Virus record (IMG/VR): IMGVR_UViG_3300010354_000236
Coordinates: 1 to 37,055 of that record
Reading direction: 5' to 3' (one strand)
DNA from: a virus
Length of the DNA: 37,055 nt
Shown: positions 1 to 37,055 of the stretch, in pieces
Numbering within the stretch: position 1 is the stretch's first letter
Layout: every line of letters begins with the position of its first letter
Position numbers and translations under genes: made by a program
The notes under the pieces: model-generated
Databases searched by the model: none
The model's input: the letters and a program-made list of their open reading frames with translations, nothing else
What the model was told of the DNA's origin: nothing

Positions 1-1
1 T

Positions 2-718
2 ACAGCAGGACTTAGCAAAATTTATCTACTTCAATCAGACGGAAGTGAAGTTGTAGGATACCTTAGTTTAAATTCCTTAGATGAAACACAAATGGTAGCT
101 AATTGGGATGAAGATACCTTTCCTACAAATGATTTAATAGAAGGCCCGAGTCGCTTATCTACTAGTTGGGGCACGTTTGACGCTGTCATCGATCCAACTA
201 AAACGGGACCAAATGGGTCAGGATTAGACCCTGATGTCGGAACTAGATATCTTATATTGGAAAGCATAGGCGGGGGTGTAATAGATACCTTTGTTACTAG
301 TAACAGCTCTAAAAGAATTAACACAGGTATAGATTTCGATTTAGTTAATAGTCATGAATTATATATTGATGGCATTTATACACCATCTACTCCCTTAAAC
401 AGTAATAATATTTTTTACATTGTAACTGCTACAGCTATAGCAATTGGTAGTACTGTGACTTATAAATTAAATTTAAATCAAGACGGTCCAGATGCTTGGA
501 AAAATGCTGATAATTCTGACTTTATTGCCGATGCCAATGATATTATAGAATGGGATGGATCTAAATGGCATATTATCTTTTCAGCAAAAGAAAGCTCAGA
601 TCAGTTGATTTATCAAACAAATCTCTATACACTTACACAATATAAATGGAATGGTATAGCGTGGGTTAAGTCATTCCAAGGCGAATACAGAAAGGGACAA
701 TGGAGACTAGAACTTTAG
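2..718 (+). CDS. C-terminal part of an unrecognised probable virion protein (5' end outside window)
   Basis: The reading frame is open from the first bases of the window and ends at a TAA at 716-718, so the start lies outside; the internal ATG at 92 is not a convincing start because the frame continues upstream with ordinary protein-like sequence. The visible 238 residues are acidic and rich in Asp, Asn, Thr and Tyr, with no signal peptide, membrane segment or enzyme motif that I recognise. The end has a repeated W-(D/N)-G-x-x-W pattern (IEWDGSKWHI, then YKWNGIAWVK) and finishes in GQWRLEL, a style common in beta-rich tail and baseplate proteins of marine T4-like phages. A structural role is inferred from this and from the context. 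It overlaps the next gene by 19 bases, so the two are probably co-translated. Confidence 0.6.
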   Translation, partial: TAGLSKIYLLQSDGSEVVGYLSLNSLDETQMVANWDEDTFPTNDLIEGPSRLSTSWGTFDAVIDPTKTGPNGSGLDPDVGTRYLILESIGGGVIDTFVTSNSSKRINTGIDFDLVNSHELYIDGIYTPSTPLNSNNIFYIVTATAIAIGSTVTYKLNLNQDGPDAWKNADNSDFIADANDIIEWDGSKWHIIFSAKESSDQLIYQTNLYTLTQYKWNGIAWVKSFQGEYRKGQWRLEL

Positions 719-1146
719 AACTAATAGATTGTTCTGGTGCTTTGATATGTTCAAAAGATACCCGTCGATTTTTATTATTACAAAAAAATAATGGCAAGCA
801 TAATGGGCATTGGGGATTGGTAGGGGGTACTAATCATAATAATGAAACTGCTTGGCAAGGGTTACAACGAGAAATCGAAGAAGAATTAGGATTTCTTCCA
901 GAAATTAAAAAAACCATACCGTTAGAACGATTTGTCAGTAGTGACAGTATGTTCAATTTTCACACATTCTTTTGTGTAGTTCCTACAGAATTTGTACCGG
1001 TTTTAAGTCATGAGCATAATGCTTGGGGATGGTTCACTTTAAATACTCCTCCAAAACCTCTACACAAAGCATTGGATCTTAGCTTGAGAAATAAAATTTT
1101 ACAAACTAAGATCCAATCTATTATAGACATTATTGATAGTCTTTAA
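700..1146 (+). CDS. Nudix hydrolase
   Basis: A 148-residue Nudix-fold protein. The full Nudix box (G-x5-E-x7-R-E-U-x-E-E-x-G-U) is present at residues 43-65: G43, E49, R57-E58, E61-E62 and G64 are all in place, so metal-dependent hydrolysis of a nucleoside diphosphate linked to another group is expected. The substrate cannot be read from the sequence; phage Nudix enzymes are known to act on ADP-ribose, dinucleoside polyphosphates, oxidised nucleotides or mRNA caps. A purine-rich GAAAGGGA lies just before the ATG at 700, supporting this start even though it lies inside the preceding gene. It is on the opposite strand to the tail block, and its stop overlaps the stop of the convergent 2232-residue gene. 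Confidence 0.9.
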   Translation: METRTLELIDCSGALICSKDTRRFLLLQKNNGKHNGHWGLVGGTNHNNETAWQGLQREIEEELGFLPEIKKTIPLERFVSSDSMFNFHTFFCVVPTEFVPVLSHEHNAWGWFTLNTPPKPLHKALDLSLRNKILQTKIQSIIDIIDSL

Positions 1147-4100
1147 GCTTGCGCTTCTCCCCAACGTAAAACTATGTTGGCATTAATAGCAGCACCTGCT
1201 ACCTTATATACATTAATAGCAAGTACGTCTGGTCCATTAGGATAAGTTCCTCGACCACCTAGTGTGGTATTTGTTAATTCCTTTAGTTCGCTTAAATCAA
1301 GCACACTAGTTGTACCTGGTCCAGCAATAAATGAAAACACTGTTTCTCCTGGTAGAGCGAAAGGTGGTAGACCGAATTTAAATTGTATTGTAGTAGTGCC
1401 TGGAGTAAACGCTGCTCCAAGGCTAGCTTGATTAAATGTAACACGGAAATAACTTGTTCCAAAATAACTTTGAGCTGTAGCATTAGTGACAAATGTACCG
1501 CCTGGAAACTTAGTAGGATCATCTACTTCTGTACCTGTTGTTGCTCCTGATGAAGTCCAACTGGCACTTTGAAAGAATAAAACCGAAGTACCGCTAACGT
1601 TGTAGGCCTTAGTTACTGTAAGTGTGCTGTTACCAGCGACGTTTTGATTAGCATTTTGACTCATTTGTACATAGAAAACATTTCCTAGAGCGCCATCATT
1701 ATACCAAAAAGATATTTGCGTAATTGTTGTGTTTGCTGGAATACCTGTTCCGCTTACACGATCACCTACTGCCCATCCCTGACTCACATACGAATTACGA
1801 TCAGATTCGGTAACTACAAAATAGTTCTCCCCGTTCTGTAAACTTCTGTTACTGCGCCAACTTAATGATCTAGCAGTAATACTACCTGATGGAAAGGCCT
1901 GTGTAGTAGCTGTAGCAGTAGTCTGACCTGCAGCACTCCAAACTACCGAACCGCCAGAAGCGATTTGACTAAAACTTGGCTGACCGCCTTGAGCAGATCC
2001 TTGTAATCCTGACCAAGATATATCTGAAGGACTAATTGGATAATTCTGGGGATTTAATACACCTTCGACAACGATACCGCCTGTACCTGTATCTGATGTA
2101 ATTTCAATACCTTTTAATAGTAATTGCGCACGATTTAATAACTCTCTTTCTCCTAAATCTCCCACAATAGCATTACTTACACTAGGAGCTAATCTGATTA
2201 AGAAAGCAGTTCTTTTTGTTGTTGAAATACTAACATTAGTAGCTGCATAGTTAAACAGATATCCGCGGTCTTCATCAAATCTTCCATCAGTCAGGAAAGC
2301 ACTACCCCAGTGACTAATAATAGGACTAACTGTATTCGATACAAGTACAACTCCAGTATTATATTCATGAGTAGCAGCAGCTCCTGCTGTAAATGTTCTT
2401 GAAGCTCCTGCTACAAAGTTTGTCATAGGAGCTGCTCTAGTACATCCAGTTAATGTATTGCCTGATTTTCCTGTAAATGCTATTAGTTCGTTGTCAATCA
2501 GTACTACACCTGATTCGTTTGGAAAATTAGTAGCATCTGTAAGAGGTATAGTAGTTTGTGTAGAAGTAATGGAACTGGCTAATTTATCTCTAGCTCCTTC
2601 ATTGATAACTTCGTACCTAACAGGTAAGTTACCAGTACGCATATAAGCTTCTGTGTTTACGTTACTATTTCTAATACGATGTACAAAAATATAATTACCA
2701 TCACTACCTCTGAGCATATAATCAATGAACCCAGCACCGTACCATGTATATTGAAGTCCAATCATCTGCATGGTAGAAGTATCTACATCATAACCGCTTG
2801 GCCCAGTTCCGTCTAATCTATCAATATTAAATTGGCTTTGAGGTACGATAATGTCCTCAACTTTACATAACTTACTTTGAATGGCATCTACTGCTCCTCT
2901 ATAATCAGGAGTAACTGTCATACTAGTTTGACTATCTATATTAGCTACGCAATGTGTCATACCTTTTATAACAATTTTGTCTCCGGCATGTAATTGATCT
3001 CTGAATCTTGTATTAGTTCCTGTAATTAAGTTAGTATCTCTGTTTATACTCACAGTTCCTGCTAACTGGAATGTACTTGTACGTCTACCTACACTTAAAG
3101 TTTGACCGTCATACTGCCAAAACATTCCATTTTGTTCATCAAATGTTCCTGCTCTTACGGTAGCACCATGCCAGCGAACTAAACTCATCTGACTTTGTCC
3201 AGATAAAGTAGCATATACATTACCTAAAACAGTTTGTGCCTGTACTCTGAATTGACGTTCGTTAATAATATCAGTAACAGTATAATCTCCGTTATAACCA
3301 GAAGTTATTACACCTTTAATTCTGATCACTCCGCCTACTTGACAACCATGATCAACATCATCAGTAACTACAGTTATATAAGACCCAACCGCTGTTCCGG
3401 TAGCTGTTAAACTTTGAAGGTCATAACTAGGAGCAAATAAAGCACCTGTTGTATACATTACACCTTTACCAGACTGATAACGAATGTATTTTTTACTCAT
3501 ACGAATTGCCTGAGCACCGTGTTGTGGACCGCCTGTACCTAATTGTACACCACCGTCATATGGTCTGTGAACAAAATAAGCATCCGATCTAGTGTATACA
3601 GTTCCGGCTAATGTTACAGTCGAAACATCAACAGTTCCACTTGTTCTGGCAGTATATCTAATTGTTGTAGGAGTCGGAACACTTTCTACGAAAAACGGTC
3701 CAGCAGCAAATCCATGATTAGGACCATTACTTAAAATAGCAACGGTTATACTAGCTCCAGGAACCAGCCCATGTGCTGTTGTAAACGCCACTTGTATTCC
3801 GGCAATAGCAGCATACGCTATAGAAGTTCCATCTGCTATAGTTCCGGTAGTAACTTCACTTAAAGAAAGAGCAGACACAAAATCCACAACACTTCCACTT
3901 ACAGCATTACCAAATTCTAGTACTAACATTATTGCGTTAGTACCATCAATGGAAGTAACTGTCATAGTTAAGTTATTAGTGGGATTAGTACCTCCTAGGG
4001 AAGATCCAGCTATAGTTAATTCATTTCCGACTTGATATCCAGATCCTCCGTTAGTTGGGATAGCAGTATAAACACCACCGGCTCTACTAACAGTAAACAC

Positions 4101-7100
4101 TGCTCCTGCTCCTAAATGAGGAAGATTTGAACATGCTAAGTTAGTAAACAAGGCATCTGTACCTAAAGCACTACCTGTAGTTGTATAAGTTAATATTTCC
4201 CCTAATCCGCCCACAGTCAATACATTTATAAACAAATCATTTTCAGGAGTAGCTCCGCCTAATAGATCACCTGTAATAACAATTTGATCTCCTGGATTAA
4301 AATTACTTCCTGGATTTACATTTGTAACAGAATATACTCCTGCTGAAGAATCTCCAGTGTCGCTTCGTACAATATTCCAAGTACTGTTAATACCAGTTCC
4401 AGTAGTACTAGATTGACTTACTGGAGTATAAGTTACAGATCCATTGACACTAGTGCCAGTAAAATTTATAGGTATTGTACTGTCAACGTTAGAGACTGAC
4501 CCGCCGCTATCCACACTTAATATGGTTATAGTGATGTCATTAACTGAATCTGAACCGCCTAATAAACTACCTAGAATTTTTACTCTATCGCCTTGTCTAT
4601 AATTAGTTCCTCCGTTAGCAACACCTACATATTGATAAGAACCATTTACTCTAGCAAAATTAAATGTAGCTCCTGTGCCTATTGGACTAGTCAAGGAAGC
4701 TGACAATCCTGTATAAGTTTCTGTACCGCCAGTTTTAGGAGCAGTCAAAGGAGCACTTAAACTTACAGTAGTACCTGTGATACCTGTAACGAAAACAGCA
4801 GTTCCTGTTCCGTTGTCTATAGCCATTCCCTCTAAAATACCGCTAGCATTCTCAACATCAAAACTTGTGTCGCCTATAATGGCATTACTGGCAGCAGCAG
4901 TTTGAACCATAACTCCGCCTGTACCTACAATACCAGTAACTTGAGTTCCAGGATTAATACCTGCTGCTGTTAATGGAGCACCGATACTAGGAGCTGTTCC
5001 TATAAATGCGATTTGATCAGATCCAGAAGTAGTTATAAATTCTGATGTAATAGTGCCCGCACTCCCTGGACTATATACTGAAAAAGTTGGAGTTCCTAAA
5101 CTAGCGCCTGTGTAGAACGATGCTTTTCTTAATTGTGTATAAGCTGTAGCTAAAATTTGTCCGTTAGTAGTTCCTACTTTACTAGCACTGTAGTAAGTGA
5201 ATGTAGTAGTACTAGGTACAGTGTTAACTAAAAATGTTCCTTCTGCTCTACTAAATCCTGTAATAGTATTAGCAAGTGCTTTAATAGTAATTGGTGTTCC
5301 TACAGTAAATCCGTGTGGTCCTTGAGTAGTAACTGTTATAAGACTAGCACCTACATTACCTGTACCTGCACTAGCGTCTGTAACCACAGTAGATACTGCT
5401 GTATCTGTACCTGGAATTTCATATACACTAGGATATTGTCTTAATAAACCAATTGCTTGCCATTTAGTCGGCTGTAATCCGTATTCAAAGTCTGCGTCAA
5501 GCATACTTTGTGGAGTAGCTACACGCATACGTTCAATGGCATCAGTTCCAAAATCCCAAGGTCTGATTTTCATTTCGTCAGATTCAACAAATATCTGAAT
5601 ATCATCTGTTGAAAGGCAAGTACTAGTGTCTACGTTTAAAGTAATTGTGCTTACGTAATCAGCAGTTTGTAAAAATTGTGGGTAGTCTTCGTCTCTAGGT
5701 AGACCATTACTATTGTAAGTGTCAAAGTAATCAACTGTAGCTCCATAATCATTACTACTAAAATTATACATTATTATATTTTCTGTAGTATTAGTGATTA
5801 AAAGAATTTCATCTAAATTGATTTTTCCTTGTACTCGAAGTTGAGTTACTCCATTACTTCTAGCAGGAAGACTTGATAATCCATTTTCAATCACAGATGT
5901 TAGTACAGTTTCTAATGCGTATATTCTTGACGCCGCAGCGGATTCATAGGTAATGCCTCCATTGGTATATCTCGAAACCAAAACTTGTAACGGTGTATAA
6001 GTTGCTTGAGTAAAGATATAGCTGTTAATCAAATCACGAATAAATTCATGAGTTTTAATTTCTGGTCTGCGATCCCCATCTACTTGAGGAACTCCTGACT
6101 CCCAGTATCTACTAGAAACGAAACGTATTTCGATATTACCGCCATAACGCAAATCGTTAGCATAAGCGTCTAATACATATCCTATATCCCTTTCGCATTT
6201 ACTGGTATCATAAACATATCCAGCAAAATTTCTTAAACTTTGAGTTATAGGTACTACAGGCAAGCTGTTTAAACCGTTAGCTAGAACACTAGTTACAACA
6301 CTTGCTAAACTAGTAACAATGGCTGTAACACCAGTTTCAGCAGCTGATCCTGATAAATTTTGTGTGCTTGTTACTGGGCTTTGAGCACTAGAATAAGCAA
6401 CTAACGGTAAAATATTATTATTGATAATATCTCTTAGCTTATTATGAGCAGCGACTTCCGGAGACCGATCGCCGTCAACTTGGGCAGTTGTTCCTACCCA
6501 ATATTGACTAATCATATCTCTAGTGCCTTCTCGACCTCCGTATCTTATGTCGTAAATATATCCATCAATTATATACCCGACATCTCTTTTACATTTTGCG
6601 GCGTCAAAAGTATAACCTACAAATGGAGCAATGGCTCCAGTAACTTGAGTTTGTATCCAGGCAGTGATTTCGTCTTTTAAGAATTCTTTGTTGTTTGTCA
6701 GCAAAGCTACAGCATTTGGATATAAATTTAAGTTTGTTAAGGTTATTAAACCAGCATCGATAGTATTAATAACTACACTAGCTAAAGTGGCTATTGTGGT
6801 AGTTGTTCCTACTTCAGCTGCTAGTCCGGTAGTATCTTGTGTAGTAATTACAGGACTTTGATCGCTGTCGTATGGTAATTTAGCCAGAATATAATTATTG
6901 ATTATATCTCTTAACTTGGTATGAGCTGCTACTTCTGCTTGTCTACTACCATCAACCTGTGCTACACCTCCTAACCAATATTGTTGTGCTGCTTCCCTAG
7001 TTTTTTCTGTACCACTATTTTTCAAATCAGAAATGTATGCTTCAATTACATATCCTACATCACGTTTACATTTAGAAGCATCATAAGTGAAACCTACAAA

Positions 7101-7841
7101 TGGAGCAATATTTCCTGCTACTTGTGTTCCAATCCAGGCAGTAATTTCGTCTTTTAAGAATTCTTTGTTTCTAGATAGTAAACTTACTGCGTTAGGATTA
7201 AAATTATTTTCTTGTAAAACACTTAGACCATTTGTAATTACATCTAAAAGTATTTCTGATAAAGAACTTAATCTTTGCTGCATATGTGTTTCAGCATTAG
7301 ATCCTGATGTGCTTTGAACAACACCAGCTACTTGTTCTGTTGGATAAAGTGTGCGTAAGAAAATATATTTTGTAATAATGTCTCTTAATTTTGTATGCGC
7401 CCAAATTTCTGCTTGTCTATTACCATCTACTTGAGCTGTTCCGCCTAACCAATATTGTGCTGCTACATATCTTATTTGTTCGTTGCCGCCATAACGTAAA
7501 TCATAAATGTAAGCATCAATTACGAATCCTACATCTCTTTCACATTTATCTGCGTCGTAAGTGTATCCTGCGAATGGACCAGTACTTGCCGCTACTCGTG
7601 CGGCTATGTATGCTCTAATTTCCTTTTTTAAGAATTCTTTATTATTTGTTAACAATCCTACTGCGTTTGGATTAAGATTTATAGCTGTGTCGGTAGCAAT
7701 ACTAGCATTAATATAAGCATTTGCTTCTTTTTGAATAAAGCTTTTATTATTAGTTAATAAAGTATATGCGTTAGGATAAGCATTACTGCTACTAGCCACG
7801 CCTGGTAAAAACACATAATTTTGAATTCTTTTCTTTGACAT
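1143..7841 (-). CDS. Giant modular tail-fibre or virion structural protein (2232 aa)
   Basis: The largest gene of the window. Residues about 56-655 hold four copies of a roughly 155-residue module: an N-A-x-x-L-L-x-x-N-K-x-F-L segment, then K-C-x-R-D-V-G-Y-x-I-D-A-Y with a following Y-G-G, then QYW, Q-V-D-G and a helix with K-L-R-D-I-I; a half copy lies at 22-44. The middle has three domains with the pattern N-G-G-x-x-Y-x-x-G-D ... L-G-G (about 1055-1110, 1148-1210, 1244-1298) and several T-x-x-H-G-x-x-x-G beta domains, one at 832-890. The C-terminus runs through LGGRGTYPNGPDVLAINVYK to WGEAQA, an ending I recall from large virion proteins of marine T4-like phages. No enzyme motif was seen. 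CGGAG precedes the ATG. A fibre or long adhesin is the likely role; the exact virion position is not known. Confidence 0.75.
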   Translation of the reverse strand: MSKKRIQNYVFLPGVASSSNAYPNAYTLLTNNKSFIQKEANAYINASIATDTAINLNPNAVGLLTNNKEFLKKEIRAYIAARVAASTGPFAGYTYDADKCERDVGFVIDAYIYDLRYGGNEQIRYVAAQYWLGGTAQVDGNRQAEIWAHTKLRDIITKYIFLRTLYPTEQVAGVVQSTSGSNAETHMQQRLSSLSEILLDVITNGLSVLQENNFNPNAVSLLSRNKEFLKDEITAWIGTQVAGNIAPFVGFTYDASKCKRDVGYVIEAYISDLKNSGTEKTREAAQQYWLGGVAQVDGSRQAEVAAHTKLRDIINNYILAKLPYDSDQSPVITTQDTTGLAAEVGTTTTIATLASVVINTIDAGLITLTNLNLYPNAVALLTNNKEFLKDEITAWIQTQVTGAIAPFVGYTFDAAKCKRDVGYIIDGYIYDIRYGGREGTRDMISQYWVGTTAQVDGDRSPEVAAHNKLRDIINNNILPLVAYSSAQSPVTSTQNLSGSAAETGVTAIVTSLASVVTSVLANGLNSLPVVPITQSLRNFAGYVYDTSKCERDIGYVLDAYANDLRYGGNIEIRFVSSRYWESGVPQVDGDRRPEIKTHEFIRDLINSYIFTQATYTPLQVLVSRYTNGGITYESAAASRIYALETVLTSVIENGLSSLPARSNGVTQLRVQGKINLDEILLITNTTENIIMYNFSSNDYGATVDYFDTYNSNGLPRDEDYPQFLQTADYVSTITLNVDTSTCLSTDDIQIFVESDEMKIRPWDFGTDAIERMRVATPQSMLDADFEYGLQPTKWQAIGLLRQYPSVYEIPGTDTAVSTVVTDASAGTGNVGASLITVTTQGPHGFTVGTPITIKALANTITGFSRAEGTFLVNTVPSTTTFTYYSASKVGTTNGQILATAYTQLRKASFYTGASLGTPTFSVYSPGSAGTITSEFITTSGSDQIAFIGTAPSIGAPLTAAGINPGTQVTGIVGTGGVMVQTAAASNAIIGDTSFDVENASGILEGMAIDNGTGTAVFVTGITGTTVSLSAPLTAPKTGGTETYTGLSASLTSPIGTGATFNFARVNGSYQYVGVANGGTNYRQGDRVKILGSLLGGSDSVNDITITILSVDSGGSVSNVDSTIPINFTGTSVNGSVTYTPVSQSSTTGTGINSTWNIVRSDTGDSSAGVYSVTNVNPGSNFNPGDQIVITGDLLGGATPENDLFINVLTVGGLGEILTYTTTGSALGTDALFTNLACSNLPHLGAGAVFTVSRAGGVYTAIPTNGGSGYQVGNELTIAGSSLGGTNPTNNLTMTVTSIDGTNAIMLVLEFGNAVSGSVVDFVSALSLSEVTTGTIADGTSIAYAAIAGIQVAFTTAHGLVPGASITVAILSNGPNHGFAAGPFFVESVPTPTTIRYTARTSGTVDVSTVTLAGTVYTRSDAYFVHRPYDGGVQLGTGGPQHGAQAIRMSKKYIRYQSGKGVMYTTGALFAPSYDLQSLTATGTAVGSYITVVTDDVDHGCQVGGVIRIKGVITSGYNGDYTVTDIINERQFRVQAQTVLGNVYATLSGQSQMSLVRWHGATVRAGTFDEQNGMFWQYDGQTLSVGRRTSTFQLAGTVSINRDTNLITGTNTRFRDQLHAGDKIVIKGMTHCVANIDSQTSMTVTPDYRGAVDAIQSKLCKVEDIIVPQSQFNIDRLDGTGPSGYDVDTSTMQMIGLQYTWYGAGFIDYMLRGSDGNYIFVHRIRNSNVNTEAYMRTGNLPVRYEVINEGARDKLASSITSTQTTIPLTDATNFPNESGVVLIDNELIAFTGKSGNTLTGCTRAAPMTNFVAGASRTFTAGAAATHEYNTGVVLVSNTVSPIISHWGSAFLTDGRFDEDRGYLFNYAATNVSISTTKRTAFLIRLAPSVSNAIVGDLGERELLNRAQLLLKGIEITSDTGTGGIVVEGVLNPQNYPISPSDISWSGLQGSAQGGQPSFSQIASGGSVVWSAAGQTTATATTQAFPSGSITARSLSWRSNRSLQNGENYFVVTESDRNSYVSQGWAVGDRVSGTGIPANTTITQISFWYNDGALGNVFYVQMSQNANQNVAGNSTLTVTKAYNVSGTSVLFFQSASWTSSGATTGTEVDDPTKFPGGTFVTNATAQSYFGTSYFRVTFNQASLGAAFTPGTTTIQFKFGLPPFALPGETVFSFIAGPGTTSVLDLSELKELTNTTLGGRGTYPNGPDVLAINVYKVAGAAINANIVLRWGEAQA

Positions 7842-7852
7842 TTAGTTCTCCG

Positions 7853-8977
7853 TTAGGCGCCTAATGCTATAGCTAATGCTGTAGCAGTTGCGTCAACATA
7901 ATCTTTCCTTGTAGCCTTAGATGGACCAGAAGGAGCATTGTTTATTGTTATTTCGTCTGCTGTAATTGTATCAACTGTTAACGAGTTGTTAATAGTTATA
8001 TTTGTTGCTGTGATCGATGTAGATTGTACATTAGTAATGTTTCCTGTAGTGCTGTTTAATGTAGTAACTGTTCCTAAAGTGCTAGTAAATGTCGTAATGG
8101 TTCCGGTGGTGCTTAATAAAGCATTAGAATTCATTGTTGTAAAATATGCTGCTCTTGGAATGGTATTTCCAATAGTCATATTATCGATACTACCTGTCAC
8201 GCTAGGTAATACTGTTACTGATCCTACTCCTGTAGGAGACAAATTAATTAGACTATCACTGTTTGTAGCAGTAAAGTTTCCTAATAAATTAAGATTTGAT
8301 AGTTGAGTATTATTTGTTGATGTGATATCAGTAAAGGTTGCCGCACGAGGAGTAATATTACCTATCACTACATTATTAATACTACCTCCTACTCCTGCGC
8401 TGTTAATATTGACAACACCAGAAGAAACTGCTAAATTATTTTGAACTTGTAAATTATCTGTGTTAACATTAACAGCATTGATAGTTCCATTAGCAACTGT
8501 AAAGTTTGCTGTTTCAAATCCATATTCAGAATAAAATTTACTTTCCTGGATAGTTTTTGGAATAGCTGCTGCTGTTGATAGACTAACTGATTCTGCATAA
8601 TCTGCTACAAAGATAACTCGCGACCCGTCATAAGATATATTACTTGGGTTAGCTAATAATGTTACATAACTGTCATTAACATCTATAGAAAAGTTAGCTA
8701 ATCTTGTTACAGTACCAATTCTTCCGTATTCTACTAAATTTACACTGTTAGGAGTTGCTACGACTAGTAAATTTATAGTTTCTTTAGTATGACTATCATA
8801 TTCTACAGTCATAGTATATGAAACGCTAGAGTAATCTCCAACGTACCACCTATCAATTTCTACATTTAGAGCAGTATAAATTTGAACCCACTGTCCTTTG
8901 TGGGCCCAATTTACTCCGGGTTTTAACCGAAGTGTAGAATGTACTCCCTGATCGAAAAAACTAGAAAAGTTTAACAT
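7853..8977 (-). CDS. Tail-fibre-like protein (374 aa)
   Basis: The first 130 residues form a beta-rich domain without recognised motifs (W24, W30 and W44 are notable) that may attach to the baseplate or a larger fibre. From about 150 the protein is low-complexity and rich in Asn, Thr and Ser, with two copies of a G-S-I-(N/D)-N-x-x-I-G-N-x-x-P-R-A-A-x-F-T element (198-219 and 262-283) and a run of short T-G-x-I-T/T-L repeats (289-320), as in beta-structured fibre shafts. It ends with a K-A-T-R-K-D-Y-V-D element typical of trimeric phage fibres, then a short hydrophobic Ala/Leu tail. No normal Shine-Dalgarno precedes the ATG; instead an arm of a 10-bp inverted repeat lies four bases upstream. 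It ends 11 bases before the giant 2232-residue gene. Confidence 0.7.
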   Translation of the reverse strand: MLNFSSFFDQGVHSTLRLKPGVNWAHKGQWVQIYTALNVEIDRWYVGDYSSVSYTMTVEYDSHTKETINLLVVATPNSVNLVEYGRIGTVTRLANFSIDVNDSYVTLLANPSNISYDGSRVIFVADYAESVSLSTAAAIPKTIQESKFYSEYGFETANFTVANGTINAVNVNTDNLQVQNNLAVSSGVVNINSAGVGGSINNVVIGNITPRAATFTDITSTNNTQLSNLNLLGNFTATNSDSLINLSPTGVGSVTVLPSVTGSIDNMTIGNTIPRAAYFTTMNSNALLSTTGTITTFTSTLGTVTTLNSTTGNITNVQSTSITATNITINNSLTVDTITADEITINNAPSGPSKATRKDYVDATATALAIALGA

Positions 8978-8980
8978 ATA

Positions 8981-9028
8981 ATTCTGCCAATATTAACTAT
9001 ATTTAGCATATCGTTTACTTGGCAGAAT
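8981..9028 (-). other. 10-bp inverted repeat just upstream of a fibre gene
   Basis: ATTCTGCCAA at 8981-8990 and its exact complement TTGGCAGAAT at 9019-9028 flank a 28-base AT-rich loop. It lies between the carbamoyltransferase stop and the 374-residue fibre gene, with the proximal arm ending four bases before that ATG. It lacks the U-run of an intrinsic terminator on the minus strand, so it may instead limit ribosome access or protect an RNA end; that is inference. Confidence 0.6.
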
Positions 9029-9035
9029 TTGTAGG

Positions 9036-10847
9036 TTAATTTGGTATTTTTATTAGCTTATTATACTCTGGCAAATACAAGTATTCAATATCGCTTCTTA
9101 CAAGAGTACTTATAGCGTCGTCTAATGTTTCTACTAAAGGATCTCCACCTAGATTAAAGCTGGTGTTGAACAGAATAGGAATTCCTGTTTTTTCGTGAAA
9201 CGCTTTGATTAGCTGGTAAAAATGATAATTTTGTTCTTCTGTAACTGTTTGTATTCTACAAGTACCGTCCACATGAATAATACTTGGAATTTTTTCCGCT
9301 ACACCTGGTTGACAATTAACAGCATACATCATATGGGGGCTTTGATCCATTCCTCTTAAATCAAACCAATCATGAACATATTCCTGTAGTATAGTTCCTG
9401 CGAATGGTCTAAAATATTCCCTGCGTTTTACAGAGTTTACGAAGTCTTTACCATCAGGAAAAGTAGGGTTAAACAGTATACTTCTGTTACCCAATGCTCT
9501 AGGACCGTTTTCACTTTGTCCTTGAAAAATACTAACAATATTTTTTTCCACTAGCAGATTTACAATGTCTTCTTTAGTAGCATCAATAACTTCGCCGCCA
9601 GCATATCCTGCCTTTTCTATAATTTGTCTTTCTGTATAGGTATATTTTGGTCCTAAATAGAGTGTATCTAATTTTTGTATCTCTTTACTTTGAGTTACAC
9701 CGTGCCAAAACAATAACGCAGCACCCATCGCTGTACCTGCGTCATTACTAATGGGTTCTACGTAAATTTCTATACCTTCTTTTTTCAGGTGTTCTAAATA
9801 ATAGTAGTTAGCTACACAGTTTAATCCGTATCCGCCGCTTATTACTACTTTCTTTTTTCCTGTCATTTCAACTGCTTTACGTATTAATCGTAAAACTTGT
9901 TCTTGTGTCTGTGTTTGAACAGCGTATGCAAGATCTCTTCTGTTTTCTAACAGTGTTACATCAACATCTCTATCTTCAGGTTCTTCGCACAAAAAATCGT
10001 AAACATTTTTATTAACAAATGCGCCATTTGGATAGTTAGGGATAACTAAATTTCTATTAGATAACGGAACTTTGGTAGTATTATCAAATAATTTTGGAAT
10101 TTTGTTATTTTCTTTTCCGTACGGAAATAACCCCATTGTTTTGCCTGCTTCAATTCCGCTAAATCCGCAGTACTCTGTAACCGCTTCATAAATTTTAACA
10201 ATGCCTGAAACATCGGTGAGTACTGCTTCGTGAAATTGTCCTGGTTCATCAAATCCGTCCGACTCTAATTGATCGTACATTTGATTAACTATAGGATCTC
10301 TAGTACCGTAATGTTTATATAAAGTTTTAAAATTAGCCGGGTACCCACAATCGATTATACTTTCCGTTTCCCAGATGGTCATAGGAGTATTACCATACTG
10401 AATCTGAATAAATGTTCCTGCTCCGTCTACGATTACACTTACAGCATCGTCCCACCCGCTGCGATAAAAGGCACAGGCACTATGAAGTTTATGATGTATA
10501 TGACTTAAATCGATTACTTGTGGATGATTATGTAGATTAGCTCTTCTCTCAATTAAATTCAATTTTCTAGCTAGTCCAGTATAAACGTCGTCTCCAGTGT
10601 AGTCTACATGTCCTGCTGTTTCTTTTAATTTTTGAGTATGTGCTACTATTAGATAATCAATTTTATCAGTATATTCTAGTATTTTTATCATACTAGCATA
10701 TGGTCCGCCGTCGTATTTTTGACGACTTAATCTTTCTTCTTCTATGCTAAAGACGATTTCTCCGTCTTTTAATAAGCATACTCCAGCATTATGACCTCTT
10801 GCTATAGCAGCGATCCATCCTGTTTTTAAATTTATATTTGACATCAT
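9036..10847 (-). CDS. Carbamoyltransferase, NodU/CmcH/TobZ family
   Basis: A full-length 603-residue member of the O-carbamoyltransferase family, which moves a carbamoyl group from carbamoyl phosphate to a hydroxyl (sugar or antibiotic) through a carbamoyl-adenylate. The N-terminus has the expected G-H-N-A-G and E-E-E-R-L-S-R stretches (18-42). A His cluster H116/H118/H119/H122 and D141 in VDGAGT match the metal-binding part of the Kae1-like domain, with a further Asp in SNDAGTAMGAA (D369). ISGGYGLNCVAN lies at 337-348. The C-terminal YrdC-like part has GQSENGPRALGNRSIL (443-458), K-R-R-E-x-F-R-P-F-A (474-483) and ILFNTSFNLGGDPLVET (558-574). Two Met codons open the gene, preceded by AGGAAAA; the start overlaps the stop of the glycosyltransferase gene by four bases, so the two are translationally coupled. 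The acceptor is unknown; a sugar made or attached by its neighbour is the simplest guess. Confidence 0.93.
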   Translation of the reverse strand: MMSNINLKTGWIAAIARGHNAGVCLLKDGEIVFSIEEERLSRQKYDGGPYASMIKILEYTDKIDYLIVAHTQKLKETAGHVDYTGDDVYTGLARKLNLIERRANLHNHPQVIDLSHIHHKLHSACAFYRSGWDDAVSVIVDGAGTFIQIQYGNTPMTIWETESIIDCGYPANFKTLYKHYGTRDPIVNQMYDQLESDGFDEPGQFHEAVLTDVSGIVKIYEAVTEYCGFSGIEAGKTMGLFPYGKENNKIPKLFDNTTKVPLSNRNLVIPNYPNGAFVNKNVYDFLCEEPEDRDVDVTLLENRRDLAYAVQTQTQEQVLRLIRKAVEMTGKKKVVISGGYGLNCVANYYYLEHLKKEGIEIYVEPISNDAGTAMGAALLFWHGVTQSKEIQKLDTLYLGPKYTYTERQIIEKAGYAGGEVIDATKEDIVNLLVEKNIVSIFQGQSENGPRALGNRSILFNPTFPDGKDFVNSVKRREYFRPFAGTILQEYVHDWFDLRGMDQSPHMMYAVNCQPGVAEKIPSIIHVDGTCRIQTVTEEQNYHFYQLIKAFHEKTGIPILFNTSFNLGGDPLVETLDDAISTLVRSDIEYLYLPEYNKLIKIPN

Positions 10848-11779
10848 TTTTCCTGTTTACCTAAAATTGTATCTATAACATAGTCGTGAATAGCTGGAGT
10901 CATAGTCATAATGTTTTCATGTTTTCTATCTACACGTTCATCCTGAGTAATTCTTATTGGGCTATATTCTCTAGTATCTTCTCCCATATCTAAAATATTA
11001 AAAGTAGGACACTCTGGATAACTTACATTAATAGGAAAAGTTGATCCAAAAACAACTGTCGAAGGTTTGTTCATAGCATAAGCTAAATGTTGCCCTACGC
11101 TATCGCACCCAAAAAAGTGATCCGAATACTTAATAATAGCTGCCCATTGTCTTAGTCCTGTATTTTCAGGAGCAGCAACGTCATCCTTATATTTTTCCTC
11201 TCTTAGATCCAGTTTAATTTCACTCATCATTATAACACCAAATCCGTTTTCCTGTAGTTTTCTAATTAACACTTTGGTGTCTTTATATTCTATACTCCTA
11301 CTTGTAGGATCTACAAAACTTTCATCTATATATTGTATTCCTCTGCCAAATGGCTGCATGACAATAGTTTTATCTTTTTTTAAAGTTTTTTTAATTTCTG
11401 CTACAACATGTCTACCTGTTAGTAGTTCTTCTTTACTTAAAAACAAATTAGGTCTAGGTAGTTCTCTTACACCTTGCTTATTGATTTCAATATCGAACGC
11501 TTGTGACAAGTTACATTTTTGATTATAATATTCCCATACTCTATATGGTTCTGGGCTAATAACATCCCTGTCTTTGATTTTTTCTTTGAAAAGATTTTTA
11601 TGCCAAACGTCATAGGTTCTATCGTCTAGCGTAGGATGTCCTTTAAACAAATCCGTACCTCCTTCACATACTATGACGAAATCTTTATCACCGGATTCTT
11701 TTTCGTATTGTTCTAAAGCAGGGATAGAACAAATTACTCTTCCTGCTCCACCGTTAATAAAAAAAGCTTTTGATCTCAT
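10844..11779 (-). CDS. Glycosyltransferase family 9 (heptosyltransferase)-like protein
   Basis: A 311-residue protein with the features of the GT-B, ADP-heptose:LPS heptosyltransferase group: an N-terminal G-G-A-G-R-V-I-C-S-I-P-A-L (10-22) in place of the usual G-D-x-I-x-x-x-P-A-L, an M-Q-P-F-G-R-G segment opening the second half (141-147), and at 224-245 the donor-site pattern G-C-D-S-V-G-Q-H-L-A-Y-A with K-P-S and V-V-F-G. It probably adds a sugar to a surface glycan, but the donor and acceptor cannot be read. ACGGAG precedes the ATG, just after a strong hairpin with a T-run. The stop overlaps the carbamoyltransferase start, so the pair forms one unit. GT9 assignment rests mainly on the C-terminal motif; the N-terminal half is divergent. 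Confidence 0.78.
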   Translation of the reverse strand: MRSKAFFINGGAGRVICSIPALEQYEKESGDKDFVIVCEGGTDLFKGHPTLDDRTYDVWHKNLFKEKIKDRDVISPEPYRVWEYYNQKCNLSQAFDIEINKQGVRELPRPNLFLSKEELLTGRHVVAEIKKTLKKDKTIVMQPFGRGIQYIDESFVDPTSRSIEYKDTKVLIRKLQENGFGVIMMSEIKLDLREEKYKDDVAAPENTGLRQWAAIIKYSDHFFGCDSVGQHLAYAMNKPSTVVFGSTFPINVSYPECPTFNILDMGEDTREYSPIRITQDERVDRKHENIMTMTPAIHDYVIDTILGKQEK

Positions 11780-11790
11780 TTAAACTCCGT

Positions 11791-11840
11791 AAAAATAGTC
11801 TGGCCTATTATATATCTTTTAATATAATAGTACCAGACTA
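11791..11840 (-). terminator. Intrinsic terminator before the glycosyltransferase-carbamoyltransferase pair
   Basis: TAGTCTGG (11796-11803) pairs with CCAGACTA (11833-11840), and CTATTATAT pairs inside it, giving about 17 base pairs with one small bulge. On the minus strand the stem is followed by TTTTT (11795-11791). A TATAAT hexamer lies inside the stem on the minus strand (11812-11807), but no clear -35 was found, so a promoter there is only possible. Confidence 0.72.
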
Positions 11841-11858
11841 ATTAAGAGTCAACGATTT

Positions 11859-12491
11859 TTAGTAATATTTTGGAGGATTCGCTGGGAATGGTATTTTCCA
11901 ATGATCTACATCTGAATAAGTTGTTGCTAAATTGTTTAACCAATCTCTATATTCTTCTAAAGCGGCACGCTCGCTATCAGTATAATCATTATCCACTAAC
12001 GATTGAGTAATAAGATTCGCTGCTTTTTTAGATCCTTCGAATACACTTTCTTTGGTTACTGCGTGTTCTCTAAAACGAGGAGTGGTAAATTCTCCATTTC
12101 TATAGAACATATCTTGTCCGTAATAATTTTGATTAATAGCACCACCGGCCCAAGTATATGTATATGTTCCTCTATTATTTGATAACTGCTCTACATAATC
12201 AGGAATTGGATCATGCTCGTATGTTCCTGTCAAGTATGCTGCTTCAAATGTTTTTTCTTTAGCATCTATTACAATAAACTCAGTTTCTGGATCATCGTCG
12301 ACTAAATTTGGCAATTCTAATTCGCCTTCAGTTTCTCCTGATCTAGCAACATATCTAATTTCTCCGCTTGGAGTATGTACACACAATGCTAGATATCTAG
12401 GACCTAGATAAGTTGCCTGTATAGTTTTGTTTAAATTAGTTGTTGTTTTATACGGTTCGTCTGATAATTTTACCGTAAAAAATTTACGCAT
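11859..12491 (-). CDS. Possible tail-fibre assembly chaperone (210 aa)
   Basis: I do not recognise the family with certainty. The N-terminal 120 residues are beta-rich and acidic. The C-terminal third is helical (TDSERAALEEYRDWLNNLAT, 171-190) and ends in W-K-I-P-F-P-A-N-P-P (198-207). An acidic helix with Y-R-x-W-L followed by a short aromatic and proline-rich tail resembles the C-terminus of phage tail-fibre assembly chaperones, and the gene lies directly downstream of three adhesin-like genes, where such chaperones usually sit. There is one Cys (C37), in sharp contrast to its neighbours. GTAGGAG precedes the ATG. Alternatively it could be a minor virion protein. Confidence 0.5.
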   Translation of the reverse strand: MRKFFTVKLSDEPYKTTTNLNKTIQATYLGPRYLALCVHTPSGEIRYVARSGETEGELELPNLVDDDPETEFIVIDAKEKTFEAAYLTGTYEHDPIPDYVEQLSNNRGTYTYTWAGGAINQNYYGQDMFYRNGEFTTPRFREHAVTKESVFEGSKKAANLITQSLVDNDYTDSERAALEEYRDWLNNLATTYSDVDHWKIPFPANPPKYY

Positions 12492-12506
12492 ATTTTACTC
12501 CTACCT

Positions 12507-13496
12507 TTATGTAAACCATCTTATTCTTACTGCGCCCTGACCGCCTCTATATCCGTTATCTCTTACATCACCGCAATATGCGCCTCCTGGTGCTCCCCAA
12601 CCGTATGGTACATAAGGAATACAACCAGTTGATTCATAACACGCACAAATACGATCAGAACGCCATGTATATGGGTGCGGAGAACCTTTAGTTCCGTTGC
12701 GACTAGTACTTAGTCCTGTAATAAATCCGTGTAGTCCTTGTCCTGGAATAGGTGCTTCCGTAGCATCGTCAGCAAACTGATAGCTTATGTATGGGGTTCC
12801 TGTACAACCCCAAACTCCTGATGGTCCTGGAACATGTTGTGTATAACAGCAACGACCGGCTGCTGTAGGACAAGAACAACTGAATGTCACACATCCTATA
12901 CCACCACAACAATTGATATCACCACCTACTGCACTAGCAATTGTACCAAAACTAGAAGCGTTACATACAGTGCCCATACCATTGCCAAAACCATTATTAG
13001 AACCGCAATATCCTAACGCTCTAAAACAACAATAGCCGCCGCAGCCGCCGTCAGTTCCGCATGTACTACATCCAGCACGACCGCCTTGAGCACAGATACA
13101 TCCATTAGTTCCATTACCAAACCAACAAACACAAGTAGCTTCAGAACATCCTCTGAATCCAAAAGCATCTGCATTACCGCAGCTAAATCCAATAGTACCA
13201 GTTACATAACATCCACTAGCCACACAAAAACATTTACGAGCATATGCTCCAGCATTTCCAGGTAGACTCCAGCCACAACAGCACATACGACTACTACTAC
13301 CGCCTGCTCCCCAAACTTCCAATACTACACATCCTGTTCCGGGTGCTCTCCAACAAAAACCACCGCAAAAATTAGTTCGTACATTACCTGGACTGAATAC
13401 AAAAATCCGTCCTTGCTCAAGATTATTTTCAGAATGATCGCCTTCCCATCCTGACTGAGCTCTCTGTTTTACTAGTTCTGTTAAATTAGTTGGCAT
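12507..13496 (-). CDS. Cysteine- and glycine-rich adhesin-like protein, copy 3 (329 aa)
   Basis: The last of three tandem paralogs. I count 34 Cys in 329 residues, nearly all after residue 43. The N-terminal 40 residues are Cys-free and end with the shared L-E-x-G-x-I and N-V-R-T elements. Then come V-L-E-V-W-G-A-G-G-S, C-C-C-G, L-P-G-N-A-G-A-Y-A-R-K, F-R-G-C-S, G-C-I-C-A-Q-G-G, and near the end C-A-C-Y-E-x-x-G-C followed by V-R-D-x-x-x-R-G-G-x-G-A-V-R-I. The W-G-A-G-G opening and G-G-x-G-A-V-R-I ending match glycine-rich domains of phage tail proteins; the cysteines occupy what are usually Gly or Ser positions. No C-x2-C zinc-finger pattern and no signal peptide were seen. The start overlaps the previous stop (TAATG). 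Receptor binding is inferred. Confidence 0.7.
   Translation of the reverse strand: MPTNLTELVKQRAQSGWEGDHSENNLEQGRIFVFSPGNVRTNFCGGFCWRAPGTGCVVLEVWGAGGSSSRMCCCGWSLPGNAGAYARKCFCVASGCYVTGTIGFSCGNADAFGFRGCSEATCVCWFGNGTNGCICAQGGRAGCSTCGTDGGCGGYCCFRALGYCGSNNGFGNGMGTVCNASSFGTIASAVGGDINCCGGIGCVTFSCSCPTAAGRCCYTQHVPGPSGVWGCTGTPYISYQFADDATEAPIPGQGLHGFITGLSTSRNGTKGSPHPYTWRSDRICACYESTGCIPYVPYGWGAPGGAYCGDVRDNGYRGGQGAVRIRWFT
13222..13262 (-). repeat. 41-bp perfect repeat shared by two Cys-rich genes (copy a)
   Basis: Identical to 14226-14266 over 41 bases; codes for the P-G-N-A-G-A-Y-A-R-K-C-F-C-V segment in both proteins. This stretch is far more conserved than the rest of the two genes, which suggests recent exchange or strong constraint. 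Confidence 0.85.
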
Positions 13497-14491
13497 TATG
13501 CTTGACTCGCAATAAACTTAATTCTAATAGCACCTGGGCCTCCTCTAGTAGCATGATCTCTTACACCAGCACAAGGACTAGGAGCCATACCAGGCCATCC
13601 TGGAGGATACCATGATATACAGCCTTGTGCTTCATAGCATCCGCAACTACGCCCGCCGGTCCAACATTTACTTTCTGTAGGAATACCCTGCTGTGGGTTT
13701 CGACTCGCTGAATTTAGAGCATGAATATACTGCATATGTCCTTGTCCGGACCAGTTACTAAATTCATTATCGTTTTCAGTTCCGAATTGTAATAGTGCGC
13801 CGCCTTCTGAAAAATATCCAGCAGGTCCTTGAACAAAATATACTTGGCTACATACACAGTTTGGAACACAGCCGTAAAATCCTGCGCAACTGAAGCCACC
13901 AAAACAGTTCACATCTCCACCATAAGCTTGGGCGCAGCAGTTAGCAATAGTTACACCATTGGCTCCTGCTCCAAAATTACATACTACACCGCAGTTACTA
14001 TTAATGATAGTACTACAATATCCGAAAAATGTAAAACAGCAATATAGACTTGTTCCAGTAGAGCATACGCTAGCTCCGCCTCTGCCACCTTGAGCACAAA
14101 TACATCCGCTTGTACCATTGCCGAACCAACAAACCATGGTAGGTTCCGAACATCCTCTGAAACATAATGCGCTAGAATTACCGCAACTAAATCCAATACA
14201 TCCTGTTACTGAGCAACCTCTAGTAACACAAAAACATTTACGAGCATATGCTCCAGCATTTCCAGGCAAACCGCCGCCGCAGCAGCACATTTGTGCTCCT
14301 GATCCACCCGCACCCCATACTTCTAATACTACACATCCGCAGCAAGGAGCTTGCCAACACATGCAGCAAAACTGTTTAGTTCTCACGTTAGGTTCAGAAA
14401 AAATCCAAATCTTACCTTTTTCAAGCATTTCTTCATCAAAAAATGCTTGACGCAATTCTTCTCTAACTAATTGTGTAAATGACGTTGGCAT
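13496..14491 (-). CDS. Cysteine- and glycine-rich adhesin-like protein, copy 2 (331 aa)
   Basis: The middle paralog. I count 37 Cys in 331 residues. It has a helical Cys-free N-terminus (L-V-R-E-E-L-R-Q-A-F-F-D-E-E), L-E-K-G-K-I-W-I-F, then V-L-E-V-W-G-A-G-G-S-G, C-C-C-G-G-G-L-P-G-N, C-F-R-G-C-S, G-C-I-C-A-Q-G-G-R-G-G and a tail of G-C-Y-E-A-Q-G-C, P-P-G-W, V-R-D and G-A-I-R-I-K-F-I. Its order of motifs and Cys spacing follow copies 1 and 3, while the loops between them differ. It begins four bases after the stop of copy 1, without a strong ribosome-binding site, so coupling is likely. Surface display on the tail with disulfide cross-links is inferred, not shown. Confidence 0.7.
   Translation of the reverse strand: MPTSFTQLVREELRQAFFDEEMLEKGKIWIFSEPNVRTKQFCCMCWQAPCCGCVVLEVWGAGGSGAQMCCCGGGLPGNAGAYARKCFCVTRGCSVTGCIGFSCGNSSALCFRGCSEPTMVCWFGNGTSGCICAQGGRGGASVCSTGTSLYCCFTFFGYCSTIINSNCGVVCNFGAGANGVTIANCCAQAYGGDVNCFGGFSCAGFYGCVPNCVCSQVYFVQGPAGYFSEGGALLQFGTENDNEFSNWSGQGHMQYIHALNSASRNPQQGIPTESKCWTGGRSCGCYEAQGCISWYPPGWPGMAPSPCAGVRDHATRGGPGAIRIKFIASQA
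14226..14266 (-). repeat. 41-bp perfect repeat shared by two Cys-rich genes (copy b)
   Basis: Partner of 13222-13262, 1004 bases away; same encoded peptide in the middle paralog. Confidence 0.85.
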
Positions 14492-14494
14492 TCA

Positions 14495-15715
14495 TTAACT
14501 CGCTATAAACTTAATTCTAACTGCGGCATTGCCGCCTTTATGTCCTGTATCGCGTACATTGGCGCATACAACAGCAAAGAATGCTCCATGCCCTGGTGGT
14601 ACATAAGCATAACATCCATTATCTTCGTAACATCCGCAACTACCGCCAAATCCCCAACAATATGCCCAAGGTACACCTTGGCTTGGGAATCTACTAGCAG
14701 CACTAATCATAAAATTGTGTTGATGGTCGCCGCTACCGGCAAAGTTTCCATATTCGTTACTAGCTTCAAACGATACAGCATGTACCACACCATCTTGACT
14801 AATCATTCCCGCAGGTCCTGGAATATAAGCAGTGATACAACAATCATTATTAGCCTGACAGTTAAAAAATGCTACACAACTAAAGTGTCCGCAACAATTA
14901 ATATCGCCACCAAATCCTCTAGCTATATGATTTCTTCCGCCTGTTCTATAATTGCCGCCACACATTTCAGCTACACAGCATGGTGCTCCCCAGCAGTTAG
15001 CATAACAACATTGTGGATACAGACTGCTTGGAGTACATCCGCACATATATACACAGTGCGAGTTTTGTACATTACAGATCAATCCGCAGTTTTCATTATT
15101 AAATTTTGTTCCGCAGAACCATTGGCAAGTAAAACAACACCAAGCACTTTCGCCTGTAGTACATACACTTACACCGCCCATGCCTCCCTGAGCGCATAAA
15201 CATCCATCGAATTGTGTATGACATTGATATCTAAACATACAACCACTACAAGCCACGCCGCCACCGCCGGCACCATAGCTAGTAAGATCACAAGATTCAG
15301 GAAAATTACTTAAATTTTGATTACCGCATAGACCTACTGAATAGCAAACTTGTGATGGTCCAGAACATCCTCTAAAACATAAATTACTTTCTCGACAAGC
15401 GTGATGTGCTACTCCACAAACGAATGTGCAACAAGTTTGTTTAGCACTAATACAAAATGCTTTTCTCACATATGCGCCGGCATTACCTGGAAGTCCGTAT
15501 CCGCAGCAACACATTCTCGCACTGCTGCCGCCAGCTCCCCACATATCTATAACTACAATACCAGCACGTCCGGTAGGAGGACACCAGCAAAAGCAGTTAG
15601 GTACTTGATTAGTATTAGGTTGAAATCCCCAAATTTGTCCTTTTTCTAAATTGAACTCACTGGGATTCAGTGATTCAGATTTAGAACCTACTAAAGATTT
15701 AAGTGATGAAGGCAT
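14495..15715 (-). CDS. Cysteine- and glycine-rich adhesin-like protein, copy 1 (406 aa)
   Basis: First and longest of the three paralogs. I count 48 Cys in 406 residues (nearly 12%). The N-terminal 40 residues are Cys-free and contain L-E-K-G-Q-I-W-G-F. The shared framework follows: V-V-I-D-M-W-G-A-G-G-S, C-C-C-G-Y-G-L-P-G-N-A-G-A-Y, C-F-R-G-C-S, C-L-C-A-Q-G-G-M-G-G, F-G-G-D-I-N-C-C-G, I-P-G-P-A-G, C-G-C-Y-E-D-N-G-C, P-P-G-H-G, V-R-D and A-A-V-R-I-K-F-I. Its extra length is two loop expansions, before the C-L-C-A-Q-G-G element and between it and F-G-G-D-I-N. A DHQH cluster in the C-terminal third could bind metal, but that is speculative. TAGGAAA precedes the ATG. The size and motif order suit a variable receptor-binding tip on a conserved base. 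Confidence 0.7.
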   Translation of the reverse strand: MPSSLKSLVGSKSESLNPSEFNLEKGQIWGFQPNTNQVPNCFCWCPPTGRAGIVVIDMWGAGGSSARMCCCGYGLPGNAGAYVRKAFCISAKQTCCTFVCGVAHHACRESNLCFRGCSGPSQVCYSVGLCGNQNLSNFPESCDLTSYGAGGGGVACSGCMFRYQCHTQFDGCLCAQGGMGGVSVCTTGESAWCCFTCQWFCGTKFNNENCGLICNVQNSHCVYMCGCTPSSLYPQCCYANCWGAPCCVAEMCGGNYRTGGRNHIARGFGGDINCCGHFSCVAFFNCQANNDCCITAYIPGPAGMISQDGVVHAVSFEASNEYGNFAGSGDHQHNFMISAASRFPSQGVPWAYCWGFGGSCGCYEDNGCYAYVPPGHGAFFAVVCANVRDTGHKGGNAAVRIKFIAS

Positions 15716-15731
15716 TCAAATTTCCTAATTA

Positions 15732-16064
15732 TTAAGCTGAGCCAACGATCCAACCATATGTTGCGCCGCTGTAAATCAATGTAACTATCGCACCGTTGGT
15801 ATCAATGGTCAAATCATCAGCAACATTCTGAATCTTAGCTCCATTTCTAGCAACTGTAATATTATTGGTAGCTGCTGTAGCTCCAATATCTATGATTTGA
15901 ATTGTATCATTAACTAATAAACTACCACTGGCAGGCAAAGTAATTGTTAATGCGCCTGCTGCTGTAGTCGCTAAAATTCTATCATTTACTAATGCGTTAT
16001 AGTTAGTAGAGATTTCACGGAATGTTGCTCCTGCTGTGCCCGTTGTTGTAATATATCTTCCCAT
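15732..16064 (-). CDS. Small beta-rich virion protein (110 aa)
   Basis: A compact protein of alternating hydrophobic and Thr/Asn/Gly residues (ALTITLPASG, NDTIQIIDIG, NNITVARNG, LIYSGATYGWIV), typical of a small beta domain as found on phage fibres. I recall similar small domains in marine phage tail regions, both alone and inside fibres. There is no Cys and no catalytic motif. AGGGGAAA precedes the ATG, and a CATAAATA late-promoter-like box lies about 20 bases upstream, so it probably starts the transcript that carries the Cys-rich genes. Decoration or fibre-tip role is inferred. Confidence 0.6.
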   Translation of the reverse strand: MGRYITTTGTAGATFREISTNYNALVNDRILATTAAGALTITLPASGSLLVNDTIQIIDIGATAATNNITVARNGAKIQNVADDLTIDTNGAIVTLIYSGATYGWIVGSA

Positions 16065-16082
16065 TTATTTCCCCTGACTTCC

Positions 16083-16090
16083 TATTTATG
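16083..16090 (-). promoter_or_regulatory. T4-type late promoter box, CATAAATA
   Basis: Reads CATAAATA on the minus strand, one base off the T4 late consensus TATAAATA. It overlaps the stop codon of the upstream 106-residue gene (TAA at 16088-16086) and lies about 20 bases before the ATG at 16064. Confidence 0.55.
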
Positions 16091-16406
16091 TTGTCGATGT
16101 TTCGATACCATACACCGCTGCTGTAACATTGGGTATAGATGACCAAACTACTACGTTTCTTGTTGCTTCTAAAACAATGCCGGTGCGCTCTAATACGCCT
16201 TTGGCTAAAATTTCTGTATCAAATTCTATATACTCAGCAGTTGTTGGTGTAGCTGTAGCAGACAAACCAATTCTTACATTAGCAGCTTGATTACTTCTAT
16301 TACAAACACTAATTGTAACAACTGAAAAAGTACTGGCTGGCACAGTATACACAGTAGTCAATGTTGCCACTGTTAAGTCGTTAGCGCCTAATCTTCCTGA
16401 TGCCAT
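16086..16406 (-). CDS. Small beta-rich virion protein (106 aa)
   Basis: A beta-sandwich-like small protein: V-Y-T-V-P-A-S-T, V-V-T-I-S-V-C-N-R-S, then I-E-F-D-T-E-I-L-A-K-G and a closing hydrophobic strand. The layout (strand with VCN or GCN, I-x-P-A or equivalent, D-T-E-x-I-L or E-K-L-I-L, a final strand) is shared with the 109- and 110-residue proteins encoded at 26524-26853 and 33949-34281, so the three look like distant paralogs. No enzyme motif. AAGGAAA precedes the ATG. It lies directly downstream of the 1891-residue spike, 17 bases away. Confidence 0.6.
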   Translation of the reverse strand: MASGRLGANDLTVATLTTVYTVPASTFSVVTISVCNRSNQAANVRIGLSATATPTTAEYIEFDTEILAKGVLERTGIVLEATRNVVVWSSIPNVTAAVYGIETSTT

Positions 16407-16423
16407 TTATCTTTCCTTATTTG

Positions 16424-19400
16424 TTAACGGAATAAACTATATGCTAAAGCATAACCATCTACACCATCATTAAAATTCATTGTAGTATTTATGTTAATTT
16501 GAGCGCCGGTGGTAGTTGTAATAGTGTCGCCTGCTATATAAACAATACCAGCAGTCAAACTATTTACGTTCAAACTACTTGATCCACTACCAATTTGAGC
16601 ACTAATATACGCTTTAATAGCACGTTGAGTAGGTACTAGACTATCGGAATCAGCTGTGAAATAAGGATCAGTGCTAAATTCTGTAATTGTAGCACCTGTT
16701 CCTCCTAACGCCACACTACCTAATTGTAATTCTTGTAGACCAGCAATACTAAATGCTTCAGCATTCAAACTAGCAATACCAGTTGATTGTTCTACACTGA
16801 AAATATCGCCTACTCTAAAGTTACCATCTTGGTCTGTACTAGTGTAGAATACACGACCGCCTCCAAACTCGTTGGTTTCTTTTGTTGGGTCAGGATCTAT
16901 TAATGGATTACCAGGATAATTTGTATTAGTAAAATTACCTGTACCAATATCTAAGAAATCATGACCAGTTAAACGAACTTGACTATAACGAATTCTTATA
17001 GTAATGTCAGTTTCATGATCGGCGCTCTCTGCCATATCCCATCCAGGACTGATTTGAAGCACTGCTGTATATCTACTACCTTGAGGCAACAAGTTAGTAA
17101 CATTTACTAACTTATAATACACGTCATTTATACCGCTAAACTGAACATTTGATCCTGATCTAGGAATTTCTGTTAAATTCTTAACTGCGATAAATGTACC
17201 TGTTTGGTAAGTGTCTATGGTACCATTACCTACTACACTGGCTGTGGCTGTAGTATAGCCTGTTCCTCTATTACTAAAGTTAGGCTGAGCTAATACACCT
17301 ACTCCTTTACGAACTTCTGTGGCTGCTTCAACAGTATTATTTGGATCAACAATTGTTACAGCTGGTGCGCTCGAATAACCAGAACCTGGTTCAATAACTC
17401 GAATACTGCTAAGAACTTCATTAGTAACTAATGCTCTAGCGTAGGTTGTACATCCTGTAGCTACACTACTTGCTACAGTACCAGCAGCTCCTCTTTGTAC
17501 AGCTGACCAAATTCCAGATCTGTTACTATTACCAAAATCTATAGCACTATATCCGTTGGCACTAGCACTCATTGTGCGACTAGTCCAGTTAAAGCCATCC
17601 TCAGATGTTGCTGCGTCTGTAGATTGACTTACTGCGAAAAATAAACCTTGTCCATAGGAAACGTCGGTGTATGTAGCACTAGGTACAGTCATTGTACTCC
17701 ATGTGGTTCCATTTCTGCTGTACACTGCTGTGGTTAATGTTCCGCTACCAGGAAATGCTACAAACATATTTTTACCAAATGTGACTGATATCCAGTTTCC
17801 GCTAGTAATAGTTCGTGTAGTCCAACTTGTACCATTAGTAGAACTTGCTGCTGTTGTTCCACTAGCTGCTACTGCTACCCATATTCCGTTACCATATACT
17901 ACACTGTTCCAAGTTGCGCTAGGTAAACCGGACATCGCTATCCACGATGTACCGTCATTAGTACTATAAGCTGCTGTTGTAGTGGTTCCAATAATTACCC
18001 AACGACCATTTCCGTAGGCAATATTAGTATAAGTTCCCGCAGGTGCTGATCCTCCGGCACTCCATGTTGTGCCACCATCGGTACTAATTGAAGTAGTACC
18101 TGTAGCAGAAATCGCTATCCATCTTCCATTACCGTAAGCGACTTTGATTGCGGTAACACTGACAGTTCCTCCGGCGGTCCATGTAACACCGTCACTACTG
18201 TAACTACTAGTAGTTCCTGCTACTGCTACAAATCTTCCACCTGCTGCTGTTCCAGAGATATCAAATGTATTAACCCCGCCTGCTACCACTTTTGTAACTT
18301 TTACTGTAATATTATTCGCAGGAGTTACACCGCCTACATTTGCTCCTGCTATAGTAATTACATCATCGATTTTATAGTTTGATCCTGGCGTAGTACATGT
18401 CACTGTTGTATAGTAGCTGCCTGCCTTGACCACAGTAAATATTGCTCCTGTTCCTGAGCCTCCTGAAGATGCTACACTAGTATAAGTTGCGTTTAAATCT
18501 CCGAACGCTGAATCAACCCACGCAGCATTTTGAATAGTTCTGGCTGTTGAAGTAAATCCAGGACTTGTAAATGTTAACCTTGGCTCGATAATGTATGCTG
18601 TGGTTACATCTAAACTACTAGCTATAGTAGTACCAGCGTTAATGTGATCCCATCCACTTGTACCAGTAGACTCTTTGTAAATTGTTGCTACTTTACTTCC
18701 GCTATTGTATGATTGAATGTAACCATATTGTCCGACACCGGTTCCTGCGGTAATTAAAATTCTCATTCCAGTGTAAGCACTGCTGATAGCAGTATCTGTA
18801 GCTGCTAAAGTTATAGAAGTAGTGTTACCTGACTGAGCAGTATTTGAGATAGTCTTGTATCCTGCTCCTCCGATTCCACTAGAGTCTCCAAAATCTTTTA
18901 ATCTTATATAATATACACCGTTGTCTCTAAATTCTGGCGTAGCAGCAGCGTTCGCTCCTGGTCCGTTAAAAGTATAAGTAGCTGTACTGTAGTTAATACC
19001 AGCATTAGCATATTCTAATCTATATATTTGATCTACTGTATCTGTGAACACGCTTTCGACACTTGCTTCTACACTTCTATTATCAACTTTACCTAATATT
19101 GCTGTTTCAGTGATATCAATACCTTCACTCACACATCCGTAAGTACCATATGAGCTGTTACCATTTGTAGCACGAATTTTACCGCCATTCTCCGCTAGAT
19201 ATCCGATATGTCCATAGTATGAGAACACACTAACTAATTCAGCGCGACCTAAATTGGTAACCCACGCACCGATTCCATCACTTAGTACCTGTGTAAAATC
19301 GTTAGCAACAATACTGTCATTACCGCCATTATGAATATTACCGTCGACTTTCATTCCAATACAAGCTGTTCCAAAAGTTGTAACGTTTTGAACATATGGG

Positions 19401-22099
19401 CTTCTATGAGTAATCCAGGTACGATCGTCGTCTGGTCCCCAGCCTGGATCTAAACTAGTATACGCTCCTGCCGATGGTCTTCTTGTTCCGTATCCGTTAG
19501 GAGCTCCTAGAGTTCCGGTTAGACCAGCAGTTGTACAATTTCGTAGACCTGTTCCATTTCTCAGATAGAACATATCTTTATCAGTAGATCCGTTTACAGC
19601 ATTAACATACAATTTTGCTGCGGTAAGTGTTTTGTAATTACTGTTATAAATTATATCCCATTTAATAGCATCTACATATTCTCTAACATCTCTCTTACAA
19701 GCGTTTTCGTCATATGTTCCAGCATAAGCAGGATATGTTACATTGATATATGCTACTGCTTCTTCTGCTAAAAATTCTTTATTTTCTTCTAAAATGTTTA
19801 CTGCTCTATAATAGTTCTCGTCTGTACTCCAATAAGTTGTACCAGTCATTGTAGGAGGTGTGCCAGCAGAATTTACATAGTAATCTACATAATTTTTAGC
19901 AGCAGTAAACAAATTAGCCGCGGCTGTACCAGCACCTGCACTGCCTGCTGGTCTACTGGTAACTTGATTTAAAGGGTTTCCTGTGCTTTTTACGATGCTA
20001 ACATTTTGAACAATATTACTGGTAATGGCTGCTAGTCTAGTTAATGCTGCCATACTATATGTTACATCTCCAGAAGCAATTATCAATCCTGCTGGTTCAA
20101 TTCTAGTGGAACGTAATTCATCTCCTACTATAGCTGTAAGTGCTGGAACAACAATTGGTAAAATTTCGTAATATGTACCTGTTTTTACGCTTATAGTATA
20201 ATTTACTTGTTGTAAATCAAATACAGTTGTACTATCTTCAACTGCGTTGATTGCTGTTGTTAATGATCCAACTAAGCTAGTAGCTAGTGTACTAGCTTCT
20301 GCTTCTGGATTTTTAGTCGCATCTACTACTTGTGTTACTACACCTTGATATGGAGTGATTGAATATTCGGCAATAAGATCTTCAATTAAGGATAAAGCAA
20401 AATTTATAGCTGCGATTGTTTGTAATTTTTCGCCTGCTCCGAACACAGCTATTTCTTCGCCGTTGTAGATAGCAAAGTCTCTGATCTTTTTGTTGCCGCC
20501 ATGAGATATATCATAAACTATAGCATCAATAAGTACACCAATATCTCTTTCGCACTTAGCTGAATTATAAGTAAATCCGCCAGTAAATGGTGCGATAGGT
20601 CCTGCTACTTGAGCATTGACCCATGCTATAACTTCTTTTTGTATAAACTGTCTATTACGGGCAATTAAATTTGTAGCATCTGGATACAACATTCCTTTTT
20701 CAATTTGTTGTGTAGCATATTGAATAGTTTTAAAAGGTCTATCTATCGTTGATCCATAGTTCGGCCATGGATTGTCTTCCCCGGTAGTGCTGACATACAC
20801 TATACGATTTATAATGCCCCAATATGCCCATTCTGGTGCCGAATTACTACTAACTCTTAATACCTGGCCAGCTTCGCCGATTGGTAGTCTTGTTGGTCCA
20901 GCACCGCCATAGTAAACTAAGTCACCCTGAGTAGTCAGTACCGATAGTTCTGATCCTGCTGTGAACACATTCCAAAATGCGCCTACAGTATCGTTGTCAG
21001 GTCTATTATGTACACCGGAAGTATGGGGAGTAATACAGATATAACTGTTAGGACCATATTTTACTAAATCGCCTAACACATAGGATCTACTACCGTCCCA
21101 TGGACCTCTCCAAGAAGTACCAGAGTTTAGTTGCGCCCAGTATGTTGTATTGGGAGGAAGATTCGCTCCACTAGCTTCATGGTCAGCTACAGCTACATAG
21201 GTATAACCACCATATCTAATAACATTACCTACTCTATAAAAGTTTGGAGTTCCCCAAGAACCTTGATATTTAAATCCTGTAATATATAGATCCCAGTCAT
21301 CACTGTTACTAGTAGGAACCTGATTAGTATGATTAGTTTTACTAATGTATACATATCCGCCATAAGCTACAGTATCGCCTGGTTGATAAACTGCACTACT
21401 GTTCCATGTGTCGTTAAATTCTAAACCTTCAACAAATTGTTCCCAATTTGATTCTGCGAACGTAGCACTAGAAGTATGATAAGTTGTACAAATCCATAGA
21501 CCGGCACCATATTTTACAACGTCATTAATTTTATAACGTACACTAGCTGCGCTCCAAGATCCTAAATAATCTATACCTTTATGTAAAAAATCCCATTTAG
21601 CTTGATCTGCTTCTAAACCTAGAGTAGCTGTTGCTGCACTGGTATGCCCTTGGTTACAAATATATGTAATGCCACCGTATTTGACAATATCATTTACTTT
21701 ATATCTTGTGCTTGTAGCCCAATTTGTTTTCCAGTCAAATGTTTCAGCGAATAAATCCCATTTAGCTTGATCTGCTTCTAAACCTAGAGTAGCTGTTGCT
21801 GCACTGGTATGACTATCATTACAAATATAGATGTATCCTCCATATTTGACGATATCATTTAACTTGTAAAATGTGCTAGTAGACCAATTGCCCTTCCATT
21901 CTTGTCCGTCGGACATTTGGTTCCATCTAGTAGGTATATTTTCTAGGTCAGTATTAAAATCGGCTGCTGCTGTATGTCCAATTACACACAAATATGTTTT
22001 GCCGCCATAACGAATAACATCATCTTTTATGTATGTAGTGCTGGTTACCCATGCTCCTTTCCATACAAATCTAATTCTACCTAGATTAAACTCAGCCAT
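16424..22099 (-). CDS. Giant spike or fibre protein with CBM-like repeats, beta-helix and beta-propeller insert (1891 aa)
   Basis: Domains in order: seven repeats of 50-60 residues (1-380) with the pattern W-x-x-x-x-x-Y-x-x-x-D-x-V-x-Y-G-G-x-x-Y-x-C and often HTS, resembling carbohydrate-binding module 5/12; a right-handed beta-helix starting at V-Y-V-S-T-T-G-E-D (434-442); insert 1 (about 472-628) and insert 2 (about 675-840), each with the K-C-x-R-D or A-C-K-R-D module of the 2232-residue protein; further helix (841-1000); a G-S-N-Y ... V-G-G-V-T-P domain (1215-1270); six blades with Y-G-N-G-R-W and S-x-D-G-x-x-W (about 1285-1530); and a C-terminal region with RLTGHDFLDIGTGNF and FYTSTDQDGNFRVGD. 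Its first domain and C-terminus match the 1321-residue protein upstream. ACGGAG precedes the ATG. Glycan recognition, and possibly depolymerisation, is inferred; no catalytic residues were identified. Confidence 0.8.
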   Translation of the reverse strand: MAEFNLGRIRFVWKGAWVTSTTYIKDDVIRYGGKTYLCVIGHTAAADFNTDLENIPTRWNQMSDGQEWKGNWSTSTFYKLNDIVKYGGYIYICNDSHTSAATATLGLEADQAKWDLFAETFDWKTNWATSTRYKVNDIVKYGGITYICNQGHTSAATATLGLEADQAKWDFLHKGIDYLGSWSAASVRYKINDVVKYGAGLWICTTYHTSSATFAESNWEQFVEGLEFNDTWNSSAVYQPGDTVAYGGYVYISKTNHTNQVPTSNSDDWDLYITGFKYQGSWGTPNFYRVGNVIRYGGYTYVAVADHEASGANLPPNTTYWAQLNSGTSWRGPWDGSRSYVLGDLVKYGPNSYICITPHTSGVHNRPDNDTVGAFWNVFTAGSELSVLTTQGDLVYYGGAGPTRLPIGEAGQVLRVSSNSAPEWAYWGIINRIVYVSTTGEDNPWPNYGSTIDRPFKTIQYATQQIEKGMLYPDATNLIARNRQFIQKEVIAWVNAQVAGPIAPFTGGFTYNSAKCERDIGVLIDAIVYDISHGGNKKIRDFAIYNGEEIAVFGAGEKLQTIAAINFALSLIEDLIAEYSITPYQGVVTQVVDATKNPEAEASTLATSLVGSLTTAINAVEDSTTVFDLQQVNYTISVKTGTYYEILPIVVPALTAIVGDELRSTRIEPAGLIIASGDVTYSMAALTRLAAITSNIVQNVSIVKSTGNPLNQVTSRPAGSAGAGTAAANLFTAAKNYVDYYVNSAGTPPTMTGTTYWSTDENYYRAVNILEENKEFLAEEAVAYINVTYPAYAGTYDENACKRDVREYVDAIKWDIIYNSNYKTLTAAKLYVNAVNGSTDKDMFYLRNGTGLRNCTTAGLTGTLGAPNGYGTRRPSAGAYTSLDPGWGPDDDRTWITHRSPYVQNVTTFGTACIGMKVDGNIHNGGNDSIVANDFTQVLSDGIGAWVTNLGRAELVSVFSYYGHIGYLAENGGKIRATNGNSSYGTYGCVSEGIDITETAILGKVDNRSVEASVESVFTDTVDQIYRLEYANAGINYSTATYTFNGPGANAAATPEFRDNGVYYIRLKDFGDSSGIGGAGYKTISNTAQSGNTTSITLAATDTAISSAYTGMRILITAGTGVGQYGYIQSYNSGSKVATIYKESTGTSGWDHINAGTTIASSLDVTTAYIIEPRLTFTSPGFTSTARTIQNAAWVDSAFGDLNATYTSVASSGGSGTGAIFTVVKAGSYYTTVTCTTPGSNYKIDDVITIAGANVGGVTPANNITVKVTKVVAGGVNTFDISGTAAGGRFVAVAGTTSSYSSDGVTWTAGGTVSVTAIKVAYGNGRWIAISATGTTSISTDGGTTWSAGGSAPAGTYTNIAYGNGRWVIIGTTTTAAYSTNDGTSWIAMSGLPSATWNSVVYGNGIWVAVAASGTTAASSTNGTSWTTRTITSGNWISVTFGKNMFVAFPGSGTLTTAVYSRNGTTWSTMTVPSATYTDVSYGQGLFFAVSQSTDAATSEDGFNWTSRTMSASANGYSAIDFGNSNRSGIWSAVQRGAAGTVASSVATGCTTYARALVTNEVLSSIRVIEPGSGYSSAPAVTIVDPNNTVEAATEVRKGVGVLAQPNFSNRGTGYTTATASVVGNGTIDTYQTGTFIAVKNLTEIPRSGSNVQFSGINDVYYKLVNVTNLLPQGSRYTAVLQISPGWDMAESADHETDITIRIRYSQVRLTGHDFLDIGTGNFTNTNYPGNPLIDPDPTKETNEFGGGRVFYTSTDQDGNFRVGDIFSVEQSTGIASLNAEAFSIAGLQELQLGSVALGGTGATITEFSTDPYFTADSDSLVPTQRAIKAYISAQIGSGSSSLNVNSLTAGIVYIAGDTITTTTGAQININTTMNFNDGVDGYALAYSLFR
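16931..16966 (-). repeat. 36-bp perfect repeat shared by the two spike genes (copy a)
   Basis: Identical to 22711-22746; encodes the T-G-H-D-F-L-D-I-G-T-G-N-F segment in the C-terminal region of both spike paralogs. Confidence 0.85.
17480..18247 (-). other. Beta-propeller-like domain inserted in the 1891-residue spike
   Basis: Six repeats of about 40 residues with F/W-V-A-V, S-x-D-G-x-x-W and Y-G-N-G, as in sialidase/BNR-type propellers. The paralogous 1321-residue spike has no such segment: it goes directly from its EPRVVFDEP region to the G-S-G-Y-T-V-A-P-T-V element that follows the propeller here. No sialidase catalytic Arg triad or F-R-I-P element was seen, so a binding role is more likely. 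Confidence 0.68.
21588..21646 (-). repeat. 59-bp perfect direct repeat inside a CBM-like array (copy a)
   Basis: Identical over 59 bases to 21753-21811. Spacing is 165 bases, exactly 55 codons, which is one repeat unit of the array. It encodes the H-T-S-A-A-T-A-T-L-G-L-E-A-D-Q-A-K-W-D segment of repeat 3. Confidence 0.9.
21753..21811 (-). repeat. 59-bp perfect direct repeat inside a CBM-like array (copy b)
   Basis: Partner of 21588-21646; encodes the same segment in repeat 2 of the 1891-residue protein. Other repeats of the array are well diverged. Confidence 0.9.
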
Positions 22100-22124
22100 T
22101 TACTGCTCCGTAAATAATATATTG

Positions 22125-22132
22125 TATTTATG
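22125..22132 (-). promoter_or_regulatory. T4-type late promoter box, CATAAATA
   Basis: CATAAATA on the minus strand in the 62-base gap before the 1891-residue gene, about 26 bases before its ATG and followed by CGGAG as ribosome-binding site. Confidence 0.6.
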
Positions 22133-22161
22133 TTTTTTTTGGTAGCCCTTAATTTGGTACA

Positions 22162-25100
22162 TTATTCTTGTAATTCTAAGTTAGAATCCCAAGAACTAGC
22201 AAAATAATTCATAGCTAATAGCGATCCTGCTGGCGGAGCATTAAAATTGACCTTGGCGTCCATCTCAATTTTATCTCCGGTTGTAGTGCTAATCAAATTT
22301 GGTCCTACAATAATTACACCGGCAGTAAGTATGGTAGTAAACGCATCACTACTACCACCGCTAATTCTTGAAGTAATATATGCTTTTATGGCTCGTTGAG
22401 TAGAAACGATATTATTACTATCTGCTGTGAATGTTGCATCGGTACTAAATTCTCGTACTACTGTTCCTGTTCCGCCTACCGTAACACCGCCTAATCTTAG
22501 TTCTTCTAATCCACCCAAATTAAACAAACTAGCACTAATTGTTACTGTACCTGTTGCTTGTTCAACTTTAAACAATTCGCCTACCCTAAAATTACCGTCC
22601 TGGTCCGTACTGGTATAGAATACACGACCACCACCTACTTCATATACTTCGTTTTCAGGAGCAGGAACAAAGTCATATTCTTTATACAAATCAGGATAAT
22701 CTGTTCCTACAAAATTACCTGTACCAATATCTAAGAAATCATGACCGGTTAGACGAACTTGACTGTATTTTTGTCTTATTGTCACTGTTGTACCATGGGC
22801 CGGACTTTCTTCAATACCAAGATTAGGACTAATTTGAAGAGTCATTTCTAACGAAGGAGCTGTTCCTGAAACATTTTCTACAGTGATAACTTTATAAACT
22901 ACATCATTAATGCCAGTGATAGTTAAGTTGTCTCCTGGTCCTGGTAAAAAACTCACTCCAGACAATCTTAAAGTATCCCCTAATTGGAATCTGTCTGCGT
23001 ACCCGCCTCCTGAAATTGTAACTCTAGTAGAAGTTGTTTGGTAATTATTTCCTCTACTTACCCAGTTTACTGGACCTAATACTCCATTATTAATTCTTGC
23101 TTGTAAGACAGCATCGCTGGTATTATTTGGATCTGTCAAGGTAACTGTTGGTGCGACAGTATATCCACTTCCGCAATCCCATATTTTAATCAATGTAATT
23201 TTTCCTGCTACAACAGTTGCTCTTCCTTGTGCTCTAATTCCTGATATAGGTTCGTCAAATACCACTCTAGGTTCAATACTATATTGTGTAGTAGTGTCAA
23301 GTACTGGTTCATTGCTAAATCCTGCTACGTGATTGTATCCAAGAAAGTGCATTTGCATTGTACCAGTAGCAGTTGATAATGTTATAGGATTTCCTAAAGT
23401 ATCTTCAATCTCCCAGAATGTCTCTGAACCAACTCCGGCAACTATATTAGCTATAACGTATGTTGTGTTCAATGCCACTCCCCCAAAAGCAGTACCAGTA
23501 AACACTATTCGTTGACCAGGACCAATAGCCCAAGAATTATTTCCATAAGAAATAAAATCTCCTGCACCTCTAAATTGATTAGTCGACGATGACGATGACG
23601 TTATAATCATAGCACCTGTATCTTCTGTCGCTATATGTGCTAGTTTCGAAGAGCTATCGTAAGCAGCTATTCTGCCGTATTGACCGGATCCTGTACCGCT
23701 ATTAATTACTAGACGCATGTCCTGATAATTAGTAAATGTATTGCTATCACTAGCAGATAATGTAATACTAAAATTATCACCTGCTTGAGCATTATTAATA
23801 ACATTTAAATAGCCGCCGCCGCCTGCTTGACTACTGTCACCAGGTGTATATATCCTAACTTGAGATACACCACCATTTCTTGTTACTGCTGTAGCACTTG
23901 CTCCTGTTCCTGCTCCTGTAAAGAAGTATGATGTGCCTGCGCCTACATAATCTTGACCGCAATGTTCATATTCTAAAATTAAAATTTGATCACCTGCCTG
24001 ATCACTGAATGCGCTGGCCACAATTGCCTCAGTATATCTATTGTTAACTGTTCCTGTAATCGGAGTTTCTGCTAAACTAACTCCCTCACTCACACATCCA
24101 TATGTACCGTATGAACTGTTACCATTCGTAGCACGAATTTTTCCTCCATTTTCGGCTAGATAACCAATATGTCCGTAATAAGAGAACACACTAACAAGTT
24201 CGCTACGCCCTTGATTAGTTACCCAAGCACCTATACCGTCACTTAAGACTTGTGTAAAATCATTTGCTACAATAGATCTGTTTCCACCATCATGTAAGTT
24301 ACCGTCAACTTTCATCCCAACACATCCGTAACCAAACGTAGTTACATTTTGTATGTAAGGACTTCTAGAAGTAATCCATACACTACTATCGTTGGTTCCG
24401 CTTCCTGGATCTAAACTTACATATGCGCCAGCAGTAGGTCGTCTTGTTAGATATTGATTTAAAGGTCCTAAAGATCCTGATAGTCCTGTAAGTGTCATGT
24501 TTCTGATACCGCAAGCATTTCTAACATAAAACATATTACTGGTTTCATATCCAGGAGCAGGGGAAATTGTTGTACCTCTTAATTCATCTCCTACTAACGC
24601 AACACCAGCAGGCAAACTAATTGGTAATATTTCTTCGTAGTAACCTGTTTTAATAAAAATAGTTGCTGGTCCTGTAATATTCTGACAAGCATATCTTACA
24701 GTTCTCCAAGGAGAGTTTAAACTAGTTCCTCTATCAGCAGCATCTACGCCATCGGTGCTAACATAATATACTTTAGTTGTTTCATTAAAATTATACCAAT
24801 CAGGTAGATTACTTAATGATTTTAAAATTTTTCCAGAAGTCCCAATAGGCAACCTTGTACTTCCTATGGTACTACCGTCTTCTGTAACACCGTAAATTTT
24901 TAAATCGCCTTGTGTTCTTAATCTATTATTAATATCACCTTGGCTAAACAGTGCCCAGTAGATTGCTGCTGCCGGTAAATCTGGTCTATCGTTAACTGTT
25001 GATGTATGTCTTTGTAAACATTGATAAGCAAATAAATCAAAAGTAACTACATCACCTAATTCATAAGCCACTGCAGTTGTCCAAGCAGCACGCCATTTCA

Positions 25101-26127
25101 TAGACGTATTGACTACTTCCCAATATACTGTATTAGTAGGATCAGCACCAGTTACATCTGCTAAACATGCATATAGATAACCGTTTCGTCTTACTACATC
25201 ACCTATAATATACGATGTAGTATTAGAATAATCTCCTCTTAGATTATACCCTATACTTAATAGTTCCCAATCTGAAGGAGATGTACTAGGTTCTTGAGCT
25301 TGATTAAAATTTATAGCAACGTAACTATATCCGCCATACTTTACAACATCACCAATTTGATAGCTAGTAACATTTTCCCATAGACTATCAAATTCTAATC
25401 CCGGAGCGTAAACAGTCCACTTGCCTGGATCAAATTGACCAGATGCGTCATGATATGTAGTACAGATATAGACTCTCGCTCCGTACTTAACAACATCATT
25501 TAATCTATATCTATTAGGAGAACTCCATGTGCTTCTATATTCAATACCACTGTGTACAATTTCCCATTTAGATTGGTCCGCTTCAAGTCCTAGTGATATA
25601 GTAGCAGCAGAAATATGAGCAGTAATACAGCGATAAATTATACCACCATATTTGACAATATCATTAATTCTATAAGGCTGATTATTGATCCATTCTAATT
25701 TCCAATCTTCAGTTTTGGCTAGGATAGTCCAGTTGCTAATATCATTTTCTAAACCGTAAGTAGGTTCTAGTGTGCTATCAACACCAAACAAGGAATCTGA
25801 AGTATGTTGTGTAGTACAACGATAAACAATACCACCATATTTTACTAGATCATTTAGACTGTATGGAATTTCGGATTGCCAGTCGCCTTGCCAGGCATAA
25901 CCGTCCATCATTTGTTCCCATCTAGGTGCTGGTTCTGGAGGAACAGTTCCTGGTACTGTAGCTGCTAGGTCCGCATAAAATCCGCCGCCGGATTCTGAAT
26001 TATGTTCGCGCAAGCAAACATAAACTTTTCCGCCGTAGTTCACTACGTCATCTGGAAAATATACGTTTCCAGAACTCCATTCACCCTTCCAGGTGTACTT
26101 TAATCTACCAATTCTAAATTCAGCCAT
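22162..26127 (-). CDS. Spike or fibre protein with CBM-like repeats and beta-helix (1321 aa)
   Basis: A shorter paralog of the 1891-residue protein. Residues 1-395 hold seven CBM5/12-like repeats (for example S-L-N-D-L-V-K-Y-G-G-I-V-Y-R-C at 90-104). Residues 452-690 form a right-handed beta-helix opening with KVYYVSTDGVD and running through Y-Y-E-E-I-L-P-I-S-L-P-A-G-V-A-L-V-G-D-E-L-R-G, a pectin-lyase-like element, and G-A-Y-V-S-L-D-P-G. The C-terminal region carries RLTGHDFLDIGTGNF, G-G-G-R-V-F-Y-T-S-T-D-Q-D-G-N-F-R-V-G and Q-R-A-I-K-A-Y-I. It lacks the three inserted segments of its paralog and so probably shows the ancestral layout. TTTTGGGG lies before the ATG, and a perfect TATAAATA lies 28 bases upstream. 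Host glycan attachment is the likely job; lyase activity is not supported by any residue I can point to. Confidence 0.8.
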   Translation of the reverse strand: MAEFRIGRLKYTWKGEWSSGNVYFPDDVVNYGGKVYVCLREHNSESGGGFYADLAATVPGTVPPEPAPRWEQMMDGYAWQGDWQSEIPYSLNDLVKYGGIVYRCTTQHTSDSLFGVDSTLEPTYGLENDISNWTILAKTEDWKLEWINNQPYRINDIVKYGGIIYRCITAHISAATISLGLEADQSKWEIVHSGIEYRSTWSSPNRYRLNDVVKYGARVYICTTYHDASGQFDPGKWTVYAPGLEFDSLWENVTSYQIGDVVKYGGYSYVAINFNQAQEPSTSPSDWELLSIGYNLRGDYSNTTSYIIGDVVRRNGYLYACLADVTGADPTNTVYWEVVNTSMKWRAAWTTAVAYELGDVVTFDLFAYQCLQRHTSTVNDRPDLPAAAIYWALFSQGDINNRLRTQGDLKIYGVTEDGSTIGSTRLPIGTSGKILKSLSNLPDWYNFNETTKVYYVSTDGVDAADRGTSLNSPWRTVRYACQNITGPATIFIKTGYYEEILPISLPAGVALVGDELRGTTISPAPGYETSNMFYVRNACGIRNMTLTGLSGSLGPLNQYLTRRPTAGAYVSLDPGSGTNDSSVWITSRSPYIQNVTTFGYGCVGMKVDGNLHDGGNRSIVANDFTQVLSDGIGAWVTNQGRSELVSVFSYYGHIGYLAENGGKIRATNGNSSYGTYGCVSEGVSLAETPITGTVNNRYTEAIVASAFSDQAGDQILILEYEHCGQDYVGAGTSYFFTGAGTGASATAVTRNGGVSQVRIYTPGDSSQAGGGGYLNVINNAQAGDNFSITLSASDSNTFTNYQDMRLVINSGTGSGQYGRIAAYDSSSKLAHIATEDTGAMIITSSSSSTNQFRGAGDFISYGNNSWAIGPGQRIVFTGTAFGGVALNTTYVIANIVAGVGSETFWEIEDTLGNPITLSTATGTMQMHFLGYNHVAGFSNEPVLDTTTQYSIEPRVVFDEPISGIRAQGRATVVAGKITLIKIWDCGSGYTVAPTVTLTDPNNTSDAVLQARINNGVLGPVNWVSRGNNYQTTSTRVTISGGGYADRFQLGDTLRLSGVSFLPGPGDNLTITGINDVVYKVITVENVSGTAPSLEMTLQISPNLGIEESPAHGTTVTIRQKYSQVRLTGHDFLDIGTGNFVGTDYPDLYKEYDFVPAPENEVYEVGGGRVFYTSTDQDGNFRVGELFKVEQATGTVTISASLFNLGGLEELRLGGVTVGGTGTVVREFSTDATFTADSNNIVSTQRAIKAYITSRISGGSSDAFTTILTAGVIIVGPNLISTTTGDKIEMDAKVNFNAPPAGSLLAMNYFASSWDSNLELQE
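22711..22746 (-). repeat. 36-bp perfect repeat shared by the two spike genes (copy b)
   Basis: Partner of 16931-16966, 5780 bases away, in the matching C-terminal position of the 1321-residue spike. Confidence 0.85.
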
Positions 26128-26154
26128 TTTAGCCCCAAAAAACTATATTTTTAA

Positions 26155-26162
26155 TATTTATA
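26155..26162 (-). promoter_or_regulatory. T4-type late promoter, TATAAATA
   Basis: Exact TATAAATA on the minus strand. It contains the stop codon of the upstream 118-residue gene (TAA at 26160-26158) and lies 28 bases before the ATG of the 1321-residue spike gene. Confidence 0.75.
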
Positions 26163-26514
26163 TACCGGTTGGATAGTCGTATTTTTGATTAATTCTTACG
26201 ATTAGCTCGCCGTTATCGTTTACATAATATAGTAAACTGCGATTATCCCATCGATATTGTTCCCACTTTAAATTAGGATAAACAAGTTGATGTTTAACAT
26301 TTCTTCCTTCAAAAAAATCAATACCTGCTTCATATCCATTAAAATTATCTTCCTCAGGTCCTGGGACATTAATTTCAAGAGTATCGTTAGGATTTAATTG
26401 ATTTACTTTTCCAAGATATAACTGACCTTCTGCTGTTCTTCTTAATCCGTAAAAGAATTTAGGTATATCTCCTAAAATACTTTGTTGATCACTTCCAAAA
26501 AAATAGTTACTCAT
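26158..26514 (-). CDS. Conserved small virion-region protein (118 aa)
   Basis: I recall this protein type (start M-S-N-Y-F-F-G-S-D, middle D-I-P-K-F-F-Y-G-L-R-R, end Y-D-Y-P-T-G-I) from structural regions of marine T4-like phages, where it has no assigned function. It is acidic, rich in aromatic residues (K-W-E-Q-Y-R-W-D-N-R-S-L-L-Y-Y-V) and has no Cys, membrane segment or enzyme motif. AAGGAAAA precedes the ATG. Position between a fibre-like and a spike-like gene suggests an adaptor or baseplate-associated protein; that is inference. Confidence 0.68.
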   Translation of the reverse strand: MSNYFFGSDQQSILGDIPKFFYGLRRTAEGQLYLGKVNQLNPNDTLEINVPGPEEDNFNGYEAGIDFFEGRNVKHQLVYPNLKWEQYRWDNRSLLYYVNDNGELIVRINQKYDYPTGI

Positions 26515-26523
26515 AATTTTTCC

Positions 26524-26853
26524 TTAAACAATTTCAGCATAACTTACTACTACATCGATACTATCTGCTGTATCACTGACAATTCTAAGTCCGCACTGTT
26601 CTGCTAAAATTAACTTTTCGCCGTTAGTAATCATTTTTGCGCTGGTATTCGCTGGGATAGTTAATCCTCTAACATAATATGCTGCGGTACTACTTGAGTC
26701 TACAACGTAAATGTCTATAGTAACAGGATCATCAATTACATTAGCAATGTTACAACCAATAATTGTAAATCTATTATTTGAAACTGTTTGAACAACATCA
26801 GCAGGTGTTGTTCCTATATTCTTAACCACTCGTGTTCTAAAAAAAGTTGCCAT
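26524..26853 (-). CDS. Small beta-rich virion protein (109 aa)
   Basis: A small all-beta protein with V-V-Q-T-V-S-N-N-R-F-T-I-I-G-C-N, a strand I-D-I-Y-V-V-D, then L-T-I-P-A-N-T-S-A-K-M and G-E-K-L-I-L. Strand order and the P-A-N/P-A-G-E element match the 106- and 110-residue proteins elsewhere in the window, pointing to one family of small fibre-associated proteins. It begins five bases after the 1124-residue gene, with GGATAATAAAC before the ATG, so co-translation is likely. Function unknown. Confidence 0.62.
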   Translation of the reverse strand: MATFFRTRVVKNIGTTPADVVQTVSNNRFTIIGCNIANVIDDPVTIDIYVVDSSSTAAYYVRGLTIPANTSAKMITNGEKLILAEQCGLRIVSDTADSIDVVVSYAEIV

Positions 26854-26858
26854 GTTTA

Positions 26859-29800
26859 TTATCCAAAAATCAATACACGTTCAATTGCTATTTCTGCTGC
26901 TTGGTCTGCGTTAATACCTGCGCCAGTACCAGCTACGCTAATCCATGATGCTCCATCGTAAATTTCTACAAATCCTAAACTAGTACTGAATCGCATCATA
27001 CCTAATTGTGGGCTACCCGGTCTTTGAAAATCATTACCTGATGGTATAACTACCGCATTCGTTCCTACAATATTAAAATATCCTGAGCCCGTAGACTGCA
27101 TGGTGGTCACAGCATTGGTGTTTGTGTTTGTTATTGTGTTTGTAGTAATTCTAAAACCATCAATCACTACTGCGCCAGTGCCGTTAGGTCTTAATTCTAA
27201 GTCGGTATTTGAACTTGTAGTCCTAATTATATTACCGTCAATTTCAATTTGATCAACTAATAACTTGTTTACATTAAATTGATTACTATCTAAAGTAGCT
27301 GCTAAATTTCCATCTGCTACAAAATATAATGTGTTTTCATTAGATCCTGGACTTAGTTCTGGTATTACATAAGTGTTTCTGTCCGCATCGATTACACTAC
27401 CGAATTGAATCCAAACTGCTCCGTTATATCCTTCAAACTGATTTACTGTACTATTGTATCTTATCATGCCGGCTTGAGGAATTAATGGACGTTGAGCATC
27501 GGTTCCGATAGGTAATGTCAATGCTTGATTACTATTAATTCTGAACACTCCTGATCCACTAGGAGTGAATTCGATATCTTGTCCTGGAACTAAACCTGAA
27601 ATTGTACTACCTTGTACACTTAAATTTTCAAATAAAACTGCTCCAGTTCCATTAGCACGTAATTCTAAATTACTGTTAGATAACGATGTGCGGATTACAT
27701 TACCTTGAATAATAATATCATCTGTAGTAAATGTTCCGCTTTGAACAGTAGATCCTACATTTAAACTGCCGACATTAAGAGTGCCAGAAACTGTAACATT
27801 TGAAAGAGTAGTAGATCCTATAACATTTAAATTTTGATTTACTACTAAATTGTCGTTTGGTATTCTAACTACCCCTGTGCCGTTAGCACGTAATTCTAAG
27901 TCAGCATTTGATATTGTAGTAGTAATTAAATTTCCACTTATTCTAATATTATCAATGTCTGCTTGTGCTAGATAAACATTTCTCCAGCTGTTTGATAAAG
28001 ATCCTAAATCATAAGCAGCATTAGCATTAGGAATTATATTACTATTAATTCTTGAATTAATTGTTAATAAATCAGTAGCAGAATCACCAATAGTAGTATT
28101 ACCTAGAACAGTAAAGTTTTCTTGTAAATCAACTGTACCGGTAATTGTAGCATTACTAGTAAAAGTAATTTGATTATTAGCAGCAGTTAATGTTATACCG
28201 CCCGAAGTACTTTGTATAGTATTTCCGCTTATTCTGATATTACCAGTTTCTACTTTTGTAGGAGTAACTAATGTAGTGTTTGCTCCGTCTGTAAAAGTTA
28301 CACCAGTTGAACTAGTAATTTCTAAACTAGTTGGATTAAATGTAATTGTACCTGTTTGTTGATCTACTACAAAATAATCTCCAACTCTAAAATCACCTTG
28401 AGCGTCAACACTTGTATAGTACATGTGTGCGCGGTTTAATTCAACAACTTCATTAGCTTGTATAACATTTATAGGATCGTTATCGCTATATCTTCCGGAA
28501 CCAATATAAGCAAAATTAGTTCCGATAAAGTATCCTAGAACACCCTCGCCGTCGCCATAGGCTCCATAATTTCCGTAAACACTGGCACTAGCAATACTGC
28601 GGATTTCTGCTCCGAAATCACTATAATCTGCCCAAGACAAATGACTAGCCGTTTGTCCTCCGCTGAATGTAATAATTTGTTGATTATCTGTATTAGGTGG
28701 ACTAAGACTTTCTTCAAACCCAGAGATTTTACCATCAATTACAATATTAGTATAAGGAGCACTATATGTAAAACTTTCAATAGTTCCTGTAGTGTAAGTA
28801 GCAGGATTAGCTGTGACATTTTCAACAGTAATAGTATCACCAACATTTAATGTTTGTGCGCTGATGCCGTACACTTTTAACCTTGTTTTGCCGTCACCAG
28901 CAAAACCAGCACTACCACTTACAGCGTATAATCCTCTATTAGAAAAATATGTAAAACTGTTTAACCATTCGACTCTTACACCATTGGTCATTGTTATTGT
29001 ATCAACACCTGGTGTAATAAATGTAGCTGAATGGAATAACATACTAGCTTCTTTACTAGCAGCATTTACTATGCTTCCATCTACGTATGCTCCTTTTCCT
29101 GCGTCGCCTGATAAAAATCCTCTTGGGTCACTAGGAGGATTAGTTGCTAGTCTAACCGTTGATCCTGCGGTAATTACACTTACATTACGAATATAAGGGC
29201 TTCGACTTGTTACAGTCATATTAGGAGCAAATCTAAATGCGTATCCAGTATTTGTTCCTACATCATATTCGAAACCAGTTATTGTTAAATCTTCAACAGT
29301 TGTTTCGCCGTTTAGTAAAAATACATCTACAGTAACATCACTATCTGGTTGAATGGTTACACTGCGTATTCCGGCACCTTTAACTGTAACTCCTGCGGGT
29401 ACTGTTAATGGTAACGCTTCAGAATATGTTCCAGGATAGATATAAACAGTATCTCCTGCAGAAGCTAAATCTAATGCTCTGCCAACACTACTTAACGGAT
29501 CATTTTGATGGGTTCCGGTATTGCCGTCATCACCATTTACTGCTACATAGTAAATGTTACCTTGATTTAACGCAATATCTATACCTGCTACTGTAATTGC
29601 CCCGGTTACAACAGCGTCTGCATGTAAAGTATCTACCCAGATGTCTTTCCATCTTTTAGATCCAGTTCCTAGTTGAAATGTATTATCAATGTCTGGAATA
29701 ATATTACTAGCGATATCAGCATTAAATGTTATGCTATCTGTATTAGAATCACCTAACTGTAAATTACCATCAGCAGTTATAGTTCCGGTAGCATGTAAAT

Positions 29801-30233
29801 TACCTATAACTTCAGTATTACCGTTTAAGTTGATTTTACCTGTGCCTGATGTAGTAAAATTTAAATCAGCATTTGAATTTACTGTTGCTATCTGATTTCC
29901 CTGAATTTGTATATCATCTATTAATAACTTACTTTGATATACAACTTGTCCTCCTATAGTAGGACTTAAATTCAGTGTTCCTGTAGTACTGTAAATTTGA
30001 TTATTATCTATTACAATATCGCCAACTGTGGCAGAATTCAATACTTCTAGAAGACTTGTTCTTGTTGTTCCGTTAACTGTAAGATCGTGGCTAGGATTAG
30101 AGGTTTTAATTCCTACTCGTCTAGAATTTACATCAAGATAAATTAAATCTGTTTCAAAAGCGAGATCGACTCCGTTACGAAGTAGATCATCTCTGAGCAT
30201 TTGTCCTGATATTTTACCTACATTGCTGGCCAT
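26859..30233 (-). CDS. Tail-fibre-like protein with beta-helix core (1124 aa)
   Basis: It starts with K-I-S-G-Q-M-L-R-D-D-L-L-R-N-G-V-D-L-A-F, shared with the next gene upstream, and a region of I-x-I-x-G-N-x-I repeats. Residues 226-600 form a right-handed beta-helix (I-Y-Y-V-A-V-N-G-D-D-G-N-T-G, then D-T-V-Y-I-Y-P-G-T-Y and L-P-L-T-V-P-A-G-V-T-V-K-G). H-M-Y-Y-T-S-V-D-A-Q-G-D-F-R-V-G (603-618) matches the spike proteins. The C-terminal half is built from repeated I-R-I-S-G-N-x-I-x-T-T-x-S-N-x-D-L-E-L-R-A-N-G-T-G units, and two G-M-x-R-(Y/F) ... W-I modules close it. Compared with the 1031-residue paralog it carries an extra segment at about 446-541. The ribosome-binding site (GGTGAAAA) is weak. 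A long or side tail fibre is the likely role. Confidence 0.78.
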   Translation of the reverse strand: MASNVGKISGQMLRDDLLRNGVDLAFETDLIYLDVNSRRVGIKTSNPSHDLTVNGTTRTSLLEVLNSATVGDIVIDNNQIYSTTGTLNLSPTIGGQVVYQSKLLIDDIQIQGNQIATVNSNADLNFTTSGTGKINLNGNTEVIGNLHATGTITADGNLQLGDSNTDSITFNADIASNIIPDIDNTFQLGTGSKRWKDIWVDTLHADAVVTGAITVAGIDIALNQGNIYYVAVNGDDGNTGTHQNDPLSSVGRALDLASAGDTVYIYPGTYSEALPLTVPAGVTVKGAGIRSVTIQPDSDVTVDVFLLNGETTVEDLTITGFEYDVGTNTGYAFRFAPNMTVTSRSPYIRNVSVITAGSTVRLATNPPSDPRGFLSGDAGKGAYVDGSIVNAASKEASMLFHSATFITPGVDTITMTNGVRVEWLNSFTYFSNRGLYAVSGSAGFAGDGKTRLKVYGISAQTLNVGDTITVENVTANPATYTTGTIESFTYSAPYTNIVIDGKISGFEESLSPPNTDNQQIITFSGGQTASHLSWADYSDFGAEIRSIASASVYGNYGAYGDGEGVLGYFIGTNFAYIGSGRYSDNDPINVIQANEVVELNRAHMYYTSVDAQGDFRVGDYFVVDQQTGTITFNPTSLEITSSTGVTFTDGANTTLVTPTKVETGNIRISGNTIQSTSGGITLTAANNQITFTSNATITGTVDLQENFTVLGNTTIGDSATDLLTINSRINSNIIPNANAAYDLGSLSNSWRNVYLAQADIDNIRISGNLITTTISNADLELRANGTGVVRIPNDNLVVNQNLNVIGSTTLSNVTVSGTLNVGSLNVGSTVQSGTFTTDDIIIQGNVIRTSLSNSNLELRANGTGAVLFENLSVQGSTISGLVPGQDIEFTPSGSGVFRINSNQALTLPIGTDAQRPLIPQAGMIRYNSTVNQFEGYNGAVWIQFGSVIDADRNTYVIPELSPGSNENTLYFVADGNLAATLDSNQFNVNKLLVDQIEIDGNIIRTTSSNTDLELRPNGTGAVVIDGFRITTNTITNTNTNAVTTMQSTGSGYFNIVGTNAVVIPSGNDFQRPGSPQLGMMRFSTSLGFVEIYDGASWISVAGTGAGINADQAAEIAIERVLIFG

Positions 30234-30252
30234 GTTTTTTCACCGTTTTTTA

Positions 30253-30260
30253 TATTTATT
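30253..30260 (-). promoter_or_regulatory. Late-promoter-like box, AATAAATA
   Basis: AATAAATA on the minus strand, one base off the T4 late consensus, directly after the stop of the 1031-residue gene (TAG at 30264-30262) and 20 bases before the ATG at 30233. Confidence 0.5.
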
Positions 30261-30261
30261 G

Positions 30262-33200
30262 CTAGCCTAGTATCAAACTCCACTGGTCCGTGATTTCTTC
30301 CATATCCGTAGCTGTTACACCGCTAAAGTTACCCACCATAGGTATCCACGTAATTCCGTCAAAAACTTCTCCAGTATTAGTATCTGAATTAATTCGTATA
30401 CCGCCGGTAGGTAAGCCTGCTGGTTGCTGTGCTGTACCACCAAAAGGCACACCTACGGCACCGGTTCCAGCAAATCTAACATATCCTGTGCCTGTAGAAA
30501 TAATAGAAGTTACAGCATTAGTTCCTACATTTGTTAAATTATTATTAGATAAATGAATACTATCTTTTATGTTTACTATGCCTGTGCCGCTCATATCTAA
30601 TTGAATGTCGGCGTTAGAATTTGTAGTGCTTAATCTATTATTATCTATCTCAATTTCATCAATTTTTACTTTTTGAAAGGTTGCCGACTGACTATTAATA
30701 GTGCCTCTTACCACTCCATTAATAGTCATTCTAATTTGATTATCATTAGCACCAGGACTAGATTCTGCTGTAAGGCTGGTGTTCAAATCAGCATCAAATA
30801 GTCCATGAAGAGTTTTTGTAGTGCCAGAAATTCTTGATTGAAACGTTGAACTAAGATCATTAAATCTAATTTCTCCGGTGTTAATTAATATTCTATTAGT
30901 ATTATTTCCTACAGGAATTCTAACAGCATTAGTCGAACTTAATTTTAAAACTTGTCCGGAGTAAGGATTTATAACAACAGATCTATCAGATTCTGCTCCT
31001 GATAGTAGTATGTTACTGATAGTAGAATTTATAATTTGTAGAGTTTGATCTAGAATCACTCCACCAGCACTATTAGCTTTAAGTTCCAAATTACTGTTAG
31101 ACAATGTAGTTCTTATTACATTTCCTTGTATGTCTATATCCCCATTATCAAATTCAGGAGCAGACAAATTTGCTACTACAATTGGATTACTGCCTGTAGT
31201 TGTAAAGTTATTTGAATTTAAATTAGAAAATTGGCTTAAATTTGTTACTGTTAAATTTTGATCTAGATTTAAAGAATCGCTTACTCTTACTACACCTGTA
31301 CCATTAGCACCTAATTCGAGATCGCTATTGCTTTCTGTTGTTGTAATAAAATTTGTATCTATTAATATTGAACCAAAGTCAAGTTTAGATGCGTATAAGT
31401 TTTTAAACGCTAATGAATTACTACCTAAAGTATACGTGCTGTTAACTGGTAAAAAATCCTTAGTCAATCTTGATATAAAAGCTGTTGTTCGTGTGTTATT
31501 ATTTAAAATTAAGTTTTTTTGTAAACTTGTAGTTCCATTTAAAGTTAAAGATTTAGTACTAACAATATTTGAATTTAAATTTAAAGTATTATTGTTAGAG
31601 ACAAAATTTAATCCTCCGCTGTTGCTTTGTATTGTATTTCCTAAAATACTAATATTACCTGTAGTAACTTCAAACGCATCTATATATGACGTATTGGTAC
31701 CGTCTGTAACCAGTAGATTAGTACTAGTGTTCGTGATAGAATTTAAAACAATTCTTCCAGTGGAACTTTCTATCTGTAATAGATCTCCTACTCTAAAATC
31801 ACCTTTATGATCAACACTTTGATAATAAATTGTTCCGCTGTTTAATTCTACTACTTCATTATCTTGTATTACATTTGTTGGATCATTATCGTTACTTTTT
31901 CCAGAACCAATATAACCAAAATTGTGATTAATTAGATACATTAGAGTAGCAGCACCGTCTGCTACTGCTCCGTAATTTCCGTAAACATTAGCAGAGGCTA
32001 TACTACGAACCTCTGATCCAAATTTAAGACCTAAACTAGCAAATCCTGAGCTACCATTTATAGCATATAATCCTCTATTAGCATAATATATAAAACTGTT
32101 TAACCATTCTACCCTAACACCATTTTTCATCACAATAGTGTCAGCATTTGGGCAAATAAAGGTTGCTGAATGAAATAACATACTAGCTTCTATACTAGAA
32201 GCATTAGCCACAGCTCCGTCTATTTTAGCACCGCGACCAGCATCTGCTTGATCAAACCCTAAAGGATCGCTACCGCTAACTACACTGCCTTTAGTAATTA
32301 CACTGATATTTCTTACATAAGGACTTCTACTTGTAACTGTTATATTATTCGCAAAACTAAAAGCATATCCTTTATCATTAATACTATCATAGTAAAAATC
32401 TGCTACAGTTAAATCTTCAACAGTACACTCTCCGTTTAATTTAAAAACATCTTCGTGCGTACTTGCTGTATCGGGAACAATTTTTACAGATCGTATACCA
32501 TCACCTCTGACTGTTACACCTGCTGGAACAACTAATGGAAATAATTCTACATAGGTACCAGGATAAACAAGAACAGTATCTCCAGCAGAAGCATTGACAA
32601 GTGCCCATTCTATAGTAGCGAATGGACCGTTAGGATGATCGCCGACGTTACTATTATTACCGTTAGTAGCTACATACCAAGTATTTCCTGCTCTCAATCC
32701 TAAATCTATTCCAGCGACCGTACTTCCGCCAGCAGAATAATTTGTTCCGTTTACTAAGTAGGTATAGATGTCGGAAAACTTTTTGTTATTAGTTCCTATA
32801 TCATATGTGTTAGTTAAATCTGGAATTATATCGCTAGCTAATTCCGCTGCGAAACTAACATTATCGTTATCGTCACTGCCTAATATTAAATTACCGTCAA
32901 AAGTTACATTGCCTGTAGCATTTAAACTTCCTATAACTTCAACATCAGCATCGAGGATAATATCACCAGTTCCAGCAGGAACTAAATTAATATCTCCGTT
33001 AAGAGTTTTACTAACGATAGAATTGCCATCAATATACAGATTAGCTGTATCTAATCTTTTAGTTGTTATTTTTGGATTATCGCCAGATGCTGCTAGATAC
33101 AAATTACTAGCACTGCTTATTGTATTTCCAGAAAAAGTTAAGTCTTCTAAACTAAAGGGATTGTCAACAATTAAATCAGTTGTTCGTAAATAATTGTCAA

Positions 33201-33357
33201 TTAATAAAGTTCTGAAAGGTGTATCAGAATTGATACCAATGTAATTTGAATTAACATTAAGATAAAGTAAATCACTTTCAAATGCTAGATCAGTTCCTTC
33301 TCTTAGAAGGTTAGATTCTAGCATCTGACCGCTGATTTTACCTACTGTATTAGACAT
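30262..33357 (-). CDS. Tail-fibre-like protein with beta-helix core (1031 aa)
   Basis: Paralog of the 1124-residue protein: same K-I-S-G-Q-M-L-E-S-N-L-L-R-E-G-T-D-L-A-F opening, an early repeat region, a beta-helix from about 228 (T-W-Y-V-A-T-N-G-N-N-S-N-V-G) through D-T-V-L-V-Y-P-G-T-Y and V-P-A-G-V-T-V-R-G-D-G-I-R-S, then I-Y-Y-Q-S-V-D-H-K-G-D-F-R-V-G and a C-terminal series of I-x-I-x-G-N-x-I-R-T-T-L-S-N-S-N-L-E-L units. The C-terminus has G-G-I-R-I-N-S and a W-I-P-M element. It ends in TAG, whereas most genes here end in TAA. TAGGAG precedes the ATG. Two fibre paralogs side by side suggest duplication followed by specialisation, or a heteromeric fibre. Confidence 0.78.
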   Translation of the reverse strand: MSNTVGKISGQMLESNLLREGTDLAFESDLLYLNVNSNYIGINSDTPFRTLLIDNYLRTTDLIVDNPFSLEDLTFSGNTISSASNLYLAASGDNPKITTKRLDTANLYIDGNSIVSKTLNGDINLVPAGTGDIILDADVEVIGSLNATGNVTFDGNLILGSDDNDNVSFAAELASDIIPDLTNTYDIGTNNKKFSDIYTYLVNGTNYSAGGSTVAGIDLGLRAGNTWYVATNGNNSNVGDHPNGPFATIEWALVNASAGDTVLVYPGTYVELFPLVVPAGVTVRGDGIRSVKIVPDTASTHEDVFKLNGECTVEDLTVADFYYDSINDKGYAFSFANNITVTSRSPYVRNISVITKGSVVSGSDPLGFDQADAGRGAKIDGAVANASSIEASMLFHSATFICPNADTIVMKNGVRVEWLNSFIYYANRGLYAINGSSGFASLGLKFGSEVRSIASANVYGNYGAVADGAATLMYLINHNFGYIGSGKSNDNDPTNVIQDNEVVELNSGTIYYQSVDHKGDFRVGDLLQIESSTGRIVLNSITNTSTNLLVTDGTNTSYIDAFEVTTGNISILGNTIQSNSGGLNFVSNNNTLNLNSNIVSTKSLTLNGTTSLQKNLILNNNTRTTAFISRLTKDFLPVNSTYTLGSNSLAFKNLYASKLDFGSILIDTNFITTTESNSDLELGANGTGVVRVSDSLNLDQNLTVTNLSQFSNLNSNNFTTTGSNPIVVANLSAPEFDNGDIDIQGNVIRTTLSNSNLELKANSAGGVILDQTLQIINSTISNILLSGAESDRSVVINPYSGQVLKLSSTNAVRIPVGNNTNRILINTGEIRFNDLSSTFQSRISGTTKTLHGLFDADLNTSLTAESSPGANDNQIRMTINGVVRGTINSQSATFQKVKIDEIEIDNNRLSTTNSNADIQLDMSGTGIVNIKDSIHLSNNNLTNVGTNAVTSIISTGTGYVRFAGTGAVGVPFGGTAQQPAGLPTGGIRINSDTNTGEVFDGITWIPMVGNFSGVTATDMEEITDQWSLILG

Positions 33358-33374
33358 AAAACGCTCCTATACAG

Positions 33375-33382
33375 TATTTATT
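33375..33382 (-). promoter_or_regulatory. Late-promoter-like box, AATAAATA
   Basis: AATAAATA on the minus strand in the 34-base gap before the 1031-residue gene, 18 bases before its ATG, followed by TAGGAG. Confidence 0.5.
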
Positions 33383-33391
33383 GGTATTATT

Positions 33392-33949
33392 TTATTGGTC
33401 GAACCCGTTCAACACGTAGATTGGTTTTGACATAGGTACAGGTGTTCCGAATACAACGTACACTCCTGGAGTGTAAGGTGCGCTTGGACCTGATGATGGA
33501 TTTTGAACTATTTCGTAGTTTATTGTTGCTACTTGAAAAACATTTTCTACTAAAATAATTAAATTTTTAGCGATCTGATTTGCGTTAAAAAGCATTCCGC
33601 TTTGGGCAGTAACTACAAAAGGATTAAATCCTAAATCAAAGGTAGTTTCGACTGCGTTTCCTGTTCCAATTATTTGTAAATCTATTTTACCAGGCTCTTT
33701 AAATCTAAAACTACGCCATGCTCCTGCTTGATACCCTTCGAACTGATTTGTTTCTGTATTATAACGAATCATTCCATTTACATAAGTCGGAGCTGTACTA
33801 TCATCTGGACTTTGATGTTCGTTGTCTCCTCTAGGGAGTAGTAAACTATAAGGAGAGTCGACTACAACTTCTCCACTAATGTCTACAAACACACTGTTTC
33901 TGCCAGTGACTGTTTTTGAATTTAAATGTGTTCTTCTTAGATATTTCAT
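33392..33949 (-). CDS. Virion structural protein, fibre-associated (185 aa)
   Basis: Begins M-K-Y-L-R-R-T-H-L-N and contains N-G-M-I-R-Y-N-T-E-T-N-Q-F-E-G-Y with A-W-R-S-F-R-F-K-E-P (about 58-86), the same module that closes the 1124-residue fibre (G-M-I-R-Y-N-S-T-V-N-Q-F-E-G-Y-N). The second half has A-K-N-L-I-I-L-V-E-N-V-F-Q-V, which I recall from structural proteins of marine T4-like phages. No enzyme motif. Its start overlaps the upstream stop (TAATG) and there is no clear ribosome-binding site, so translation is probably coupled. Likely part of the fibre or its attachment; exact place unknown. Confidence 0.65.
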   Translation of the reverse strand: MKYLRRTHLNSKTVTGRNSVFVDISGEVVVDSPYSLLLPRGDNEHQSPDDSTAPTYVNGMIRYNTETNQFEGYQAGAWRSFRFKEPGKIDLQIIGTGNAVETTFDLGFNPFVVTAQSGMLFNANQIAKNLIILVENVFQVATINYEIVQNPSSGPSAPYTPGVYVVFGTPVPMSKPIYVLNGFDQ

Positions 33950-34281
33950 TATACACTTATCACACTAATTGTTGCTACTAGATTTGCTGGTGCTGATGTA
34001 CTTGCTACTACTTTATCTCCGTTGTCTAAAATAATTTTTTCTGTATCAAATGTGACAGTTTCGCCTGCTGGAACAGGTAATTGATTAACTATAAGATTGG
34101 TATTACTAATACCTTGACCTTGTTTTACAAAATGTAAATCAAGATAAGTTAATCCGTTTGTAGGATCTAAAGGGTTGTAGGTAGCTGTATTACAAACCCA
34201 AATACATGTAACCGCAGTATTTCCGCTGCTAGTATATAAATCAGTGTTACTTGTGCCAATCGCGGTACTTTGGATAGCCAT
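33949..34281 (-). CDS. Small beta-rich virion protein (110 aa)
   Basis: A small all-beta protein: T-C-I-W-V-C-N-T, L-D-L-H-F-V-K-Q-G, L-P-V-P-A-G-E-T-V-T-F-D-T-E-K-I-I-L-D-N-G-D. The P-A-G-E-T-V-T-F and E-K-I-I-L elements link it to the 109- and 106-residue proteins at 26524-26853 and 16086-16406. AAGGAA precedes the ATG. It overlaps the next gene by one base. No function can be assigned beyond a probable fibre- or baseplate-associated role. Confidence 0.62.
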   Translation of the reverse strand: MAIQSTAIGTSNTDLYTSSGNTAVTCIWVCNTATYNPLDPTNGLTYLDLHFVKQGQGISNTNLIVNQLPVPAGETVTFDTEKIILDNGDKVVASTSAPANLVATISVISV

Positions 34282-34290
34282 TGTGATTCC

Positions 34291-35355
34291 TTAAAATATA
34301 AAACTTAAAAGTAATGCTCTTTTTCTACTTACTAATTCTTCTGTCATAGTAATCACTGTTGAGCCATCTGTATCTGGTCTACTATTAACATAATAGATTC
34401 CAGTATCTCCTCCTCCGACAGTAGATTTAGTATACAATTTTGTTGCTCCGCCTAACAGCGCAGGATCACTTCCTTGATCAATCAATGTCAAATATCCTGC
34501 TACTTGTATTAGTCCGTTATTTGATGTTAAAGTAAGTGCGTTTGCTGTGGTATTAATAGTATTTCCGCCAACACGAACATTGTTTACCAATAGCCCGGCA
34601 CTATCAATTATTGCTTCTAAAACATTGTCAACTTTAAATTCTAATTGACTTACAACATCTCCGTTTGACGTATCGAATCCTTCTCCAGTCGTGTCGCCTA
34701 CACCAAATCTTTTGGCTGTAAATACTGCTAAACTATAGGCAGTAAAATCGCTAACTGCTTTCATATTAGGCATTCTGTCATCGTCGGTAATACTTAACCC
34801 CAGAGTAGGATCGTACCCTACTGTATCTGTGTAAGTTAAAATTTGACGTTCATAATTAGTTGTTCCTGCTACAGTTACATACCCTGTCCCAGTATTAATA
34901 AGTCCTAAAACTCCGCCGCTGGTATCAATTTGATTTGTTCTAATGCCTGCTATAGTAGGGCTACCAGATGTATGTACTCTAAAACTCCATAATCCTTGTG
35001 TCTGTAAACCAGTAGGAGGATTATAATGGTTAACTTCGTGCCAAACCATTTCAGCAGGAGAGCCGGAACCTCTATAAATTCTTACCCCAGAGACTCCTGC
35101 TCCGCCATATTCCGCATCGGGTTTAGTTACAGTAGATCCAAGTGTATCGTCTTTGTTGAGGATAATAATATTATCCTCAACTTGAACATCTTGTACATTA
35201 AGGTAAGTAAGTTGTCCTTCAACAACAAGACTACCAGTTACGTAGACCGTACCTTGTTCTACACCTGTGTCTAGTGTAATTGCGCCACCGTCTTCAACTT
35301 TTATTTTGTAATTGCCTTGACTGACTCTTACAACTTTATTACCTTTAATTGCCAT
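34291..35355 (-). CDS. Virion structural protein, fibre-like (354 aa)
   Basis: N-terminal beta domain (G-N-Y-K-I-K-V-E-D-G-G, Y-V-T-G-S-L-V-V-E-G) followed by V-Q-V-E-D-N-I-I-I-L-N-K-D-D, a stretch common in phage fibre proteins. The middle has W-H-E-V-N-H-Y-N-P-P-T-G and repeats of the I-x-x-N-x-I-x-T-x-x-x-x-L-x-L type also seen in the two long fibres. The end (G-G-G-D-T-G-I-Y-Y-V-N then E-E-L-V-S-R-K-R-A-L-L) is of a kind I recall from structural proteins of marine T4-like phages. AAGAGA lies before the ATG. Probably a fibre or baseplate component expressed with the small proteins around it. Confidence 0.65.
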   Translation of the reverse strand: MAIKGNKVVRVSQGNYKIKVEDGGAITLDTGVEQGTVYVTGSLVVEGQLTYLNVQDVQVEDNIIILNKDDTLGSTVTKPDAEYGGAGVSGVRIYRGSGSPAEMVWHEVNHYNPPTGLQTQGLWSFRVHTSGSPTIAGIRTNQIDTSGGVLGLINTGTGYVTVAGTTNYERQILTYTDTVGYDPTLGLSITDDDRMPNMKAVSDFTAYSLAVFTAKRFGVGDTTGEGFDTSNGDVVSQLEFKVDNVLEAIIDSAGLLVNNVRVGGNTINTTANALTLTSNNGLIQVAGYLTLIDQGSDPALLGGATKLYTKSTVGGGDTGIYYVNSRPDTDGSTVITMTEELVSRKRALLLSFIF

Positions 35356-35364
35356 TTAATTCTC

Positions 35365-35748
35365 TTAGCTAATTAATGTTAAAATTAGTAATGTTTCTGT
35401 CGAATCATCACTTAATGTCCATTTAAAAGAACGACCTAAATAATCTTTAGCCCTGTGTTGATACAATCTACGAATAGCAAGAGCTTGACCATTATATAAA
35501 CCAACTAAACTAGCGTCACCGTTACTAGCTGGTGTTAGCGCATTAGTTAGTGTAGCTCTTCCAACAGCAGTAGTTCCGTCATCTGTACTTACTTTATAAC
35601 GACTTGAACCAACTTGTTTTAGAATATAACCTTCGTAAACAACACCACCTAATTTAAATCTAATAGGAATATTGTTACCTGTGAATAAACCAGTACCGGT
35701 ACCTGTTCCTGTAGTACCGAACCAGCGTTTGTTGACTGGACGTCCCAT
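35365..35748 (-). CDS. Small virion-region protein next to gp23 (127 aa)
   Basis: Begins M-G-R-P-V-N-K-R-W-F-G, an opening I recall from small proteins of marine T4-like phages that lie near the capsid genes. It has a T-G repeat (T-G-T-G-T-G-T-G, about 13-20) and beta-rich sequence such as F-K-L-G-G-V-V-Y-E-G-Y-I-L-K-Q, ending T-L-L-I-L-T-L-I-S. It is basic in the last third (R-R-L-Y-Q-H-R-A-K-D-Y-L-G-R). It is the first gene after the gp23 terminator, with its own TATAAATA and AAGGAG. It could be a capsid- or neck-associated protein; the function is unknown. Confidence 0.6.
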   Translation of the reverse strand: MGRPVNKRWFGTTGTGTGTGLFTGNNIPIRFKLGGVVYEGYILKQVGSSRYKVSTDDGTTAVGRATLTNALTPASNGDASLVGLYNGQALAIRRLYQHRAKDYLGRSFKWTLSDDSTETLLILTLIS

Positions 35749-35818
35749 TTGTTTCTCCTTAATAATGAGCGTTCTAGGCTCCTACGCGGTGGGGACCGCA
35801 TAAATCATCTAGACATAG

Positions 35819-35826
35819 TATTTATA
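35819..35826 (-). promoter_or_regulatory. T4-type late promoter, TATAAATA
   Basis: Exact late consensus on the minus strand, overlapping the end of the T-run of the gp23 terminator. It lies about 70 bases before the ATG at 35748, a longer leader than the other late boxes here have. Confidence 0.75.
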
Positions 35827-35857
35827 TAAAAAGAAAGGACCCCTAAGAGTCCTTTCT
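35827..35857 (-). terminator. Intrinsic terminator after gp23
   Basis: A perfect 9-bp stem, AGAAAGGAC (35832-35840) with GTCCTTTCT (35849-35857), and an eight-base loop; on the minus strand the stem is followed by a T-run. It lies about 30 bases after the gp23 stop and should end or attenuate the capsid transcript. Confidence 0.88.
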
Positions 35858-35886
35858 GAAATTAAAAAACTTTTTGAAGTTTTTAA

Positions 35887-36498
35887 TTAGCTGAATGTTA
35901 GACCTGTTGTTGTAACAGTTCCTAGGTAGTCAGCTGCGTTACCTAGAGAGCTTGCTGTATTGCTTAGTTCGACATATCCATAACGAGTCATAAAGCTTAC
36001 GACTGGTTCGAATGTGCTTGGATCTAGAACAACACCGCTGCTCATTAATGGAATGTATGGGCAATAGAAAGCAGCCGCATCACTCTCGCTTGTACCTTTG
36101 TAACCAACTAGAACTGTGTCGTTCTGAGCATATGTGTTAACATATACTTTCATCGCACTGTTTAGTGTACCAACAAACTTAGTGTTAGTTGGGGCTTCGA
36201 ATGTACCTTCTGTTGTACGAGCAAACGCACTGGTTGTTGCGCTCTGTAATACTGTTAGTACTGTTGGGCTAACAACTGCCCAGTTACCAGCACCACGACG
36301 TGTACGCTGAGCGATTCTGTTAGCAACACGATTGATCTGAACAGCTAAAGCAGCATGTTCGTCACCAACGAATGTAGCAGTACCAGAAACAGCAGTTTGG
36401 TCATACGCTTCTTGGTTTTGTGTACCAGCTAATGTAGCAAGAGATAATAGGATCTCTTGATCAATTTCAGCTGTGATTTCTTGTGCTAAAGCAGCCAT
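35887..36498 (-). CDS. gp23: Major capsid protein gp23, C-terminal part (after in-frame TAA)
   Basis: 203 residues that continue the gp23 sequence after a stop codon: MAALAQEITAEIDQEIL matches the conserved gp23 segment that normally follows G-I-D-I-E-A-E-I without a break. Later gp23-like features are R-G-A-G-N-W-A-V-V-S-P-T-V (about 68-80), V-Y-V-N-T-Y-A-Q-N-D, V-G-Y-K-G-T-S-E-S-D-A-A-A-F-Y-C-P-Y-I-P-L and P-V-V-S-F-M-T-R-Y-G-Y. The frame is the same as the upstream part; only TAA and ATC separate the two (36504-36499). The ATG at 36498 may therefore be an ordinary internal Met, and it has no good ribosome-binding site. Either the gene is intact in the real phage and the TAA is an error, or the capsid protein is made in two pieces or by read-through. 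Confidence 0.9.
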   Translation of the reverse strand: MAALAQEITAEIDQEILLSLATLAGTQNQEAYDQTAVSGTATFVGDEHAALAVQINRVANRIAQRTRRGAGNWAVVSPTVLTVLQSATTSAFARTTEGTFEAPTNTKFVGTLNSAMKVYVNTYAQNDTVLVGYKGTSESDAAAFYCPYIPLMSSGVVLDPSTFEPVVSFMTRYGYVELSNTASSLGNAADYLGTVTTTGLTFS

Positions 36499-36501
36499 GA
36501 T

Positions 36502-37055
36502 TTATGCTTCGATGTCAATGCCTTGTTGAGCTTGTGCATCTTGAGCAGCTTCAAATGTCCAGCGAGCACTTAGTTTACGTGTCTTCGCTTCGACTGTTTG
36601 CTTTAAGATCTGGATGCTTAAACGCTTACCAGCAGCACCTTCTAGAGTTGCTGTTGATGCAGCTGTGAAAGCAGCGCCATCGTTACCAGAATAACCTTCT
36701 GCGATCTTAAATGGACTTAGTGCTTCTACACCAGCGTTCGCACCGTATGTACCGCTTAGGGTATCTGCGTAACGAACACGTAGAGTATGAATCTGTCCAA
36801 CTGGTCCAGTCATTGGTTGTACACCAACTAATTCGTTAGCAATAACGGTTGGCATAACACGACGGATTACTGGAAGAATCACGCGGTTTAATGTTGCGAC
36901 GTTGCCGGCAGAAGTAGCACCACCTGAAGCATTCTCTGCGAGATACTTACGTGTATTCTCTAGAGTAGATGCCATTACAGATTTCTTTGTGCCTTGTAAG
37001 CCTTCTAATAGGGCTTCTTTTGTTTCTGCCCAACGGCTTGTTAGTAGTTCTGACA
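36502..37055 (-). CDS. gp23: Major capsid protein gp23, N-terminal part (start at or just beyond window edge, ends at in-frame TAA)
   Basis: The frame is open up to the window edge; the last readable codons give SELLTSRWAETKEALLEG before M-A-S-T-L-E-N, so the ATG at 36975 is internal. The edge bases read TG then TCA, so a true ATG start may lie one base outside. Recognisable gp23 parts: N-R-V-I-L-P-V-I-R-R-V-M-P, N-E-L-V-G-V-Q-P-M-T-G-P-V-G-Q-I and A-R-W-T-F-E-A-A-Q-D-A-Q-A-Q-Q-G-I-D-I-E-A, at which point a TAA (36504-36502) ends the frame. Y-L-A-E before N-A-S-G-G lies where the prohead protease cuts gp23 in relatives (L-x-E site), so removal of the N-terminal piece is inferred. With the downstream part the protein would be about 390 residues, short compared with T4 gp23 (521). 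Confidence 0.9.
   Translation of the reverse strand, partial: SELLTSRWAETKEALLEGLQGTKKSVMASTLENTRKYLAENASGGATSAGNVATLNRVILPVIRRVMPTVIANELVGVQPMTGPVGQIHTLRVRYADTLSGTYGANAGVEALSPFKIAEGYSGNDGAAFTAASTATLEGAAGKRLSIQILKQTVEAKTRKLSARWTFEAAQDAQAQQGIDIEA

Follow-up and report, generated by a model that had tools for sequence, protein, structure and literature searches.

A glycine-rich tail-fibre tip of known structure is that of gp24 of cyanophage Pam3 (PDB 7YPX, 7YFW), in which a helical N-terminal domain for docking is followed by a TNF-like domain and by a glycine-rich tip that recognises the receptor, and for which a resemblance to the ALK domain was also reported (PMC9608196). The known gp38 and gp24 tips are hypervariable (PMC9608196), and in gp38-type adhesins (S16, T2, PP01) hypervariable distal loops are carried on a conserved Gly stem. 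Phage proteins normally contain about 1% Cys (0.9% in T4), while the structural proteins of Agrobacterium phage Milano, whose tail holds a disulfide network that must be reduced for contraction, average 2.1% Cys (PMC10811340). Pam3 fibres are linked by disulfides to the baseplate (PMC10329688).

The marine Synechococcus phages S-CAM1 (SXBG_00224-226) and S-CAM3 have three tandem genes of phrog_4205, whose proteins contain 8–12% Cys and a CCC-like loop, and one member of which matches Gly_rich_2. Proteins with 9–12% Cys are also encoded by S-SSM7 (SSSM7_114-116), Sf-FS3 (97-99) and P-SSM2 (PSSM2_304, _306), the last with two Cys-rich copies, compared with three in each of the other four phages. 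All of these genes are annotated as hypothetical. The literature that we searched yielded no account of cyanophage tail fibres rich in cysteine, which does not prove absence elsewhere. The fold is already known; the density of Cys and its conservation, as well as the occurrence and spread of the tandem trio, are undescribed as far as this literature shows.

Such a trio, with the same neighbours as in S-CAM1 and S-CAM3, is present in the window, i.e., the whole stretch of 37,055 nucleotides analysed here (virus record IMGVR_UViG_3300010354_000236). Three minus-strand genes encode proteins that are very probably glycine-rich fibre tip proteins: w3 (14495..15715, the first gene, 406 aa, 48 Cys, with a Cys-rich insertion), w2 (13496..14491, the middle gene, 331 aa, 37 Cys) and w1 (12507..13496, the third gene, 329 aa, 34 Cys). 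The counts of Cys and residues given in the initial annotation, which was made from the letters and their open reading frames, are exact, and the Cys shares in the ORF translations are 10.3% in w1, 11.2% in w2 and 11.8% in w3. The stop of w2 and the start of w1 share one base and the gap between w3 and w2 is 3 bases, so that the spacing looks as in a co-translated operon. There are 119 Cys codons in the 1066 codons of the trio, against about 30 expected from base composition, and the remaining long minus-strand ORFs of the window have 0–1.8% Cys. In 80 related loci, 208 of the 686 plus-strand ORFs of at least 150 aa have at least 5.5% Cys and a single one has 3–5.5%, with a median of 0.5% in the remaining ORFs.

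Each of the three proteins contains 8–9 Trp, and overall Gly equals 14–20%. The first Cys is residue 44, 42 and 41 in w1, w2 and w3, respectively, which leaves the first 40 residues without Cys; this shared N-terminal part, already pointed out in the initial annotation, has a predicted helix at residues 5–16. Clusters of Cys (MCCCG, CC and CxC) occupy the same aligned places across the trio, and fixed places for CCC and CC had been proposed in the initial annotation. The CCC motif is encoded on the minus strand at 13275..13283 in w1 (residues 72–74, in the loop after WGAGG), at 14279..14287 in w2 (residues 69–71) and at 15503..15511 in w3 (residues 69–71).

None of the three proteins matched a Pfam family, the score for Gly_rich_2 (PF21722) being below the cut-off, and only one of 51 family members matched Gly_rich_2 (E 0.014). 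Matches to phrog_4205, for which no function is assigned, were obtained for w2 (E 8e-9), w3 (E 2e-7) and, at 0.009 only, w1. In profile-profile comparison, the window family matched a set of S-CAM1, S-CAM3, S-SSM7, Sf-FS3 and Syn9 proteins with E 9e-22 over 259 columns, and it is via this set, in which S-CAM1 SXBG_00224 and SSSM7_116 pass the cut-off, that the family is tied to Gly_rich_2. A PDB sequence profile search gave no match. The AlphaFold2 model of w2 (pLDDT 77, pTM 0.78) has the N-terminal helix and a beta-rich body, and is weak at about 273–286, which is a Cys-containing C-terminal part. Its best PDB match is the Pam3 fibre gp24 (E 5e-6, although weak with TM 0.39–0.49), the next best being the Bxb1 tail tip and the glycine-rich domain of ALK/LTK, and the viral structure matches include S-CAM3, P-SSM2 and Syn9 gp38. 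The glycine-rich adhesin frame suggested in the initial annotation therefore agrees both with the profile link and with the best fold match.

In its predicted fold, w2 may share with Pam3 gp24 the N-terminal helix, the TNF-like sandwich and the glycine-rich loops, and in both cases a chaperone gene (a probable one in the window) lies alongside, whereas the tip domain of Pam3 has 39% Gly (PMC9608196) and the window proteins are packed with Cys. Unlike the distal loops of gp38-type adhesins, the CCC loop, which the fold match would place at the distal tip, is near-invariant: its column is invariant in the first 74 sequences and conserved to at least 98% in 182. Syn9 gp38, a Gly_rich_2 protein with the same glycine-rich frame, has only 2 Cys in 266 aa (0.8%) and 22% Gly, which suggests that an adhesin frame rich in glycine gained its Cys secondarily.

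The neighbouring genes, all on the minus strand, also point to a fibre cassette. Upstream of the trio lie two conserved genes for small tail-fibre-like proteins, one of 110 aa (15732..16064, PHROG tail fibre and tail spike matches, counterparts in S-CAM1 and S-CAM3) and one of 106 aa (16086..16406, phrog_11338 tail fibre, E 3e-9, counterparts in S-CAM1 and P-SSM2), and then a large tail-fibre protein of 1891 aa (16424..22099, phrog_9851 tail fibre, E 1.5e-195), which is likely the shaft to which the tips attach. The gene directly downstream of the trio (11859..12491, phrog_9740, E 3e-6) probably encodes a tail-fibre assembly chaperone, because its counterparts in S-SSM7 and Sf-FS3 match Pfam Phage_tail_APC (PF16778) and its profile is linked to the set that includes these counterparts with E 4e-16. 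There was no Phage_tail_APC match in the 39 members of the family itself, and no solved-fold match in PDB for the model (pLDDT 96.6); the W-K-I-P-F-P C-terminus is conserved in most loci. The same cassette contains a glycosyltransferase family 9-like protein (10844..11779, PF01075, E 9e-5), similar to a protein adjoining the Cys-rich genes in P-SSM2, and a carbamoyltransferase (9036..10847, PF16861 and PF02543), which is 63% identical to SSSM7_121 of cyanophage S-SSM7.

The order in S-CAM1, S-CAM3 and P-SSM2 is large fibre, two small proteins, Cys-rich genes, a 225–241 aa protein, a further protein and carbamoyltransferase, and the window cassette follows this plan. In P-SSM2 the protein of the 225–241 aa type sits between the two Cys-rich genes. 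The cassette of S-SSM7 is similar, but it lacks the two small genes as separate units and includes an additional oxygenase-like gene. The chaperone-like gene and the carbamoyltransferase are shared by S-SSM7, Sf-FS3, P-SSM2 and the window. We nevertheless refrained from a cyanophage label for the window: photosystem II genes were absent from nine large relatives, and the nearest matches of the major head protein (71–77%) are in jumbo T4-like phages that infect Sinorhizobium, Vibrio and Pseudomonas, so judging from these genes the host may lie outside the cyanobacteria.

Viral contigs yielded 41 relatives in an initial scan and 239 in a profile-guided one, and relatives occur in many freshwater and marine phages. 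Across 182 unique sequences, Cys has a median share of 9.9% and is conserved to at least 95% in 18 columns, with conserved Gly columns alongside. Positions of Cys are therefore not freely replaced across relatives, so that the refutation by free replacement that the initial annotation allowed for does not apply. Only these approximately 18 columns are near-invariant; about 30 further ones are gained and lost beyond the core, with turnover mostly one at a time. In the closest orthologues (74–86% identity to the window), 233 of 243 Cys are retained, while 98 of the 233 retained codons (42%) have switched between TGT and TGC; selection maintains the residue and leaves the codon free to drift, and by this comparison the Cys codons of the trio are under purifying selection. 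Since, in addition, the ORFs abut or overlap and the frame is kept in orthologues, the reading frame is, on the same alignments, genuine. An artefactual sequence, a wrong frame or an oddity of composition, for which it could be said that tblastn of w2 gave no match in phage records (possibly because of low-complexity masking), has a negligible probability and was ruled out by the conserved frame, the synonymous switches and the 239 relatives.

No match was found by blastn of the trio in phage records, for which low-complexity filtering is perhaps partly to blame, and a search with w3 reached S-CAM1 only at E 0.03. The family profile did not match the isolated jumbo phages Phosso, PA5oct, 2.275.O and RAS14, and the window profile does not recover the Cys-rich proteins of S-SSM7, Sf-FS3 and P-SSM2. 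Identity of the window proteins to those of S-CAM1 and S-CAM3 is about 30% or less, with many Cys elsewhere, and S-SSM7 proteins have CSC-N-RC in place of CCC. The window family, which is of the freshwater type, and marine S-SSM7 have approximately 11 of 19 core Cys positions in common, although the alignment is uncertain at such distance, and this points to a common ancestral Cys frame.

The cytoplasm in which phage proteins are synthesised is reducing. The reading that we prefer, with a probability of roughly 55%, is that w1–w3 are receptor-binding fibre tips of a large T4-like myovirus, with Gly-rich loops that are stapled by disulfides after lysis. To hypothesize, in each protein the Cys-free N-terminal segment with its short helix would dock to the fibre or trimerise, followed by a TNF-like beta-sandwich and then the glycine-rich loops. 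The downstream-encoded chaperone would aid folding and assembly while the thiols stay in the reduced state inside the host, and after lysis Cys would pair oxidatively, stapling the Gly-rich loops and perhaps subunits too. The outcome would be a stiff, protease- and heat-resistant tip with a long life in open water. The fold family, the gene context, the conservation and an ancient Cys frame are supported by the sequences; from homology and gene position we infer a location in the virion, and receptor binding is presumed with it. Against this reading stand the weak fold match, the poor modelling of a Cys-containing part, the lack of a direct Pfam match for the window proteins, and the invariance of the CCC loop in contrast to the hypervariable known tips. 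Milano and Pam3 offer a precedent for structural disulfides in contractile tails, in the case of Milano as a likeness of working, with no homology claimed.

A widespread and ancient family in which very probable fibre tips carry ten times the usual Cys raises the question by what means tailed phages produce and exploit so many thiols. The question is approachable in cultured cyanophages (S-CAM1, P-SSM2, S-SSM7), whose copies still bear the label hypothetical. If our reading is correct, a cassette that is frequent in aquatic viral contigs would also be named and assigned a likely function in fibre tips, and binding proteins of great robustness could be modelled on a natural example.

That the Cys of the trio form mainly disulfides, a chemistry which we infer, has in our opinion about an even chance. 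Counts of Cys are near even in parity (48 even, 41 odd), and a part of the thiols may thus lack a partner or bridge subunits. Co-occurrence and co-change on branches gave no convincing map of disulfide partners, the suggestive pairs (45-114, 121-202, 110-276, 130-143) being unconvincing given the number of tests and relatedness, and parity and co-change statistics do not discriminate between disulfides, metal and interchain links. An Erv/ALR thiol oxidase search gave no match in ten large relatives, with the control silent as well; glutaredoxin, a common and uninformative gene, is present in 6 of 11 relatives. Binding of metal (Zn, Fe, Cu or an Fe-S cluster), whether to stabilise the tip or to bait a host receptor for metal uptake, would fit the CCC, CC and CxC clusters, typical of metal ligands, the 18 near-invariant columns and the occurrence of odd Cys numbers, and CCC, which is unusual for simple disulfides, could suit a metal. 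It is nevertheless rather unlikely: metallothioneins are small and aromatic-free, whereas the window proteins have 329–406 aa, Trp in each and a beta-rich predicted fold, no metal-binding family was matched in Pfam or PHROG, and the accessory columns change mostly singly. Even less probable are free thiols that react with or sense the host surface by thiol-disulfide exchange, triggering attachment or tail contraction. The tails of Milano, which need reduction for contraction, and of Pam3 do hold disulfides (PMC10811340, PMC10329688), and some Cys are within putative receptor-binding loops, but more than 30 Cys per chain far exceed the needs of a switch and conservation is spread across the whole domain.

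The Cys could also cross-link the three paralogues to one another, or to the fibre, as a covalent heterotrimer instead of stapling loops within a chain, which we regard as a possible but doubtful alternative. In its favour, exactly three tandem Cys-rich genes are present in 52 of the 61 clearly internal loci, and trios recur in the S-CAM and S-SSM7 lineages; however, nine of these loci carry one copy and P-SSM2 two, so three different chains are not required and the assumption of always three copies was rejected. Combined with disulfide stapling, it would give a disulfide-cast adhesin of widespread aquatic T4-like phages, i.e., a covalent heterotrimeric tip whose three paralogous chains jointly hold about 100 Cys and which would be built in reduced form in the cytosol and harden once the host has lysed, but this is a speculative and unlikely extension. 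In a tree built from 53 complete trios, the clades are mostly separate for the first, second and third gene, in line with a heterotrimer, and the triplication is therefore old. The exceptions are one locus and the S-CAM1 trio, where genes group by genome, suggesting that triplication occurred more than once or that gene conversion took place.

The T4-type major head protein of the window (35887-36975, minus strand) has a TAA stop within its frame, at codon 158, and therefore reads as two ORFs of the same frame (36502-36975 and 35887-36498). The gene may be truly disrupted, or the stop may be a mistake of sequencing or assembly. The second ORF (minus strand) represents the C-terminal part of the protein. 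Its identity is 77% to the head protein of Phosso, a Sinorhizobium jumbo phage of 469 kb, and 71-73% to those of PA5oct and Vibrio phage 2.275.O. Unlike the head protein, the fibre cassette of the window finds its resemblance in marine cyanophages. Since the head protein is nearest to jumbo phages while the cassette is cyanophage-like, it is possible, judging from these sequence affinities, that the cassette was swapped between distant T4-like phages.

The Cys-rich tip genes are accompanied by a carbamoyltransferase (9036-10847, minus strand) and a glycosyltransferase (10844-11779, minus strand) in the window, and by both enzymes in P-SSM2 as well, with a carbamoyltransferase also found near the Cys-rich genes of S-CAM1, S-CAM3 and S-SSM7. 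Either the fibre tips or the surface of the host may be a substrate for these two enzymes. By annotation, a cysteine dioxygenase gene lies within the Cys-rich clusters of P-SSM2 and S-SSM7, while a prolyl 4-hydroxylase-like gene is located two genes past the Cys-rich trio of Sf-FS3, and S-SSM7 has a similar protein (genes of these two kinds, cyanophage loci: L149, 17637-17993; L150, 31368-31769 and 21658-22317; L151, 5588-6220). Tip modification is a possible role for their products. In the fibre region of Syn9, gp36 (L152, 13856-14806) is a further extreme glycine-rich protein, with 35% glycine and 8 Cys.

Nine related loci (L087, L089, L101, L104, L118, L119, L120, L123 and L124) carry one Cys-rich gene each; in the three examined the neighbours differed, and no chaperone-like gene was seen adjoining the Cys-rich gene. 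Among bacterial and archaeal genomes, the sole match lay on a 15 kb contig (L046) in a metagenome-assembled genome of Euryarchaeota SAT205, probably a viral contig binned into it.
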